NCBI GenBank assembly: GCA_017936885.1
Contig: JAGBEO010000005.1
Coordinates: 186,001-250,000 of the forward strand
Direction: 5' to 3'
DNA: 64,000 nucleotides
Source of the DNA: Lachnospiraceae bacterium
GTDB lineage: Bacteria > Bacillota > Clostridia > Lachnospirales > Lachnospiraceae
Part shown: in pieces, positions 1 to 64,000 of the stretch
Layout: every line of letters starts with the position of its first letter
Position numbering within the stretch: position 1 is the first letter of the stretch
Position numbers and translations under genes: made by a program
Notes under the pieces: model-generated
The model's database searches: none
Told to the model about the DNA's origin: nothing
The model's input: only the letters and a program-made list of their open reading frames with translations

Positions 1-1262
1 ACAGGCTGCAGCGGTGTAATCAGTCCGGCTTCGATCTGCTGTTGCTTTAAATCTGCCTCTGCCCGTGTTACAGACTGCCCGATATAAGCGCGTCCTGCAA
101 TCAAAAGCTTCTTGACACCGGTCATGTCCACTGTAGAATTCCTGCCATTAATAATAATAGCGCTGCTATTTGCGGAATCAATATCCGGCTCTCCTGCTAA
201 TCCGTTAAAGGTAGATATGCCATATCCGTAATATGTCTGTGACAAAGTCACCTTGCTACTTGATCCGTTCAGAGACAAATCATTTGCCACATAAGTATTA
301 CTGTCCAGACTGATGGTTCCACTGTTCAGATTCAGATTCCGCGCATAGACGCTGTTTCTCTCATTAAGCACATCTCTGACCACGAATCCTGCCTTCGGGC
401 CTTCTACCGTAATATCACCCTTGGAAATTACCTTTTTACCCTCATCTACTGCCAGGGTACTGGCAGCATTAACCAAAATGCCTCCTTTGTTGTCGGCATC
501 CGTTCCGGCATAAATACTGCCCTCCGCGTTAACGGTACCGCTTCCACCTTCCACTTCGATTCCTTCATTGCCGATCAGCACATAATCATACAGTTTATCA
601 ATCGAACCTTCCTGACTAAAAATCAATTTCGGCACATCTAAGCAGATATCCGTCTGCACAATCGACACTCTGCCGTCATCAGCCGTATAGGAGACATATA
701 GATTATGTAAAATGAGACTGTTATCATTGACCATCTCCATCTTCGGTTCAGCCTGTGCCTCTCCCACCGCGTTACCGTTCTCCCATGCATCAACATCCAC
801 ACCGACAGTGTCGGAAGCTTCATTAAAAATGTCTGCATCCACGTAGTCCTTTAATTTATCCCGGTCATAGTATCCGGTTCCTTTCACCGGATCTTCCAAC
901 CGCTCAATCAACACATCGAAATAGGTAGTAGCAAAAATATTATAACGATTTTCTTCCGTTCCCAGGCTACTCCAGTTCGCCATCACTTCCTTATAAGCGG
1001 TACCTACCGCCTCCGAGGAAGTATTCTGCAGTCCTGCCATAATCTGCTCCACCACTTCCTCAGCAGAATAGAAGCTTGCCTTGTTTCTGATATCAGCAAC
1101 TTTAATCATATAATTCATATATGACATCCACAGCAAAGTAGATGCCAGAATGCCGATCATCGCCATAGCAATAATAACGATAACAATAGAAGAACCTCTG
1201 TCATCCCGCTTCTGCCGAAAGACTTTATGCAGTTTTGCCATTTTCTTACTCAATCTACTCAT
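1..1262 (-). CDS. PilX-like pilus-associated protein, partial (3' end outside window)
   Basis: Last gene of the pilus run; at least 420 residues are present and the stop lies beyond the left edge. A charged N-terminus (KRDDRG) is followed by one hydrophobic segment at about residues 24-47, resembling PilX-type proteins that enter the pseudopilus system through a single N-terminal helix. It lacks the Glu5 of classical prepilins. From about residue 150 the chain is rich in short G/N/V/S repeats with many 'I.V' and 'L.L' pairs, which suggests a beta-helical or bactofilin-like passenger. The ATG used has only a weak upstream GGGAACGG; an in-frame ATG 15 bases upstream is the alternative. It follows the minor pilin by about 100 bases and is probably co-transcribed. 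Family assignment rests on context and topology. Confidence 0.6.
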   Translation of the reverse strand, partial: MSRLSKKMAKLHKVFRQKRDDRGSSIVIVIIAMAMIGILASTLLWMSYMNYMIKVADIRNKASFYSAEEVVEQIMAGLQNTSSEAVGTAYKEVMANWSSLGTEENRYNIFATTYFDVLIERLEDPVKGTGYYDRDKLKDYVDADIFNEASDTVGVDVDAWENGNAVGEAQAEPKMEMVNDNSLILHNLYVSYTADDGRVSIVQTDICLDVPKLIFSQEGSIDKLYDYVLIGNEGIEVEGGSGTVNAEGSIYAGTDADNKGGILVNAASTLAVDEGKKVISKGDITVEGPKAGFVVRDVLNERNSVYARNLNLNSGTISLDSNTYVANDLSLNGSSSKVTLSQTYYGYGISTFNGLAGEPDIDSANSSAIIINGRNSTVDMTGVKKLLIAGRAYIGQSVTRAEADLKQQQIEAGLITPLQP

Positions 1263-1358
1263 ACAGTCCGTTCCCATGACTTCTGTTTTATTACTTTTGT
1301 TTCATAACTTCGATCGTCATTTCTTCAGGAAATATTATACGGCATAAATATCATACTT

Positions 1359-2699
1359 CTAATTATTCTTACTTCCTTCTATGATAATCTTCTTGTCCTC
1401 ATCCTGAAAACCGCCGGCAGCCGCACCTTCTTGGTAAATTGCGACTTCCACGTCATAGATCAACTCCGTGATCTCATCATCAGTACCCGCAGCCCCCAAA
1501 CTTGTATTGCGCACACCGGATAAGTCGTAAATATTCAGATCATGTCTTTCTGCACCATTTAATATAAACGTAACCTGATTCGGCACCTCCGGCAGTTTAC
1601 CTTCCGCTCCCAGATATTTACTGTTCACTAAGTTAATCCCAAGATTCGTACGCACTTTAAGGTTATCTGCATCGCAATTTTTAAATTTTGCAATCACACG
1701 ATATTGATTCTCTTTGATACTTAACTGTGCATCAGTCAACTTCACCATCTCATTTATCTGCTTAACAATTGTCATACAAAGATCTAAATTATCCTTATTA
1801 TCAACTTCTATATTATCTTCATCTGTCATCACAGAATAAAAATATTGTGGATAATAAAAGAAATACAAATTTCCAGACGAAAAACTTGTAACATCTGTCT
1901 TAATTATACTTTTAAGTTCACCCTCATAAGAAAACTCATATTCTGTTTTTATAGTAGCATCAGCTATTATATTATTTTCTTCGTCTTTTGATCCACTATC
2001 CTCAATCTCCACCCAAAATGTTCTCCTTCCAGTAAATCCCGGTAGGTTGTAGCAAATTTCGTCTTCCTCTATATCATTTTCTTCAAACTTTTCTTTAAAC
2101 AGCTTCCATATTTCGTCATGCATATCTTTTTCTTCAAAGAGCCCATCTTTATTTACTCTTTTTTTGTCATTATTATTCACATTGCCAACTTTGGCAATCC
2201 CATCATTATTATGCGCCACCGGAGTGCTGCCATCCGCACCCATATTCTTCTGATTATTCGTATGGGAACCGCCTTCCATATATTCTCTGGCATCCACCTT
2301 AATCAACGCATCATACTCAGTTCCCTGCAAAGTAACCTTGCTCAAAGAAAAATAGTAAAGTCCCTCACAAGGATCGCCATGCTCATCCACTTCCAAAGAA
2401 AATTCTTCCTTGATCTCTCCTTTGATTATGCTGTCATCAATCACATAGAAGCCTTCTGACGGATTTTTAAACTGCTCCTTTAATTCGTCGATATTGTAGG
2501 CTTTTAACCCCTCCATAATATCCTGCGCCATCGTTGTAGCACGCAGCGTCTGTCTGGATTTGATGTTCAGTTTGTTAGATGTTAAGAAGACATTTAACAG
2601 CGGAATCACGATAATAGCAAGAATCGTAATCGCAATCAACAACTCTACCAGAGAAAAGCCGGCATTTTTATTCAGTTTTTGCTTATTTTCTCCGGTCAT
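1359..2699 (-). CDS. Large type IV minor pilin (prepilin N-methylation motif)
   Basis: Begins with a class III prepilin signal: a short basic leader, then G14 and F15-S-L-V-E19, followed by a hydrophobic helix to about residue 37. PilD would cleave after G14, with E19 as the mature Glu5. At 446 residues it is several times larger than a major pilin, so a role as a minor or tip pilin is inferred. An AAGGAGC ribosome binding site precedes the ATG. The coding sequence at about 1720-2200 is clearly more AT-rich and Asn/Asp/Glu/Lys-rich than both ends, as if the exposed domain had diversified or been exchanged. It lies between PilO and the PilX-like gene. No enzymatic motif is visible. Confidence 0.8.
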   Translation of the reverse strand: MTGENKQKLNKNAGFSLVELLIAITILAIIVIPLLNVFLTSNKLNIKSRQTLRATTMAQDIMEGLKAYNIDELKEQFKNPSEGFYVIDDSIIKGEIKEEFSLEVDEHGDPCEGLYYFSLSKVTLQGTEYDALIKVDAREYMEGGSHTNNQKNMGADGSTPVAHNNDGIAKVGNVNNNDKKRVNKDGLFEEKDMHDEIWKLFKEKFEENDIEEDEICYNLPGFTGRRTFWVEIEDSGSKDEENNIIADATIKTEYEFSYEGELKSIIKTDVTSFSSGNLYFFYYPQYFYSVMTDEDNIEVDNKDNLDLCMTIVKQINEMVKLTDAQLSIKENQYRVIAKFKNCDADNLKVRTNLGINLVNSKYLGAEGKLPEVPNQVTFILNGAERHDLNIYDLSGVRNTSLGAAGTDDEITELIYDVEVAIYQEGAAAGGFQDEDKKIIIEGSKNN

Positions 2700-2737
2700 A
2701 TCCCGCTCCTTATCGCCTATACGTCTCTCTACAACTT

Positions 2738-3556
2738 TTACTCTTCCGTCTCCGTTGTATCCTCATCCAGATCCGGCATATTTTCCTCGCTGTGCACCGT
2801 AACGGTACCGAAAATATTATCTGTGCCTAACAATACAGAACTGAAATCCGGTGCCACATATTCTTTATCTTCCTGTCCCCATACACAATACATATTGACC
2901 GTGGTCATGCCCTGCAAAAGTCCTGTTGTTTCATCAAAAGCAACTGTCACATTATCAATAGTCATACGATCTGTCTGCATGAAAATATTCTTCATGCTGC
3001 GTTTCAATCCCTCATAAGAAACCGAATAATTGATGGTCACCTTGCGATTCTTCAAAGAAAACGGGGAAGTACTGTCCGCATTAACATCCGTTTGTGTGGC
3101 TGCTGCCGTATTTTCGTCCGCTATCCCCTCTTGTGCCTCATATTGCTCTATTTCATCAATCTCATAGGTATGCTCTACGTCTTCCCCGGTGTCTATATCA
3201 TCCAGAAAAGTAACATCCTGCAATGCTTCAATCGTCATGGAATCTATCTCCATCGGTGCCATCAGTTCCTGATTAATCGCAAGCAAAATAGCGTCCTCTT
3301 CACGAACATCTACCGGAAAAAGCTGATAAATAGCTTTCATTTCCTGTTTCATTTGTTCGGTCTGCTCCTTATAACTGTCCTTGTTCGCCATCTTAGCGCT
3401 CAAGTCCGTGATTCGAAGCTGTAGTTGCAAATTTTCCTGTTCCAAATTGTCTGCCTTTTCCATGGTCGGTTGAAAAACAAACAGATAGGAACACACAGCA
3501 GCAAGAATTCCTAAAAAGCCGATCAAAAGTATGATGTCTCTCTTTGATACTTTCAT
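2738..3556 (-). CDS. pilO: PilO-like pilus assembly protein
   Basis: 272 residues. A short cytoplasmic N-terminus (KVSKRD) is followed by one membrane helix (residues 8-28), a coiled coil with Leu/Gln heptads (about 35-75) and a C-terminal domain. This is the topology of PilO, which pairs with PilN to form the inner-membrane alignment platform of type IV pili. The C-terminus is strongly acidic. It starts 13 bases after the PilM-PilN fusion, the usual M-N-O order. Sequence identity across the PilO family is low, so topology and neighbours carry the call. Confidence 0.8.
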   Translation of the reverse strand: MKVSKRDIILLIGFLGILAAVCSYLFVFQPTMEKADNLEQENLQLQLRITDLSAKMANKDSYKEQTEQMKQEMKAIYQLFPVDVREEDAILLAINQELMAPMEIDSMTIEALQDVTFLDDIDTGEDVEHTYEIDEIEQYEAQEGIADENTAAATQTDVNADSTSPFSLKNRKVTINYSVSYEGLKRSMKNIFMQTDRMTIDNVTVAFDETTGLLQGMTTVNMYCVWGQEDKEYVAPDFSSVLLGTDNIFGTVTVHSEENMPDLDEDTTETEE

Positions 3557-3568
3557 TTTGTGTTCCTC

Positions 3569-5239
3569 CTATTCCGCACTTTCTTCCGTCTGTTCTTCAT
3601 CCCCTACCGGTCTGTATAAAGCTGCTACCGTAAAGTTAATGGCTGTGATTTCGCCTTCTTCCTCTTCTTCCGTAGTCAGTGCAGACACCGTAACCGATTC
3701 CCCGATCAGAGAATCGAAGGTTCTCAACTGCTCCACGGCTGCAATGGCATCATCCTTGGTAGCTACCGTCATATTTATGGTTATCGTAGTAATATCACTG
3801 GTAAAAGACAACACGTTTACATTGCTCGGAAGTTTTCTCTCCAATTCTTCCAGCAATTCATACAAGCCCTCATTTCTGTTCTCCGTGGCTTCATACATAG
3901 CACGTACCTTAACATATTCCGCATTGGTAGTAACAAACTCGTTATAAACCGGTATAATTTCTTCCAGTTCAGAGGATTGCGCTTTCAGCTCCATATTCCT
4001 TTTCTGCACTCCGACGTAACGTACTACAGACATGACAATCAAGACAATGGATACAATAATTCCAATCACCAACAACGACACTGCAAGGAACATCCCATTC
4101 ACGCCAGAGCCGCTTTTACCGCCGCTTTCACCCTTTGCCTTTCCTTTTTCTGCTTCTTTCTTAAACCCAAGAGGTGCGGATGCACCGCCCACACAGGCGA
4201 TATATTCACCATAATATTCTTTCTTGAAATTCTTCTCCAGATTCCATCCTGATGCCTGTCTCAGGATTTCTACGGAATGATTAATCTCCCTCGCAAGCAG
4301 TTCCGCCATACCTCTTATATTGGCACCCAATCCGGTAATAATCACACGGTCAATAGAAATATTCGCGTTGTGGGATACGTAATAATCTACAACTCTGGCA
4401 ATACCGCCCGTTAACGGCAACAATGCTTGTGTAACTTCCTGCTTTGCCCGTTCTTCCGAAGTTTGCTCCTGCTGTGGCACCATGCCGTTTTCCGGCTCCC
4501 GTACCGCCACACAGTCATTCTCTGTCATAATCTGCAAAGCCAGTCCGATATTCTCTATATCTCCCCACTGTCTGGACTCCATGACCGTATCTACTGCCTC
4601 ATCCACACCGTAGGCTACATTTCTGGTAAAGGCTAACACACCGTTCTGTACCACCATCAACAACGTGGAACGCTCATCTATTTTTACGATCAGATTCGTT
4701 CCCTGTGCACACTCTTCCTTGACCACCTGATAGACACTGTTGCCGGCATAGTCAATCGCCGCAACATCCAGCTTCAATGCCTTAGCCAAATCATAATACC
4801 CGCTAAGCAGTGCTGTTGGAGCCGCCATAACAAGCAGCTTATACTGCTGCGTGCCCTTCGTCTCACCAATCACGCCCAGTATACTGTACGCAAGCTGGTA
4901 CTGACTTAAATCTACTGGGAAATAATCTGACGCATTGGCGTTCACCACATCCGCAATACGATTTTCTTTTACAAAGGGGATCACAACCTCACGGCTGGCT
5001 ATCTTCGCAGATGTAATTGTAAACATTACCTGCTTGGATTTCATCTTATTCTCTGTCAGAGCCTTTTTCAGTGCATCCGCATATTCAGGTGTAATCATCA
5101 GCGCACCGTCATTAATTGCACCTTCTGCCGTAGGAATGGTGAAGCTTTTATATACTCTGTGAGTCTTGGCTTTGTAATCTACTTCACAAACCCTGGTCAG
5201 TGAATAACCGATTTCAATACTGATCACTTTACCAGCCAT
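3569..5239 (-). CDS. Fused PilM-PilN pilus platform protein
   Basis: 556 residues combining two normally separate proteins. Residues 1 to about 345 are PilM-like (actin/FtsA fold): an early phosphate-loop-like 'SIEIGYSLT', 'DYAGNS', and a later 'ITGLGANIRGM'. A Gly/Ser/Lys-rich linker follows, then one membrane helix at about 380-403, a coiled coil and a PilN-like periplasmic domain. In most systems PilM binds the cytoplasmic tail of PilN; here they are covalently joined. It precedes pilO and follows the prepilin peptidase gene. A GGAGGAAACG site lies just upstream of the ATG. No stop or frameshift separates the two halves. Confidence 0.85.
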   Translation of the reverse strand: MAGKVISIEIGYSLTRVCEVDYKAKTHRVYKSFTIPTAEGAINDGALMITPEYADALKKALTENKMKSKQVMFTITSAKIASREVVIPFVKENRIADVVNANASDYFPVDLSQYQLAYSILGVIGETKGTQQYKLLVMAAPTALLSGYYDLAKALKLDVAAIDYAGNSVYQVVKEECAQGTNLIVKIDERSTLLMVVQNGVLAFTRNVAYGVDEAVDTVMESRQWGDIENIGLALQIMTENDCVAVREPENGMVPQQEQTSEERAKQEVTQALLPLTGGIARVVDYYVSHNANISIDRVIITGLGANIRGMAELLAREINHSVEILRQASGWNLEKNFKKEYYGEYIACVGGASAPLGFKKEAEKGKAKGESGGKSGSGVNGMFLAVSLLVIGIIVSIVLIVMSVVRYVGVQKRNMELKAQSSELEEIIPVYNEFVTTNAEYVKVRAMYEATENRNEGLYELLEELERKLPSNVNVLSFTSDITTITINMTVATKDDAIAAVEQLRTFDSLIGESVTVSALTTEEEEEGEITAINFTVAALYRPVGDEEQTEESAE

Positions 5240-5329
5240 GAATCGTTTCCTCCTTTAGTCATGTCCTTATTTATGCAATAAACCTGCCGGTCACACCAAG
5301 CAGGTATTTCTGTCCATCTCATTATGTAA

Positions 5330-6085
5330 TTACAAAAATTGTCCCAGATACCATGTAAGCATCTGATTGCCCCATAATGCTGCGATAAAAACTCCCATGG
5401 AAAGATACGGTCCCATCGCCAGCACATGATCCTCGCCGCTTACCTTCATGCGTATCACATGAATCACGGCACCTAATATGCATCCTAACAAAAATGCCAT
5501 AATAATTAATTTCCAGCCAAGCAGCAACCCACAAGCTGCCATCAGCTTCACATCACCACCGCCGATTGCTCTGCCTTTAGAAACATAATACAGCACGGCA
5601 AGCACTCCACTGACAATCAAGAAGCCGATCAGGTAAGTAAGAAAGTTACGGTAATCTGTCACCACCCGAATCAGCCCCAATGCCAGTATAAATACGTTAA
5701 TTCCGAAAGGAATCTCATAAGTTCTAAAGTCAATGATACTCAGCACAAGGAGTGCCGAAGTCAGCAAACAGTAGAGTAGGGATTCTACGTTTACCCCATT
5801 TACAAAAAGAATTAATAAATATGCTATTCCATTCAGTATCTCTACAAGCGGATACTGAATGGAAAGCTTTGCGCTACATTTACGGCACCTGCCCCGCAGA
5901 AACAGATAACTGAACACCGGAAACATGTCATACCACTTAAGCTGGTATCCACAGGTCATACAGTGTGATCTGGCTTTTACAATATCTTCGTGCTTCGGAA
6001 TGCGATAGATGCAGACGTTTAGGAAGCTGCCTATCGTGATGCCGAAGAGGAATATGATGATGTAAAAAAATATTACTGCTGTCAT
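5330..6085 (-). CDS. pilD: Prepilin peptidase / N-methyltransferase
   Basis: 251-residue polytopic membrane protein of aspartic protease family A24. The N-terminal cytoplasmic loop has the zinc-type pairs C42-x2-C45 and C67-x2-C70 expected in bifunctional enzymes that also methylate the mature pilin. Catalytic aspartates are visible in 'IIDFRTYEIP' (D119) and 'GGGDVK' (D178). It would cleave the leaders of the pilin and minor pilin encoded on either side. About eight hydrophobic segments are present, and the length is typical. Confidence 0.93.
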   Translation of the reverse strand: MTAVIFFYIIIFLFGITIGSFLNVCIYRIPKHEDIVKARSHCMTCGYQLKWYDMFPVFSYLFLRGRCRKCSAKLSIQYPLVEILNGIAYLLILFVNGVNVESLLYCLLTSALLVLSIIDFRTYEIPFGINVFILALGLIRVVTDYRNFLTYLIGFLIVSGVLAVLYYVSKGRAIGGGDVKLMAACGLLLGWKLIIMAFLLGCILGAVIHVIRMKVSGEDHVLAMGPYLSMGVFIAALWGNQMLTWYLGQFL

Positions 6086-6216
6086 AAGCTGTTCCTTTGT
6101 CAGTTAGGGTTTTCAATTACTAAAATATTAATTCTTTCTGCAATAAATACAATTTATTATTTATCTAATAAAATGTTTACGTTTATGCACGTGGTATATC
6201 AACAATACTTTACTCA

Positions 6217-6642
6217 CTAATTATAAACCACGTTCGTAGAAACATTTCCCTCACCGTCAACCGTCACTGTTATCACATATTGTGTCCATGCTGTTTGGCT
6301 TATACATGTAACCGATGTATCAAGTCCGGCATTCTCTAAAGCGTCCTCAAGTGCAGCCGCATTAGTACCAACAAGAGTAGTCCCCGTATCTGTAACTGTT
6401 GCTGTAGAACCAGTTCCATCCACTTGATACAATGTACCCAAAGATGTATCGGTCTCTGTACCCCATACCAAAAATGCACTTTCCATTGCCGCAGCATTAT
6501 TCTGATCTGTTGAATTACGTGATCTCTCTACATATCTTAAATACTGAGGTGCCAATACGACAATCAGAATTGCCATAATAGCAATAACGATGATTAACTC
6601 AACAAGGGAAAAACCTTTGTTATTCATTTTTCTTTCTTTCAT
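6217..6642 (-). CDS. pilA: Major type IV pilin (PilA/PilE-type)
   Basis: 141 residues with a canonical class III signal: leader ending NNKG10, then F-S-L-V-E15 and a long hydrophobic helix, followed by a small globular domain rich in Thr, Ala and Val. Two ATGs are possible; the first has AGGAGAAGG six bases upstream and is preferred. Size, position directly after pilC and the complete helix make this the likely main structural subunit of the pilus. Two Cys occur nowhere near each other as in Gram-negative pilins; only one Cys ('VTCIS') is seen, so no disulfide loop is expected. Confidence 0.9.
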   Translation of the reverse strand: MKERKMNNKGFSLVELIIVIAIMAILIVVLAPQYLRYVERSRNSTDQNNAAAMESAFLVWGTETDTSLGTLYQVDGTGSTATVTDTGTTLVGTNAAALEDALENAGLDTSVTCISQTAWTQYVITVTVDGEGNVSTNVVYN

Positions 6643-6760
6643 TTTTTCCTTCTCCTTTTTCCTCTTAAATTAGTTCAAGCGTTTGCGATACGCCTTATAT
6701 CTTAAGCACAACCGTTCCCTACCAACGATCATGTTTAATTCTTTTTATATATTGTTTTTT

Positions 6761-7975
6761 CTACAAATTATCCAATGCCTGATACATTGAAACCATAGGT
6801 GCCATACATGCGCCAATCAGCACACCTACAATACAAGCAAGTACAATAATAATCATTGGTTCCATAGCCGCCATCAGCGACTGTACAGCCATTTCTACTT
6901 CTTCTTCATAGTAATCTGCCAGTTTATTAAGCATTTCTTCGGTAGAACCGACTTCCTCACCGATATGTATCATATGATACACCATAGGAGGAAACAAACC
7001 ACTTGTCTGTAACGGTTGGGATAGCGGCACACCAATCATAATCTGTGACACAGCTTCTTTTAATGCCTCCTTAAACCATATATTAGTCATGGTATCTGCC
7101 ACAATATCCACAGCTTCCACAAGTGGCACGCCTGCTGCCAGCAACGTACTAAGTGTTCGGGACATCTGAGAGGATGCCGACTTCACAACCAAGTTTTTGA
7201 TTGCCGGAATCTTTAATTGCATTTTACCTAATATATGTTTACCGCTGCTTGTCTTCGCCCATGCTTTCAATGCAAATACAATAGCTATGACAGCAGGAAT
7301 GATAATGTACCAGAAGCCTTGTATAATATTACTCATATGTACAACCATTAAGGTAATTCCAGGCAAATCTGTTCCCAGTTCTTCAAACATATCCATATAC
7401 CGCGGAATAACAAACACAAGCATGACAATAACTACCGCAATCGCAACCAAAGCAACCACAACCGGATAAATCATAGCTTTCTTAACCAATGCCTGTGTCT
7501 TGGCAGATTTCTCAAACTGAATCGCCATACGTTCCATGGCAGTATCCAAACTACCGGAAGCCTCGCCTGCTCTCGCCATCTGTATCAGCAGTTCCGGAAA
7601 TACTTTGGGATGCCGATCCAGAGAATCTGCAAAACTCTCACCCTTCTCCACATCCGCACGCACTGCCAGCAGAGCTTTTTGCAGTTTAGGATTTTCTGTC
7701 TGTTCTGCCAGCATATTTAATGTCTCGATAATGGTGACACCTGCTCTTGTAATACTGGCGAACTGTCTGCAAAATACTGCCATATCTCTCGTAGTCGGTT
7801 TGCCACCCAAATCAATGTTGATATCCTTTGTCAGGACATTTTGTTCCCTGACTTCCAGTACGATCATTCCCTGATTTTTAAGATCCCTGACTACTACTTC
7901 TTTATTCTCGGCGTCCTTGCTGCCTTTTATCTCTTTACCGCTCTTATCAATTGCGACGTAACCCCAAGTCGCCAT
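6761..7975 (-). CDS. pilC: Type IV pilus inner-membrane platform protein PilC (GspF family)
   Basis: 404 residues with two GspF domains (about 70-190 and 270-395), each a helical bundle followed by hydrophobic segments. The conserved 'FCRQFASITRAGV' and 'LSTLLAAGVPLVEA' signatures mark the two repeats. PilC transmits ATPase motion to pilin assembly. The gene is first in the run pilC-pilA-pilD-pilMN-pilO-minor pilin. A GGAGACG site precedes the ATG and a good sigma-A promoter lies about 90 bases upstream, so this operon has its own promoter, separate from pilB. Confidence 0.93.
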   Translation of the reverse strand: MATWGYVAIDKSGKEIKGSKDAENKEVVVRDLKNQGMIVLEVREQNVLTKDINIDLGGKPTTRDMAVFCRQFASITRAGVTIIETLNMLAEQTENPKLQKALLAVRADVEKGESFADSLDRHPKVFPELLIQMARAGEASGSLDTAMERMAIQFEKSAKTQALVKKAMIYPVVVALVAIAVVIVMLVFVIPRYMDMFEELGTDLPGITLMVVHMSNIIQGFWYIIIPAVIAIVFALKAWAKTSSGKHILGKMQLKIPAIKNLVVKSASSQMSRTLSTLLAAGVPLVEAVDIVADTMTNIWFKEALKEAVSQIMIGVPLSQPLQTSGLFPPMVYHMIHIGEEVGSTEEMLNKLADYYEEEVEMAVQSLMAAMEPMIIIVLACIVGVLIGACMAPMVSMYQALDNL

Positions 7976-8062
7976 ATCGTCTCCTTTGCAAACACCGCTC
8001 TATACTTTTTGCACATATTTTCATGTGTTTCTTGTTTTTTCATTGTTACTTATATCTATTTT

Positions 8063-8091
8063 ATTATATACACATTAGACATTTTTTTCAA
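8063..8091 (-). promoter_or_regulatory. Sigma-A promoter of the pilC operon
   Basis: On the minus strand TTGAAA and TATAAT are separated by exactly 17 bases, giving a 5' leader of about 80 bases before pilC. Confidence 0.7.
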
Positions 8092-8162
8092 TACAAAACA
8101 GATTTTAATCTTTATTTGTTTATTTCAACTTATTTAGACATTAATTTTAGAATAGCCACATC

Positions 8163-8210
8163 AAAAAAAGCACGAGTCTGTGCCATTAAGCGGTCAAACT
8201 CATGCTTTTT
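8163..8210 (-). terminator. Terminator after the Rpn-family gene
   Basis: A 13-bp stem (AGCACGAGT against ACTCATGCT, extended by A/T pairs) with a 20-base loop is followed on the minus strand by seven T. It separates the Rpn gene from the pilC promoter. Confidence 0.75.
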
Positions 8211-8269
8211 ATCACTCATGCAATCGACAATTCATTTATAGTCAGTGTTGTTTCACATCAATTTCTTGT

Positions 8270-9202
8270 CTAATTCATGCATTCCTTATACAATTCCCTT
8301 GCTTCTTCCTTATCATACTGAAAACAGGTTTGCAGCATATCCAGAATAGACTGTTGTGATTGCCCTTGGGTTATGTACAAATTGGTACAAGATTGGGCAT
8401 ACTCTGTTCGCGCTTGTTGTATTCCTTTTTGTATTCCTTGCTCTATTCCTTGCTCTATTCCCAGCTGTATCCCCTGTTCTCTGCCTCTCGCCACAAATTT
8501 ATCTATCACTTCACACATCGTTATTTTCTCTCCCTTCCTCTGCCTGTGCTGTAGTTCTGTCATTTTATTTATGAATCCCATGTCACCCGTTAATTCATAA
8601 AGTAAACGCATCACATCATCTATGTTCCGAATTTCCTGATCTGTCGGCTCATATGCTTTACCTTCTGCAAGATAATCCACTATGATCCTCATATCGCTTC
8701 GAAATCTCTGTCTGACTTCCCACGGCAGCTTTCGCATAGAAAAAACATAAAGCTTTGCATTATCAATATACTGCCATGCGTTCTCAGGGATTTTCTTTCT
8801 CTTAAAATAGCTGTGCATATCAAAAGCCGGATGCCAGTTTTCCTCTCCCCAGTACAGCACCAATGTAATCAGCGGATATGTCTCCGTTCCGTCATACTGC
8901 TCCCGGTATATTGCCCCTTCATATCCGGCTTTACGAAACAGCATCTTATAATCCGGTGTCGTCTGATTCTCCAACGTATATCGAAGCATGATTTTACCAT
9001 GATGCATTTCGTATTTACTCACATCATTATATTGGCTATGTAAAGCGCCATCGTCCCTTTCATAGATGGATTCTACGGGTGCCGGGTATAAATTCTGCGG
9101 TGCCAATATCTGCTTTCCCTCATAAAGCAAAGCATTGATAATATCCGCATAGATCTCCGGCCTTCTTTCCAATTTCTTACTTACTAAATCCTTTTGTCCC
9201 AT
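8270..9202 (-). CDS. Rpn-family PD-(D/E)xK recombination-promoting nuclease / putative transposase
   Basis: 310 residues from the chosen start. The chain resembles the Rpn/PDDEXK_2 family: an N-terminal nuclease-like domain with 'YPLITLVLYWG' and 'DYKMLF', a helical middle part, and a C-terminal run of four-residue units (GIQL-GIEQ-GIEQ-GIQK-GIQQ) typical of these proteins. The ATG used has AAGGGG seven bases upstream; an upstream in-frame ATG exists but has a poorer site. Rpn proteins are DNA endonucleases linked to RecA-independent recombination. It sits alone between the pilB and pilC transcription units, with terminators on both sides, so it looks like an insertion into the pilus region. 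Confidence 0.8.
   Translation of the reverse strand: MGQKDLVSKKLERRPEIYADIINALLYEGKQILAPQNLYPAPVESIYERDDGALHSQYNDVSKYEMHHGKIMLRYTLENQTTPDYKMLFRKAGYEGAIYREQYDGTETYPLITLVLYWGEENWHPAFDMHSYFKRKKIPENAWQYIDNAKLYVFSMRKLPWEVRQRFRSDMRIIVDYLAEGKAYEPTDQEIRNIDDVMRLLYELTGDMGFINKMTELQHRQRKGEKITMCEVIDKFVARGREQGIQLGIEQGIEQGIQKGIQQARTEYAQSCTNLYITQGQSQQSILDMLQTCFQYDKEEARELYKECMN
8421..8475. repeat. 12-bp in-frame tandem repeat in the Rpn gene
   Basis: Units related to TTGCTCTATTCC, two of them exact, encode the GIEQ repeats. Gain or loss of units would change protein length without a frameshift. Confidence 0.75.
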
Positions 9203-9340
9203 TGTGCCCCTTTCTCTTTCTGTCGGCTCATCAGGCAGCACGCCGGAACAATATTGCTATTCAGACAGTCTGCCATCCTTGTGAATATCTGGCAGAATCT
9301 GCCGGAAGGTTTGATGCAGGCATGATACCCGCTTAGATTA

Positions 9341-9387
9341 GAAAAGTAAGCAGCCGGTCATGCTCCCGCATGACCATTTGCTTACTT
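9341..9387 (-). terminator. Terminator after pilB
   Basis: Two nested stems (AAGTAAGCA...TGCTTACTT outside, GGTCATGC...GCATGACC inside) with a four-base loop are followed on the minus strand by TTTTC. It lies about 105 bases after the pilB stop. Confidence 0.7.
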
Positions 9388-9491
9388 ATAGAATACGCTT
9401 TGATTTATAAGATGTCAATCTGTTTTCAAAGAAATAGAACACGAAATATCGTTTATTATTTCTTGTTAATTTTCATTCAAATAGAAAAGTT

Positions 9492-11186
9492 CTATATATC
9501 AAAAGAAACACGCATCATCTCCGGCACAGAAGTGATACCGTCCAGCACATACCGGGTAGCACTCATACGCAGGGTATTCATTCCCTCTTCCAATGCTTTT
9601 TCCTTGATATCCTCGGCAGAGCCGTTTTTGCTGATAATCGTCTTAAGAGGCTGGGTCACTTCCATAATCTCATACACGCCGATACGCCCTTTAAAACCTG
9701 TACCATCGCATTTCGGGCAGCCGCAAGGCTCATAAATGGTCAAATCCGTGCCCGGCTCCATCATCAGCATCTCCAATTCATCCGCATTCGCCTTTTTCGC
9801 CCTCTTACACTCCGGACACAGACGGCGCACCAATCGCTGAGCAATTACGCCGATAGTAGAATCCGCAATCAGATACGGTTCTATACCCATATCTGCCAGA
9901 CGGGTGATTGTGCTGGCTGCAGAATTGGTATGCAGCGTGGATACTACCAAATGTCCTGTAATAGATGCCTGTACCGCGATGGAAGCAGTCTCCTGATCTC
10001 GGATCTCACCAATCATAATAATATCCGGGTCCTGACGAAGAATCGAACGCAAAGCGGATGCAAAGGTCAGATTTGCCTTATTATTGACCTGTACCTGATT
10101 GATACCGTCAATATTTGCCTCTACCGGATCCTCTACGGTGATAATATTAACATCTTCCTTATTCAATTCGCTCAGCGCTGTATACAGGGTAGTAGACTTA
10201 CCGCTTCCGGTAGGGCCCGTAACCAACAGTATACCATGAGGATTCTGCAGAATATGGTCAAATTTCTTCAACTCTGCCGGGCTTAGGCCAAGCTGGCTTT
10301 TTTCCTTTGTCAAAGCATTCTTAGATGTAAGACGCATAACGATCTTCTCGCCATATACAGTAGGCAGAATGGATACTCGGATATCGAACTCTCTTCTGTC
10401 TACCACCTGTGTGATACGTCCGTCCTGGGGTTTTCTTTTCTCTGAAATATCCATGCCGCCGATAATCTTAATACGTGCTACCATCGCCGGGAGCAGTCTG
10501 ATATTATAAGTGGCTTTCTCATATAACGCACCATCAATACGGTAACGGATTCTTACCTGTCGTTCCATAGGTTCAATATGGATATCGGAAGCCCGCTGTC
10601 TGACTGCCTGTTCAATCATACCTTTGACCAACTGCACGATAGGAGAATTGTTGACATCTTCACTGTAGATATCCTCCTGTTCCACAAACTGGCTTTCTTT
10701 TTCCTTAGCATATTCTTCCAGCGCGGAGTTAACCTCTGCCTGTCCATAATATCTGTCGATTGCCAGCATGACGCTTCTGGTGGTCGCAACCACCGGTTCC
10801 ACTTGCAGATTGGTAATGATATTAACATCATCCATCGCTGCCATATCCATAGGATCAGACATTGCCACGCGGAGTACATTCATATTATCCCGCGAATACT
10901 CAAAGGGAAGCATCTTATACTTCTTCAGCACATTTGCCGGCACAAGATTCAACACATCTTCCGTAATCTCCACATTCTGCAGATCTACCATATCATACTG
11001 CAGCTGGTTGCTCAGCGCTTTGGCAATATTCTCTTCCGTGGCAAGCCCTTCATCTACGAGAGTCTCACCAAGCTTACGTCCGCTGCCTTTCTGCAGCTCA
11101 AGACCTCTCTGCAAATCCTCTGCGGTAATGACTCCGCTATTGACAAGCACGTCACCCAAACGCAGCTTTTTTCTGTTAAAATCCAT
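9492..11186 (-). CDS. pilB: Type IV pilus extension ATPase PilB (GspE family)
   Basis: About 564 residues. An N-terminal MshEN-type domain (to about residue 150) is followed by the secretion ATPase core: Walker A GPTGSGKST, the Asp box around 'ITVEDPVE', Walker B around 'DPDIIMIGEIRD', the His box 'VVSTLHTN', and a tetracysteine zinc site (CPEC...CGCPKC) near the C-terminus. It powers pilus extension. The start was set at the ATG with GGAGG five bases upstream, four codons inside a longer frame whose first ATG has no good site. It follows dprA by about 180 bases, linking the pilus motor to the competence genes. The family call is secure. Confidence 0.95.
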   Translation of the reverse strand: MDFNRKKLRLGDVLVNSGVITAEDLQRGLELQKGSGRKLGETLVDEGLATEENIAKALSNQLQYDMVDLQNVEITEDVLNLVPANVLKKYKMLPFEYSRDNMNVLRVAMSDPMDMAAMDDVNIITNLQVEPVVATTRSVMLAIDRYYGQAEVNSALEEYAKEKESQFVEQEDIYSEDVNNSPIVQLVKGMIEQAVRQRASDIHIEPMERQVRIRYRIDGALYEKATYNIRLLPAMVARIKIIGGMDISEKRKPQDGRITQVVDRREFDIRVSILPTVYGEKIVMRLTSKNALTKEKSQLGLSPAELKKFDHILQNPHGILLVTGPTGSGKSTTLYTALSELNKEDVNIITVEDPVEANIDGINQVQVNNKANLTFASALRSILRQDPDIIMIGEIRDQETASIAVQASITGHLVVSTLHTNSAASTITRLADMGIEPYLIADSTIGVIAQRLVRRLCPECKRAKKANADELEMLMMEPGTDLTIYEPCGCPKCDGTGFKGRIGVYEIMEVTQPLKTIISKNGSAEDIKEKALEEGMNTLRMSATRYVLDGITSVPEMMRVSFDI

Positions 11187-11366
11187 CTTTTCCTCCATTC
11201 CGAGTTGCTAAACACTTTATGATTATTCTACTATTATTTCATTCTGCACGCAAGATTCGATTCCAATTCCCTTTCCCAGCCTCTCTCTTTTCTCCGGCAT
11301 CATACCGGCAATATGTATAATGCGGTCCGATCAGCAATTTACTTCATATTCCATACCAGAAACTGT

Positions 11367-12524
11367 CTACTTCGTAAAATAGCTCCCGCTTATCTGCCTG
11401 GCATAACCATTTACACACAGCTGCATCAATTCATGCAGAAGTTCCGGGATCGTCAGATGTCTGCCGTAGCGCTCCTCATATTTGGCCTGCAGAGTCTGTG
11501 CAGACTGGGGCTGATAATCCAGCAGCTGCAGCAATTCTCCCTGCTGTCCTTCCGGGAAAATGAATTCCTGCTGCCGATATGACGTTTCCTTACGGTATGT
11601 CCCTGACAATTCTGCCAAAAGTTCCCCTGGCGAAGTGATCAGCCCGGCGCCTTGTTTGATCAAACGGTTACACCCATCACTCAACGGATCTGTGACTCTC
11701 CCCGGCAGTGCATACACTTCTCTTCCCTGTTCCAGTGCCATATCCACGGTAATCAGGGTGCCGCTGCGCTCCCTCGCCTCAATCACCACCACCGCATCGG
11801 AAAGCGCACTGATAATACGGTTTCTGGGTGGGAAAAGCAAGGCTCTGGGGGCCGTCCCCGGCGGGTATTCAGAACAGACACCGCCCCGGTCAGTTAATGC
11901 TTCATATAGCCGTCTGTTTTCCCCCGGATAACAAATATCCACCCCACATCCCAGAACGCCGAGAGAATATCCTCCGGCTGACAGCGCCGCCTGTTGACTG
12001 ATACCGTCTATCCCTCTTGCCATACCACTGATTACTTGTATATCTGCCTCTGCCAGTTCTTCCCCAAACAATTTGGCCATGTATCTGCCATACTCAGAGC
12101 AAACCCTGGCGCCGATAACTGCTACACTTTTACGATTCTCATCCGGCATTTTCCCGATATAATAGATGGCATAAGGGCTGTCCGGCATTTCCGCCAGTTT
12201 TCGGGGATATCCGTCTTCCTTTATCGTCATAAATTTTATTCCTCTCTCTATCATTCTTTCATATTCGCCTGTCACATCATATTCCAGCGTAAACTGTGAC
12301 ATTTGCAATGCCTTCTTCTGATACCGTTTTCCAAGTTTTTCCTCTAATTGCCCTGTTCGTACCAGCTCATAGATTTCCTTCGGCGACCCCAGCGTTTCCA
12401 ATTCTTTTAGAAATCTGTGATTCCCCATACCAACCGCCTGATAAAGCCAGTGCATGTAAGATTTCTCTTCCTTCTTGTTCTCCTCTTGTCTGCTGTCCCG
12501 ATCTGCCATATGTATCTCACTCAT
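11367..12524 (-). CDS. dprA: DNA processing protein DprA
   Basis: 385 residues: an N-terminal SAM-like helical part, the Rossmann-type DprA/Smf domain (about 85-295: 'VIGARVCSEYGR', 'SGMARGIDG', 'LGCGVDICYP', 'FPPRNRIIS', 'ERSGTLIT') and a C-terminal winged-helix DML1-like domain. DprA binds incoming single-stranded DNA and loads RecA during natural transformation. It follows comM by about 90 bases and precedes pilB, a grouping that suggests a DNA-uptake role for these pili. Two in-frame start ATGs, five codons apart, cannot be separated by their weak ribosome sites. Confidence 0.93.
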   Translation of the reverse strand: MSEIHMADRDSRQEENKKEEKSYMHWLYQAVGMGNHRFLKELETLGSPKEIYELVRTGQLEEKLGKRYQKKALQMSQFTLEYDVTGEYERMIERGIKFMTIKEDGYPRKLAEMPDSPYAIYYIGKMPDENRKSVAVIGARVCSEYGRYMAKLFGEELAEADIQVISGMARGIDGISQQAALSAGGYSLGVLGCGVDICYPGENRRLYEALTDRGGVCSEYPPGTAPRALLFPPRNRIISALSDAVVVIEARERSGTLITVDMALEQGREVYALPGRVTDPLSDGCNRLIKQGAGLITSPGELLAELSGTYRKETSYRQQEFIFPEGQQGELLQLLDYQPQSAQTLQAKYEERYGRHLTIPELLHELMQLCVNGYARQISGSYFTK

Positions 12525-12616
12525 ACCTTTCTCTTATTTTGTCGCACAGTACCCTTTTTCTCTGTCATGCCACTCCTACAGCACACAATTTCCTTAGTGA
12601 GCAGCTCCTTAATCCC

Positions 12617-14173
12617 TTATCCCTGCCAATACTTCTGATCCGTCTGCCTGTAACAGACTGCCTCTGCCAGATGTATTTCCTTAATCTCTTCACTGTCTGC
12701 CAAATCCGCAATGGTTCTGGCCACCTTTAGTACTTTGTGATAACTTCTGGCAGACAACTGCATATTGCGATACATATTTTCCATAAACCGCTTCTCCTTC
12801 TTTTCAAGCAGACAGAATCTCTCCACTTCACCGGTTCCCATCTCGCTGTTAAACCTGATGTTCGTCCCTGCAAACCGTTTTCTTTGTCTCTCCCTGGCAG
12901 CCATCACCCGCTCTCTGATCTGTGCACTGCTTTCCTGCGCTCTATGTTCTGCAATATCCTGAAATTCCATAGGCAAAGCTTCCACACAGATATCCATCCG
13001 GTCTAAAACAGGCCCCGATATCCGCCCCAGATACCGCTTGATCTCATAAGGCGTACAGCGGCATTTAGCCAGGTCCGGATAATAACCGCAGGGACAGGGA
13101 TTCATAGCTCCCACCAGCATAAAATCCGCCGGATAGACATAAGTGCCGCTGCTTCTGGCGATCTGCACCTGCTTGTCTTCAAGCGGCTGTCTTAAAATAT
13201 CCAATGTTTCCCGTTTGAATTCCGACAGTTCATCTAAGAACAGCACACCCCTGTGCGCCAGACTGATGATGCCGGGTGAAGGAATTCTCCCGCTGCCTGC
13301 AAGAGCTTGTCCTGTAATAGTATGATGCGGATTCAAATAAGGCCTCCTGGTTTGAAGGGAATGGGTTTGCTGTAACAGCCCTGATATGCTATAGATCTTA
13401 GATACTTCCAGACTTTCTTCTAATGACAGCGGCGGAAGAATCGTTGGAATTCTTCTTGCCAGCATGGTTTTGCCCGATCCGGGCGGTCCGATGATCAACA
13501 GGTGATGGAATCCTGCCGCCGCCACTTCAGCGGCTCTTTTTAAGCCTTCCTGTCCGTTGATATCCGCGAAATCTAACCTGTTTTCTTCATGCTCTCTCTG
13601 CATGATTTCACTAAAATCAAAGGGAGCTGCCCTACACTCTATTTCTTGTTTCTCCTTTTCCCCCCGCAGATATAATATCGCCTCTTTCAGATTCGGGACA
13701 CCTATACTCTCCATCGTCCCGATCAGTGCACCTTCCCATACATTTTCTGCCGGCAGGATACATCTCTTAACACCATGCTTTGCCGCTTCCTGCACAATAG
13801 GGAGCACACCTTTTACAGGTTTCAGTTCACCGGACAGTCCCAATTCTCCCAAAAGCAGCGTATCCCGCACCGCCTCCGGTGATAACTGGGATAACGCAAT
13901 CATAATCCCCACCGCCACGGGCAGATCAAACATCGTACCGCTCTTGGGCAAATCCGCCGGAGACAAATTGATGTTGATACACATGGGCGGCAGCTTCACT
14001 CCCACATTTTTCAATGCCACTTTAACCCGTTCTCTGGCTTCCCGCACCGCAGACCCGGGGAGCCCCACAATCTGAAAACAAGGCAATCCCTGAGACACAT
14101 CCACTTCCACCTGAATCATGCAGCTATGCATACCATAGACCGCCCCTGATGTAATTGTACTAAGCAACCTCAT
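12617..14173 (-). CDS. comM: YifB/ComM-type Mg-chelatase-like AAA+ ATPase
   Basis: 518 residues with the standard three parts: an N-terminal Lon-like ChlI domain (1 to about 165), the AAA+ core with Walker A GPPGSGKT (229-236), Walker B 'VLFLDELSEF' and the 'NPCPCG' motif, and a C-terminal Mg-chelatase domain. In competent bacteria ComM is a helicase that promotes branch migration during integration of transforming DNA. AGGAGG precedes the ATG. It is the first gene of the comM-dprA-pilB run and has a consensus promoter about 265 bases upstream. Confidence 0.92.
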   Translation of the reverse strand: MRLLSTITSGAVYGMHSCMIQVEVDVSQGLPCFQIVGLPGSAVREARERVKVALKNVGVKLPPMCININLSPADLPKSGTMFDLPVAVGIMIALSQLSPEAVRDTLLLGELGLSGELKPVKGVLPIVQEAAKHGVKRCILPAENVWEGALIGTMESIGVPNLKEAILYLRGEKEKQEIECRAAPFDFSEIMQREHEENRLDFADINGQEGLKRAAEVAAAGFHHLLIIGPPGSGKTMLARRIPTILPPLSLEESLEVSKIYSISGLLQQTHSLQTRRPYLNPHHTITGQALAGSGRIPSPGIISLAHRGVLFLDELSEFKRETLDILRQPLEDKQVQIARSSGTYVYPADFMLVGAMNPCPCGYYPDLAKCRCTPYEIKRYLGRISGPVLDRMDICVEALPMEFQDIAEHRAQESSAQIRERVMAARERQRKRFAGTNIRFNSEMGTGEVERFCLLEKKEKRFMENMYRNMQLSARSYHKVLKVARTIADLADSEEIKEIHLAEAVCYRQTDQKYWQG

Positions 14174-14438
14174 TCCTCCTTTTCTTCTTCATAAGTCATT
14201 AGGTAATTGCGAAACCCGTCACAACGTCCCGATCATTGTACAAACCTGAGTACGTTTCAAAACCGCCTATCATAAATCAGGCATCTGCAAATCTGCTTGT
14301 TATAGCTTTAACTTAAGTACAAAAGCGCAAATTAACAAGCCAATTCCCATTACCAGCTAACCAAAATATAACACTACCATCTCTGAAATCTGCGGCGATA
14401 CGCCCGAATAAAGAATAACTTAGAATTCAGATGAACTA

Positions 14439-14467
14439 ATCATATCTATATTGCAGCTTCTTGTCAA
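14439..14467 (-). promoter_or_regulatory. Sigma-A promoter of comM-dprA
   Basis: Perfect TTGACA, a 17-base spacer and TATGAT on the minus strand. The predicted transcript has a leader of about 255-260 bases before comM, in which no known riboswitch or coding frame was recognised. This explains most of the 456-base gap between comM and pilT. Confidence 0.75.
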
Positions 14468-14533
14468 GCCTTTCCGCAATTCACCCAAAAATAATTCCTC
14501 AAAAAATTCTCCCAACCCCTAAAAACTACGCCC

Positions 14534-14628
14534 GGGAAGAATGCCCGCTTTTGGCATTCTTCCGTGTGAGACTTAGAACTTCTTAGCGAAGCACCCACTG
14601 GTGCGAGCTTTAGAAGTTCTTCTCACAC
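14534..14628 (-). terminator. Double hairpin between pilT and comM, containing a repeat palindrome
   Basis: Two hairpins lie directly after the pilT stop. The first (14564-14628) is long: GTGTGAGA ends, inner AGAACTTCT...AGAAGTTCT arms, and a GC-rich tip around GCACC...GGTGC. The second (14534-14564) pairs GGAAGAATGCC with GGCATTCTTCC and is followed on the minus strand by a short T-rich stretch. Together they probably end the sigK-HD-pilT transcript. The AGAACTTCT arms recur at 24016-24056 and the GAATGCC arms at 20983-21003. Confidence 0.6.
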
Positions 14629-14629
14629 T

Positions 14630-15700
14630 TTACATGACTTTATTCTGCATCCCATCCGGGTCCTGCGCAAACTGAATCGCCATCTCCCGGTCAATCTTAC
14701 CTTCATAGAACAGTTGAATGATGGCATCATCCATCGTGATCATGCCTAATTTACGGTTCGTCTGCATAATTGTCGCAAGCTGATGGGACTTTCCTTCACG
14801 GATCAGGTTTCTGACCGCATGATTCGCATGCATAACTTCAAAGGCTGCCACCCGTCCCTCACCGTCCGCTGTAGGAATAAGCTGCTGGGAAATGACAGCC
14901 TCCAATACATTGGCAAACTGTACCCTGATCTGCTGCTGTTGGTGAGGCGGGAATACATCGATTACACGGTCTACCGTACTGGCCGCACCGATCGTATGTA
15001 AAGTGGAAAGAACCAAATGCCCGGTCTCTGCTGCCGTGATAGCAACGCTGATGGTCTCGAAATCCCGCATCTCTCCTACCAGTATCACATCCGGGTCCTC
15101 TCGAAGTGCTGCACGCAGCGCATTGGCATAACTCTGGGAATCCAATCCTATCTCCCTTTGGTTGACCATCGCCATCTTATGCTGGTGCAGATACTCAATA
15201 GGATCCTCCAGTGTAATAACATGGGCATCCCTGTTATTGTTGATCTTATCAATAATTGCCGCAAGGGTAGTGGATTTACCGCTGCCGGTAGGACCGGTTA
15301 CCAGAATAAGTCCTCTCTTACGTTCATATAAATTAATAACAGACTCCGGCACTCCCAGCTTCTCCGGCGCAGGAACCTTCGTTCCTACCAGACGAAGCGC
15401 CAGTGCCGCAGAGCCTCTCTGCTTATAAGCATTGACACGATATCTGCCCAGTTCGGGAATCGAGAATGACATATCATACTCTCCCCGTTCCTCAAACCGT
15501 TCTCTCTGTATCGTATTCATGATGGAATACGCTATTTGCTGTGTGTCATCGGGCAGCATACGCGGATAATCCATCGTAATCAGATTGCCGTTCACACGCA
15601 TCTTCGGCGGTATTCCTACTGTAATATGTACATCCGATGCGCCTGCATCATTTGCCACTTTCATAATTTCCTGTATCGTTGGTATTGTTCTGTTTTCCAT
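14630..15700 (-). CDS. pilT: Type IV pilus retraction ATPase PilT
   Basis: 356 residues, the usual PilT length. Visible motifs: Walker A GPTGSGKS (136-143), Asp box 'ITLEDPIE', Walker B 'DPDVILVGEMRD', His box 'VLSTLHTIGAASTVDR' and the C-terminal region ending in 'AIQLF'. PilT depolymerises pili, driving twitching and DNA uptake. It is encoded 13 bases after the HD-domain gene and away from pilB, so extension and retraction motors are in different transcription units. Confidence 0.95.
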   Translation of the reverse strand: MENRTIPTIQEIMKVANDAGASDVHITVGIPPKMRVNGNLITMDYPRMLPDDTQQIAYSIMNTIQRERFEERGEYDMSFSIPELGRYRVNAYKQRGSAALALRLVGTKVPAPEKLGVPESVINLYERKRGLILVTGPTGSGKSTTLAAIIDKINNNRDAHVITLEDPIEYLHQHKMAMVNQREIGLDSQSYANALRAALREDPDVILVGEMRDFETISVAITAAETGHLVLSTLHTIGAASTVDRVIDVFPPHQQQQIRVQFANVLEAVISQQLIPTADGEGRVAAFEVMHANHAVRNLIREGKSHQLATIMQTNRKLGMITMDDAIIQLFYEGKIDREMAIQFAQDPDGMQNKVM

Positions 15701-15713
15701 ATTTCCTCTTATC

Positions 15714-16847
15714 CTATGACCGCGAAACTTCCACGTATTCCGGCGTCTCCACCTGAATACCGGATTTCTTCAACATATCCATATCCATGACATACCGGTT
15801 ATCCATGGTTTTCATAATATCTTTGATTTCCAGGTCACCGTACATTCTCTCATTACTCAAATCTACAATGCTGTTATCCCGAAACATCAGCACCATAGGC
15901 TGTAAAATATTCTGCTCATTGGCGGTAATGACTAACGCCTTTTCGCCGGTATTCAGTTCTACACTGACTCCCGGTGACAAGATATGAATCGATTGAATCA
16001 ATGCATTTACCACTTTGCTGTCATATACCTGCGGATTTTCCAACAAATGCTTCAGTGCAGCGACCTCAGACACCGGCTCTCCCGCAAACCGCATCGCCGT
16101 CATCGTGTCGAACCGTTCCGCTACCGCAAGCACCTTCGCCCCGCCTACCATCTTGACTGCGGAAATATCTTCTCCGGTCTCAAGACTGGAAAGCACTTTC
16201 TGGGACTGTGCACAGATACGCTTAATATTCGGACTGGAAGAATAAACACTGTCAATCAAGTCGAATCCCTCCAGCTCGGCTGCCTGTATCTGCGTCCACT
16301 CTGCGTCCGTCCATTCATTCTTTTCCATAATGCTCTTGGGCACCATCAGCTTACCGATATCGTGAATAACTGCCGACTGCACCGTTTCTAACTGTTCATC
16401 CACCTTCATATTAAGCACATGAGTCATCATCGCACACAGAATCGCCACATTCATGGCGTGCTTATAAATATAATCCTCTTTACTGCGCAGATTCTGTATA
16501 AAATTAATCTTCTGCTCCAAATGCCCGTAATTTTTAATAATATCGGATGCAATCATCAGCATCTTACTGACACGTTTCGTCTGCAGAATCTTATCCAGTT
16601 CCTCCTGAATAGAAAACACACACATCGTCTGAAATCTCTCAAAATCAATGTCAGCCTGTGTCATAGGAGGTACCGGTTCTGCCGGTTCCAGCACGAAAAT
16701 CCCGATCAAACCAAAATTCTTAATACTCTCAATCCCCTGCTGGGTCAGCTTCGAATTTCTTTCATACAACAGGACACCATTCTTATTGTAAATAGGCCGT
16801 GCCAGCCGCATTCCCGCCTTCAGATCCTCCCTTTTCACAAAAAGCAT
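15714..16847 (-). CDS. Degenerate HD-GYP domain protein
   Basis: 377 residues. An N-terminal DUF3391-like segment ('DLKAGMRLARPI', about 1-60) precedes an HD-GYP-type helical domain with H130 ('YKHAMNVA'), the metal pair H162-D163 in 'IHDIGK', and a late D247 ('AERFDTMT'). The region that normally carries HHExxDGxGYP has none of those residues, so several metal ligands and the GYP signature are missing. True HD-GYP proteins hydrolyse cyclic di-GMP; this one may only bind it or act as a scaffold. The start chosen has GAGGAGG eight bases upstream. It lies between sigK and pilT, which suggests a pilus-linked role. Confidence 0.8.
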   Translation of the reverse strand: MLFVKREDLKAGMRLARPIYNKNGVLLYERNSKLTQQGIESIKNFGLIGIFVLEPAEPVPPMTQADIDFERFQTMCVFSIQEELDKILQTKRVSKMLMIASDIIKNYGHLEQKINFIQNLRSKEDYIYKHAMNVAILCAMMTHVLNMKVDEQLETVQSAVIHDIGKLMVPKSIMEKNEWTDAEWTQIQAAELEGFDLIDSVYSSSPNIKRICAQSQKVLSSLETGEDISAVKMVGGAKVLAVAERFDTMTAMRFAGEPVSEVAALKHLLENPQVYDSKVVNALIQSIHILSPGVSVELNTGEKALVITANEQNILQPMVLMFRDNSIVDLSNERMYGDLEIKDIMKTMDNRYVMDMDMLKKSGIQVETPEYVEVSRS

Positions 16848-16882
16848 TATGTTTTCCTCCTCGTACACTGACACCGGCTCAT

Positions 16883-17518
16883 TCAAAGTGCATCGTATCC
16901 TGCTTTCAGCTTCTCAAGTGCCTTTTTCTCTATTCTTGATACATAGCTTCTGGAAATTCCCAGTTTACGCCCGATTTCTCTCTGTGTTATCTCTTCTCTG
17001 TCAGGCAGACCGTAACGCAGCATAATGATCTCTTGTTCTCTATCATTTAACTTCTCATGGATCATATCGGTGAGACGGCTCAATTTATCCTCTACTTCCA
17101 TCCTGTCAACCACATCAACCTGCTCCTGTTCTATCACGTCAAGCAGGTTAATCTCATTGCCCTCCCGGTCCGTACCGATCGGTTCATAGAGGGACACCTC
17201 TCTGGAAGTTTTCTTCTTCGCCCTGAGCAACATCAACAATTCATTATCGATACAGCGGGATGCGTAAGTGCTCAGCTTACCCTTACCGGCATCAAAGGAA
17301 TCAATTGCCTTGATAAGTCCGATCGTTCCGATGGAAATCAAATCCTCCATGTCCTCGTCTACATTCTGATACTTCTTGGCTATGTGCGCTACCAGACGCA
17401 GATTACGCTCTACCAATATTTCCTTGGCTTCCCTGCGCTCTGTCTCGTCTCCCGTTCCAAGCAGTTTCAGATATTCGGCCTCTTCCTTCGCAGTTAATGG
17501 CTGGCTAAATGTTTTCAA
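16883..17518 (-). CDS. sigK: Sigma-70 family factor, SigK-like
   Basis: 211 residues. Regions 2 ('EDLISIGTIGLIKAIDSF'), 3 and 4 (helix-turn-helix around 'TQREIGRKLGISRSYVSRIEK') are complete. The blocks 'NLRLVAHIAKKY' and 'EPIGTDREGNEINLLDV' closely follow SigK, the late mother-cell sigma factor. It starts at the position of mature SigK ('FSQPLTAKEEAEYLKLL') and has no N-terminal pro-sequence, as in Clostridioides difficile. SigE or another sporulation sigma is less likely from the signature blocks. It is transcribed from a sigma-A-like promoter with the HD gene and pilT, an unusual arrangement. Confidence 0.8.
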   Translation of the reverse strand: MKTFSQPLTAKEEAEYLKLLGTGDETERREAKEILVERNLRLVAHIAKKYQNVDEDMEDLISIGTIGLIKAIDSFDAGKGKLSTYASRCIDNELLMLLRAKKKTSREVSLYEPIGTDREGNEINLLDVIEQEQVDVVDRMEVEDKLSRLTDMIHEKLNDREQEIIMLRYGLPDREEITQREIGRKLGISRSYVSRIEKKALEKLKAGYDAL

Positions 17519-17650
17519 AAGAAGCCTCCAAAGTCCATTTACTTTATTCTATGACCCGGTGACATCTTAAGTGCCTTTCCATCAAAAATATATCAGCCCT
17601 GCCAATTCCGTTTCCTATATTGAAAAGCAGAATTAGTTTCCATGAATTAT

Positions 17651-17679
17651 ATTATACAAACACAACTTTCAAAATTCAA
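17651..17679 (-). promoter_or_regulatory. Sigma-A-like promoter of the sigK-HD-pilT run
   Basis: TTGAAT and TATAAT with a 17-base spacer on the minus strand, about 130 bases upstream of the sigK-like start. A SigE or SigK type promoter could not be picked out by eye. Confidence 0.6.
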
Positions 17680-17737
17680 CACACAATGTCTTGAAACAGT
17701 GGAAAACAGATGAAATTATCAAACTTTTCAAACAGTT

Positions 17738-19012
17738 TCAGTCAAATAAAAACTCAGCCATAACATAATTGCTGATATCAATGCCTCTTTCCGTTAATCT
17801 AATGCAATCTTGCTCCTTAAGTAAAAGCCCCTGCGCACAAAGCTTTTGCAGCACATCTCCATACACCTCTTCGATCTTCTGTCCGAACTTCTGATAAAAA
17901 ACATTACGATCCACGCCGCACATCATGCGAAGCCCCAGAAACATGAATTCTTCCATCTGTTCGTGAATTGTAATCTGATGCCGCTGCGGACAAACCGGCT
18001 GTGCTGCCTGCTCCGGCTCTGACAATTCCGCTGTCCTCTTCTGCTCTGACCTATCCATTTCCGGCGATTCCGGTGGTTTCATCCGCCCTGAACATCCTGC
18101 CGACAACACGCATCCGGTCCGTACATATTCCGCGTACTGTCCCCGGTCAGGCGGATTGCTCCACCGGGTTTCTTCCACCATAGATGCGGCACCCAGTCCG
18201 AACCCCACATAATCGCCGCGCTGCCAATACACCTTATTGTGTCTGCACTCATATCCTTCTTGTGCATAATTGGATATTTCATATCTGTGATATCCGTGCT
18301 CTGCCAAATACTGACCTGTCATAAGATACATTTGCCGGTCTTCTTCTTCCGAAGGAAAAGAATAACTGTCCTGTCTCTCATAGAGCGGCGTACCTTCCTC
18401 CAGAATCAGGCTGTAGGCAGAGATATGTTCCGGCCCAAGTGCAGCCACGCGCTCTAATGTGTCACGATAAGATGCTGTACTTTGTTCCGGCAATGCCGAC
18501 ATCAGATCAATATTGATATTGGTAAATCCAACCCTGCGCGCCATACGGTAAGTTTCCAAAAAAGTTTCATAAGTATGAATCCGCCCGATGCGCATAAGTT
18601 CTTCATTATTTGCTGACTGCAAACCAATGCTGATTCGATTAATACCATATGTTATGTATTCTCGAAGCTTTTCCTCTGTGACTGTGCCCGGATTCATCTC
18701 CATGGTAATCTCCGTTGCTTCCGACAACGTATAATGCGTATAAATCTGCTCCAAAATCTTTCTAAGCTGCACTGTCTCTAACAGAGACGGGGTTCCGCCG
18801 CCCAGAAATATTGAGATGACTCTGTGGTTTTTATATAATATCGACTGTTCTTCAATTTCTTTTACCAGTAAATTTACATAACTCTCAATATCTTCACCGG
18901 ACATTTTTCCTGTCTTCTCGTTTCCTGTTGATATAGGAAAAGACAGGAAATCACAGTAGAGACATTTTCTGACACAAAACGGAATGTGTATATAAATGCT
19001 CAAGTCTCTCAT
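17738..19012 (-). CDS. hemW: HemW-like radical SAM haem chaperone
   Basis: 424 residues. The N-terminus has the radical SAM cluster C13-x3-C17-x2-C20 after 'IYIHIPF', then 'GGGTPS', 'EMNPGT' and 'ISIGLQS', all typical of HemW and oxygen-independent coproporphyrinogen oxidase-like proteins. The short N-terminus and HemW-type C-terminal domain favour HemW over HemN. It lies 63 bases after lepA, the conserved clostridial order. A Pro/Glu/Cys-rich insertion of about 45 residues near residue 310 lengthens the protein beyond the usual 380. Confidence 0.88.
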   Translation of the reverse strand: MRDLSIYIHIPFCVRKCLYCDFLSFPISTGNEKTGKMSGEDIESYVNLLVKEIEEQSILYKNHRVISIFLGGGTPSLLETVQLRKILEQIYTHYTLSEATEITMEMNPGTVTEEKLREYITYGINRISIGLQSANNEELMRIGRIHTYETFLETYRMARRVGFTNINIDLMSALPEQSTASYRDTLERVAALGPEHISAYSLILEEGTPLYERQDSYSFPSEEEDRQMYLMTGQYLAEHGYHRYEISNYAQEGYECRHNKVYWQRGDYVGFGLGAASMVEETRWSNPPDRGQYAEYVRTGCVLSAGCSGRMKPPESPEMDRSEQKRTAELSEPEQAAQPVCPQRHQITIHEQMEEFMFLGLRMMCGVDRNVFYQKFGQKIEEVYGDVLQKLCAQGLLLKEQDCIRLTERGIDISNYVMAEFLFD

Positions 19013-19075
19013 CAGTAATCCCTGCCTTCTATTCCCGGCCTGTATGCCTGATCCGCAAATGCATACAGCCGTTAT

Positions 19076-20890
19076 TTAATCATTATCCAATTTCAGAACA
19101 CTCATAAATGCGCTCTGCGGAACCTCTACCGTACCGATCTGGCGCATACGCTTCTTACCTTCCTTCTGCTTCTCCAAAAGCTTCTTCTTACGGGTAATAT
19201 CACCGCCGTAACACTTCGCCAGCACGTCCTTGCGCAGTGCCTTAACGGTCTCTCTTGCAATAACCTTGCCTCCCACGGCAGCCTGAATCGGAATCTCGAA
19301 CAGATGTCTCGGGATCTCCTCTTTCAGCTTCTCACACATCTTACGGCCCCTCTCATAGGCACCGTCTGCATGTACGATAAAGGATAAGGCATCCACTTCT
19401 TCCCGGTTAATCAGAATATCTAATTTCACCAGTTTAGACGGTTCATATCCCTTTAATTCATAGTCAAAAGATGCGTACCCTCTGGAACGGGATTTTAAGG
19501 CATCGAAGAAATCATAAATGATCTCATTGAGCGGCAGTTCGTATTTCAAAAGCACTCTTGTAGTCTCGATATATTCCGTGCTCAGATATTTGCCCCGGCG
19601 TTCCTGACAAAGCTGCATGATCGGCCCGATAAACTCCGTGGTAACCATAATCTCCGCATTGACAATCGGCTCTTCCATATAATCAATCTCCGACGGGTCG
19701 GGCAGATTAGAAGGATTCGTCAGTTCAATCATATCACCGTTGGTCTTATGCACTCTATAAATAACACCCGGTGCGGTTGTCACCAGATCCAGATTATATT
19801 CTCTTTCCAGGCGCTCCTGTATAATCTCCAAATGCAGCAGTCCTAAGAAACCACAGCGGAAACCAAATCCAAGGGCAATGGATGTCTCAGGTTCATAATT
19901 TAAAGAGGCATCATTTAACTGCAGTTTCTCCAAAGCATCCCTTAAATCCGGGTATTTAGCTCCATCCGCCGGATACATACCGCAGTACACCATGGAATTA
20001 ACCTTCTTATAACCGGGCAGCGGCTCTGCACAGGGGTTATTCAGATCAGTCACCGTATCACCCACTGCCGTATCCTTTACATTCTTAATAGAGGCTGTCA
20101 GATATCCTACCATACCGGCAGATAGTTCCTCGCAGGGAATAAACTGGCCTGCACCGAAATATCCTACCTCCACCACATCAGCCGTAGCACCTGTTGCCAT
20201 CATTTTGATGGCTGTACCCTTTTTCACCGTACCTTCCATGATACGGCAGAATACGATGACTCCCTTGTAGGAATCATACACAGAATCGAAAATCAGCGCC
20301 TGCAGCGGATTCTTCGGGTCACCTTTCGGTGCCGGAATCTTCTCTACGATCGCTTCCAAAACTTCCTCAATACCGATTCCGTTTTTGGCCGAAATCAAGG
20401 GCGCATCCTGGGCTTCAATACCGATCACGTCCTCTATCTCGTTCTTCACACGTTCCGGCTCCGCACTGGGCAGATCAATCTTATTAATGACCGGAAATAC
20501 ATCCAGATCGTGATCCAGCGCCAGATAAACATTAGCAAGGGTCTGCGCCTCAATTCCCTGCGCGGCATCTACTACCAGAATCGCGCCGTCACAAGCTGCC
20601 AGACTGCGGCTTACTTCGTAATTAAAGTCTACGTGTCCGGGCGTATCGATCAGGTTAAAGATATATTCATTGCCGTCCTTTGCCGTGTATACAGTACGTA
20701 CCGTCTGCGCTTTGATGGTGATACCGCGCTCCCGCTCCAGTTCCATATTGTCAAGTACCTGGGCCTGCATCTCTCTGCTGGTCAGAAGTCCGGTCTTCTC
20801 TATAATCCGGTCTGCCAGAGTGGATTTGCCGTGATCAATGTGGGCTACGATACAAAAATTTCTGATTTTGCTCTGGTCTATGGCTGCCAT
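19076..20890 (-). CDS. lepA: Elongation factor 4 (LepA), ribosome back-translocase GTPase
   Basis: 604 residues. G1 'AHIDHGKST', G3 'DTPGHVD', G4 'NKID' and the LepA-specific C-terminal domain ('[25 protein letters not shown]') are all present. LepA acts on stalled or mistranslocated ribosomes. The start was placed at the ATG with AGGAGG six bases upstream. A promoter and a short hairpin lie in the preceding 160 bases; hemW follows. Confidence 0.97.
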
Positions 20891-20982
20891 AAACTTCCTC
20901 CTTATCAAAGTGTGAAAAGAGAATAGGGTTTCAATAAGTCTGTAAAGTACACTGCCTTAAACAGGCCAAATTATCCCTTGAA

Positions 20983-21003
20983 GAATGCCAAGAGCAGGCA
21001 TTC
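20983..21003. repeat. GAATGCC hairpin in the lepA leader
   Basis: Perfect 7-bp stem (GAATGCC...GGCATTC) with a 7-base loop, preceded by GAA as in the second hairpin after pilT. It lies between the lepA promoter and start codon. Confidence 0.5.
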
Positions 21004-21019
21004 TGTCCACACGAAAATA

Positions 21020-21048
21020 AGTATAGCAAATTGAAGAAAATATGTCCA
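21020..21048 (-). promoter_or_regulatory. Probable promoter of lepA-hemW
   Basis: TGGACA, 17 bases, TATACT on the minus strand, about 130 bases upstream of lepA. Confidence 0.6.
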
Positions 21049-21127
21049 CACCTGCAAAAAACATCCCTTAAAATCCGAGGTGTACCGCAGAGCTTATAAA
21101 ACACTATTAATATTGTAAAATTATGTA

Positions 21128-22429
21128 TCACCGCTCCGGCTCTACACCGCTTAGTACCAGATCCAGCACATGCGCAAGCGGCTCACACGCATTCCAGATC
21201 TCTTCCCTCGTGTTGTTCTGCGCCCCCAATTCGATCAGCAGTGTTTTGGGACAGACATGCATATTATACCGGTAAGCCTTCAAATAAATCCTGCGGGCAA
21301 TCCCCGGATAATATTCGTTACATGCCACCTGCATTTGAAATGAAAACGCCAGATTATCCTGTAAATAAGGATTCTCCAGATATGCGATCTCTCCTTTCGC
21401 CGTCCGGCTTAAGCCGTTAAAAAACATAAACTGCGCCGTAGGTCTGCCCTGTATATCCACCACAAGTCTGCGGTCCGCCGGCATCTCATCCCTGTGCAGG
21501 TCGATCACCACCTCTATGGACGGATTATCTTCCAGAAGCTTTTCTATTGCCGGCAGGGAATTACTGTACGCATAATCTCTCGCTTCCGCATCATAACTTA
21601 CCGTATGGTGCATCACATTGTAGCCGTACTGTTCCCGCAGGAGTGCCGCCAGATAGTCCCCTGCCCCCACAATACCCGTAGATAAATCTCCCTGCACGGA
21701 ATCTGCAAATGCCTCCTGCGCATGGGTATGATAAATCAAGATCTGAGGTGCATCAGCACCACCTTCTATCCGCATGTCCTTTGACAATAACGCCTCTGTC
21801 TCTAACAGCTCTGCGTCGGCTTTGGTAGTACTGTCCACCGCATAAAAAGCCTTGATCACCGCTTCATATTCCTGCAATTCATCCCACTGATAATGATATT
21901 GCTTCTCCTGCGCCGGAATAAAATCCGTACTTCCAAGTTCCTCCTGTACTTCTTCCCCACCGTTTTGCTGCGCCGCCTGATTCTCCAAATACATTCCGTT
22001 TTCCGCAAGCAGGGCATCCTCCAGACTCTGATCTAAATGCATGGCATCCTCATCATATTCCAGAGCCTCCTCTTCAATTGATTTGCGGTCTTCATCCGTG
22101 CCTTCCAGCATAAGCAGTCTGGCATAATCGCTTTCCGTCACGCTCTCTTCTTCCCCATCCATCGTCAACCCATACAGCATAACGGGATATTCCGCAAACA
22201 GCCCTCTCATCCAAATACTGCTGTCCGGATTTTCTTTGCCGACAGCATTCAGCCTTCGGACACCGGGAAGATAAGGCTCCAGAATCCAATCCTGCAACAG
22301 ACTGATGATGGAATCTTGTCCTTTTTCCTGCTCTCCCCGGCTTTCCAACAATTCCGACATCACAAAAAAAGAAGATATTATAACAAATGTTATTATAATT
22401 ATTTTAAGTATTTTTCTTTTCATGTCCAT
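21128..22429 (-). CDS. spoIIP: Stage II sporulation protein P
   Basis: 433 residues. One N-terminal membrane helix (about 8-26), a long acidic linker, then the SpoIIP amidase/endopeptidase domain with 'IYHTHAQEAF', 'VIDLHRDE' and 'LIELGAQNNT', which carry the zinc-binding His and Glu. SpoIIP degrades septal peptidoglycan to drive engulfment. It follows gpr on the same strand, the standard clostridial pair. No good ribosome site precedes the ATG, so translation may be weak or start nearby. Confidence 0.93.
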   Translation of the reverse strand: MDMKRKILKIIIITFVIISSFFVMSELLESRGEQEKGQDSIISLLQDWILEPYLPGVRRLNAVGKENPDSSIWMRGLFAEYPVMLYGLTMDGEEESVTESDYARLLMLEGTDEDRKSIEEEALEYDEDAMHLDQSLEDALLAENGMYLENQAAQQNGGEEVQEELGSTDFIPAQEKQYHYQWDELQEYEAVIKAFYAVDSTTKADAELLETEALLSKDMRIEGGADAPQILIYHTHAQEAFADSVQGDLSTGIVGAGDYLAALLREQYGYNVMHHTVSYDAEARDYAYSNSLPAIEKLLEDNPSIEVVIDLHRDEMPADRRLVVDIQGRPTAQFMFFNGLSRTAKGEIAYLENPYLQDNLAFSFQMQVACNEYYPGIARRIYLKAYRYNMHVCPKTLLIELGAQNNTREEIWNACEPLAHVLDLVLSGVEPER

Positions 22430-22538
22430 ACTAAAACATTATATGCAGCATGGACATGACTTCATGCCAGTACCCGCTCTAAATGAACTTGATTGATTCC
22501 TTCTGCGTCTTTGTCCGGACTATGGAAGAGCTTCCATA

Positions 22539-23426
22539 CTAGAAATTAAGAGCCTTATTGATTCCGTCACATAAAATATGACTGATCTGCTTAATCTGCA
22601 GGTCTACATCCTTGGTCGTTACATACATATTATTAAGTTCTTTCAGCGTAGCCGGTCTCTCTCCCATGGCATCTCCCACTATGGTAGCTGCATCCACCAC
22701 GGTAGGCACTCCCAATGCAAGCACCGGAATATGCAGGCTCTCCTGCGTAATGGCATTCCGATGATTTCCCACGCCGGAGCCGGGATGAATCCCTGTATTG
22801 GTGATTTGAATGGTGCGATTTAACCGTTTTGTTGACCGTGCCGCCAGCGCATCTATGGCAATGACCAAATCCGGTTTGGTTTCCCCTATAACGCCCTTAA
22901 TGATCTCCGCAGATTCCATACCTGTTTTTGCCATAACACCCGGTATCAAAGTACTTACCAGATGCATTTTGGAACAGTTATAGGCTACCTTTCCGTACTC
23001 TAACACAATATGTCTGTTCACGAAAAGATTATCCACTACGTTCGGCCCCAGAGAATCCGCCGTCACTTCCCTGTTGCCAAGCCCCACTACTAAGATAGAC
23101 TGCTCCTTGTCAGGGTCCGGGAGCACCGTTCTAAGCTCCCTTGCCAGAATCTCCGAAATTTCCTGATGAAAATCTTCCTCCGGCTCCGTCATATTGGGGG
23201 CCTCCAGGGTAATATAGGTTCCCATCGGCTTGCCAAGCGCTTTCGCGCCGTTCTTTGTCTCGATTACCACCTTGGTAATGCGCACATCACTCGCCTCGTC
23301 ATAAGCTTCTTCCACGGTAACCCCATGCAATGAATTTTCTTTTTCCTCGATACTTTCTCTGGCTTCCAACGCCAAGTCAGTCCTGACAGTCGACCAGCTA
23401 TCCATATTCATCCTCATTTCCCGCAT
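22539..23426 (-). CDS. gpr: Germination protease (GPR), spore SASP endopeptidase
   Basis: 295 residues. The propeptide region 'TVRTDLALEA' resembles the SASP cleavage motif used for GPR autoprocessing. 'LVVGLGNREVTADSLGP', 'LIPGVMAKTGMESAE' and 'AIDALAARS' are GPR signatures. The enzyme degrades small acid-soluble proteins when spores germinate. The first ATG is given; the in-frame ATG seven codons later has GAGG six bases upstream and is an equal candidate. It is divergent from rpsT. Confidence 0.95.
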   Translation of the reverse strand: MREMRMNMDSWSTVRTDLALEARESIEEKENSLHGVTVEEAYDEASDVRITKVVIETKNGAKALGKPMGTYITLEAPNMTEPEEDFHQEISEILARELRTVLPDPDKEQSILVVGLGNREVTADSLGPNVVDNLFVNRHIVLEYGKVAYNCSKMHLVSTLIPGVMAKTGMESAEIIKGVIGETKPDLVIAIDALAARSTKRLNRTIQITNTGIHPGSGVGNHRNAITQESLHIPVLALGVPTVVDAATIVGDAMGERPATLKELNNMYVTTKDVDLQIKQISHILCDGINKALNF

Positions 23427-23503
23427 TTTATCTTACTATATGCGTATTTTTTGCAGTTGCTCATTTGCTTTTCTATTTTTTGCAAAAATAAACAAAATAT
23501 GTA

Positions 23504-23532
23504 TTGACATCACGATTGCCATAAACTACAAT
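23504..23532 (+). promoter_or_regulatory. rpsT promoter
   Basis: TTGACA, exactly 17 bases, TACAAT. Start of transcription would be about 80 bases before the ATG. Confidence 0.85.
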
Positions 23533-23541
23533 AATATGCGT

Positions 23542-23583
23542 GTGTTTCCATTAAAACGTCCGTGTCCGGCTTTAATGAGACAC
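23542..23583 (+). other. Stem-loop in the rpsT 5' leader
   Basis: CATTAAA pairs with TTTAATG, extended by GTGTTTC against GAGACAC, with a GC-rich 15-base loop. It fills the start of the rpsT leader and could serve autoregulation by S20; that role is inferred only from position. Confidence 0.45.
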
Positions 23584-23619
23584 GTCCTAATAAAGAAAAT
23601 TCAAATCGGAGGTGTAATC

Positions 23620-23883
23620 ATGGCTAATATCAAATCTGCAAAGAAAAGAATCTTAGTAAACAAGACGAAAGCTGACAGAAACAAAGCAATCAAGTCTGGT
23701 GTTAAGACAGCAATCAAGAAAGTATATGCTGCTATTGAGGCTAATGATAAAGAGGCCGCTAAAAGCGCATTAGTTGCTGCTACATCCGCTATCGATAAGG
23801 CTACTAAGAAGGGTGTTTATCACAAGAATACTTCTGCAAGAAAAGTATCCCGCCTTAGCGTTGCCGTAAATAAAATGGCATAA
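23620..23883 (+). CDS. rpsT: 30S ribosomal protein S20
   Basis: 87 residues, Lys/Ala-rich, starting 'MANIKSAKKRI' as in S20, which binds 16S rRNA. The ATG with GGAGGT seven bases upstream is the true start; the frame is open much further upstream but has no such site. A consensus promoter precedes it and a strong terminator follows, so it is a single-gene unit divergent from gpr. Confidence 0.98.
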   Translation: MANIKSAKKRILVNKTKADRNKAIKSGVKTAIKKVYAAIEANDKEAAKSALVAATSAIDKATKKGVYHKNTSARKVSRLSVAVNKMA

Positions 23884-23936
23884 GTCAGACAGCAAAGCTT
23901 TTATTTTTATCATGATGAAAATAATACTATTATAAT

Positions 23937-23973
23937 AAAAAACACTTCGTACCGTCATGCGAAGTGTTTTTTT
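23937..23973 (+). terminator. rpsT terminator
   Basis: AACACTTCG...CGAAGTGTT stem with a 10-base loop and seven T. Confidence 0.9.
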
Positions 23974-24015
23974 CTGTTTCTAATCTTTCTTCCAAACCTT
24001 TTCATGAAGAACCGC

Positions 24016-24056
24016 AGAACTTCTTAGGCGGCGTACTTTGACGCCTTAGAAGTTCT
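24016..24056. repeat. AGAACTTCT palindrome
   Basis: AGAACTTCTTAGGCG pairs with CGCCTTAGAAGTTCT across an 11-base loop, just after the stop of the TPM-domain gene. The arms match the hairpin after pilT at 14575-14620. There is no T tract, so it looks like a dispersed palindromic repeat rather than a simple terminator. Confidence 0.6.
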
Positions 24057-24066
24057 CCCCGCACTG

Positions 24067-24942
24067 TCAGCGGTGATGCCCTCCGCCGCCATGATGGCCG
24101 CCTCCGCCACCGCCGCCGCTATGACCTCCGCCACCTCCGCTGCTGTTAGACTGAATCTTATGAGTTACTACCGATTTGCGTAAGAATCGATCCTCCCGTA
24201 CCCTGAAATGGGGTTGTCTGTCAACCACATAGGTAGTGGCCGTAATTGTTTTCTTTCCTTTCTTGGATCTCCAGTTACATGCTATAAAAATAACAGCTGC
24301 AACCAATCCCGCAATCCACGGAAAAACACCGGGTACATACATATGGAAAATCTGTACACCCACCATATCATGATAGAAATCATTGACGTAAGTTTTATAT
24401 GCCTTATAAGGATTGGACTCTACATAACGGTATACATTGTCAAGAATATGGTCTACCGCCACATCCGAATAGGCCGACTTCGCCCTGCCCGTGGTACACA
24501 GCCATGTATAGATATTGCCGTCATCCTCCCGATACCAGTTATCCACCAGTACCACACCGTCTCCGTCCGGCACATCAAATCCCATCTTATTATCTTCCCA
24601 GAAACGCTCCGCATAAACCCGCACAAACTCATCATAGCTGACGCCGGGTTCCAGTTCTCTTGCATACTCTTTCAGGGATTCGTTCAGCGTAATCAGCACA
24701 ATATCGCATCCGGTCTGCTTTTCCCGCCTGGCAATCAGCTTGCGCAGCTTTTCTTCTTCTTTATCGCTCAGGACATCTCCGTAATCGAAGACTCTCTCTT
24801 CTGTCATGCATTGTGTATTCGTTCTCTCATAATTCACCGCCCTGGCAATGCCCCACTGTCCTACATTCAATACGAGAAGAAGCAGAAGAAGCACTCCCAA
24901 AATCAGATAAAGCCATTTAAAATAACGAAAATATTCTTTCAT
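24067..24942 (-). CDS. TPM-domain membrane protein, YdjH-like
   Basis: 291 residues from the chosen ATG (GAGAGGT upstream; a longer frame opens with GTG). A membrane helix at about 8-30 is followed by a TPM/YgcG domain ('VFDYGDVLSDKEEEKLRKLI', 'GCDIVLITL', 'DGVVLVDN'), a second helix at about 210-230 and a low-complexity tail made almost entirely of Gly, His and Ser. The tail could bind metal. It lies 57 bases after a zinc-ribbon gene, the pair corresponding to ydjG-ydjH of Bacillus subtilis, which act with YdjI and PspA at the stressed membrane. Confidence 0.75.
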   Translation of the reverse strand: MKEYFRYFKWLYLILGVLLLLLLVLNVGQWGIARAVNYERTNTQCMTEERVFDYGDVLSDKEEEKLRKLIARREKQTGCDIVLITLNESLKEYARELEPGVSYDEFVRVYAERFWEDNKMGFDVPDGDGVVLVDNWYREDDGNIYTWLCTTGRAKSAYSDVAVDHILDNVYRYVESNPYKAYKTYVNDFYHDMVGVQIFHMYVPGVFPWIAGLVAAVIFIACNWRSKKGKKTITATTYVVDRQPHFRVREDRFLRKSVVTHKIQSNSSGGGGGHSGGGGGGGHHGGGGHHR

Positions 24943-24999
24943 ATACCTCTCACCCTTCCGCCATGCCGCTTTCGGCGGCACGAACACTTCCTACCGCTT

Positions 25000-25983
25000 C
25001 TATAATATCTCCAACACCTGTACTGCCAAAGCGCAGATCGCCGTTACCACTGCAAATACGGATGCTCCGTACAACAGAACCTTTTCTTTCGAAATAGGCG
25101 TAACTCCTATAACTTTGCCTGTCTGGCCGTTCACATGATACTGATAGGTCTGACCTTTATACTGATACTCATACTGCCATACCGGCATCAATGCGTAGTT
25201 CACTCCGTTTCTTGCAAGATTTAAATCTTTCCGGTAAGGTTTGATTGTACCGTACTCCCGCAAAGATGCCTGCATCATTTCCTCCGAGGCATTGCGGGCT
25301 TTCACCTGTGCCCTGCCTTCTAAGTCCGGTGCCCCCTGATTATAGACCTCACCGTAGAAGCCGGACATATATTTCGGATCAAACCCGATTAATTCCTGAT
25401 AGCTGTAAGGTTCCATCAGATCCATGATCCCATCTTCCATCGCGTAGGACGCATCCACCGGGATCTTATCGAAATCCACATCCATCTTACGAAGCACTTC
25501 ATAATAAGATGTCTCCACATACTCTGTATTTCCGCTTCTCCAACTTCTTACCTTCGTGCCCTCTCCTGCAAAATCATACTCTGCCTGATAGTCATAAAGC
25601 CAGAACGGCACATAGATGCCCTCCATCTTCTCTAAGCTCTTGGCGGACATAAAATCAGACGGCGTAAAAAGCCTTTTTCGAAACTCCCGGTTCATCGCCT
25701 CTACCGCCGCGTCCTTGTTCACCCGGAAAGGCAGGATCATATGCGGCTCATAGATACCTTCCACCCGCTCATTAAATACCAGATAACTGCCGCAGTGTTC
25801 GCATTTGCCTGCAGAGGTATAGTCCTTCACCTCAATCGGTGCGCCGCAGTTGACACATTGTGTCATGGAACTGGCCTGCAGTGTATCCTGACTTTCTTCA
25901 CTCTCACAGTGGGGACAGTACATACGCCCTCTCCCCGGTTCATATATCACGTTACCGCCGCAATTCTTACATTTAAATAACAT
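25000..25983 (-). CDS. Zinc-ribbon membrane protein, YdjG-like
   Basis: 327 residues. Two N-terminal zinc ribbons (C5-x2-C8...C23-x2-C26 and C43-x2-C46...C60-x2-C63) precede a middle domain with many aromatic residues ('YVPFWLYDY', 'LMPVWQYEY') and one C-terminal membrane helix (about 303-325). This matches TFIIB-type zinc-ribbon proteins found beside TPM-domain genes. In B. subtilis, YdjG and YdjH help bring YdjI and PspA to the membrane. The gene is followed at once by the TPM gene, and no promoter could be fixed by eye. Confidence 0.75.
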   Translation of the reverse strand: MLFKCKNCGGNVIYEPGRGRMYCPHCESEESQDTLQASSMTQCVNCGAPIEVKDYTSAGKCEHCGSYLVFNERVEGIYEPHMILPFRVNKDAAVEAMNREFRKRLFTPSDFMSAKSLEKMEGIYVPFWLYDYQAEYDFAGEGTKVRSWRSGNTEYVETSYYEVLRKMDVDFDKIPVDASYAMEDGIMDLMEPYSYQELIGFDPKYMSGFYGEVYNQGAPDLEGRAQVKARNASEEMMQASLREYGTIKPYRKDLNLARNGVNYALMPVWQYEYQYKGQTYQYHVNGQTGKVIGVTPISKEKVLLYGASVFAVVTAICALAVQVLEIL

Positions 25984-26107
25984 CTGTCACAGTCCCCTCT
26001 CCTGCACTTCTCACTTTACATCCTATTCTAACAGAAAACTCTATAAAATGACATCCTTTTCTTTTATCATCAATATCTCTCGATCAGTGCCTGCCAGGCA
26101 GATCAGC

Positions 26108-26806
26108 TTAAAGCGTCTTTCCATCCGCCTTTGCACGATGATAAAAGGTCACTATGCAGATCCCCGCAAAAACCACGGATATTACCATATATCCCGCAAC
26201 TGCAAGAACACTGCCTGCCCCGAAGATCAGCCGCATCGCCTCGCGAATGCTGATGACACCAAATACGGCAAAAATAAAGAAGGATATCGTATTGAGAATA
26301 CCGGCAGGCATCTTACTTTTCAATACCGCACCTACAATCAGACCGATCAGATCCGCCAGAATAAGCCCCAGGGTACAACCCAGAAAAACATAAAAGGCAT
26401 TCATGATACTGTGATCGGTATAAGCAGCGGCCAGTGTAATGCCTGCAAGCTGCGTCTTATCTCCCAATTCACCGAGGAAGAAAGAACCGAAAATGGCAAG
26501 CACAGGGCCGAGACTATGCTTCATTTCCTTCTCTTTTTCATCCTCTTCCTCACCCTTTAAAGTAGCATATGCAAACCAGAAGAACGCAAGACCTGCTATC
26601 ATCTTAATCACACGCATATCCAGATAACTGCCAAGTGCCACTCCCACGCCCACTGCCAATAGATTGAGCACCACCGTCGCAAGCCAGGTTCCCGTCAGGA
26701 TGTGGGAAATCTTATATTTCCCTACCATTGCCACCAGCAGAAGCTGCGTCTTGTCCCCCATTTCCGCAATAAAAACCGTTGCCAATACCGTCCAAAAAAT
26801 AATCAT
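26108..26806 (-). CDS. GDT1/TMEM165 (UPF0016) family Mn2+/Ca2+ exporter
   Basis: 232 residues. Two homologous halves each carry the family signature E-x-G-D-K-T-Q ('AEMGDKTQLLL' near residue 14 and 'GELGDKTQLAG' near 150), separated by an acidic cytoplasmic loop; six hydrophobic segments are seen. These proteins export Mn2+ or Ca2+. The ATG chosen has AGGAGAGAAAGG upstream. The transcript begins with a yybP-ykoY-type aptamer and terminator, so expression should rise with Mn2+, which fits an export function. Confidence 0.88.
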   Translation of the reverse strand: MIIFWTVLATVFIAEMGDKTQLLLVAMVGKYKISHILTGTWLATVVLNLLAVGVGVALGSYLDMRVIKMIAGLAFFWFAYATLKGEEEDEKEKEMKHSLGPVLAIFGSFFLGELGDKTQLAGITLAAAYTDHSIMNAFYVFLGCTLGLILADLIGLIVGAVLKSKMPAGILNTISFFIFAVFGVISIREAMRLIFGAGSVLAVAGYMVISVVFAGICIVTFYHRAKADGKTL

Positions 26807-26890
26807 ACCTTTCTCTCCTATCTCTTGTAGTTTTCTGCACGAATTAACAGTCATATGAATATTTTCCCTGTTTTCGCACATAATAAGCAT

Positions 26891-26923
26891 AATAAAAGGA
26901 TAGATACTATACGGTATCTATCC
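26891..26923 (-). terminator. Riboswitch expression platform: intrinsic terminator
   Basis: A perfect 10-bp stem (GGATAGATAC...GTATCTATCC) and a T-rich run on the minus strand, between the aptamer and the exporter start. Confidence 0.85.
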
Positions 26924-26968
26924 TCTACATACATTCCCAAGACACACGCATAGCATTCCCCGCTATAC

Positions 26969-27082
26969 ATGAGTCTCATCAATTAAGATATACCAGAACG
27001 AAATCCCCGGATCCCTCTCACAGTACTTCCTTCAGTATGTTGGCATATCGCACTCAGATATAAGTGCCGACTACTCCCTCAT
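26969..27082 (-). ncRNA. yybP-ykoY Mn2+ riboswitch aptamer
   Basis: On the minus strand an ATGAG/CTCAT closing stem (P1) brackets GGGAGTAG at the 5' side and GATGAGACT at the 3' side, the two conserved segments of the yybP-ykoY family. Internal stems are possible around ACATACTGAAGGAAGT and the GC-rich GATCCGGGG part. The length (about 114 bases) is typical. It begins at the predicted start of transcription and is followed by a terminator and then a UPF0016 transporter gene, a well-known target class. No covariance search could be run. Confidence 0.8.
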
Positions 27083-27090
27083 TAGATTAT

Positions 27091-27119
27091 ATTATACTGA
27101 CCGGATGTATATTCGTCAA
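27091..27119 (-). promoter_or_regulatory. Promoter of the riboswitch transcript
   Basis: TTGACG, 17 bases, TATAAT on the minus strand, a few bases upstream of the aptamer. Confidence 0.8.
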
Positions 27120-27198
27120 CGCTAATTGATAATTTTTTCCAATAAAAGTCAGACCCGGCCACTTTTCGATCAAACAAAATAACCTTTCAAATACAACC

Positions 27199-27227
27199 TT
27201 TTCTTTGCACACATGATTTGATATAAT
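27199..27227 (+). promoter_or_regulatory. Extended -10 promoter of the SDR gene
   Basis: TGATATAAT is a good extended -10; the -35 (TTTTCT) is poor. The leader downstream has an ATGGCT/AGCCAT hairpin and a CGAAGC/GCTTCG stem. Confidence 0.5.
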
Positions 27228-27313
27228 GAATAAAATTATGGCTTCAGCCATACATTTATGCCGAAGCATCCCTGATTTGTACATCCCGTAACGCTTCGGA
27301 TCGGAGGATTAGA

Positions 27314-27340
27314 TTGAAAAATCGCAATAAATTGCTCTGA
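27314..27340 (+). CDS. Possible 8-codon leader peptide upstream of the SDR gene
   Basis: GGAGGATTAGA is followed by TTG and an 8-codon frame ending in TGA. The SDR gene then starts with an almost identical site (GGAGGATTAAT). It could be a translated leader or simply a duplicated ribosome site. Confidence 0.3.
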   Translation: MKNRNKLL

Positions 27341-27354
27341 CATGGAGGATTAAT

Positions 27355-28149
27355 ATGAAGAAAATTGCAATCATAACAGGTGCCAGCTCCGGGCTGGGAA
27401 GAGAATTTGTCAGAATTATAAATAAGAAAAAGAATATTCAGGAAATCTGGGCAGTCGCCAGAAATCAGGATAAACTGGACAAACTGAAAGCCCAGACAGG
27501 TGAGAAGGTCAGAACGCTTTCTATGGATTTATCCGATTTATCCCAGATAGAGACTTTGGGGCAGATGTTATCTGACAACGATGTAAAAATCTGTTATCTG
27601 ATCAACAATGCCGGATACGGTAAATTCGCCTCCTATGATGACCTTAGCGTGGAAGAATCCGTCAATATGCTGAACCTCAATATCAATGCCGTAGTGGCTG
27701 TGGGACTTACCTGTATTCCCTATATGTGCCGAGGTGCCCACATCATCAACATAGCTTCCCAGGCATCGTTCCAACCGCTTCCCTATATGAATCTGTACAG
27801 CGCTTCTAAGGCTTTCGTGCGCAATTACACAAGATCCCTGCATATAGAACTGAAAGACAGCGGCATCACAGCTACCGCTGTCTGCCCCGGCTGGATGAAA
27901 ACAGATTTCTTTAGCAGGGCTGACATCGGCGCTGCCAGAAATATTTCCAGTTTCCTCGGTATGTCCTCCCCGGAGAAAGTAGCAAAGAAAGCAATAGCAG
28001 ATGCCGACCGCGGCAAAGATCTCTCGATCTACAGCCTCTATGTCAACATCTGCCATATCTGTTCTAAACTGCTTCCGCAGAAATTCATCATTCATTGCTG
28101 GCTGCACCAGCAGCATATCGATCCTTACTCGCGTCCGTCCCAGCAGTAG
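27355..28149 (+). CDS. Short-chain dehydrogenase/reductase
   Basis: 264 residues of the classical SDR type: nucleotide-binding TGASSGLG (9-16), 'NNAGYG' and the catalytic Y-x3-K in 'YSASK', followed by 'VCPGWMKTDF'. An NADP-type cofactor is likely. The substrate cannot be told; the closest pattern is the YdfG/DltE-like group. GGAGG precedes the ATG. Its last 25 bases overlap the 3' end of the convergent PurF-like gene. Confidence 0.88.
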   Translation: MKKIAIITGASSGLGREFVRIINKKKNIQEIWAVARNQDKLDKLKAQTGEKVRTLSMDLSDLSQIETLGQMLSDNDVKICYLINNAGYGKFASYDDLSVEESVNMLNLNINAVVAVGLTCIPYMCRGAHIINIASQASFQPLPYMNLYSASKAFVRNYTRSLHIELKDSGITATAVCPGWMKTDFFSRADIGAARNISSFLGMSSPEKVAKKAIADADRGKDLSIYSLYVNICHICSKLLPQKFIIHCWLHQQHIDPYSRPSQQ

Positions 28150-29531
28150 GTACACAGCTTGCATTTATCAATACCGACTGACTCGATCATATCGTCCAGT
28201 CGATGATAACGCAGGGAAGTGAAATTAAGCTTCTCCCTGATTTTCTCTAACATATCGCGATATTCCGTACTATCCGGGTCTGCATAAATATTCAGATTCG
28301 GATATTTATTATCCCCTTCCATCTCCTGTATCACGCGGCGTGCAATCAGCTCCATCTCCGAGGTAGATCTGGAGAAATTCAGATATTTGCACCCGTAAAG
28401 AAGCGGCGGGCAGGCAGGCCGGATATGCACTTCCCTGGCCCCGCTCTGATATAAGAACTCTGTGGTTTCCCTAAGCTGTGTACCGCGCACAATAGAATCA
28501 TCTATCAAAAGCAGGCTTCTGTCCTTAATCAGATCATGCACCGGAATCAGCTTCATCTTAGCAATCAGGTTACGCTGGCTCTGAATCGTCGGCATAAAGG
28601 ATCTGGGCCAGGTAGGGGTATATTTGATAAACGGTCTGGAAAAAGGGATTCCGGCTTCATTGGCATACCCGATGGCATGCGCCGTACCGGAATCCGGCAC
28701 GCCTGCCACGATATCAGGATGCACATCATCCCGCTTCGCCAGCATCGCACCGCAGTCATAACGCATTTTCTCTACGCTGATTCCCTCGTAGGAAGAAGAA
28801 GGATACCCATAGTAAATCCACAAAAAGGTACATATCTTCATATCCTTCCCCGGTGCCACAAGGGTTCTGGTCCCTTCCGGCGTCACAATGGCTATCTCTC
28901 CCGGTCCCAGCTCTCTCTCCGGTGTGTATCCCAAATTTAAGTAGGCAAAGCTCTCGAATGAAATACAGTATGCATTTTCTTTCTTTCCGATCGTTACAGG
29001 GGTACGTCCGTACTTGTCCCTCGCAGCATAAATGCCCTTGGGCGTCATCAAAAGCATGGTCATGGAACCGTTAATCAGCTCCTGCGCATATTGTATTCCC
29101 TCAATCAGGTTGTCCCTCTGATTAATAACAGCCGCTACTAATTCTGTCGCATTGATATCGCCGCCGCTCATTTCCAGAAAATGTCCGTGGCCGCTCTTAA
29201 ACAATTCCTCTACGATCTCGTCTTTATTATTAATCTTACCTACCGTAGTGATGGCATATGTGCCATGGTGGGAACGAATGATTAACGGCTGCGGTTCATA
29301 GTCAGAAATACAGCCGATTCCAAGCGTTCCGTGCATGGTGTTTGCATCTTTATCAAATTTCGTACGAAAAGGTGCATTCTCGATATTATGAATCGCTCTG
29401 TCGAATCCTTTCTCCTTGCTGTAAAGCGCCATACCCGCACGTCTTGTTCCCAGATGAGAATGATAATCTGTTCCAAAAAACAAATCAAAAATACAGTCTT
29501 CCTTCGAAGCTACGCCAAAAAATCCACCCAT
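28125..29531 (-). CDS. Amidophosphoribosyltransferase-like protein lacking the N-terminal nucleophile Cys
   Basis: 468 residues aligned along the whole of PurF: an N-terminal Ntn-hydrolase domain (to about 230) and a phosphoribosyltransferase domain with the PRPP loop LLIDDSIVRGT (341-351). Cys at 234, 381, 457 and 460 match the spacing of the iron-sulfur ligands of B. subtilis PurF. The N-terminus reads M-G-G-F-F-G, where active PurF has Cys as the first residue of the mature chain, so glutamine cannot be hydrolysed in the usual way. It may use free ammonia or have another role. It is alone, not in a pur operon. The start has GAGGGAG upstream. Confidence 0.82.
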   Translation of the reverse strand: MGGFFGVASKEDCIFDLFFGTDYHSHLGTRRAGMALYSKEKGFDRAIHNIENAPFRTKFDKDANTMHGTLGIGCISDYEPQPLIIRSHHGTYAITTVGKINNKDEIVEELFKSGHGHFLEMSGGDINATELVAAVINQRDNLIEGIQYAQELINGSMTMLLMTPKGIYAARDKYGRTPVTIGKKENAYCISFESFAYLNLGYTPERELGPGEIAIVTPEGTRTLVAPGKDMKICTFLWIYYGYPSSSYEGISVEKMRYDCGAMLAKRDDVHPDIVAGVPDSGTAHAIGYANEAGIPFSRPFIKYTPTWPRSFMPTIQSQRNLIAKMKLIPVHDLIKDRSLLLIDDSIVRGTQLRETTEFLYQSGAREVHIRPACPPLLYGCKYLNFSRSTSEMELIARRVIQEMEGDNKYPNLNIYADPDSTEYRDMLEKIREKLNFTSLRYHRLDDMIESVGIDKCKLCTYCWDGRE

Positions 29532-29561
29532 GATGTTCTCCCTCAGATTGTGTTTGTCAGT

Positions 29562-29583
29562 TTCGGGATAATCTCATCCCGAA
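29562..29583. promoter_or_regulatory. Palindrome at the start of the PurF-like transcript
   Basis: TTCGGGAT...ATCCCGAA with a 6-base loop sits at the predicted +1 region, so it may be an operator or a 5' hairpin. Confidence 0.45.
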
Positions 29584-29587
29584 TTAT

Positions 29588-29616
29588 AGTATAGTAAAAA
29601 GCCGGACATAGGGCAA
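29588..29616 (-). promoter_or_regulatory. Promoter of the PurF-like gene
   Basis: TTGCCC, 17 bases, TATACT on the minus strand. Confidence 0.55.
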
Positions 29617-29692
29617 TATATAAATTGACGAATTTATTATCAAATACACGGATGCTGCCGCATCATACGAGCAGATCGTGCCACACACACTT

Positions 29693-30595
29693 TCATGTAT
29701 ACACCTCAAAACCGCATCTGCCGCCTACCTTCACTCTGTATAAGGCGCCGTTTGCTTTCTTATACAGACTCTTGAAATCATCTCCTGTTTCACTAAAGGC
29801 AGCTCCCGCGCTTATGGAAACAGGCGGTATGCTATATTCAGGGTGCAGCAGCCTGTCATTGACCGATGCAATCCTTTGCCTGATGCAATCCACACTGTCT
29901 TGGGATAAATCCCTCATCCAGACTGCAAATTCATCGCTCTCTAATCTGCTGATATCATCGCAGTTTCTAAAGCAAAGTCTGACTGTTAATGCCACATTTC
30001 TCAATACGGTATCGCCCATATCATGATTGTAAGAATCATTGATTTCTTTCAGCTTGTCTACATCAATCAGCAAAAGACGGCCCTTTTCTTCCCCAGCCAG
30101 TCTTGTACGGATGCTTTTCTCAAATTCTCCCCGGTTCCCTATCGTATTCGCCCCATCAGGATCTGTCTGCCCCAAAAGTCTGTTTTCTGTATTCTTATGT
30201 TTCCCATTCTTATCATTATAATTCTCTGCCGGATACCGGAGTTCACAGGCATCGCCGCCATCCGCTGATTCACCGCTCGCTGCACACCTCACATGCCGTT
30301 CGGTAACACTTGTTATTTTTCTATAAAACAATGCCTCATTCACACAAAGCACTAAAACGATGCCAATGATCCATATCCTCTGTATCTTAATCTGATGTGC
30401 AGCAATTGCTAATCCACTCTCTATGATCTGCTGCCCGGCATCCATGTTCTTCTTAAGCGCAGTACATTCCGATTGCAGTCTGATATTAGAATAAAGAAGC
30501 AATGCACACAGTAACAGCATGGAGATCATCATAAAAATATGGATGAACCGGATTGAATTTCCTTTATTCTTTATCTTTCGTAACATATTTTTCAT
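29693..30595 (-). CDS. Membrane protein with degenerate GGDEF domain
   Basis: 300 residues from the ATG with AGGGAG upstream (a longer frame opens with TTG). Two membrane helices (about 14-35 and 73-91) enclose a short outside loop; a polar linker leads to a GGDEF-fold domain from about 150. The substrate-binding part is kept ('LLLIDVDKLKEIND', 'NHDMGDTVLRN') but the signature reads ESDEF (219-223) in place of GGDEF. Loss of the two glycines usually abolishes diguanylate cyclase activity, so a sensor or receptor role is more likely. Confidence 0.8.
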   Translation of the reverse strand: MKNMLRKIKNKGNSIRFIHIFMMISMLLLCALLLYSNIRLQSECTALKKNMDAGQQIIESGLAIAAHQIKIQRIWIIGIVLVLCVNEALFYRKITSVTERHVRCAASGESADGGDACELRYPAENYNDKNGKHKNTENRLLGQTDPDGANTIGNRGEFEKSIRTRLAGEEKGRLLLIDVDKLKEINDSYNHDMGDTVLRNVALTVRLCFRNCDDISRLESDEFAVWMRDLSQDSVDCIRQRIASVNDRLLHPEYSIPPVSISAGAAFSETGDDFKSLYKKANGALYRVKVGGRCGFEVYT

Positions 30596-30740
30596 ATGAG
30601 GTATCTCCCTAAAGCGGCAGGTTTCTTCTGCTAATTTCAACACTTATCTCCTATTATACTCAATAACGAGACCACCCTCAACCGAAATTTAACACACCAG
30701 ATCCTTCCATACAAAACAATCTAAAAGAACTGCCGGGCAA

Positions 30741-31925
30741 CTAACAAAGTTCCTTCAACAAGTTCCCTAACCTGCGAATCCCTTCCTCAATGGTCTCACA
30801 ATCGGCATTGGTATAATTCAGGCGCATGGTGTTGGCACCCTTTACATCCGTGTAGAAAGGATCACCCGGCACAAAAGCAACTTTTTTCTCCAAAGCTTTC
30901 CGGAACATGGACATGGCGCTGACCCCTTCCGGCAGCGTCACCCATAAAAACATGCCACCGCGGGGTCTGGTATAGCTTACCGTATCAGGAAAATATCGAT
31001 CCATCGCATCAAGCATTGCCTGCGCCTGTTTCTGGTACAGCGCTCTGATTTTGGCAATGTGCCCATCCAAATCGTTATTTGCCAGATAGTCCCAAATTAA
31101 GTACTGGGCAAAAATATTGGTATGCAGATCTCCGGCTTCTTTGGCGATTGAAAGACAGCGCAGCAGCTCTGTGTTCCCGGAAATAATAAAACCGATACGC
31201 ATACCGGGCGTAACCGTCTTGGAAAAGGTTCCAAGCAAAATACTGTTCGGCAATCTTCCGGCACCGATATAAGGCAGATGCTCTCCCTCAAACCGCAGTT
31301 CCCCGTAAGGATCATCCTCAATCAGAACGACATCCCGGTCTTTCAGCATCTCATAAATCCGGTTTCGGTTTTCGGCAGAATAAGTAAGTCCTGTAGGGTT
31401 CTGGAACTCCGGAATTGTATAGATAAATTTGACATTATGCTGCAAGGCTTCCTCAAGCTGCTTTAGATTCAACCCCTCTTCTGTCAGTTCCACCGGACAA
31501 AAATACGGCTGATGCAGGGAAAAAGCCTGTATCGCTGCAAGATAGGTAGGTTTCTCCACGATGATTCTGTCACCTTTATCCAGAAAAACCTTTCCGATCA
31601 GATCAAGCGCCTGTTGGGAACCGGTCGTGATGATCACATTGTCCATCGTAAGATTCAGACCGAACTTACGATGGTATCTGTCCGCAATATATTGCCGTAG
31701 TTCCGGCAAGCCTGCCGTGACAGAATACTGGAACACCTTGCTGCCATAAGTTTTCACAATACGCTCCATAGATTCCAACAGTTCCTCCTGCGGAAAAGAA
31801 ACCGGGTTCGGGAGTCCGCCTGCAAAAGAGATAACCTCCGGATCGGAAGCCGCCTTTAAGATCCCTCTTACAAAAGAAGGCGGGGTTAATTTGATTCCTT
31901 CTGACAATAAATTCTCAATGCTCAT
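30741..31925 (-). CDS. PLP-dependent aminotransferase (LysN / aminoadipate type)
   Basis: About 394 residues of fold-type I class I aminotransferase: 'ITTGSQQALDL', 'PEFQNPTG', 'EDDPYGELRF', and the PLP lysine in 'GTFSKTVTPGMRIGF'. Overall it resembles 2-aminoadipate or aromatic aminotransferases related to MocR C-terminal domains, but it has no HTH. The start was placed at 'MSIENLL', well inside a longer frame, because GAGGG precedes it. It is divergent from a MocR regulator and shares a 142-base control region with it. Confidence 0.85.
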   Translation of the reverse strand: MSIENLLSEGIKLTPPSFVRGILKAASDPEVISFAGGLPNPVSFPQEELLESMERIVKTYGSKVFQYSVTAGLPELRQYIADRYHRKFGLNLTMDNVIITTGSQQALDLIGKVFLDKGDRIIVEKPTYLAAIQAFSLHQPYFCPVELTEEGLNLKQLEEALQHNVKFIYTIPEFQNPTGLTYSAENRNRIYEMLKDRDVVLIEDDPYGELRFEGEHLPYIGAGRLPNSILLGTFSKTVTPGMRIGFIISGNTELLRCLSIAKEAGDLHTNIFAQYLIWDYLANNDLDGHIAKIRALYQKQAQAMLDAMDRYFPDTVSYTRPRGGMFLWVTLPEGVSAMSMFRKALEKKVAFVPGDPFYTDVKGANTMRLNYTNADCETIEEGIRRLGNLLKELC

Positions 31926-31990
31926 ACCTTTATCCCTCGATTCATTCTGTAATATATTGTGTTTTATTATAATCTTGAGGTTAAAAGCAA

Positions 31991-32030
31991 ACAATGATAA
32001 AATTGTTTGGAAGACAATTTCACTTATTGT
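31991..32030. promoter_or_regulatory. Tandem ACAAT/ATTGT operators between aminotransferase and MocR genes
   Basis: Two inverted repeats in tandem: ACAAT-6-ATTGT (31991-32006) and ACAAT-7-ATTGT (32014-32030). They give evenly spaced half-sites in the only stretch between the two divergent genes, which suggests binding by the MocR protein. Confidence 0.6.
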
Positions 32031-32067
32031 CATACCCAAAAGAAACATAAATAGCGGAGAATAGATT

Positions 32068-33450
32068 ATGTCAGTAAATTCCTTTGAAAATTATCCCATG
32101 AGCTGGAAACCTGATCTGAGCAAAACCTCCGGTCCCAAATATCGGGCACTGGCTGCTCTCTTGGAAGAAGATGTTCAAAACGGTGTGCTGAAAGCGGGAA
32201 CGAAACTGCCGCCGCAGCGTGAATTAGCAGATTATCTGGATGTAAATTTAAGTACCATATCAAGAGCCTTCAAACTGTGCGAACAAAAAGGTCTGTTATC
32301 GGCATCCGTGGGAAACGGCACCTATGTGTCTTCTGGTGCCACTACAGAGCCTATGCTGCTTTGCGGCAGCGAAACCAGAAAGATCATTGAGATGGGCGCG
32401 ATTGTTCCGGCTGTGGAATGTAACGATAAAGTAAAACAGTATATGGAAAAAATGCTGAAAAGACCGGATGCACCGGATTTATTCTCCTATGGTGCTCCCG
32501 AGGGAACAAGAAGACACCGTGAGGCAGGGGCAAAATGGATGCGCAAATCAGGATTTTGCACGGACAGTGAACATATCGTTCTGGCTGCCGGCGGTCAAAA
32601 TGCACTGACCGCAGCTTTAGGTGCCTTCTTCGAACAGGGGAACAAGATCGGCACAGACCCACTGACTTATCCCGGTGTAAAAACCGCCGCCAAACTGTTA
32701 GGAATCCGGTTAATCCCCATCCGAAGCCACCATAACGAGATGACCGAAGAAGGCATTCAATATGCCATACAGAATGAAAATATCAGGGGATTATATGTGA
32801 TACCGGATTTTCATAATCCGACCACCCACGTTATGTCTGTGGAAACAAGGAAAATGATCGCAAGGGTGGCAAGGGAAAGAAAGCTGCTAGTGATTGAAGA
32901 CGGGCTGAATAATCTGCTGGAAGAGAACCCGGCACCGCCCATCGCTTCCTTTGCCCCGGATGATATCGTATATTTGTCAAGCCTGTCTAAAACTGTCTCT
33001 GCAGGATTGCGTACCGCGTTCATCCATGTACCCAACCGGTATCGGCAGGAATTGGTCACCGCACTGTATTCCATGAACATTTCAATCTCTCCGCTGCTTG
33101 CAACTGTTTCAGCCGGATTGATTGAAGACGGCATTGCCGATGCAATCATCGCCGAACGGAAGAAGAAAATCGTTGAACGCAATCTGCTTGTCAACCAAAT
33201 ACTGGACGGCCATGCTGTTGCGGGGGATCTTACCTGCCCTTTGCGCTACCTGCAATTACCGGAACATTTTACAGGCAGGAGTTTTGAAATCTGTGCGGAA
33301 GCAGCCGGCGTCCAGGTCTACGGAGCAGAACGATTTGTCATAGGAAATAAACCAGCACCGAAAACAATCAGAATATCCGTTACCACTCCGGCAAGCATGG
33401 AAGATTTGGAAGAGGGACTGTATCGGTTAAAGCAATTGCTGGACCGCTGA
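32068..33450 (+). CDS. MocR/GntR-family regulator with aminotransferase domain
   Basis: 460 residues. The N-terminal winged helix of GntR type (about 20-85: 'KLPPQRELADYLDVNLSTISRAF') is joined to a fold-type I aminotransferase domain with 'DFHNPTTHVM', 'EDGLNNLL' and the PLP lysine in 'SSLSKTVSAGLR'. MocR proteins sense PLP, amino acids or related compounds. Regulation of the divergent aminotransferase gene is inferred from the shared tandem operators. The AGCGGAG site upstream fits the start. Confidence 0.88.
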   Translation: MSVNSFENYPMSWKPDLSKTSGPKYRALAALLEEDVQNGVLKAGTKLPPQRELADYLDVNLSTISRAFKLCEQKGLLSASVGNGTYVSSGATTEPMLLCGSETRKIIEMGAIVPAVECNDKVKQYMEKMLKRPDAPDLFSYGAPEGTRRHREAGAKWMRKSGFCTDSEHIVLAAGGQNALTAALGAFFEQGNKIGTDPLTYPGVKTAAKLLGIRLIPIRSHHNEMTEEGIQYAIQNENIRGLYVIPDFHNPTTHVMSVETRKMIARVARERKLLVIEDGLNNLLEENPAPPIASFAPDDIVYLSSLSKTVSAGLRTAFIHVPNRYRQELVTALYSMNISISPLLATVSAGLIEDGIADAIIAERKKKIVERNLLVNQILDGHAVAGDLTCPLRYLQLPEHFTGRSFEICAEAAGVQVYGAERFVIGNKPAPKTIRISVTTPASMEDLEEGLYRLKQLLDR

Positions 33451-33521
33451 GTCTGACCATCTTCATATCTTTACCTTTCTAACACTTTTCTATCTGCAAA
33501 CTATTTGCAATATACTGTTCC

Positions 33522-34688
33522 CTATTCCTGTTTATGTTTCAACAGATTGGAATAATACCGATCAACATAAACAGCATAGATAATACCGCCAATGATATAG
33601 GTCACAGCAGTAACCGCAAAACCGGATGCGAGCCCGATGCTTTCCTGAAACATACCCATTAGGAAAGAACCTATACCGATTCCAATATCATATGACAATA
33701 AATATGTAGCATTGGCAGTTCCGCGTTTCGGCGCCGGCGTTGTCCCGGTTACGAATGACTGAAACAGCGGCTGTAAAATACCATAACCAAGTCCTAACAG
33801 AAAGCCTGCCAGCAGCAGATGGAATGCCGTCGCCATAAAGTAATAACTTCCCATTGTAACCAGTAAAACGAGCAAACTGACTACCACCAGGATTCTGTGC
33901 TTCCCTGCATCAATCATCTTCTGTGTGGAAAATTTCGAAATCAGCATTCCCGCCACCAGAAAAACATAGAAATAGGGAATCACTGCCGACAGTCCTTTTT
34001 CCTGCGCAAATATGGAGGAATATGCGATAACCGCCCCGAAAGGCACCATGATAAACATCATATTGAACATAAACGGCAGAGCCGGCTTATAAAAAGCATC
34101 TGCCAGAACGAATTTCTTCCTTTCCACTTTCGGATAGGATATCTTACAAAACGATACGCAGATTAAAGCAATTACAGTTAGCGCAAATAATACAAGGAAA
34201 GATGCCTTACTGCTCATGTGATTCTGAACCTGAATACCAATAAAGGGGCCTGCCGCCATACCGATAGAAATCGTCAGTGCAAAACGGTTAACACCCTCTC
34301 TCACCTTGCTCTGCGGGAGAACATCTCCAGCCAGTGTAGTAGTCGCAGAACCGCATACGGAATATACGACACCCATATAGAGACGCAGCAATACCAGCAC
34401 CCCAAAAATGGGGAAGGCTGCAAATCCTAAAAACGGCAGGCAGAACAACGCCAAAAACAGCATATACACATGATAACGGTTGAAATTATCCAGAATATAT
34501 CCGGCAAATGGTCTGAATAATACGGTAGTTACTGACATTGCAGTCAATACAATACCGATTTTTGAACCTGTTATCCCATTCTGCTGACAGTAAATCGGCA
34601 AAATCGGGACAGAAGCATAAAATGTAGCCATCATCAGCAGGTTTGTTATAAAGAGTAAAACAAACTTTCTATTCCATATCTTTTCCAT
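33522..34688 (-). CDS. Major facilitator superfamily transporter
   Basis: 388 residues with about 12 hydrophobic segments, a 'RPFAGYILDNFNRY' loop after helix 2 (motif A-like) and 'GLGYGILQPLFQSF' in the second half. It looks like a drug or metabolite efflux MFS protein; the substrate is unknown. The next gene upstream in the divergent direction is a LysR regulator, which may control it. Confidence 0.85.
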   Translation of the reverse strand: MEKIWNRKFVLLFITNLLMMATFYASVPILPIYCQQNGITGSKIGIVLTAMSVTTVLFRPFAGYILDNFNRYHVYMLFLALFCLPFLGFAAFPIFGVLVLLRLYMGVVYSVCGSATTTLAGDVLPQSKVREGVNRFALTISIGMAAGPFIGIQVQNHMSSKASFLVLFALTVIALICVSFCKISYPKVERKKFVLADAFYKPALPFMFNMMFIMVPFGAVIAYSSIFAQEKGLSAVIPYFYVFLVAGMLISKFSTQKMIDAGKHRILVVVSLLVLLVTMGSYYFMATAFHLLLAGFLLGLGYGILQPLFQSFVTGTTPAPKRGTANATYLLSYDIGIGIGSFLMGMFQESIGLASGFAVTAVTYIIGGIIYAVYVDRYYSNLLKHKQE

Positions 34689-34731
34689 GTATTACCTCCA
34701 TTATTTCCGTCATTGTTCTTTTCTAAGCAGC

Positions 34732-34764
34732 AAAAGCAGAATCCTTCTACTATTCTGCTTTTTT
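34732..34764. terminator. Hairpin at the end of the small ORF, T tracts on both sides
   Basis: AAAAGCAGAAT...ATTCTGCTTTT with a 9-base loop. It works best in the plus direction (six T), but the minus side has four T and follows the small ORF. The ORF stop lies within the hairpin. Confidence 0.6.
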
Positions 34765-34881
34765 CCTAAGATTTCTGATATCACGACGTATCCTTCTGCA
34801 TACGCCCTGATTTTCCTTTTCTCTTGCAGTTAATACCTGCAGTCTTCTTTCGAGTAGGTCAATTTTTGCTTTCGTGTTCAT
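34750..34881 (-). CDS. Small basic coiled-coil protein (43 aa)
   Basis: A 43-codon frame (start 'MNTKAKIDLLERRL', end 'NLRKKAE') lies 61 bases upstream of the MFS gene on the same strand. AAAGGA lies about ten bases before the ATG. It is rich in Arg, Lys and Leu with heptad spacing. Short proteins of this style (two antiparallel helices, 'LERR.' then 'RRIRR.IRNL') are common in Clostridia; no function is known to me. Confidence 0.5.
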   Translation of the reverse strand: MNTKAKIDLLERRLQVLTAREKENQGVCRRIRRDIRNLRKKAE

Positions 34882-35317
34882 TTTTCATGTCCTTTCTTTC
34901 ATAAAGATTTTATTTTGTTTCCCAATACATTTTTCCCAATAAATGATTGCAGCAATATGGCAGTCTTCCATCCCTTTTGCATCACTTCAAAAGCATAATT
35001 TTCTTATTTTCTTTCCATTTCTCCAAAAACACCCATGGTACTTCTAATATTCGATTCTTCTTTGGAGGCCTTGCGATAAATATCCCTGTCAGAATAATGT
35101 GCCAGAACGAATATAGAGTGCGGAAGTTTGTTCTCAATCGGTCGGTTTGTGAATCATATTAAAACACAATGGTTTCCAAAAGTGAATTGAATTATTGTCA
35201 TTATTAATGTGCAAAACGCAACAATATACAACCTTGTATCAAGCCGCTGATTATTCTTGAAATCAATGTAAAATAATGATATTATTAATGAAATAGATGC
35301 AATAATGGAGAATGTGA
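34882..35317. other. Intergenic region between the small ORF and the LysR gene
   Basis: 436 bases with no gene that can be supported. The part next to the LysR gene (35190-35300) is AT-rich with two near-palindromes, around CATTATTAATG and AATAATGATATTATT, which could be binding sites for the LysR protein. A minus-strand open stretch without a start codon (about 35000-35150) may be a gene remnant. Confidence 0.4.
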
Positions 35318-36193
35318 ATGAATACCCAACAGCTAGAGAGCTTTATCCAGGTAGCGGAAAATCTTAATTTTGCAAGAGCCGCCGAAGTTTTAAATATTAC
35401 ACAGTCAGCAGTCTCCCGTCAGATCAATTCCCTTGAAACGGAACTGGAAACTAAATTATTTAACCGTTCCACCCGAAGTGTGTTTTTAACACCGGCGGGA
35501 ATGAGTTTTCTGGACGATGCCAAAGATGTTCTTATGAAATTGCAGATGGCTTCTTTAAAGGTGCATAATCATGAAAAAACCAACATACAGATCATTTCCA
35601 TTGCATGCAGCAATGAGTCCAATCTGATTTATCTGTCCAAAACCCTTTCCCGGTGCAGACTGCAAATACCTGAGCTGCATCCTTTCCTCAGAATCATTCC
35701 GCACAGATCAATTGTAAATCTGTTTATTCACGGTGACATTGACATACTCTTCGGGTGCAAGGATGATATTCCCATCCGCAACGGCATTGTCTATAAAGAA
35801 CTCAATAAAATCAGGATTTGCTGTGCTGTCCCCACCGGTCATCCCCTTTCGAAGAAAAAGGAGATTTCTGAAAAGGAGTTATATTCGGAGAATATCATTG
35901 TCTGTAATTCTTACGAGATTCCTTCCAAAGTTGCCAATATTCAGCTCCGGCTGGAAAACCAATTTTTACCGGAATCCACTTACTATTGTGAAAACTTACA
36001 GGTAATGCTTTCGCTTATTAAAGCCGGATATGGGTTTGCCATATTGCCTGAGGGAACTTCAGTGGATTCCGAGATTACCTATGTTCCACTGACCGGGAGC
36101 AGTCCCGTATCGCACGGCATTTTCTATAAGAAGTCTTCCAAAAATCCTTTGGTAAATAAATTTATTGCTGCCGTACGGCAGAGAGACGAATAA
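35318..36193 (+). CDS. LysR-family transcriptional regulator
   Basis: 291 residues, standard length. The N-terminal winged helix (1-60: 'FIQVAENLNFARAAEVLNITQSAVSRQI') is followed by a periplasmic-binding-like effector domain. GGAG precedes the ATG. It is divergent from the MFS gene with a long AT-rich region between them. The effector is unknown. Confidence 0.92.
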   Translation: MNTQQLESFIQVAENLNFARAAEVLNITQSAVSRQINSLETELETKLFNRSTRSVFLTPAGMSFLDDAKDVLMKLQMASLKVHNHEKTNIQIISIACSNESNLIYLSKTLSRCRLQIPELHPFLRIIPHRSIVNLFIHGDIDILFGCKDDIPIRNGIVYKELNKIRICCAVPTGHPLSKKKEISEKELYSENIIVCNSYEIPSKVANIQLRLENQFLPESTYYCENLQVMLSLIKAGYGFAILPEGTSVDSEITYVPLTGSSPVSHGIFYKKSSKNPLVNKFIAAVRQRDE

Positions 36194-36201
36194 CTCTGTA
36201 C

Positions 36202-36243
36202 AAAAAATAGTCCTGACTATATAGAAAACTGTCAGGACTATTT
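36202..36243 (-). terminator. Strong hairpin between convergent LysR and TCS operon ends
   Basis: AAATAGTCCTGAC...GTCAGGACTATTT (13 bp, 13-base loop), with six T on the minus strand. It ends the two-component operon and probably also serves the LysR gene. Confidence 0.85.
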
Positions 36244-36265
36244 CAGATATTTCAATATTATTTTC

Positions 36266-36832
36266 TCACTGCCAATACAGCAGCTTATTTCCTTTTTCAC
36301 ATATTAAATAGATTTCATCATATTTTTCTTCAATCAGCGGCATGACTCTCTCTGTCTGCTTCCCAAGTACCCTCTTATAGACAAAATAAGGAAGTATCCA
36401 GCCCATAAAGCCCGGTATGGCAAGTAATATACACAATATGACATGGGGCGGCTGCGCTGTCACTGCAAATGTTGAACCGGCCATAAATGCCGTTCCCAGG
36501 ATTCCCAGAATCAGTGCATACACAGTTGCCGCAGAGTTCTTTGATTTCTCCAATGCTTCAATCTCACTGACACAGGCCTCAAAGTTGCGCTGCAGCCTTG
36601 TGAGTTCCATTTTATTTATAATCTTTCGGTTTCGTTTCAGTCTCAGGATTACTTTTCTTTGCTTCTGCGGATTTGTCTTTTCCCTGAAATCCTCACAAAT
36701 ATTCCCATCTGATTCCCATCCGAAATTCTCATATCCGTCCAGCAGAAAGGCCACTCTGCTCTGATCGGTAATGACCTCTTTATACTCATATCCTACAAAT
36801 TCTTTCTTCTTTGTCCCCGCATCATCCATCAC
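36266..36832 (-). CDS. Conserved membrane protein downstream of the histidine kinase
   Basis: 188 residues; family not recognised. A basic, coiled N-terminal half ('KVILRLKRNRKIINKMEL') leads to two adjacent membrane helices (about 103-125 and 130-152) and a charged tail. Its start overlaps the histidine-kinase stop by four bases (ATGA-type coupling), so it is co-translated and probably linked to that signalling system. Confidence 0.7.
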   Translation of the reverse strand: MMDDAGTKKKEFVGYEYKEVITDQSRVAFLLDGYENFGWESDGNICEDFREKTNPQKQRKVILRLKRNRKIINKMELTRLQRNFEACVSEIEALEKSKNSAATVYALILGILGTAFMAGSTFAVTAQPPHVILCILLAIPGFMGWILPYFVYKRVLGKQTERVMPLIEEKYDEIYLICEKGNKLLYWQ

Positions 36833-37923
36833 CGTATTCCTCCGTCCACCTTATCAGATCCCTTGGCTGCGGGCAGTGTCACAAGAAATGTACTGCCTTT
36901 TCCGGGTTCGCTGTAAACCTGAATATCACCGTCTGACAACTCCAACACCCGTTTTACCAACGCCAGTCCCAGTCCGTTTCCTTCTTTCGAATGGGAAGTA
37001 TCACCCTGATAAAACTTGTCAAAAATACGATCTATACTGTCATGATCCATACCACATCCTGTATCTGAAACAGATATTCTTACATTGTTATCATCTGCTG
37101 TCTGTTTCACCGTAATAGTTCCTCCCGGCTCCGTAAACTTGACCGCATTAGACATCAGATTATTCCACACAAGCTCCAGAAGACTTTCGTCCGCTTCAAC
37201 CATTGCCGTATCCTCTATCTCTGTTTCCAGATCAATTTCTTTTTCTTCCCACGCATCTTCAAACTGAAGGATACATTCACATAACTGTCTGCACACGTCA
37301 TAAGCCTCTGCTTCCGGGATAATCCTCTGATTTTCCAGTTTATTTAATTTCAGAATATTACTGATCAGATCGGAGAGCCTCATGGCCGCTCCCTCGATGC
37401 TTTCTGCATACTCTTGTCTCTGTTCTTCTGTGATATGGTCTGCTTTCAGCAGTTCTGCATAGTTTTTGATAATGGCAATGGGTGTTTTCATTTCATGGGA
37501 AACATTGGACACGAAATCGGTTTTCAACGTTTCAATACTTCCCAGTTCCTCCACCATCTTATTAAAATCCATAATCATGACATCCAGATAATCCCTTTTA
37601 TCCTGTGTATGAAGCGCAGGAACATACACGGAAAAATCTCCGTTTGCCACCCGGCTTGTAGCTTGCGCCAGCTTATGCATGGGTTCTTCATAGGCGGCAC
37701 GGATTTTTCTTCTGGTAAACAAAGTAAGCGCAACCGCTACCACTCCCCAATATACCATCGGAATGATGCTCTGCACTAACGAGTTCCATGCCATACGGTT
37801 CATAAGTACAATCAATCCCGTATGGATGCCGGACATCCAAAGAAGTACCACAAGATAAATCGCGAACAGGGAAATCGGGAACCTGCTCTCTTTTATCGGT
37901 TCGAAATTTTTTTCTTTTTTCAA
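36829..37923 (-). CDS. Sensor histidine kinase
   Basis: 364 residues: two membrane helices (about 17-36 and 50-68), HAMP (about 70-125), HisKA with the phospho-accepting His in 'VSNVSHEMKTPIA', and HATPase_c with N ('ELVWNNLMSNAVKF'), G1 'DTGCGMD' and G2 'GNGLGLALVK'. The outside loop is very short, so the signal is probably sensed in the membrane, as in antibiotic-stress kinases. It overlaps the response-regulator gene by four bases. Confidence 0.94.
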   Translation of the reverse strand: MKKEKNFEPIKESRFPISLFAIYLVVLLWMSGIHTGLIVLMNRMAWNSLVQSIIPMVYWGVVAVALTLFTRRKIRAAYEEPMHKLAQATSRVANGDFSVYVPALHTQDKRDYLDVMIMDFNKMVEELGSIETLKTDFVSNVSHEMKTPIAIIKNYAELLKADHITEEQRQEYAESIEGAAMRLSDLISNILKLNKLENQRIIPEAEAYDVCRQLCECILQFEDAWEEKEIDLETEIEDTAMVEADESLLELVWNNLMSNAVKFTEPGGTITVKQTADDNNVRISVSDTGCGMDHDSIDRIFDKFYQGDTSHSKEGNGLGLALVKRVLELSDGDIQVYSEPGKGSTFLVTLPAAKGSDKVDGGIR

Positions 37924-38594
37924 ACTAACACCGCCTTATACCCGAGACCTCTTACCGTCACAATTTTAAAACCGTCACATGCCGAGAGTTTATCCCGCAG
38001 CTTCGTCACATAGACATCCACGGCGCGAAGACTTGTATCGCTGTCCACGCCCCAGAATTCATCCATTAGCTGTGCTCTGGAAAATGTTTTGTTCGGATAA
38101 GATAAGAGCTTGTATATGATATAAAACTCTCTTGTAGTAAGGCTGATTTCTTCTCCGTCAATGGCGGCACTCATCCCATCCGCATCCAGTTCCAGATTAC
38201 CCACGGCAATTTTCCGTTCCATTTCTATATTTGCCCTGCGAAGCAGTGCTCTGACACGCAGCAGCAGTTCGTCCAATTCAATGGGTTTGACCATGTAATC
38301 GTCGATTCCCAACTGAAACCCCTTCTGCTTGGACGGCAGATCATCCCTTGCCGACATAAATAAAATCGGAACGGTTTTATTCACCTGTCTGACAGACCTT
38401 GCAAATTCAAATCCGTCGATTCCCGGCATCATAATATCTGAAATAATCAGTTCGTACAGATGATTGTACATTTCCTCGTATGCCTCGCCTGCAGACAGGC
38501 ACCCCTTTGCCTGAAATCCGCTGTCATTCAAATACGTGCAGACAACCCGGTTCAGTTTTGCATCATCTTCCACTACAAGTATATGAATCATCAT
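37920..38594 (-). CDS. OmpR/PhoB-family response regulator
   Basis: 224 residues. Receiver domain with the acidic pair 'VVEDD', phospho-acceptor Asp in 'LIISDIMMPGIDGFE', the Thr/Ser position in 'LFMSARD' and Lys in 'YMVKPIEL'; then a winged-helix DNA-binding domain ('LTTREFYIIYKLL', 'RAVDVYVTKLR'). It is partner of the following kinase. GGAGGT precedes the ATG. Confidence 0.95.
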   Translation of the reverse strand: MMIHILVVEDDAKLNRVVCTYLNDSGFQAKGCLSAGEAYEEMYNHLYELIISDIMMPGIDGFEFARSVRQVNKTVPILFMSARDDLPSKQKGFQLGIDDYMVKPIELDELLLRVRALLRRANIEMERKIAVGNLELDADGMSAAIDGEEISLTTREFYIIYKLLSYPNKTFSRAQLMDEFWGVDSDTSLRAVDVYVTKLRDKLSACDGFKIVTVRGLGYKAVLV

Positions 38595-38649
38595 GATTAC
38601 CTCCTGTCAGCAAATTTATTTCCATAAGCAGTAAGCCAAGGGGACGGAT

Positions 38650-39564
38650 TTACACATACCTTTGACTTTGAGAAGAACAGATTCCCCATATGCCAAAACC
38701 CAAAACCATCACACATACAACTGCTCCGGTGATTCCATTCATCAGCTTTACAAATCCTTCCTCCCCTTCTGCAAAAGAAGCAAACATCGCCGTCTGCAGT
38801 ATCAGGATGGAAACGCAGGCATCAATATATCCGATTCTTCTGGTTATGGAAAGGAGCGGCGATTTTCGTTTCGCCACCTTGATGACATGAATGGTTGACA
38901 TGGTAATCTTATAAAAAGTATACGCCGCCACTGCATAGATCGTAAATCCCGGATAGTTTTTGCCGCCCTTGGAATATTCCAACAGGATAACCGCTCCCGC
39001 TAACACGATTGCCATCAAAATAAACAACACACTGTTTCTACGATAAACTGACAGTTCCCGGCACATATGCTCCTTTTTCTCTTTGATAACAGCAATGTTT
39101 CTTTCCTGCCTGACGATTCCCATCCGCATAATACTTAACAAAATATAATATGCCGATAAAGTACCGAACCACGCAGAATGACTGGTGATTCCGATCATGC
39201 CGTTGAATAGGGCAAAAATAATGTTGCTCACCATTCCGGGTACTGCAAACAGAATGGTTCTCAGCCTGTAATCGGTCGTGACTTTATTCGTGTATGGATT
39301 TGCGGCTATTGCAGGTTTTATTACCTCCCGGATATCGTGTCTGATATGAACAACGATATAATAGCAGCTTGCGGTAAGTGTTACGGCTGCCAGCACGTAA
39401 ACTGTTATGCCTGCAACATAAGGAAAGCAATCAGCAGCCACATGCCATAGAGACAATGCAATACAGACTATTGTCAGCAGATACAGGATCATCCGATAAC
39501 GAAAACGTAAAGAAGGCACATGTATTCTTTGCGTTTTCTTCTTTGTTTCTTTTTCTGCCTTCAT
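38650..39564 (-). CDS. Conserved seven-helix membrane protein
   Basis: 304 residues; not recognised. About seven hydrophobic segments separated by short basic loops, including 'HIRHDIREVIKPA' and 'HVIKVAKRKSP'. It is encoded just upstream of the response regulator on the same strand (56 bases), so it may be part of the same regulon. The ATG used has AAGGA ten bases upstream. Confidence 0.65.
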   Translation of the reverse strand: MKAEKETKKKTQRIHVPSLRFRYRMILYLLTIVCIALSLWHVAADCFPYVAGITVYVLAAVTLTASCYYIVVHIRHDIREVIKPAIAANPYTNKVTTDYRLRTILFAVPGMVSNIIFALFNGMIGITSHSAWFGTLSAYYILLSIMRMGIVRQERNIAVIKEKKEHMCRELSVYRRNSVLFILMAIVLAGAVILLEYSKGGKNYPGFTIYAVAAYTFYKITMSTIHVIKVAKRKSPLLSITRRIGYIDACVSILILQTAMFASFAEGEEGFVKLMNGITGAVVCVMVLGFGIWGICSSQSQRYV

Positions 39565-39666
39565 GATTGCCAATTCCTTTTCTACTGCTTTATTATTAGG
39601 ATCACTCTTTTTATAATATATTAGGCTTGTTTTGGTTTTGTTTGTAAATTGTGTCCAAATTGTGAA

Positions 39667-40035
39667 CTACTTTAAGCCTTTGATAAAGGGAATCAGACAG
39701 AGCAGAACAACGATGCCTGCGATTCCGATTAGGATTCCGGCAATCATATGGCTCCATACCATTGTAAGACACATGCCGACACCGAACAGTAATGCTCCCA
39801 AAATTCCAATCAGTGTAGAGCCGATTGCCTTTCCCGACAGCTTAATCGGTTCTTTATTTTCCATCCTTCTCCATACTAACACCATGATCAGCAGCACAAC
39901 TGCTCCAATCAATCCCATAATCACGCCGGGTTGAAATGCATTCCACTCGGGAATCAGCACCATGCACATACCGAGTGCAAACAAAATACCGCCGATTGTT
40001 CCTAAAATCATAGATACAAATGTACTTTTCTTCAT
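39667..40035 (-). CDS. Small four-helix membrane protein
   Basis: 122 residues with four hydrophobic segments arranged as two similar halves ('GTIGGILFALGMCMVLIPEW' and 'GILGALLFGVGMCLTMVWSH'), so an internal duplication is likely. The second half follows 'KLSGKAIGS'. Overlaps the 85-residue gene by four bases. Possibly a target or cofactor of the neighbouring two-component system; function unknown. Confidence 0.7.
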   Translation of the reverse strand: MKKSTFVSMILGTIGGILFALGMCMVLIPEWNAFQPGVIMGLIGAVVLLIMVLVWRRMENKEPIKLSGKAIGSTLIGILGALLFGVGMCLTMVWSHMIAGILIGIAGIVVLLCLIPFIKGLK

Positions 40036-40289
40036 GATTCGACACCTGCCTTTCTCCCGGCTTCTTCCCTTACTCTCTGTTCTTGTGCCAGTCTTGTCTT
40101 TGCTTCTTCTACGGACTCGCCTTCTTTCGTCAGAAAATTGTTCACGAATTTATCTGCAATCTTATTGAAGCTCTGCACTGCGCCGTTTTCGATTTTCTTA
40201 TAGCCGCCGACTACTCCTTCTTCGATTTTCTTGTACCCACCAACTACATTTTCTGCAATTTTTTCATTTGCTTTGACTAATTTTGCCAT
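40032..40289 (-). CDS. Small repeat protein (85 aa) of the membrane-protein operon
   Basis: 85 residues, no membrane helix. 'VVGGYKKIE' occurs twice in tandem with a third related unit ('AVQSFNKIA'), giving an amphipathic ten-residue repeat. The C-terminal half is charged ('EEAKTRLAQEQRV'). GGAGAG precedes the ATG. Proteins like this occur beside small membrane proteins and two-component systems in gut Firmicutes; function unknown. It is the first gene of the run that leads to the two-component system. Confidence 0.7.
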   Translation of the reverse strand: MAKLVKANEKIAENVVGGYKKIEEGVVGGYKKIENGAVQSFNKIADKFVNNFLTKEGESVEEAKTRLAQEQRVREEAGRKAGVES

Positions 40290-40683
40290 GTCTTTTCTCT
40301 CCTTTTCTTATTTATTTGGTAGGTATAAGATATCAATAGATTGTTTTCGTAATATTTGAATTTTGTTTCTGAAATGTTAATGTGTTATTCGATGGCAAAT
40401 TAAAAGTAATTACTCCCATTAATATGGTAGGCGCAAGTGTTCCGACCTATTTTGCAACTATTTCTAAAAAATTGTCGCCTGCATTTTATCAGCAAAATGT
40501 ACACTACATAGATAAGTGAAATCCAAAAAACCTTTAATTTCCGTCTGTGTTCCCACACCCGATATCAACAACCACCGAAATGTCAAAATAATTATCGTTG
40601 TCCAAACTCACATTTATACTAGCCTCCAAAAATCTCTCCTCAACTTTTTCATTTATATAAGATTATACTTTTTCTGTCAATTC
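40290..40683. other. AT-rich intergenic region at the left island boundary
   Basis: 394 bases without a supportable gene. It must hold the promoter of the 85-residue gene, but no clear -35/-10 pair stands out. The sequence becomes AT-rich here and stays so to about 57.1 kb. Confidence 0.5.
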
Positions 40684-41118
40684 TTACCGCTTTTCTTTAC
40701 TGTGCCCCTGTTTCAATCTCTCATCATCAAGAGCAAAACCTTTTTGCATATATCCTTTCAGAATTTTTGTCGCCCATATTCTGAATTGAGTGGCCTTTTG
40801 GGAATTTACCCTATATCCAACCGATATAATTGCATCAAGGTTATAATAGTTAGTCTCAGATGTCTGTGTTTTTCCTTTGATTGCACCATGCTGAGTGGTT
40901 GTTGCAATTTTTGCAACAACCACTTTCTCATCTAATTCACCGATACTAAAAATATTTTTCAAATGCCTGCTAATTCTGGACTTATCTACACCAAAAAACT
41001 CAGACATTGCTTTTTGAGTAACCCACAAGCTTTCATCCTTAATATATGCATTTACTGATACATCTCCATCTTCTGAGTTGTACAATACCATTTCCATTTG
41101 CTTTGAAAAATCATTCAA
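40684..41118 (-). pseudogene. Truncated RhuM-family protein
   Basis: 144 residues match only the N-terminal part of RhuM/Virul_Fac proteins ('YIKDESLWVTQKAMSEFFGVDKS', 'YNLDAIISVGYRVNS', 'FRIWATKILKGYMQKGF', 'DERLKQG'); the usual length is about 330. The last residues (HSKEKR) leave the family pattern and a stop follows, with no continuation recognised downstream. The start would be TTG with GGAG upstream, overlapping the end of the preceding fragment. RhuM genes often sit in restriction and defence islands. Confidence 0.75.
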
Positions 41119-41275
41119 TTTTCATATCTCCTTCTGCATCCTCAATCCGGTAATAATCTTCCATATCCAAGCTCAATTTCGCATAAGAATCCGGTTTGGA
41201 TTTCCGGCTGCTCTTCCGAAGAAACGCGATACTTTCAACGTGATTCCCTTTGTTGATGCATTTTCGTGTTTAATC
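41111..41275 (-). pseudogene. Gene fragment coupled to the RhuM remnant
   Basis: An open stretch encodes about 50 residues ending 'LDMEDYYRIEDAEGDMKIE', has balanced composition and overlaps the RhuM start, but has no start codon of its own. It looks like the 3' end of a lost gene. Family not recognised. Confidence 0.35.
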
Positions 41276-41312
41276 GGATATTCTCACTTTCATACACAAA
41301 AAAATTCAAGAA

Positions 41313-41341
41313 GTGACAAATTGTTCCCCATATGCTATAAT
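41313..41341 (+). promoter_or_regulatory. Promoter of the PemK/MazF-like gene
   Basis: GTGACA, 17 bases, TATAAT. Confidence 0.65.
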
Positions 41342-41362
41342 GCGTAAAAACGGAGATGTAAT

Positions 41363-41911
41363 TTGACAAACGAAGAAAAACAATTATTAGGCAAAGCACA
41401 GCGGATTAATTCTTGGAATTCTAAAAAACTATATTATTGTGTCGGGAAACGGCATCAGCGAAGCTGGACTGTCAAAAGAGGCGAAGTATTTTTTGTTGAT
41501 TTGGGAGAGAATGTTGGAAGCGAAGAAAACAAAATACGCCCTGTCGTTGTCATACAGTCTAATTCCTATAATATTTCTTCTCCAGTATTCACTTGTGCCA
41601 TTATATCCACAAGTCCAGCAACAATACCTGACATCCAAATTCCTATTACTGGCACTTATTCTTACACTGATCCTAACGGAAAACCTGCAACCCTCTCAGG
41701 AACAATAGACTTAGGACAGATTAAGACCATCGGTAAAGAACGGATTATTTCTGCAAAAATATGTAAACTGTCTGCAGAAATGTCAGAATTGGATACAAAA
41801 TTGTTAAACATTTTAGGTTTGTCCTATATTGTAAAGAAAAAAGACAACATTATCAGTTCTTTAAGCGGAAAAATTGACTACTTGAAAAAACAACCAAAGG
41901 ACAAGGCATAA
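41363..41911 (+). CDS. PemK/MazF-family toxin (type II)
   Basis: 182 residues. The PemK/MazF fold is visible from 'VKRGEVFFVDLGENVGSEENKIRPVVVIQ' on, with 'TCAIISTSP' and 'LGQIKTIGKERI'. MazF toxins are mRNA interferases. Compared with MazF (about 110 residues) it has a 35-residue basic N-terminal and a C-terminal extension. The start is TTG with GGAGATG seven bases upstream. No antitoxin gene is seen on its upstream side, so it may be a solitary member. A promoter and a terminator flank it as a single unit. Confidence 0.8.
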   Translation: MTNEEKQLLGKAQRINSWNSKKLYYCVGKRHQRSWTVKRGEVFFVDLGENVGSEENKIRPVVVIQSNSYNISSPVFTCAIISTSPATIPDIQIPITGTYSYTDPNGKPATLSGTIDLGQIKTIGKERIISAKICKLSAEMSELDTKLLNILGLSYIVKKKDNIISSLSGKIDYLKKQPKDKA

Positions 41912-42033
41912 AGCAGTTGACATTGCATATATTAAAGTGGTACACTTGTTTTAAACAAAGGTACAGTTATGAATGGCTTGGCGGTCATTCGGATTTTTTT
42001 ATCAGTTATAATGGGTTTGGCGACTCATTGGAA

Positions 42034-42063
42034 ACTCCCATCATATGATGGGAGTATTTTTTA
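42034..42063 (+). terminator. Terminator after the PemK/MazF gene
   Basis: Perfect 22-base palindrome ACTCCCATCATATGATGGGAGT, then six T. Confidence 0.85.
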
Positions 42064-42294
42064 TGCACCGACATAGCTCACAGACACATTTATAATTTCT
42101 GAACAGAGTTCTTTTCCCTCTATATCCCCGTCTAAATAACTATTTGTCGTAACTTCAATCCCGCATTCTATTCCTTGCATATTTATATATGTAAAATCTA
42201 TTGCGGATAACTGCTGCTCTCTCAACATCTCCATATATTCATCATATCTGTCTATTTCTCCCTGATCTCTGAAGTTTTCAATCATTTCTCTCAT
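42061..42294 (-). CDS. Small acidic protein of unknown function (77 aa)
   Basis: 77 residues, acidic and Met/Glu/Tyr-rich ('DRYDEYMEMLREQ'), ending 'SVSYVGA'. The reading frame stays open upstream of the ATG as far as a TAA, giving 'IKTEWEIRDQ' before the first Met, so the true protein may be longer or may be the second part of a frameshifted gene whose first part is the next entry. AGGG precedes the ATG. No family recognised. Confidence 0.45.
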   Translation of the reverse strand: MREMIENFRDQGEIDRYDEYMEMLREQQLSAIDFTYINMQGIECGIEVTTNSYLDGDIEGKELCSEIINVSVSYVGA

Positions 42295-42368
42295 CTGATC
42301 CCTTATTTCCCACTCAGTCTTGATGGTATCAATTTGTATCGCTTACAGCATGAATAAATTCAGCATAA

Positions 42369-42527
42369 TTATCTTTTGTTCCCTGCATGATTCCAAACAC
42401 AAGGCATGTATTGATTGAAATTCACTTCTATAATGTTTTTGCTTTCTTCGTCTACAACTGGAAGTTCAATCAATGTATTTCCGTCTTGTTTTGTCCTGTA
42501 CTGCCTAATTGTCTTAACTTCTGCCAT
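42369..42527 (-). CDS. Small protein (52 aa), possibly the front of a frameshifted gene
   Basis: The ATG with AGGAG upstream gives 52 residues ('MAEVKTIRQYRTKQDGN...', ending 'WNHAGNKR'). In another frame the last part reads 'LVFGIMQGTKDNYAEF' and runs on for about 25 residues, which looks more protein-like than the annotated end. A single-base indel near 42390-42410 is therefore possible. Confidence 0.45.
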   Translation of the reverse strand: MAEVKTIRQYRTKQDGNTLIELPVVDEESKNIIEVNFNQYMPCVWNHAGNKR

Positions 42528-42721
42528 AACACTTTCTCCTTTCTCACAGTCCGAAATAGCCATATACTGTGTATTTCTAAGTGATATTATAGCGCAGTAA
42601 GATGGTAGATGCAGCCCAAAATCCGTGTTTTTCACACGCATTTGAGTGTGATTTTTGCATCGAAAATCAAAGAAAAAGACTAAGATTTTTGGTCTTAGTC
42701 TCATACATACAATCACTGTTG

Positions 42722-43582
42722 CTAAATATATATTGCTATTGGAATCACCATAAGTGTCGGTCCCTTTATTTCAGTTTTTATATCTCTTGGATCAACTATT
42801 TTGCTCAAAGATTCATCTTTGAAAATGTCTTGAAATTCTTTCATTTTATCTAACTTTAACTTAGAGAATGCTGTATTCCTTAACAAACTAATTGAGTCGC
42901 CATCTTCACATATTTTTGTAATTTTTCCTAAAATCTTATAGTTCCCATCCGTCAACTCACTCATATTTCTATTTAAAAAATAATTCTCATCTGTAGGAAT
43001 TACAATCTCCATATTATCTGTTTTACATATAATATCTTTTTTCCCATTCACCTGTAATCCACTTATAAGAGCATCTATCTGTTTATTGAATGTTTGACTT
43101 TCCATTACTTTTCTTGATTTGCTCTTGTTTCCTTTATTATCACTAAAAACGTTAACTAATGCCATTAATTCTTTAAAATTAACCAATAAATCAATTACTG
43201 GATTAGGTTTTAATGTTCCTTGCAACTCTACAAAATCACCTTCCATCAATTCATCTGTATCTTGTTTGATGTATTGATTTTCCTCTAATGATGATTTTAG
43301 TTTTTGAAATAGCGATACTGTGGTATGGGTTTTTTCTTCTGTTACAATTTGCTCATCATTATTTGATTTTTTCTTATTTCCAGAAATTCCAATTTGCAAC
43401 AAGGAAAATACGTTACTTGCGCCTATATTTGCATTTGCCTCTTCTTCTTTGCTCATGGAATTAGAAGTTTGCACATTTTTTATTTCTGAAAAACCATCTT
43501 CGATTGTTGCCAACATATCAAAAACAATTTTTGTATTGAGATAAATAGGAATTGTCAGTTTTTCTTTGTCTACTTTTATCAT
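42722..43582 (-). CDS. DUF6414-like defence-island protein
   Basis: 286 residues, soluble. The start 'TIPIYLNTKIVFDMLATIED' and the later 'FVELQGTLKPNPV' resemble DUF6414 proteins, which are found mostly in defence islands; this is from memory of the family and is not certain. The middle is Lys/Asn-rich. It follows the silent hsdS by 70 bases on the same strand. No catalytic motif was recognised. Confidence 0.6.
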   Translation of the reverse strand: MIKVDKEKLTIPIYLNTKIVFDMLATIEDGFSEIKNVQTSNSMSKEEEANANIGASNVFSLLQIGISGNKKKSNNDEQIVTEEKTHTTVSLFQKLKSSLEENQYIKQDTDELMEGDFVELQGTLKPNPVIDLLVNFKELMALVNVFSDNKGNKSKSRKVMESQTFNKQIDALISGLQVNGKKDIICKTDNMEIVIPTDENYFLNRNMSELTDGNYKILGKITKICEDGDSISLLRNTAFSKLKLDKMKEFQDIFKDESLSKIVDPRDIKTEIKGPTLMVIPIAIYI

Positions 43583-44222
43583 TATAGTATTTCCCCTTTT
43601 AGTAAGTGCTATGATTTTGTAAAACTAAATGCTTAGTAGACTTCATTATAACCTATATAAACATTTGTTGCAACAATCCCTTCTTGATTGTTTTTAGCTG
43701 TTCCAAATACACTTTTTCTTGTTCTAATATTTTATCCAATTGTTTTAGGAAATTTGCTATTTTATTTTGCTCTTCCATAATTGGTAAATGCATATCCATA
43801 TTATAAACACTGGAAAAATTAACATAAATCTGCGTTCCGCCTTGCACTAACTGTAATATTTTGTTCTTAATCAATGGCGAATTGATATAAGACCACAAAA
43901 AATATGGTAAAACATTTTTCTTACATATTAGTCTTTCGCTCCGCTGATTATAAATATAATTGTCATCATCAATTAAAATAGTCGAGCCAATTATTGTTCC
44001 ATTTTTCGTCTTATCATTAAGTACCATTACCAAATCATCTTTTTTTAATTGTTTATCTTTTGCTTTCCCAACAGGATTAATTCTTTGACCATTATCAATA
44101 TATTTTCCATTTGGAGAATAGTTACCAATAGAAATGAATTTACAGCTTCCATTTTCTATTACTAACGGTTCTAATGCAGTACCTCCATAATGTTCTACCA
44201 GATCAAATAATTTTACTTTTTC

Positions 44223-44333
44223 CCAATCAGGGAACTCATTTCCGTTATCATCTTTAAACCTAATTTCCTGTTTAAAAATTTGAGAAATTAGTCCTTTATT
44301 ATATGTCTCTAGGATCGAGATGCTTGACTCCTG
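44223..44333 (-). repeat. 111-bp perfect inverted repeat, left copy
   Basis: Encodes 37 residues of the central conserved region of HsdS (begins QESSIS, ends FPDW). Identical, base for base, to 49371-49481 in opposite orientation. Confidence 0.95.
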
Positions 44334-44918
44334 TTCTTTTATCATATTATTTATTGCGATCATAAACTTAGAAATCTTTTCTTGTTCTTCAAATAGTGGT
44401 ACAGATATAGTCGTTGTGGCTATTGAAGTTTTACTAATTGAAGAAACTTTGATACCTGTTATGAGAGGAATTAATTGTTTATGAAAACTTTCAGAATTCA
44501 TATAAAACCCCAAAAACATTGAAGCAAATTTTCTTTTAGGTCTACATGGAATAGTATGTAAACCTGATAGAACCTTTTGTTCATTTGTATTTGAAATTTC
44601 TGTCACTTTTCCAACAGTTTCATCTTCTGCTGTATCTGCAATTATTATGTCGCCATCTCTAAGGTAACTTTCTGATTTAAACTTTGATAAGTTTTTCTCA
44701 TTATTGATAAAAGGAACATTATTATTCTGAACATCTACATATTCATTGAATTTTACTAAAATATCTCCATAATGAATATTTTTTGTATTTTTAATTTTAT
44801 AATTCAAATCAGCTCTTGCATAAGTATTATTTTGCAATATATCAAATATATCACTAAAGGAGATTTGTTCCCAAAGAGTATCAAATTCAGGAAATCGAAG
44901 TTTTGGAATTCCTTCTTT

Positions 44919-44934
44919 CTTTATAATTGAGGAC
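44919..44934 (-). repeat. 16-bp inverted repeat at hsdS 5' end, left copy
   Basis: GTCCTCAATTATAAAG, the same as 48839-48854 in opposite orientation. The flanking bases differ on both sides. Confidence 0.85.
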
Positions 44935-45051
44935 GTATCTTATTTATAAAGTAAACGTCAAATCCTCCGCCTTGAATTTTAATCCGATTCATGCAAAACT
45001 TTAAAAAACTCAGAAAACTAATTAGTTTTTTTAAGTAAGGGAGGCACATGA

Positions 45052-45438
45052 ATGGACCGAATCACTCATCAAGTCCGGCTTGCAAACTGGACTAAAATAA
45101 TTGAACAATGCAACAACCGTCCTGCTGGAACAACTGCAAAGCAATGGCTCAGCGACAACGGAATCAGTGACAAAAGTTATTACTATTGGTTACGTAAGCT
45201 GAGAAAAGAAGCTTACGCCAATGCAGAAAAAGAATTTCCTGCTGTCAGACCTTCGCAGGAACAACAACCTGCCGTAACCTTCGCAGAGATTCCACTGCCA
45301 AATCAGCAGAATTCCCTGACGGATACCTTCCGGGCAGATGCTGTTATACATATCGGAACTATGGTGATCGGCATATCAAACACGATATCTGATACACTAT
45401 TATCCCGGCTTCTGGAGGCAGCTCATCATGCTCGCTGA
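45052..45438 (+). CDS. tnpA: IS66 family accessory protein TnpA
   Basis: 128 residues. N-terminal helix-turn-helix of the kind seen in IS66 OrfA ('QWLSDNGISDKSYYYWLRKLR') and a C-terminal part with 'AVIHIGTMVIGIS'. It overlaps tnpB by 11 bases, the usual coupling. AAGGGAGG lies upstream of the ATG. It is needed with TnpB and TnpC for IS66 transposition. Confidence 0.9.
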   Translation: MDRITHQVRLANWTKIIEQCNNRPAGTTAKQWLSDNGISDKSYYYWLRKLRKEAYANAEKEFPAVRPSQEQQPAVTFAEIPLPNQQNSLTDTFRADAVIHIGTMVIGISNTISDTLLSRLLEAAHHAR

Positions 45439-45784
45439 AGCAGCTGGTGTAAAAAAGATCATCATTGCCTGTGGAAGGACGGATCTTCGAAAGGGTATTG
45501 ATGGCCTTGCCCAACTTATTGGCACGAAATACGACCTGAATCCTTTTGAAAAAGATGTTCTGTTCCTGTTCTGTGGAAGCCGTGGTGACCGTATACGCGG
45601 ACTCCTATGGGAAGGAAATGGCTTCCTGCTTTTGTATAAGAGGCTGGAGGCCGGTTCATTCTCGTGGCCGCGTACTCCTCAGGAAGCTGCCGAACTGACA
45701 CGGGAACAATACCGTATGCTCATGATGGGACTGAATCCGTTAAATCCCAAAATCAAAGATGTCAACCCGCAGAAAATCTTCTGA
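45428..45784 (+). CDS. tnpB: IS66 family accessory protein TnpB
   Basis: 118 residues, full length, with family signatures 'GRTDLRKGIDGLAQL', 'LFLFCGSRGDRIRGLLWEGNG' and 'FSWPRTPQEA'. Follows tnpA with overlapping ends. This is the IS66 ORF2 protein; it is not related to the IS605 TnpB nuclease. Confidence 0.93.
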   Translation: MLAEAAGVKKIIIACGRTDLRKGIDGLAQLIGTKYDLNPFEKDVLFLFCGSRGDRIRGLLWEGNGFLLLYKRLEAGSFSWPRTPQEAAELTREQYRMLMMGLNPLNPKIKDVNPQKIF

Positions 45785-46053
45785 TCTTTATGCAAAACAG
45801 AGATTTTTTCAATGGATTTAAACTAAAATATATGGTCTGTACGGTGACTTTTACATCCGTCATCAAACCGCTTCTATCTGGTCATATAAATGGCACAGAA
45901 GAAAAAATGAACCTTGAAAACGCTATATTTCCTTGTTCGTCAGTAAAGTATTTACGCATTTTTAGCCATAGGCATTTTGACGAATGGCACCTGAAGGAAG
46001 ATTCGCCATATCCTGGCACTTGCTGTATAATAAAATCCAGGAGGAGCATCCAT

Positions 46054-47682
46054 ATGAGTAAGAAACATACCCTGAACGAACTGAATAACATGAGCCGTGA
46101 AGACCTGATCACGATTGTTCTGACTATGCAGGGACAGCTCGATACACTGAATGACAATATCGAGAAACTCATAGAACAGGTACGTCTTGCGAATCAGCAC
46201 CGTTTTGGCCGCAGTACGGAAACTTTAAAATACATGGATGGACAACTCTCTTTTTTCGATGAAGCTGACACTCTGTTCGACCCTAATGCAGTGGAACCAG
46301 AGACGGATGAAGTCGTTCCTGCAAGACCACGTAAAAAGAAGGCTAAGGGACAGCGTAACATCGACCTGAAAGATTTCCCGGAAGAGATCATTCCGACACA
46401 TGGTGTTTCCGAAGATGCACTGGATACATTCTATGGAAAAGGAAACTGGAAACGTATGCCGGATGAAACTTACAAACGTTTGCGCCATGAACCGGAATCA
46501 TGGACAGTCGAAGTCCATACAGTCGAAGTGTACGTCGGAACAGATGGTTATCACCAGGATGAGTTTGTCCGTGGAGACAGGCCAAAGGATATCTTCCCGA
46601 ACAGTATTGTCACCCCGTCACTTCTCGCATCCATTCTGAATGTAAAATATGTGAATTCCGCACCACTTTATCGAATTGAACAGGAATTCCAGCGTAATGG
46701 TGTAAATATATCAAGACAAACGATGGCAAACTGGATCATTAACAGTTCCAATCGTTACTTTTCTGTGCTTGTGGAACGAATGAAGCAGGAGCTATTGAAA
46801 CTTCCTGTTACACAGTCAGATGAGACACCGACTCAGGTGGTCCATGATGACCGTAGTCCAGGCAGCAAGAGTTATATGTGGGTGCACAGATCCGGTGAAT
46901 TCTTCAAAGAATGTCCGATTGTTATCTATGAATATCAAAAAGGTCGAAACCACGAACTACCATTGGCATTCTATCAGGACTATAGCGGAATACTTGTGAC
47001 AGATGGATTAAAGCAGTATCATCTGCTGCAGGATAAGATCCCAGGCCTTACGAATGAGAACTGCTGGGCACACGCAAGGCGTGATTACGCAGATGCCATA
47101 AAAGCAGCAAACAAAGTAGATGGCGAAGCGGTAAAACGTTCCATTGCCTATCAGGCATTGAAGCGAATTGCTTTCATATATGAACTGGAAGGTACTTTAA
47201 AAGACCTGACTCCCGAAGAGCGTCTTCAGGAACGGCAGAACTCGGTCAAGCCGTTTGTTGAGGAATATTTTACGTGGGTAAAAAAACAATTATCTGGTAC
47301 AACAGTTCTGCCCAAAGGCAAAACTGCTGATGGTTTAAAATACAGTGTAAATCAGGAACAATATCTCAAAGTCTTTCTTGAGGATGGCAATGTACCAATC
47401 GATAATTCGGCCTCCGAAAGATCCATACGTACTTTCTGCATTGGCAAGAAGAACTGGATGTTCCATGATTCCGTGAAAGGAGCACAGGCAAGCGCTGTAA
47501 TCTACAGCCTGTCTGAAACAGCAAAGCTCAACAACCTGAGACCGTATCATTATTTCAAACACCTGCTTACAGAACTTCCAAAGCTCTGTGATGATAAAGG
47601 AAATATAGATTCTACAAAACTGGATCATCTGTTGCCCTGGTCAACGGAACTTCCGAAAGAATGTAGAAAACCACGCCGCTAA
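46054..47682 (+). CDS. tnpC: IS66 transposase TnpC
   Basis: 542 residues from the ATG with AGGAGG ten bases upstream; the frame stays open for 130 codons before it without a better start. A coiled-coil N-terminus ('LIEQVRLANQHRFGRSTE') is followed by a zinc-finger-like part and the DDE transposase domain ('SDETPTQV', 'GILVTDGLKQY', 'NCWAHARRDYADA', and 'NSASERSIRTFCIGKKNW' with the catalytic Glu). Complete and without stops. Confidence 0.93.
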   Translation: MSKKHTLNELNNMSREDLITIVLTMQGQLDTLNDNIEKLIEQVRLANQHRFGRSTETLKYMDGQLSFFDEADTLFDPNAVEPETDEVVPARPRKKKAKGQRNIDLKDFPEEIIPTHGVSEDALDTFYGKGNWKRMPDETYKRLRHEPESWTVEVHTVEVYVGTDGYHQDEFVRGDRPKDIFPNSIVTPSLLASILNVKYVNSAPLYRIEQEFQRNGVNISRQTMANWIINSSNRYFSVLVERMKQELLKLPVTQSDETPTQVVHDDRSPGSKSYMWVHRSGEFFKECPIVIYEYQKGRNHELPLAFYQDYSGILVTDGLKQYHLLQDKIPGLTNENCWAHARRDYADAIKAANKVDGEAVKRSIAYQALKRIAFIYELEGTLKDLTPEERLQERQNSVKPFVEEYFTWVKKQLSGTTVLPKGKTADGLKYSVNQEQYLKVFLEDGNVPIDNSASERSIRTFCIGKKNWMFHDSVKGAQASAVIYSLSETAKLNNLRPYHYFKHLLTELPKLCDDKGNIDSTKLDHLLPWSTELPKECRKPRR

Positions 47683-47725
47683 CAATCTGGCGGCGTTAAT
47701 TTATCGGTAAGCGTATGATTTGACG

Positions 47726-47755
47726 TTTACTTTATAAATAGTAAATTTGTATAAT
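47726..47755 (+). promoter_or_regulatory. Hybrid promoter of the recombinase gene
   Basis: TATAAT lies 35 bases before the recombinase ATG. The best -35 (TTTACT, 18-base spacer) has its first five bases in the IS66 terminal repeat, so the insertion may have supplied it. Confidence 0.5.
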
Positions 47756-47790
47756 GTAGGGTTTCAAAAAATAGAAAGGAGCTTTATATT

Positions 47791-48726
47791 ATGGAAGATT
47801 TATTATTTAGGGATTGGTTAGAAAAATGGATGTTAGAACAAGAAAATTTAATTAAAGAATCATCATGTGCCAGCTTTGATTTGCATATTCAAAATCATAT
47901 AATTCCTTATTTTAAGGATTATAAACTTGAAGAAGTAGATAACAATTCTATACAAGAATTTATTTATTATCTGTCAAAAGAAGGAAGATTAGATGGAACG
48001 GGAGGACTTGCAATAGCAACAATCAGGGATATAATTCTTGTTGTAAAGTTATCGTTAAAAGAAGCAGCAAGAAAGAATCTGATCAACAAACCTATTTTTG
48101 ACTTGAAATATCCCAAAATATATGTTGACGATCAATTAGTAACCTTAACTAAAGAAGAACAACATAAATTGGTACAAGCAGTTTACTTAGATTTAACTCC
48201 CAAATCTGTTGGATTACTCATTAGTTCTTTTTGTAGTTTACGAATCGGAGAATTATGTGCTTTGAAATGGAGCGACATTAATTTTGCTGACAAAACAATC
48301 ACAATCAACAAAACATTACAAAGAATTTATAAAAAAGGATGCAAAAGCAAAATAGTCATTGGTCCGCCTAAAACAGAATCTTCTTATAGAATCATTCCAA
48401 TCCCATCTCAATTAGCATTGATAATGCAAAAAATTCAAAATAAAAGTAATTATTATGTACTTACAGGAACAAAAAATTATACAGAGCCAAGAACCTATCG
48501 GAGATATTATCAAAATTTTATGAGAAAGAATGAGTTGCCACAAATCAAATTTCATGGACTTAGACACACATTTGCAACTAGGGCAATAGAGAATCCTGAA
48601 TTTGATATTAAAAGTTTGGCATATGTTATGGGGCATAAGAATCCTTCATTTACCTTGAATGTATATGGGCGTAGCAACCTATCACAATCAAGAAAATGTA
48701 TGGAATCCTTAAACAGTATGTTATAA
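47791..48726 (+). CDS. Tyrosine recombinase of the invertible hsdS locus
   Basis: 311 residues. An N-terminal SAM-like DNA-binding domain (to about 105) and a catalytic domain with R151 ('SLRIGEL'), K194, H255-x2-R258 ('HGLRHTF'), H282 ('GHKNP') and nucleophile Y292 ('NVYG'). AGGAG precedes the ATG. Enzymes of this type shuffle hsdS genes (CreX/PsrA of pneumococcus). It reads in the same direction as the active hsdS, 80 bases upstream, and lies between the two inverted hsdS copies; phage-type integration seems less likely as no other phage genes are near. Confidence 0.9.
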   Translation: MEDLLFRDWLEKWMLEQENLIKESSCASFDLHIQNHIIPYFKDYKLEEVDNNSIQEFIYYLSKEGRLDGTGGLAIATIRDIILVVKLSLKEAARKNLINKPIFDLKYPKIYVDDQLVTLTKEEQHKLVQAVYLDLTPKSVGLLISSFCSLRIGELCALKWSDINFADKTITINKTLQRIYKKGCKSKIVIGPPKTESSYRIIPIPSQLALIMQKIQNKSNYYVLTGTKNYTEPRTYRRYYQNFMRKNELPQIKFHGLRHTFATRAIENPEFDIKSLAYVMGHKNPSFTLNVYGRSNLSQSRKCMESLNSML

Positions 48727-48744
48727 GGTAATGCAAAATTACTC

Positions 48745-48773
48745 TTAATTAACGGTAAGGTATATGCTATAAT
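48745..48773 (+). promoter_or_regulatory. Promoter of the active hsdS
   Basis: TTAATT, 17 bases, then TGCTATAAT (extended -10). Lies between the recombinase stop and the hsdS ATG. Confidence 0.65.
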
Positions 48774-48806
48774 ATATAAATACTAAAGTTGGAAAGGAAA
48801 ACAAAT

Positions 48807-49979
48807 ATGACAGAAAATACTGTTTTAGATAATAATGTGTCCTCAATTATAAAGTTTAAAGATAAAGATGGAAATGAGTATCCTGAGTGGGAGTATGCTC
48901 CTATAGGTACTGTATGTGAAATAAATCCAAAACCAGATAAATTAGAAAATGAATTTTATTATATTGATTTAGAAAGTGTTGAAGATGGAAAGCTATTAGA
49001 TGAAAAAATTGTTTTTAAAAGTAATGCCCCAAGTAGAGCCCAAAGAACATTAAAAGAAAATGATATATTATTTCAAATGGTCAGGCCATATCAAAAAAAC
49101 AATTACTTTTTCAGAGAAGTCAGAGATAAGCAAAGTGTTGCTTCAACAGGATATGCTCAGATAAGAAGTAACAATATAAATCCTATGTTTGTATATGAAT
49201 TTATTTTTGCAAATAAATTTGTAAATGATGTCTTACTTAGATGTACAGGGAGTAATTATCCTGCCATTAATTCAAATGATTTAAAAGGGATAAATATTTC
49301 AATTCCTTGTAAGGAGGAGCAATCAAAAATTGCCTTATTTTTAAGTAGTATAGATAATTTAATATCAATTCAGGAGTCAAGCATCTCGATCCTAGAGACA
49401 TATAATAAAGGACTAATTTCTCAAATTTTTAAACAGGAAATTAGGTTTAAAGATGATAACGGAAATGAGTTCCCTGATTGGATTGAGTGTAAATTAAAAG
49501 ATTTATATATTTTTGAATACGGAGAAGGGAATAACAATCCGAGTAACGGAGGACAATATCCCGTTTATGGAGCCAATGGAATAATAGGATCTTATACTAA
49601 GTATAACGCAGAACAATCAATTATTATTGGTCATATGGGAGCATATGCAGGCTCCGTTTTATGGGAAGATAGAAAACATTTTGTAACTTACAACGGAACA
49701 ATAACCAAGCCAAAAGATAAAGCAGCTATCGTTCCCAAATATGGATATTATTTATTATTAAATAGAAAAATAGATAAAATTTGTGCTGGAAGTGGTATGC
49801 CATTTTTAGCATACAGCACGCTTAACAACATAAAGGTTATAACTACTTTATGTCTTAAAGAGCAAGAAAAAATCGCCAATTTTCTTACATCCTTAGACAA
49901 TGTATTACAGGAAGAAAAGAACTATCTTAAATATCTAAAAACCATAAAAAAAGGACTTCTGCAACAGATGTTTGTATAG
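48807..49979 (+). CDS. hsdS: Type I restriction-modification specificity subunit HsdS (active copy)
   Basis: 390 residues: target-recognition domain 1 (about 20-190), conserved helical region 1 carrying the 111-bp repeat, domain 2 (about 225-365) and helical region 2 ('LKTIKKGLLQQMFV'). Each domain starts with a similar phrase ('FKDKDGNEYPEW' and 'FKDDNGNEFPDW'), the usual two-half symmetry. The ATG with GGAAAGGA upstream was chosen over an upstream TTG. It reads toward hsdM, opposite in strand, with a terminator between. HsdS sets the DNA sequence methylated and cut by the complex. Confidence 0.93.
   Translation: MTENTVLDNNVSSIIKFKDKDGNEYPEWEYAPIGTVCEINPKPDKLENEFYYIDLESVEDGKLLDEKIVFKSNAPSRAQRTLKENDILFQMVRPYQKNNYFFREVRDKQSVASTGYAQIRSNNINPMFVYEFIFANKFVNDVLLRCTGSNYPAINSNDLKGINISIPCKEEQSKIALFLSSIDNLISIQESSISILETYNKGLISQIFKQEIRFKDDNGNEFPDWIECKLKDLYIFEYGEGNNNPSNGGQYPVYGANGIIGSYTKYNAEQSIIIGHMGAYAGSVLWEDRKHFVTYNGTITKPKDKAAIVPKYGYYLLLNRKIDKICAGSGMPFLAYSTLNNIKVITTLCLKEQEKIANFLTSLDNVLQEEKNYLKYLKTIKKGLLQQMFV
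48839..48854 (+). repeat. 16-bp inverted repeat at hsdS 5' end, right copy
   Basis: GTCCTCAATTATAAAG, about ten codons into the active hsdS, so recombination here would move a start codon and promoter in front of the silent cassette. Confidence 0.85.
49371..49481 (+). repeat. 111-bp perfect inverted repeat, right copy
   Basis: Central region of the active hsdS; identical in reverse orientation to 44223-44333. The sequences outside it diverge at once on both sides. Confidence 0.95.
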
Positions 49980-49984
49980 TAATA

Positions 49985-50018
49985 GAGTGCTACTGATAAA
50001 TGGTAGCACTCATTTTTT
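49985..50018 (+). terminator. Terminator after the active hsdS
   Basis: GAGTGCTAC...GTAGCACTC stem with a 9-base loop and six T, separating hsdS from the convergent hsdM. Confidence 0.85.
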
Positions 50019-50038
50019 ATGTTCATAAAATTTTCTTC

Positions 50039-51607
50039 CTAAATTCTGAATGTTGGCAATCCCAATTCCTCTAAGAACTTGTTTGCTTCTACTTTTGCAT
50101 CAGCAATTTTCGTCTGTGTTTCATCCAACTTTTTGAATGTTTCATAAAGATCAACTGCTTCCTCTTCTTCAAATGTATCTACATAACGAGGAATATTGAG
50201 GTTATAGTCATTTTCTATGATTTCATCCATTTTGGCAATATGACAATACTTTTCTACTTCTTTTCTTTCTTCATAAGTTTTTACAATCTTATCAATATGC
50301 TCATCTGTAATATAGTTCATAGCTTTTCCCGCCACAAACTCCTTGCTTGCATCTATAAAGCAAATATCATCAGAATTACCATTTCTCTCTTTCTTAAACA
50401 CCAAACAGGCTACTGGAATAGATGTTCCCTGAAAGCAGTTTGCAGGAAGCCCAATAACAGCGTCAAGATAATTCAATTCCTTAACAATATATTTTCTAAT
50501 TACCTCTTCTGAAGAACCCCTGAAAAGCACTCCATGCGGAAGCAAAACGGCAATCCTGCTGTCTCCATCTGCCATATGATAAATCATATGCTGCACAAAC
50601 GCAAAGTCTGCTTTTGATGAAGGTGCCAATTTCCCATAAGCAGAAAATCTTTCGTCTTCCAAAAACTTAATATCAGCAGACCATTTTGTTGAGTATGGCG
50701 GATTCGCTACCTGTACTGTAAACCTTTCATCTTCAAAGTTACTGTCATCTTCCAATGTATCTACATTAACAATATTGAAATTTTGGTAACGAATGTCATG
50801 CAAAATCATGTTCATTCTTGCAAGGTTATAAGTGCTGCTTGTCATTTCCTGTCCATAATATTTTCTGACATTTGCATACTCTCCAACCTGTAACAATAAG
50901 GAACCTGAACCACAAGCAGGATCACATGCACTCAACACATCAGAGAGTCCAACTGTTGCTAATCTTGCCAACAACTTTGACATATTAGTGGGAGTATAGA
51001 ACTCCCCGCCCTTCTTCCCTGCTGTTGAAGCAAAATTACCAATCAATGTAATGTAGGCAGAGCCAAGAATATCAACATCCGTATCACCCATCTGGAAATT
51101 GATTGTATCTATTGTCTGAATAATTTTTCCGATTAATTTTCCTCTTTGAGATACTTCCTTACCAAGTTTCGAGGATTTTAAATCCATATCTTCAAACAAA
51201 CCATTAAAATCTGCTTCTGAATCCTGTCCAAGTGTAGATTCTGTAATGGAATTGATAATTTCTTCCATATAATCAATGGTAAATGTACCATTCTCTATCA
51301 TTTTTACAACATTACCAAATAGGTATTTTGGTTCAAGAACATAGCCAAGTGTAGAAAGGGAGTCTTCCACCAAATCATCATGGTAGGCAACATCTTCCCA
51401 TGCATCTACATAGGAAATATCGTCATCCTGTAATAGTTCATTCATAAAACTTTCTGTTCTATCAGATAGATGTTTATAGAAAATTAATCCCAAAATATAG
51501 TTCTTAAATTCATACGCTTCCATATTTCCACGAAGATCATTTGCCATAGCCCAAAGTTTTGTAGAAAGTTCTTGTGCTAATTGTTTTTGCTTATTTACAT
51601 CTGCCAT
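50039..51607 (-). CDS. hsdM: Type I restriction-modification DNA methyltransferase HsdM
   Basis: 522 residues. N-terminal helical HsdM_N domain (to about 155), then the N6-adenine methyltransferase domain with SAM motif DPACGSG (229-235), 'GGEFYTP' before it and catalytic NPPY (302-305). Complete. It methylates adenine in the sequence chosen by HsdS and forms the M2S core. It follows hsdR by 20 bases with its own GGAG site. Confidence 0.96.
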   Translation of the reverse strand: MADVNKQKQLAQELSTKLWAMANDLRGNMEAYEFKNYILGLIFYKHLSDRTESFMNELLQDDDISYVDAWEDVAYHDDLVEDSLSTLGYVLEPKYLFGNVVKMIENGTFTIDYMEEIINSITESTLGQDSEADFNGLFEDMDLKSSKLGKEVSQRGKLIGKIIQTIDTINFQMGDTDVDILGSAYITLIGNFASTAGKKGGEFYTPTNMSKLLARLATVGLSDVLSACDPACGSGSLLLQVGEYANVRKYYGQEMTSSTYNLARMNMILHDIRYQNFNIVNVDTLEDDSNFEDERFTVQVANPPYSTKWSADIKFLEDERFSAYGKLAPSSKADFAFVQHMIYHMADGDSRIAVLLPHGVLFRGSSEEVIRKYIVKELNYLDAVIGLPANCFQGTSIPVACLVFKKERNGNSDDICFIDASKEFVAGKAMNYITDEHIDKIVKTYEERKEVEKYCHIAKMDEIIENDYNLNIPRYVDTFEEEEAVDLYETFKKLDETQTKIADAKVEANKFLEELGLPTFRI

Positions 51608-51627
51608 TCTCTATTTCTCCTTTATTC

Positions 51628-54408
51628 TTATAATTGATATTTATTGCAATTCTCGATAATGAATTCCATTATCTCTGTTACTAACAACTTTTTCTCTTTA
51701 TACGAAAATGATCCCTTCAATTCGCTTCTGATAGCATCTTTATCCAAAATATGACTAAACTCAAACTCAGAAATCAAGCCTCTGAGGAAAGAAAACTCAA
51801 TATTTTTATCCGTTGCAAATGCCTCAATTTCTGATGTTCTTGCCTTGTCTTCATATTCTGAATACTTTTCTAATACATCTTCATCTTCCTGTATTATCGG
51901 CATCATTTCATTTAAGAATGCTTTGATTAAATCAACCTTTTTCTTTAACTCAGGATTATCTGTTCTATCTAATTCATCAAAGATATGAGCCAAATCTTTC
52001 TCTTTTTGTTTCTTATCTTTCATATCTATATTTTTCAGTAGATTCATAATATAAGCAACATTTATCTTATCAGTTTGGATAATTTCAATGCTAAAATCTA
52101 TATCATCTAAAATAGATACTTTTTCGCTCTCTCTTCCCTTTACAATACTATCATGAATCGTAAAATATCTGCCTTTGAAATCTTCATATTCCTGTTGCTC
52201 AATACTATCTTCAATATCTGCCCAAGTAAAATCTGTAAAAGTTTCAAGCGTCAAAAGCACTTTGGAAAGTTCCCTAAAAGCAATAACAAATTTTGCTTGT
52301 TCCTCTTCGCTCTGCATATGATCTATATCTGCTGGTGTTTTAGCTTCATTATGAAGAATTGCAGCCAATTCTTTAAATTGTTCAACATAGTACTCATAGG
52401 GTTTCAGAAGCACTCCTGTCACATCGCCGCCACCAGAGAATAATCTCAGAGCATCATCTGTCTGCTTCTTCAAGTTTCTGTAACAAATAATATTTCCAAA
52501 TTGCTTTGTTTCTTTTTCTACTCTGTTTGTTCTTGAAAAAGCCTGTAACAAATTATGCCACTCTAAGTTTTTATCTACATATAAGGTGTTCAACGGTCTG
52601 CTGTCAAAACCTGTCAAATACATATTTACGACAATCAACAAATCAATTTCAGGAATTTTCTTCACTTTTAATCTTTTTGAAATGTCAGCATTGTATGCAG
52701 CAAAGGTATCTGTTGTATACTTTGTATCAAACATTTTATTGTAATCATCCATGATTCTCTGTAAGGAATCTCTGCTATGTTCCACCTTATCTTCCAAATC
52801 TTCATTTGTGCCAAAACTGAATACAGCAGCAATCTTTAAATTGTGGTCTATCTTCTTAAACTCATCATAATATTTCATAAGCATCGGAATGGATGATGTC
52901 GCAAAGATAGCTGTATATTTATTTCCACTAATCCTAGTTTTTGTGTTATGATGATCTACAATATGCTGTGCAACCAAAGAAACTCTTTCATCTGATTCTA
53001 AGACTTCCTTTTTATCAATCGCTTCTACCAAAGTGCCATCATTTTCATCATACTGCCCTTCATAGGTGCTAATATACTCGACATTGAATCCAAGAACATT
53101 TTTATCAAAAATAGCTTCTTTGATAAGATATTGATGCAAACACTCTCCAAATACGTCACTTGTTGTTCTTCCATCCTGGGATTTATTTTCAACAAATCTT
53201 GGAGTACCTGTAAAGCCAAAATATTGTGCTTTCGTAAAGAATTTCTTGACATCATTATGCATCTTTCCAAACTGGCTTCTATGGCATTCATCTATTATGA
53301 ATATAACTTTTTCATCCCTATATGGAAGAATTTTTTTCTGATAATAAGGCTTTCTAATTGCAGTTGCCATTTTCTGAATTGTGCTGATAATCAATTTTTT
53401 ATTGGGATCTTCAATCTGCTTTACTAATGTATCTGTTCTATCTGTATAATCCACACAACCATCTTCAAAACGATTGAATTCCTGCATAGTTTGGGTATCC
53501 AAATCACTTCTATCTACTAAGAAGAATACCTTTTTAATCTTATTTTCTTTCGTTAGTAGTTGAGCAGTTTTAAAAGAAGTAAGTGTTTTTCCTGAACCTG
53601 TTGTATGGAAAATATATCCACCTTTATCAGTAGTAAGTGCCTTCCGTAAGATCGATTCTGTTGCAAAAATCTGATAAGGTCGCATAACCATCAAATTTTT
53701 ATCTGTTTCATTGATAACCATATATCTATGAATCAGCTTCGTTAAGCGATTTTGATTTAAAAATGCAGAAGAAAAATCATCTAAATTATTAATTCTCTCG
53801 TTTGCTTCATCAGTCCAATAAAAAGTTAATGATTTCATAATTCTTGTATCATCTGTATTAGAAAAATATCTTGTTTCTACAGAATTTGAAACTATAAAAA
53901 CCTGAACAAAATGAAACAGTCCTTTGTAACTATGTATACGATACCTGTCAATCTGATTGATCGCTTCTTTAATGTCAATTCCACTTCTTTTCAATTCGAT
54001 CTGAACAAGTGGAAGCCCATTACATAGAAGTGTCACATCATATCTATTTTTATATTTTCCAACAACGGTAACTTGGTTTGTTACCTGCCATATATTTTCT
54101 TCTGGATTTTGGCTCATAAACTGTAAATAAATTCTGCTATTATCATCCCTGTCCAACACAAATTTATCTCTTAATTGCTTTGCACACTGAAACACAGACT
54201 TTCCATGTGCAATCCCCTGAATTAAACGGTTAAATTCTATATCAGACAAAGGAACATCTCCTAAAGTATCTTTATTAAAAATACTTATTTGCTCTCTAAA
54301 ATTTTTTTCTAAAGCATCATAATCATCCAATTTCACAAAAGTATAATTTAAAGTACTCAACTTTTTAATCAGTTTATCTTCAAGTTGTGCTTCACTTTGA
54401 TATGCCAT
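51628..54408 (-). CDS. hsdR: Type I restriction endonuclease subunit HsdR
   Basis: 926 residues. The N-terminal PD-(D/E)xK nuclease has D124 and E138-x-K140 ('IELKR'); the SF2 helicase motor has Walker A TGSGKT (about 270-276), DECH (373-376) and 'FTGTPRF'; a helical C-terminal part binds HsdM. It translocates and cuts unmodified DNA. No frameshift is seen, so restriction should be active. It follows a small helix-turn-helix gene by 50 bases. Confidence 0.96.
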   Translation of the reverse strand: MAYQSEAQLEDKLIKKLSTLNYTFVKLDDYDALEKNFREQISIFNKDTLGDVPLSDIEFNRLIQGIAHGKSVFQCAKQLRDKFVLDRDDNSRIYLQFMSQNPEENIWQVTNQVTVVGKYKNRYDVTLLCNGLPLVQIELKRSGIDIKEAINQIDRYRIHSYKGLFHFVQVFIVSNSVETRYFSNTDDTRIMKSLTFYWTDEANERINNLDDFSSAFLNQNRLTKLIHRYMVINETDKNLMVMRPYQIFATESILRKALTTDKGGYIFHTTGSGKTLTSFKTAQLLTKENKIKKVFFLVDRSDLDTQTMQEFNRFEDGCVDYTDRTDTLVKQIEDPNKKLIISTIQKMATAIRKPYYQKKILPYRDEKVIFIIDECHRSQFGKMHNDVKKFFTKAQYFGFTGTPRFVENKSQDGRTTSDVFGECLHQYLIKEAIFDKNVLGFNVEYISTYEGQYDENDGTLVEAIDKKEVLESDERVSLVAQHIVDHHNTKTRISGNKYTAIFATSSIPMLMKYYDEFKKIDHNLKIAAVFSFGTNEDLEDKVEHSRDSLQRIMDDYNKMFDTKYTTDTFAAYNADISKRLKVKKIPEIDLLIVVNMYLTGFDSRPLNTLYVDKNLEWHNLLQAFSRTNRVEKETKQFGNIICYRNLKKQTDDALRLFSGGGDVTGVLLKPYEYYVEQFKELAAILHNEAKTPADIDHMQSEEEQAKFVIAFRELSKVLLTLETFTDFTWADIEDSIEQQEYEDFKGRYFTIHDSIVKGRESEKVSILDDIDFSIEIIQTDKINVAYIMNLLKNIDMKDKKQKEKDLAHIFDELDRTDNPELKKKVDLIKAFLNEMMPIIQEDEDVLEKYSEYEDKARTSEIEAFATDKNIEFSFLRGLISEFEFSHILDKDAIRSELKGSFSYKEKKLLVTEIMEFIIENCNKYQL

Positions 54409-54458
54409 TTCTCTATCTCCTTGTATTTTTACATTCTAATCTTTTATCTGTCCAATTT

Positions 54459-54722
54459 TCAGGACTTTAATTTCTTCATTATCTTCTTTGCATCTTCTGT
54501 CAGGATATATCTGCCCTTTGTATTCTTGTATATTTGAACATAACCATTGTCAATCAACTCATTTAGAACCATATTTACCTTCGCCTTGCTGCATCCAAGA
54601 CTATCTGCTATCTCCTGTTGGGTGATAGGGCATATCTCCGCATTGTTAATCTCTATCTGATGTTCATATAATGTTTTCAATACCAAATATCTATCATTTG
54701 TAAAAAATTCTATTTTGTTCAT
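54459..54722 (-). CDS. Winged-helix DNA-binding protein upstream of hsdR
   Basis: 87 residues from the better ATG (AAAGG eight bases upstream). Helix-turn-helix 'TQQEIADSLGCSKAKVNMVLNEL' and wing 'GYVQIYKNTKGRYIL' place it among MarR/ArsR-like or Rrf2-like small regulators. It is first in the direction of hsdR-hsdM and probably controls them. Confidence 0.75.
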   Translation of the reverse strand: MNKIEFFTNDRYLVLKTLYEHQIEINNAEICPITQQEIADSLGCSKAKVNMVLNELIDNGYVQIYKNTKGRYILTEDAKKIMKKLKS

Positions 54723-54727
54723 TACCA

Positions 54728-55093
54728 TCACCTTTTATGTTCAAAATTTTTTCCTATGGTATCATTATAATGCTTCTTTATCAGATTGCAAGCAAATTTA
54801 TGTATAATACCATTTAGCCCATCTTTGGGTATTCGCTTCAATTCAGAAAATCCAAATAAAGCCAGTACCCACAGCATACACTCTAATAAAGTATCACCTG
54901 CAAAGTACACGGGTCTCGCCAACCTAGCAAGTTCCTTGCTAAACAGGTTGTCTCGCCCTTGACGCTCCAAAAAGTATGGAGCTATCAGGTAAAATGTGCA
55001 GCTTGCTGCACATTTTAGCTTGGGGACCAGCAACCTGATGCGGGACATTCCAGAAAACAATAACCTCCACTGGAGCTTATTGTCTTCTTTCAT
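54728..55093 (-). CDS. Unrecognised ORF (121 aa) within a hairpin-rich segment
   Basis: 121 codons, unusually rich in Leu, Arg, Cys and Phe, starting 'MKEDNKLQWR' and overlapping the regulator's start region. Base composition is more GC-rich than both sides, and the 5' two-thirds coincide with a series of strong hairpins. It may be a real small protein or simply an open frame over a structured RNA or DNA element. I do not recognise a family. Confidence 0.3.
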   Translation of the reverse strand: MKEDNKLQWRLLFSGMSRIRLLVPKLKCAASCTFYLIAPYFLERQGRDNLFSKELARLARPVYFAGDTLLECMLWVLALFGFSELKRIPKDGLNGIIHKFACNLIKKHYNDTIGKNFEHKR

Positions 55094-55106
55094 TCGAGAT
55101 GCGCTC
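54917..55106. other. Array of strong hairpins, possible structured RNA or mobile-element end
   Basis: Five adjacent stems: AACCTAGCAAG...CTTGCTaaacAGGTT (54920-54949), GCTCCA...TGGAGC (54964-54982), ATCAGGT...ACCTGAT enclosing AAAATGTGCAGC-GCTGCACATTTT (54984-55039), CAATAAcCTCC...GGAGcTTATTG (55058-55082) and CGAG...CTCG (55095-55107). A direct repeat of GGCGAGAC (minus strand) flanks the first. No known class was recognised. Confidence 0.5.
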
Positions 55107-55321
55107 GACCCGTTGGGCTATAAAATTTAATCTTTGGCTATATTTAAAGTTTTCTTTCCCTATACAATAGATTGATTTTTGAATCATTTTTGAGCATCTT
55201 ATGACAGCTTATTTCATTGTTTGCTATATTGTTTCATTTATTGAAATATAGTTTCATAAATTATTATAATATTGCATTTTATGCTCAATTTTTCAAAAAG
55301 CGAATACCCACAATTTATGCT

Positions 55322-55350
55322 AAAAAAGCAAACAGAATTGCTCTGCTTGC
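55322..55350 (-). terminator. Terminator after the coiled-coil gene
   Basis: GCAAGCAGA...TCTGTTTGC stem and six T on the minus strand, about 10 bases after the stop. Confidence 0.75.
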
Positions 55351-55360
55351 TTATTATTTT

Positions 55361-55783
55361 CTATTTCATCAATGCTTCAAACATTTCATCATATCTTTTC
55401 AGACTTTCTGCATCAAGCTGAATGATATTATCTTTGATTCCTTCCTGCTCTCTTTTCTGTTTGGAAGCAGAGGACAGAATATATCTGTTAAGAATATCCT
55501 GCTGATTGTCCAACAGTTTTTTTAATTCATCCATTTCCATTTTCAAAGTATCTACTTCTTCTTTATGATCTTCATTCAGTATATCAATACTCTTATTTGC
55601 TTCTTTATACTGATACAGATTGTTTACCATATCTAAAAGTGTCTGCAGATAGTATTTCAGCATAGCGGGTTCACTCTCAATATTTATGAGCATATCTTCC
55701 ACACTCGGCAAGTTGTAACCAATTCTTGCAGGAATATTTGCTCCTGCAATCTTCTTATTGATAGCTTCTATGGTATCTCTCAT
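55361..55783 (-). CDS. Coiled-coil protein of unknown function
   Basis: About 140 residues from the ATG used; the frame stays open upstream to a TTG. The C-terminal two-thirds is a heptad-rich coiled coil ('DTLKMEMDELKKLLDNQQDIL'). No good ribosome site is seen at any of the possible starts, so the 5' end may be missing. It is head-to-head with the next gene, with almost no room for a promoter. Not recognised. Confidence 0.5.
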   Translation of the reverse strand: MRDTIEAINKKIAGANIPARIGYNLPSVEDMLINIESEPAMLKYYLQTLLDMVNNLYQYKEANKSIDILNEDHKEEVDTLKMEMDELKKLLDNQQDILNRYILSSASKQKREQEGIKDNIIQLDAESLKRYDEMFEALMK

Positions 55784-55798
55784 TTGGTATTTCCATAT

Positions 55799-56383
55799 AT
55801 GTGCCTTGATACCTGTACCCATAAAGTAGATGCATTGCAAAACAGTTTTACAAATGCAGTCGTAAATCTTGTCAAAGCGAGGGAAAAGTTTTATTACTAT
55901 ATCAATTATGATCTTGTGGGTTACGACACAGAAACCTTAAATAAAACCTTAAAGCAAAAGAAAACCAATAAAGAACGTTTTGATATGCTGAGAGGGATTA
56001 CCGACAATATATTTACCACACTCCAAAATGATAGCACTGTAAATTTTAGGGATTTCTTCATCATCAAAGATAACAGAAGAGTTACATTTACCTCATACTT
56101 GGTAGCAAAAGGGCTGACAGGTAACTCATGGTTTGATTATAAGAAAGCAACTAAGAAGAAATTTGTAAAGGAAAGACATTTTTATTTACAGATGGCATTC
56201 TTTTTAGGCTTGCCAACCTCCAACGAAATAGAGAAGTTCCTGAATTTCAACGGATATACCATAAAAAGCCCATTTAAATTGTTTCCAAATACAGATATTT
56301 ATGATTATGATGTGTGCAGATACATAGATGCAGTAATTGACTATAATCTGATCAATGTGATGCTTGGATATGAATTTATATAA
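55799..56383 (+). CDS. Hypothetical protein, probably lacking its N-terminus
   Basis: About 194 residues, Lys/Phe/Tyr/Asn-rich ('REKFYYYINYDLVGYDTETL', 'KKATKKKFVKERHFYLQMAFFLGLP'). The last part resembles a helical DNA-binding domain used in small mobile-element proteins, but this is a guess. There is no ribosome site before the ATG and the first 15 codons look unrelated to the rest, so a rearrangement has probably removed the real start. A short gap leads to the next gene. Confidence 0.45.
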   Translation: MCLDTCTHKVDALQNSFTNAVVNLVKAREKFYYYINYDLVGYDTETLNKTLKQKKTNKERFDMLRGITDNIFTTLQNDSTVNFRDFFIIKDNRRVTFTSYLVAKGLTGNSWFDYKKATKKKFVKERHFYLQMAFFLGLPTSNEIEKFLNFNGYTIKSPFKLFPNTDIYDYDVCRYIDAVIDYNLINVMLGYEFI

Positions 56384-56397
56384 AAGGGGATTTCTAT

Positions 56398-57057
56398 ATG
56401 TTCAATTGGATGAAAAACCATAAGAAACTGATTGCATTTATTACTTTTATGATAATATTTGGAATACCATTTATAATCCATGTTCTCTTTAAACTTCATT
56501 CAAATATTGATTTCTTTGTTGCAGAATGGACTGCTGGTGAATTATTGAGTTATTATGGCTCAATCCTTGCTTTTCTAGGAACAGTCATTTTAGGTGCTTT
56601 ATCCTTATACCAAAACCAGATAATCAAACAGGAATCAGATAAGAGGACTGCACTGCTTGAACAGCGGGAACGTGAAAGCAATATGCCAAGATTCAAACTA
56701 AGGTATAATGGTAATCAAGGAAACCTACAAAAAATGCAATTGGAAATAGAAAATATTTCAGAAAACATCGCAAATGATATTGTACTATATGATGTAAAAA
56801 TTTTCTCAGCAAAAAAGGAAATTTTATGGAACAAAAAATCAGCCATTCATCTCGATACAATTCAAGCAAATAATAAAATCAGTATATATTTAGGCAATCC
56901 AGCTTTAACTGAGAATAATTGCTGTTTTAACATGAAAATGAAATGTAATGATAAATATGGTGATATGCACTCATATAAAATATGGGCTTTCTGTGAGACA
57001 ATTTCATGTACACCGCACTTTCAAATTGAAGAAATCAAAAATACTGAAACTCCCTGA
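56398..57057 (+). CDS. Two-helix membrane protein of unknown function
   Basis: 219 residues. Two membrane helices (about 9-31 and 50-70) followed by a coiled segment ('QESDKRTALLEQRERESN') and a soluble beta-rich domain. AGGGGA precedes the ATG. Membrane-anchored proteins of this shape are frequent beside restriction systems; no activity can be named. It is the last gene of the island. Confidence 0.65.
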   Translation: MFNWMKNHKKLIAFITFMIIFGIPFIIHVLFKLHSNIDFFVAEWTAGELLSYYGSILAFLGTVILGALSLYQNQIIKQESDKRTALLEQRERESNMPRFKLRYNGNQGNLQKMQLEIENISENIANDIVLYDVKIFSAKKEILWNKKSAIHLDTIQANNKISIYLGNPALTENNCCFNMKMKCNDKYGDMHSYKIWAFCETISCTPHFQIEEIKNTETP

Positions 57058-57078
57058 ACCTTGCCATTCAGGGAGTTT
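57047..57078. terminator. Bidirectional hairpin between island and RlmCD-like gene
   Basis: AAACTCCCTGAA...TTCAGGGAGTTT (12 bp, 8-base loop) between convergent genes. Confidence 0.7.
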
Positions 57079-57083
57079 GCTAT

Positions 57084-58922
57084 TTACTCTTTATTTATCA
57101 TACCAAAATATTCCAGTGCTTCTCTAATCATCCTCTCTTTCTCTGGTGGACAGGTGGGAACTTTGTTTCCCTCTGTCTTGGGTTTATTGAAGTTTTCGCC
57201 TACTTCCAAGCCACACTTTTTCTTGATTTGTGCTATATACAAGTGAGAAATTTTCGCCTGATAATGCTCCCATACATAATCCTTAATTTCCTGATAGGTT
57301 GCTGTGCCTATACACTCCCGCCTATCTGCCTCATTTAGATCAATTTCTATCTCAATCTTAGTGGATTTGCCACTTGATTTTTTACGCGACAAAAGGACGC
57401 ATGTTTCCACATTCGCAGTCCAAGGGAACTGATCCACCGCCACAGCCCTGTCCACCCGGTAACCACGCTCCAAAAACACCTCCAAATCCCTGACAAGACT
57501 CGTAGGCTTACAAGAAATATACAAAATATGATCCACCCCATATTGGATAATCTTATCCAATGCCTTAGGATGAATCCCATCCCGTGGCGGGTCTAAGATA
57601 ATAATATCCGGCTTTTCCTCTATGGTATCCAACACTTTCAATACATCCCCTGCAATAAACTTACAGTTATGTAAACCGTTCAACTCCGTATTCTTCTTCG
57701 CAGCCTCTACCGCCTCTTCCACGATCTCCACGCCAATTACCTTCTTCGCCACAGGCGCCATCAACTGGGCAATCGTTCCGGTTCCGCTGTAAAGATCAAA
57801 AACCACCTTCCCCTGTACCTTCTCTCCCAGTGCCACACTGCCCGCCGTTGGCACGCATTCTTCCTCTGACATCCTATCTTCCGCCACTGTGCTTCCTGCC
57901 TCTGCGGACGTCTTGATGAAATCCATAATATACTCTCTGGCTGTCTGATACAGCACTTCAGCGCCTCGGCTATTCGTCTGGAAAAAGGAAAACTGGGAAA
58001 TTTTAAATTTCAGTCCCAACAATTCCTCATAGAAATAATCCTGTCCATACAAAAGATCAGTCTCATCACTTCGTACCACATCTGCAACAGAATCATTTTT
58101 CGTGTGCAAAATTCCTACAATTTTACCGTCCAGAGACAAACTTAACAGTTCCCTCTTCATACCGTCTAAAATCTGTTCCTCCGATATCGGCTCTTTTGTG
58201 GTCTGTTCCGCAACATTTTCTACATCCTTCCCGCACTTCCCCGGAATCTGTGTTGTCGTCACAAGCGCAATCAATATTTCCCCCGTTTTCGCTGCTTTGC
58301 GCACCAAAAGATGCCGCAGATACCCCACATGACGCAGTCGGTGATAGAAACTGACCATAACACCCTGCTCCTGCAAAGAAGCAAAATACTCTCTGACGCA
58401 GCGCAGAATCTTACGGTAATCCTCATCCACAATCTGACAGTCCGTCACGGACACCACATCATAGAAACTGCCCCGTTTATGCATTCCCAGTGAAAGCGGC
58501 CCGTCCTTGACCTCATCACCAAAGGAAAATTCCATCTTATTACGGTAACCAAAGCAGACCGGGCTTGCCTTAATCCCTTCAAACTGATAGCTTTCCTGCC
58601 TGCACAGCACAGAATCCAACAGTCTCTTTACCTGCTCTTCCTTGATTCGAAGCTGTTCCTTGTAAGGTAAAGAAAGATAGGTACAGCCGCCGCAGATGCC
58701 GAAATGCGGACATGGGCTTTTGCACTCTAAAAGAGAAGGTTCTGTCACTTCCAGCAGCCTCCCTTCCGCTTTTCCCTTCCTTACTTTATTCACCGAACAT
58801 TTCACTTTCTGCCCCGGCAGAGCATTCTTCACAACACAGGTTCCTTCCTCAGACACTACGATCCCTTTGTTTGGGAAATCCACCCGCTGTACGATTCCTT
58901 CTATCATCTGGCCTTTTTTCAT
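57084..58922 (-). CDS. rlmCD: 23S rRNA (uracil-C5)-methyltransferase, RlmCD/RumA type, with C-terminal extension
   Basis: 612 residues against the usual 450-480. TRAM domain (1-58), iron-sulfur cysteines C67, C71, C77, C80 ('CGGC'), SAM motif 'FDLYSGTGT', 'DPPRDG' and the catalytic Cys in 'ISCKPTSLVRDL'. The family normally ends near 'ETCVLLSRK'; here about 95 further residues follow, with a small helical domain ('YQEIKDYVWEHYQ', 'IAQIKKKCGLEV'). A 35-residue acidic linker before the SAM motif is also extra. The extension is more AT-rich than the rest and directly faces the island. It methylates U747 or U1939 of 23S rRNA or both. Confidence 0.9.
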   Translation of the reverse strand: MKKGQMIEGIVQRVDFPNKGIVVSEEGTCVVKNALPGQKVKCSVNKVRKGKAEGRLLEVTEPSLLECKSPCPHFGICGGCTYLSLPYKEQLRIKEEQVKRLLDSVLCRQESYQFEGIKASPVCFGYRNKMEFSFGDEVKDGPLSLGMHKRGSFYDVVSVTDCQIVDEDYRKILRCVREYFASLQEQGVMVSFYHRLRHVGYLRHLLVRKAAKTGEILIALVTTTQIPGKCGKDVENVAEQTTKEPISEEQILDGMKRELLSLSLDGKIVGILHTKNDSVADVVRSDETDLLYGQDYFYEELLGLKFKISQFSFFQTNSRGAEVLYQTAREYIMDFIKTSAEAGSTVAEDRMSEEECVPTAGSVALGEKVQGKVVFDLYSGTGTIAQLMAPVAKKVIGVEIVEEAVEAAKKNTELNGLHNCKFIAGDVLKVLDTIEEKPDIIILDPPRDGIHPKALDKIIQYGVDHILYISCKPTSLVRDLEVFLERGYRVDRAVAVDQFPWTANVETCVLLSRKKSSGKSTKIEIEIDLNEADRRECIGTATYQEIKDYVWEHYQAKISHLYIAQIKKKCGLEVGENFNKPKTEGNKVPTCPPEKERMIREALEYFGMINKE

Positions 58923-58969
58923 AATCCCTCCATGCCCGGCATCTCTTGCCGCCGATAAATTCTTTTCTC

Positions 58970-59003
58970 AAAAAAAGCGGGATGCATCATACACATCCCG
59001 CTT
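58970..59003 (-). terminator. Terminator after the small membrane protein gene
   Basis: AAGCGGGATG...CATCCCGCTT with a 9-base loop, followed by a T run on the minus strand. Confidence 0.85.
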
Positions 59004-59059
59004 CTGCTTTGTAAAACATTCTGTTCCCAATACTCATTTTGGCCGGAATCTTTCTTCCG

Positions 59060-59332
59060 TTATTCTGCACTGTCCTCGTCTTCTTCATCCTCAAAGAAAT
59101 CATCATCAAAGTCATCGTCAAAATCATCTTCGAAATCTTCCAGATAATCCGGAGTCAGGTAACGGTATACTGCATAAGCGATAGCAGCTACTGCCGCAAT
59201 AGCACCGATTACCGCAAATACCCACAACAGTTTATTGCACTTCTCTTCCTCTTTCTTTCTGCCGAGAAGTTCATTCACTCCCGCATTATCCATGATCTCA
59301 TCCAATTTATTTAAAATCTCTGTTTTGCTCAT
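59060..59332 (-). CDS. Small single-helix membrane protein with acidic tail
   Basis: 90 residues. A soluble N-terminus ('KTEILNKLDEIMDNAGVNELLG'), one membrane helix (about 36-60) and a C-terminal tail made almost only of Asp, Glu and Phe. The ATG follows AGAGGG; an in-frame GTG lies one codon earlier. It resembles small DUF4366-like proteins of Clostridia, but the link is weak. Confidence 0.65.
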   Translation of the reverse strand: MSKTEILNKLDEIMDNAGVNELLGRKKEEEKCNKLLWVFAVIGAIAAVAAIAYAVYRYLTPDYLEDFEDDFDDDFDDDFFEDEEDEDSAE

Positions 59333-59451
59333 CACAATACCCTCTCTTTCTTTTCATTTCCGTATCCAAGCATTTTCTGTTTCATTATTTATATAATATA
59401 CCACTTCTCCGCTTTTTTTACTATATTTTCTGATAAATTTTCTATAAAATC

Positions 59452-59973
59452 TTACAGTCTGACCGCCATCCGGCTCCCTAATTCCATTCCCTCCGGCGTA
59501 ACCAAGATCAGCTTTTGTTTCAAAAACGGATTAAGCGCTGATAAAGCCGCCTCTCTATCTTCTATGCGATGCTCTATTTTTGTATCCGGTGTCAGCAACA
59601 GGATCAGCTTACTTCTGGCATGAAATACTTTCAGATAGTTCAAGATCTTCTCCACAGGCTTTGCACTTGCTTCTTCTGCCTTATAAGTTTCAAAATAAGT
59701 TCCCATCTGCAGATAAGCTGACGCCACCGTTTCTGTCTGTACCTCCTCCGTCCGCCATGTCACCACATTGAGACGGATATTGCGGAAGACTTCGCTTTGT
59801 CTTTTACAGGAAGTAATGATATCCGCACACAAGGTCTGGATCTGCTCTTTCTCATATGCACAGTCTATCACCATCGCCATTTCCAGAATACCGCCCCGAT
59901 AGTTTCCCTGTACGTGGAGCACATGCTCAATCAGATGATGCAACTGCAGATTCTGTACCGGAGTCAGTGCCAT
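59452..59973 (-). CDS. Conserved hypothetical protein next to pcrA
   Basis: 173 residues, soluble. 'GGILEMAMVIDCAYEKEQIQTLC' and 'KLILLLTPDTKIEH' suggest an alpha/beta fold, perhaps von Willebrand-type, but no metal motif can be shown. It follows pcrA by 49 bases on the same strand and may be co-transcribed. Not recognised. Confidence 0.6.
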   Translation of the reverse strand: MALTPVQNLQLHHLIEHVLHVQGNYRGGILEMAMVIDCAYEKEQIQTLCADIITSCKRQSEVFRNIRLNVVTWRTEEVQTETVASAYLQMGTYFETYKAEEASAKPVEKILNYLKVFHARSKLILLLTPDTKIEHRIEDREAALSALNPFLKQKLILVTPEGMELGSRMAVRL

Positions 59974-60022
59974 TGTCCTGCCCCTTTTCCTAACACTTTC
60001 AAACTAAGTAACTTCATATCTT

Positions 60023-62554
60023 TCACACTTTCCTAAGCTTCGCAAAACCGGCATACATAATCTTCTGCCCCATTTCGTCGAAAACCACTGTTACCTGCGA
60101 ATCCCGCGGTCCCGGCTCAATCTTCATAACAGTGCCTTCGCCATAGCGCATATGCCGTACTCTGTCACCCACATCATATCCGAGACTTCTGTTCCCTGCC
60201 GGTTGGATAGATACCGCGCCGATTCCCTGTGCCGCCTTGGTGATATAGGGCTGATTCTCCAGTGCGGTACGCTTCGGTCTGACCACTGCCTTAGGCTTCG
60301 GTTTATCAAAAACCGTATCCGCATTCTTCCCGAATCTGCTCTGATAGGTGCCTGCTGCTCCTGCTCTGCTGTAACCCGGCTCCGGTTCTTTCAAATTTGC
60401 CGTCGCCGCATAGCTGTCCGCCTGTCTGCTGTAAGCGCTCTCCTGTATCGTGGCGGCATAATCGTCTTTGCTCCTGCGGAAACCGCCTGTCTGCACCTGA
60501 CTATCGTCTGTGCCCTGATCCAAACCGTAACCGTTCCTGCCAGACATTCCGAACGGCTTCGCCTTGAAATGACTTCTCTCATAGGAATCATCGTCATAAT
60601 CATCATAATCCCTGCGCTTTGGCTCCGGCAGCTTATGATCTAACAAAAGCGGCGGGATTTCTTTCACGAAACGGCTGACCGGATTGTACTGTGTCTCACC
60701 GCGTATCATGCGCGATCTGGCACATGTTATGGTCAGATCATCTTTGGCTCTGGTAATCCCCACATAGGCAAGCCTCCGCTCCTCTTCGATTTCCATCGGA
60801 TCGTCTGATGTAATGGTCATATAGCTTGGGAAAACGCCATCCTCTAATCCGGCAAGATAGACATGGGGAAACTCTAATCCCTTTGCACTATGCAATGTCA
60901 TCAGCAATACTTTGTTGTTGTCCCCGTCAACCTGATCAATATCCGCCACAAGAGCCACTTCTTCCAAAAATCCGCTTAAGGTCACTTCATCATGGGTCTC
61001 CTCATAGGATACTACTTTACTGATAAATTCATCGATATTTTCAATTCTGTCCTCGGCATCATCCTCATTGGAAGCTTCCAGTTCCTTCACATATCCTGTG
61101 GTCTCCAGAATATCCTTGACCAGTTCTTCCAGACTGAAAAATTCCATCTTGCTCCGAAATGCCTGCATCATATTCACAAAAGGCTGGAGTTTGGACGCGC
61201 TTCTTCCAATCGTCATAATCTGATCCGATTCCCGCAGCGCATCATAGAAACTGATACCTCTGGCATCCGCATATTCCTGTACCCGCACAATCGTGGTGGC
61301 ACCGATCCCCCGTTTGGGTACGTTAATGATTCGTTTCACCGCCACATCGTCCCGGCCGTTATCAATTGTTTTCAAATAAGCGAGAATATCTTTAATTTCT
61401 TTTCTGGCATAAAAGTTTACACCCCCGACCACGTTATAGGGGATGCCTTTCATAATAAAACGCTCTTCCAGCATACGGGACTGGGCATTGGTACGGTAAA
61501 GCACCGCGCAGTTTCCGTATTCTGCAACACCCTCTCTGTTTTTACTGCGCACATCCTCTGCAATATATTCCGCCTCGTCATAAGCTGTATCAAACTGTTT
61601 GAAATGCAGCAGGCTGCCGTCCTTTTTCTCTGTCCAGAGAGCCTTGTCTTTCCGTCCTACGTTATGCTTGATCACCGCATTGGCGGCATCTAACACATTC
61701 TGGGTAGAGCGGTAATTCTGCTCTAACTTAATAACACAGGCTTCCGGATACACCTTTTCAAAATCCAGAATATTGCGGATATTCGCACCACGGAATTTGT
61801 AAATCGACTGGTCATCGTCACCTACCACACACAAATTCCTATACTTGGCGGCCAACAGCCGAATTAATTCAAACTGTGCCGTATTCGTGTCCTGATACTC
61901 ATCCACCATAATATAACGGAACCGTTCCTGATAAGAATTAAGCACCTCAGGACAGTTTTTAAATAATTCCACCGTCTTGACAATCAAATCATCGAAATCC
62001 AGGGCATTATTTTTACGCAGTACCGCCTGATATTCCTTGTAGGCTTTGGCAATCCTGCTGCCGTTATAATCTCCCATATTCTGCATCTCGTACTCAAGCG
62101 GGGAGATCAGTTCATCTTTTGCGGAAGAAATAGCGCCGAGAATAGTCCGCTCCTTTAACATCTTCGTATCAATCTGCAGCTTCTTACAGACTTCCTTCAT
62201 AATACCTTTAGAGTCATCCGTATCATAAATCGTGAAATTATTATCAAACCCAAGTCTGTCAATATACCTGCGCAAAATCCGCACACAGGTGGAGTGGAAG
62301 GTTGCTACCCATATCTGCTCAGAGCCGTAGCCGATCAACTGATTGACACGCTCCCGCATCTCCCCTGCTGCCTTGTTGGTAAAGGTGATCGCCATGATGT
62401 TATAAGGCGCCACTCCGTCTTCCATCAGATAAGCAATACGATGGGTCAGAGCACGAGTCTTACCACTTCCTGCACCTGCCAGTACCAGTACCGGCCCCTG
62501 GGTGGTAAAAACCGCTTTTTTCTGTTCTTCATTCAATGTATCATAAATACTCAT
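60023..62554 (-). CDS. pcrA: ATP-dependent DNA helicase PcrA (UvrD/Rep family)
   Basis: 843 residues. Motif I 'LAGAGSGKTRALTHRIAYL', Ia 'AITFTNKAAGEM', II 'VDEYQDTN', III 'VGDDDQSIYKFRGA', IV 'EQNYRSTQNVL', V 'TLHSAKGLEFPHV' and VI 'RRLAYVGITRAK' are all present. The C-terminal Tudor-like end ('VGDRVRHMRYGEGTV') is typical of PcrA. It acts in replication restart, repair and removal of RecA. A disordered, Tyr/Ser-rich linker of about 120 residues precedes the end. Confidence 0.96.
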   Translation of the reverse strand: MSIYDTLNEEQKKAVFTTQGPVLVLAGAGSGKTRALTHRIAYLMEDGVAPYNIMAITFTNKAAGEMRERVNQLIGYGSEQIWVATFHSTCVRILRRYIDRLGFDNNFTIYDTDDSKGIMKEVCKKLQIDTKMLKERTILGAISSAKDELISPLEYEMQNMGDYNGSRIAKAYKEYQAVLRKNNALDFDDLIVKTVELFKNCPEVLNSYQERFRYIMVDEYQDTNTAQFELIRLLAAKYRNLCVVGDDDQSIYKFRGANIRNILDFEKVYPEACVIKLEQNYRSTQNVLDAANAVIKHNVGRKDKALWTEKKDGSLLHFKQFDTAYDEAEYIAEDVRSKNREGVAEYGNCAVLYRTNAQSRMLEERFIMKGIPYNVVGGVNFYARKEIKDILAYLKTIDNGRDDVAVKRIINVPKRGIGATTIVRVQEYADARGISFYDALRESDQIMTIGRSASKLQPFVNMMQAFRSKMEFFSLEELVKDILETTGYVKELEASNEDDAEDRIENIDEFISKVVSYEETHDEVTLSGFLEEVALVADIDQVDGDNNKVLLMTLHSAKGLEFPHVYLAGLEDGVFPSYMTITSDDPMEIEEERRLAYVGITRAKDDLTITCARSRMIRGETQYNPVSRFVKEIPPLLLDHKLPEPKRRDYDDYDDDSYERSHFKAKPFGMSGRNGYGLDQGTDDSQVQTGGFRRSKDDYAATIQESAYSRQADSYAATANLKEPEPGYSRAGAAGTYQSRFGKNADTVFDKPKPKAVVRPKRTALENQPYITKAAQGIGAVSIQPAGNRSLGYDVGDRVRHMRYGEGTVMKIEPGPRDSQVTVVFDEMGQKIMYAGFAKLRKV

Positions 62555-62647
62555 CTGACTTTCCTCTGTATCCTGTAAATTAAATTTTTAACCATTCAGA
62601 AACATACAGAACTTTCATTTGCAATACTTCCCTATAGTTCTGAATCA

Positions 62648-63604
62648 TTAAAATAATTGATTTCCGCAATTTCCGCAGAATTTCATACCGTTCGTGGGCG
62701 TACCGCAGTTCGGGCAGAACTTCGGTCCTGCACTGTTTGCCGGCTGTGTCGCACCCGTGCCGCTTCCATTCATCTGATTTACCATCTGCTGTCCTAATGC
62801 CATACCCATCTGCAGTCCTACCATATCGGAAGCAATACCGCTGCCTGTGCGTCCTTTGCTCATGCCGTCTGCCGCCGCCATCTGGGTGTATCTGTTCATA
62901 TCACCCACCATAGACTGGGCCGCCGCCTTCTCCTGCATCCGCTTGATTTCTTCCGGATAGGAGAAGCTCTCAATGGTAAAATCAGTAATGCCGATGCCAA
63001 TCTTGCGCATATCCATGTCCAAATCTGACTCAATGCCCTTGGCAATATTTCTGGCATCTGCCTGCAGATTGAACATATCCCTGCCTTCTTTGCTGATCCA
63101 GCTCATCAAAAGCTGGTCTAAGCTTGCGATAATACGCTCTTTTACATCCTCCACGGTATACATCTGACGAATACCCGCCAGTTTATCAATCACCACATCA
63201 TGCTCTACAATCTTACAATTGAACGTACCGAATGCCCGGATCGGCATACCGCCCGGCAGCCCCGGCGCAGGTAAGTTAATGGCATTCTTGGTACCCCATT
63301 TGACAAGCATCTCCTTCGTATTAATAAAAAGCACTTCCGCACGCAGCGGCGTGTTAAATCCGAATTTAAAGCTCTTTAGGGTAGTTAAAAAAGGAATAAT
63401 CTGCGACTCAATATCGTAGTTTCCCTCATCTTCGAAAATACCTTCTACCACACCGTTATATAAGAAAATGGCATCCTGTCCCGGTCTGATAATCAGCTTA
63501 GAGCCTTTCTTAATTTCCTGATTCTGCCACTTATAGAACAGAACTCCTTCCCTAGTCTCGTTCCATTCCACTACATTGGAAAACTGATTTGAAAAGAAAC
63601 CCAT
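62648..63604 (-). CDS. SPFH-domain protein with C-terminal zinc ribbon, YdjI-like
   Basis: 318 residues. An SPFH/band-7-like domain without a membrane helix (about 20-240), a Met/Gln/Gly-rich stretch, and a zinc ribbon at the end (C-P-N-C-G...C-G-N-C-G). This is the layout of YdjI, which is brought to the membrane by YdjG and YdjH and recruits PspA. It follows the pspA-like gene by about 90 bases, while ydjG- and ydjH-like genes are about 37 kb away. Confidence 0.85.
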   Translation of the reverse strand: MGFFSNQFSNVVEWNETREGVLFYKWQNQEIKKGSKLIIRPGQDAIFLYNGVVEGIFEDEGNYDIESQIIPFLTTLKSFKFGFNTPLRAEVLFINTKEMLVKWGTKNAINLPAPGLPGGMPIRAFGTFNCKIVEHDVVIDKLAGIRQMYTVEDVKERIIASLDQLLMSWISKEGRDMFNLQADARNIAKGIESDLDMDMRKIGIGITDFTIESFSYPEEIKRMQEKAAAQSMVGDMNRYTQMAAADGMSKGRTGSGIASDMVGLQMGMALGQQMVNQMNGSGTGATQPANSAGPKFCPNCGTPTNGMKFCGNCGNQLF

Positions 63605-63691
63605 TTATCCAACCATACCTTTCCGAATAAACCCCTGATTTTCTTATATGCGAACCAAATCTGCAGCATACCGGAAAATCTGTCCATCCTG

Positions 63692-64000
63692 TTATAATCC
63701 CATCTCTGCCTTCAATGCTGCCAATTCGTCATCTACCGCCGAGTTATCTTCCTGCGCGTCATATTTCTTGGCAAGTTCCTCAATGCTGTTTCCTTCTGCG
63801 GACGCATTTAACTCACCCATGGCATTGGCTTCATCCAGCATCTTATTCACTTTATCTTCCATTCTGTCAAAAGCCGCCATGTTATTGCCTGCATCTGCCA
63901 GACCGGAACCCATCTGATTAATCTTCTTCTGGGTCTCTGCCACCTTCACTTTAGCCTTTAACATATCCCTCTTACTCTTCAAAGAAGAAATATCTCCTGC
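63692..64000 (-). CDS. PspA/IM30-family protein, partial (5' end outside window)
   Basis: About 102 C-terminal residues are present and the frame is open to the right edge. Heptad-rich helices with 'AETQKKINQMG' and 'FDRMEDKVNKMLDEANAM' match the end of PspA/IM30 (YdjF), which stabilises stressed membranes as an ESCRT-III-like coat. The neighbour downstream is the YdjI-like gene, as in B. subtilis. Confidence 0.8.
   Translation of the reverse strand, partial: AGDISSLKSKRDMLKAKVKVAETQKKINQMGSGLADAGNNMAAFDRMEDKVNKMLDEANAMGELNASAEGNSIEELAKKYDAQEDNSAVDDELAALKAEMGL

Follow-up and report, generated by a model that had tools for sequence, protein, structure and literature searches.

A type I restriction-modification locus of a Lachnospiraceae bacterium with hsdS apparently re-aimed four ways by DNA inversion

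The question raised by this locus is which of two opposed hsdS genes supplies the specificity subunit, and whether inversion of the DNA between them can change the answer. The window analyzed is a stretch of 64,000 nucleotides of the Lachnospiraceae bacterium contig JAGBEO010000005.1, and the features of the locus are summarized in Table 1. A previous sequence-only reading had proposed two hsdS copies in opposite orientation with a tyrosine recombinase between them, and this was confirmed: both copies point away from the recombinase. The locus continues beyond the interval then delimited (43653..51607) into an intact hsdR, and the C-terminal domain of HsdR matches Pfam EcoR124_C (E 4.1e-50), a possible hint of the type IC (EcoR124I) group, which is defined by subunit exchange. 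Judged from its sequence, the locus is of a known kind, an inverting type I restriction-modification system, in which hsdS is apparently re-aimed four ways by flipping. It was compared with the locus of a relative, L012, on the Lachnospiraceae MAG contig JAAUZC010000041.1, whose recombinase is 93% identical to that of the window.

Table 1. Features of the locus in window coordinates (TRD, target recognition domain, as labelled in the text).
Feature	Position	Strand	Remarks
hsdS1, TRD1a-TRD2a	43653..44939	-	428-codon open frame; Pfam Methylase_S E 3.2e-23; PADLOC type I specificity
Mid-gene inverted repeat, copy A	44223..44333		111 bp exact
Shared core TATAATNNRGGAC, mid repeat A	44291..44303	-	
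5′-end inverted repeat, copy A	44919..44934		16 bp exact; inversion breakpoint vs L012
Shared core TATAATNNRGGAC, 5′ repeat A	44922..44934	+	
TAA in hsdS1 frame	44940..44942	-	immediately upstream of hsdS1, outside IS element
Target duplication TTTATAAA, left copy	44943..44950		8 bp; direct repeat
IS66-type insertion sequence	44951..47730	+	2,780 bp; inside invertible segment
IS66 ORF	45052-45438	+	no family match
IS66 ORF TnpB	45428-45784	+	
IS66 ORF DDE transposase	about 46000-47682	+	
Target duplication TTTATAAA, right copy	47731..47738		8 bp; direct repeat
TATAAT, -10-like, upstream of recombinase	47750..47755	+	kept in L012; consensus match only
Tyrosine recombinase	47791..48726	+	311 aa; Pfam Phage_integrase E 9.9e-20
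TATAAT, -10-like, before hsdS2	48768..48773	+	inside invertible segment; kept in L012; read by eye
hsdS2, TRD1b-TRD2b, predicted active	48807..49979	+	390 aa; start-bearing; Pfam Methylase_S E 2.4e-24
Shared core TATAATNNRGGAC, 5′ repeat B	48839..48851	-	
5′-end inverted repeat, copy B	48839..48854		16 bp exact
Mid-gene inverted repeat, copy B	49371..49481		111 bp exact
Shared core TATAATNNRGGAC, mid repeat B	49401..49413	+	
Terminator-like hairpin, hsdS2/hsdM gap	49985..50011	+	pattern match; 8 such sites in stretch vs 5.0 expected
hsdM, N6-adenine methyltransferase subunit	50039..51607	-	522 aa; Pfam N6_Mtase E 6.5e-98; TIGR00497 (NCBIfam) above cut-off
hsdR, restriction subunit	51628..54408	-	926 aa; Pfam HSDR_N, EcoR124_C; TIGR00348 (NCBIfam) above cut-off

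Concerning the start codons, hsdS1 has none at its 5′ end, a headlessness that the earlier reading had missed, and it is predicted to be silent. The first ATG, GTG or TTG after the in-frame TAA is a TTG at 44837, and the 394-aa frame started there was rejected as a working hsdS1, as it would lose the first 34 codons and with them a block that is conserved in the start-bearing gene of L012. The idea that hsdS1 was beheaded by the IS66 element was also rejected, since the in-frame TAA is outside the element and the L012 copy is headless too, with no insertion sequence there. The only start-bearing gene, hsdS2, follows the recombinase and not hsdM, another point missed before; it is convergent with hsdM, directly downstream of which no complete hsdS lies, and neither the window nor L012 has a second start-bearing hsdS directly after hsdM. 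The hsdS2 start is best placed at ATG 48807 and not at TTG 48789, because the frame from 48807 is conserved in L012. The promoter scan did not pick out the -10-like element before hsdS2. The start codon travels with the recombinase, and the promoter probably does too, with the consequence that the expressed hsdS would alternate between two arms, neither of them directly after hsdM.

The tyrosine recombinase is predicted to catalyze the inversions. Its residues R151, K194, H255, R258, H282 and Y292, which we take to be the catalytic set of the family, are invariant in 11/11 aligned sequences. An alignment with Tn1549-type integrases does not by itself settle which residue is the nucleophile, since the two structures disagree (F/Y) at the position matching V291, which directly precedes Y292.

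The perfect inverted repeats previously claimed, of 111 bp at mid-gene and 16 bp at the 5′ ends, were found as exact copies. The 16-bp repeat is in the identical reading frame of both genes, is a 17-bp exact repeat in L012, and has a T in both window copies versus a C in both L012 copies. At mid-gene, the two copies of a locus agree exactly across 111 bp in the window and across 44 bp in L012, whose own pair is only 71% identical over 111 columns (79/111); between the loci, the mid repeats show 81% and 69% identity over 111 columns. The repeats are homogenized within each locus, each locus having its own version in two identical copies, which for the mid repeat of L012 holds across just 44 bp. 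All four sites carry a candidate core, the 13-mer TATAATNNRGGAC, picked after the sites were seen, with 11/13 bases in common between the 5′ and mid types. A match of 11/13 was reached in 14/1000 shuffles of the 111 bp, 1/1000 of its 44-bp part and 6/1000 for L012, and by 6/2000 random 16-mers of the window. Genome-wide, the core pattern gave 5 matches, four of them being these sites; the pattern read backwards also gave 5, so the genome-wide count says little when taken alone. In its middle, the core reads TG in the 5′ sites of both loci and AA or AG in the mid sites.

The orientation of the cassette was compared in two genomes only, those of the window and L012. In L012 the recombinase cassette is reversed relative to TRD1a and hsdM, with alignment blocks that end at the 5′ repeat, and one flip in silico merges the blocks of both loci into a single collinear block of 1,821 alignment columns (88%). 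The outer flanks are anchored at the distal 3′ end (98.6% over 70 bp) and at the proximal 3′ end (91.2% over 159 bp). The start-bearing gene of L012 is the distal copy and consists of the conserved first codons fused to TRD1a, the same junction that flipping the window would be expected to create. Inversion at the 5′ site is seen in the alignment as a difference between two genomes, while inversion at the mid site is unreadable from this pair because their TRD2s differ. Between the headless TRD1a of the window and the start-bearing TRD1a of L012, dN/dS was 0.175, which is lower than expected of a never-expressed arm; against this counts that it is three to six times higher than the values for the recombinase (0.055), hsdM (0.036) and hsdR (0.031). 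The dS values were 0.57 for the recombinase, 0.53 for TRD1a, 0.13 for hsdM (first 355 codons) and 0.22 for hsdR. By these divergences the two loci are mosaic, and the orientation argument rests on the recombinase versus TRD1a, which are alike in divergence.

These observations are very probably to be interpreted in terms of inversion around a central cassette. The TRD1a-TRD2a and TRD1b-TRD2b arms would stand head to head around a cassette formed by the recombinase, probably a promoter, and the only start codon for hsdS together with its first codons. Inversion by the recombinase between the 16-bp 5′ sites would move the start to the other arm and swap the whole HsdS, while inversion between the mid-gene repeats would exchange the first target domain between the arms; both combined would yield four HsdS proteins, with a single start-bearing one in each state. 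The earlier proposal that four proteins are possible (two 5′ halves by two 3′ halves) is supported by four intact frames obtained in silico from the single start, of 390 aa in the present arrangement, 437 with the 5′ site inverted, 414 with the mid site inverted and 413 with both inverted. We infer that both types of repeat are substrates of the recombinase, that inversion is ongoing at present and that the HsdS variants methylate different motifs.

Against this interpretation, the likeness of the two arms could be due to chance or to conserved coding, in a duplicated hsdS with conserved protein segments and no recombination. The mid region does encode the spacer separating the target domains, a segment generally conserved among hsdS genes. 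Such an origin is hardly credible for 111 identical bases with no synonymous change, when the identity to L012 is at most 81%, for a 5′ identity that begins and ends abruptly between unlike sequences, and for the opposite orientation of L012. Another explanation, rather unlikely and nevertheless the strongest of the alternatives, is that the 111-bp mid repeats are exchanged by ordinary homologous recombination or by gene conversion, the recombinase acting only at the 16-bp sites. The 111-bp identity in the window far exceeds the length of a core site, the shared-core statistics are modest and, in one study of pneumococcus, loss of the recombinase CreX abolished 15-bp switching, reduced 333-bp switching and had no effect at the 85-bp repeat (PMC6620402). 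However, the core is present in the mid repeat of both loci, and the exact part in L012 is only 44 bp, yet homogenized within the locus. In pneumococcus, the variants were distributed as before when recA was lost (PMC6620402), and work cited in another paper found longer-repeat inversions strongly reduced without PsrA (PMC7096588).

It is also conceivable, and quite unlikely, that the locus was formerly invertible and is now locked, with the IS66 element at the recombinase promoter having silenced or altered the recombinase, and hsdS2 fixed as the expressed copy. This element, overlooked by the sequence-only reading, sits between hsdS1 and the recombinase, and no further copy was found in a search of its own assembly. 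It adjoins the recombinase's -10-like element, where it has displaced the sequence formerly upstream, and this favors a lock. On the other hand, a -35-like TTTACT precedes that -10 with 18-nt spacing, nearly all of it coming from the IS end (a consensus match only), the sequence from the -10-like element up to the recombinase start is conserved in L012, the recombinase frame is intact, and the repeats are still 100% identical.

Among published systems, the analogy first drawn was with SpnIII (also ivr or cod) of Streptococcus pneumoniae, with its recombinase CreX, the same as PsrA and IvrR (PMC6620402; PMC4948785). The logic of long plus short repeats stands (PMC6620402), but the layout does not, as here the start moves with the recombinase. 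The likeness extends to hsdR, hsdM, several hsdS and an in-locus tyrosine recombinase, to short (15 bp) plus longer inverted repeats, tentatively to a core common to all of them, and to hsdS copies without transcription start and a recombinase that flips its orientation (PMC6620402; PMC4948785). In SpnIII, however, the one complete, transcribed hsdS sits with hsdR and hsdM, whereas the window has no hsdS directly after hsdM and holds its sole start codon behind the recombinase, inside the invertible segment. Moreover, SpnIII has three hsdS copies and six variants versus two arms and four variants in the window, and its published core is ATTATGGGAA, not TATAATNNRGGAC.

Of the systems found, SsuCC20p of Streptococcus suis comes closest to setting a precedent for a recombinase-hsdS transcript: its hsdS downstream of the recombinase gene xerD is transcribed and has a part in methylation (PMC10790761). 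The start-bearing hsdS of the window is likewise downstream of the recombinase gene, a likeness in sequence only; SsuCC20p differs in that its hsdM is directly followed by another start-bearing hsdS, while the window has one start, which moves. The inverting loci surveyed in REBASE (Atack et al. 2020, PMC7394358) and that of Listeria monocytogenes CC4 (PMC7662400) are alike in having duplicated hsdS genes whose inverted repeats match exactly over at least 20 bp, often a recombinase in the locus, and a silent copy without start codon. Unlike the window, the P. gingivalis and T. forsythia loci have the functional hsdS only directly downstream of hsdM (PMC7394358), and the Listeria locus co-transcribes hsdR, hsdM and hsdS (PMC7662400). 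Gut inverton group 145 also comprises hsdS invertons with a nearby tyrosine recombinase, in Bacteroidota and Firmicutes_A, and its authors think horizontal spread likely (PMC11892184).

Wider searches gave a family-level likeness in two loci, L051 (genome G720) and L075 (G832), with 48-49% identical recombinases, hsdRM genes and several hsdS copies arrayed with inverted repeats. They differ in that the start-bearing hsdS is beside hsdM and the recombinase at the far end, outside the listed repeats; their other hsdS copies have no ATG before the first conserved block (only ATG being considered). With recombinases 38-50% identical, hsdS was found in 3/8 flanked loci (L051, L075 and L080, of the set L051, L054 and L075-L080); no hsdS was near the recombinase in L077-L079, and L054 and L076 are cut by the contig end just upstream of it. 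Recombinases about 25-36% identical were rejected as the same system, with hsdS in 0/16 loci scanned with wide flanks (E 1e-4), namely L013-L016 and L055-L066; 15 of these are distinct, L015 and L060 being the same contig place, and the scan left out L017-L019 and the short loci fetched without wide flanks. By eye, some neighbours in L013, L055, L056, L060, L061 and L065 of this group were polysaccharide- or secreted-protein-like and others were not. Viral contigs gave 2 loci, with partial recombinase matches of 28-29% identity. In plasmids (20 records), every recombinase match was below 60% identity; two of these recombinases had no annotated hsdS beside them within 7 kb, in gene tables that are incomplete, and a third plasmid looked into had a stretch without annotation. 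Among the open-access literature matches listed (titles and abstract starts), nothing was found on the locus or on a Lachnospiraceae hsdS switch with such a layout.

Inverting type I restriction-modification is itself already known; what sets this locus apart from SpnIII is the layout, with a start, and probably a promoter, that moves with the recombinase. The chances are about even that this makes a turned-round inverting type I system in the full sense. In such a system the recombinase, promoter and sole hsdS start would be one flipping cassette for two opposed arms, with the HsdS supply uncoupled from the hsdRM operon, one start-bearing specificity at a time, and recombinase and hsdS co-transcribed in every state; the common core with differing middle bases would bar recombination between 5′ and mid sites, which would delete or scramble an arm. 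The layout adds to those of inverting type I loci, and a survey assuming that the expressed hsdS is the one adjacent to hsdM would pick the wrong copy in L012. The locus is a clean test case: as it has a single start codon, a pair of opposed arms and two types of site, two-junction reads would report all four states. If the interpretation is true, a single clone of a bacterium of the Lachnospiraceae family could carry four restriction specificities, which would hedge its bets against phages and incoming DNA and might also serve as an epigenetic switch.

The main evidence for inversion at this type I restriction-modification (R-M) locus is a relative in which the recombinase cassette is reversed (L012, Lachnospiraceae MAG contig JAAUZC010000041.1), as judged from two genomes compared by sequence alone. 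The features of the window are collected in the table. The sequence-only reading had described two opposed hsdS genes around a recombinase, and these were found again; absent from it was the IS66 element lying between hsdS1 and the recombinase. The direct repeat on both sides of this element is TTTATAAA, and a search of its own assembly yielded no second IS66 copy, the other match being the element's own other end.

Features of the type I R-M locus, in window coordinates
Feature	Coordinates	Strand	Remarks
hsdR	51628-54408	minus	full-length Pfam and NCBIfam match
hsdM	50039-51607	minus	full-length Pfam and NCBIfam match
hsdS2	ATG 48807 to 49979	plus	convergent with hsdM
Tyrosine recombinase	47791-48726	plus	311 aa; upstream of hsdS2, same strand
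IS66 element	44951-47730		matching ends; 8-bp direct repeat each side
hsdS1	43653-44939	minus	left of recombinase
Mid repeat, 111 bp	44223-44333 and 49371-49481		exact inverted pair
5′ repeat, 16 bp	44919-44934 and 48839-48854		exact inverted pair

Adjoining the R-M locus, a DUF6414 protein is encoded at 42722-43582 (Pfam E 1.7e-42). At 40684-41118, a 144-aa ORF matches roughly the initial 140 positions of candidate defence models (PADLOC PDC-S05); the best models matched are about 335 long, and the ORF would be either truncated or a short form of the gene. Elsewhere in the same genome (G000:C10:273698-274798) lies another type I specificity gene.

Both perfect repeats shared by the hsdS genes and reported from the sequence were found again. 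Between 42000 and 55000, just one further exact inverted repeat exceeded 14 bp, a 24-bp pair made of the IS66 ends plus the target duplication. The start-bearing gene, hsdS2 (target domains TRD1b-TRD2b), begins with ATGACAGAA... after a purine-rich AAAGGA, and is preceded by a TATAAT element (48768-48773) that is kept in L012. The 5′ end of hsdS1 (TRD1a-TRD2a) is headless: upstream of the 16-bp repeat its frame reads GAT ACG and then TAA (44940-44942), ahead of the IS66 start. Therefore, the 5′ repeats enclose the sole hsdS start codon and the likely promoter, which would sit in DNA turned by either inversion. A promoter scan gave 42 sites versus 35.4 expected by chance, the TATAAT before hsdS2 not being among them, and a promoter inside the invertible segment is weakly suggested.

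When the single start was followed through in-silico inversions of the window, an open frame was obtained in all four states, with products of 390 aa as found, 437 after the 5′ flip, 414 after the mid flip and 413 after both; the earlier count of four possible HsdS proteins was thus right. The intact frames of the inversion products show that each repeat is in the same frame in hsdS1 as in hsdS2.

A genome-collection scan with the recombinase returned six related loci, L012 being 93% identical and the other five 25–35%. Contig C41 of genome G625, which belongs to the family of the window's genome, carries the recombinase at the same coordinates and is evidently the L012 contig; hsdR and the initial 359 codons of hsdM lie on another G625 contig. 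L012 has the hsdM end, the recombinase and the start-bearing hsdS running in one direction; its headless hsdS lies past an IS-like element, in the interval from hsdM to the recombinase. The window recombinase reads toward hsdM. The alignment changes strand at the 5′ repeat: window 44289-44953 matches L012 5134-4468 reversed, and window 47728-48854 matches L012 3377-4504 forward. Once the IS was joined out and the segment between the 5′ sites was flipped once in silico, a single alignment of 1,821 columns at 88% was obtained (L012 3320-5134); without the flip, the blocks remain separate. The outer ends are anchored, with 98.6% identity over 70 bp distally and 91.2% over 159 bp proximally. Misassembly of L012 at the 5′ site is unlikely, because ordinary sequencing reads are longer than a repeat of 16–17 bp. 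Inversion at the 5′ site is also in keeping with the proteins: the 5′-flipped window product and the start-bearing HsdS of L012 have the same beginning and a common TRD1; their full-length identity is only 58%, as their TRD2s are different. The product of both flips, with the same TRD1, also reaches 58% (current product, 30%), so this comparison supports the 5′ join only.

The IS-like element of L012 (484-2234, between hsdM and the headless hsdS) has two ORFs that look transposase-like by eye, and an inverted repeat of 26 bp lies near its ends. An insertion therefore adjoins the switch in both known members.

Synonymous divergence (dS) between the two genomes was 0.13 for hsdM (first 355 codons), 0.22 for hsdR, 0.57 for the recombinase and 0.53 for TRD1a, window 50039-54408 being compared with the fetched locus L049 for hsdM and hsdR. 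As hsdM and hsdR are much closer, this is a mosaic locus, where inversion is most safely argued from the recombinase versus TRD1a; the hsdRM half has presumably been exchanged separately from these. The dN/dS of headless TRD1a against the start-bearing TRD1a of L012 was 0.175 (195 codons), above the 0.03–0.06 of the recombinase, hsdM and hsdR, and appears low for a never-expressed arm.

The 5′ site is GTCCTCAATTATAAAG in both window copies versus GTCCCCAATTATAAAG in both L012 copies. Over the 111 mid-repeat columns, identity is 111/111 between the window copies and 79/111 between the L012 copies, with window-to-L012 values of 90/111 and 77/111. The exact part in L012 is 44 bp; there, the copies agree within each locus, and five positions, by count, separate the window pair from the L012 pair. 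Such within-locus agreement at both repeats may be read as signs of exchange between copies.

Both site types contain a candidate core, TATAAT-NN-RGGAC (11/13 bases shared). Its counts are partly circular because the pattern was drawn from these same sites: it occurs in the window at exactly the four repeat positions (0.11 expected) and five times in the whole assembly, four of them here, a backwards control pattern also giving five. Shuffled 5′ sites reached 11/13 in 14/1000 cases against the 111 bp, 1/1000 against the 44-bp part and 6/1000 for L012; random window 16-mers did so against the 44-bp part in 6/2000. At the two central positions, the 5′ sites of both loci have TG, and the mid sites have AA in the window and AG in L012; should these bases fall within the region of strand exchange, a 5′ site would not recombine with a mid site. 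For CreX (PsrA), the pneumococcal recombinase, the available text of PMC6620402 reports that all repeats have a 10-bp core in common and that the 15-bp repeat is strictly CreX-dependent, and that of PMC7096588 gives IR1-like sequences within longer repeats.

R151, K194, H255, R258, H282 and Y292, which we take to be the catalytic set, are invariant in 11/11 aligned recombinases. Two entries among the solved Tn1549-type Int structures differ (F/Y) opposite V291, the neighbour of Y292, so that alignment leaves Y292 as a candidate nucleophile.

Recombinase searches, window included, matched 5/61 relatives (E 1e-40), 17/391 genomes of the class (1e-48), 8/397 of the family (1e-65) and 2/398 of the phylum (1e-65); these sets overlap, and for class, family and phylum no more than five candidates were scored in each genome. 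Among the matches listed, none besides G000 (the window's genome) and G625 exceeded 50% identity, and the exact layout had two members, the window and L012. Seven loci (L013, L055, L056, L060, L061, L063, L065) have recombinases about 32–36% identical, closely flanked by inverted repeats of 23–28 bp (L055, 166 bp at 93%), and these may be self-flipping cassettes. Among the neighbours listed for six of these loci (all but L063), some are polysaccharide- or secreted-protein-like by eye; L013 has two such cassettes in tandem.

By the criterion of a published survey, as its available text gives it, the window counts as an inverting type I R-M locus. The likeness claimed to the pneumococcal one, SpnIII, holds to that extent and not for the layout, since hsdS directly follows hsdM in SpnIII and no hsdS does so in the window. 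L051 and L075 (genomes G720 and G832; recombinases 48–49% identical) follow the SpnIII layout, with an ATG-started hsdS beside hsdM (frames beginning ...IMGENRS and IIMANVSS), other hsdS copies with no ATG ahead of the conserved block, and the recombinase at the outer end. In L075 (629-8702, G832:C45), seven hsdS-like frames, two of them short, follow hsdM; the first alone has an ATG ahead of its conserved block, and the recombinase (48%) lies at the far end; this is a putative shuffling array larger than the window's. The nearest precedent found is SsuCC20p of Streptococcus suis, with its expressed hsdS behind the recombinase; unlike the window, it also has a second start-bearing hsdS behind hsdM (available text of PMC10790761).

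So, the observation made from the sequence stands, and its interpretation is supported, with the corrections made here. Given these differences, the window and L012 look like a layout variant; the locus is ordinary in kind and modestly new in layout. In both members, the flipping unit looks like a cassette that joins the recombinase to the start codon and a probable promoter.
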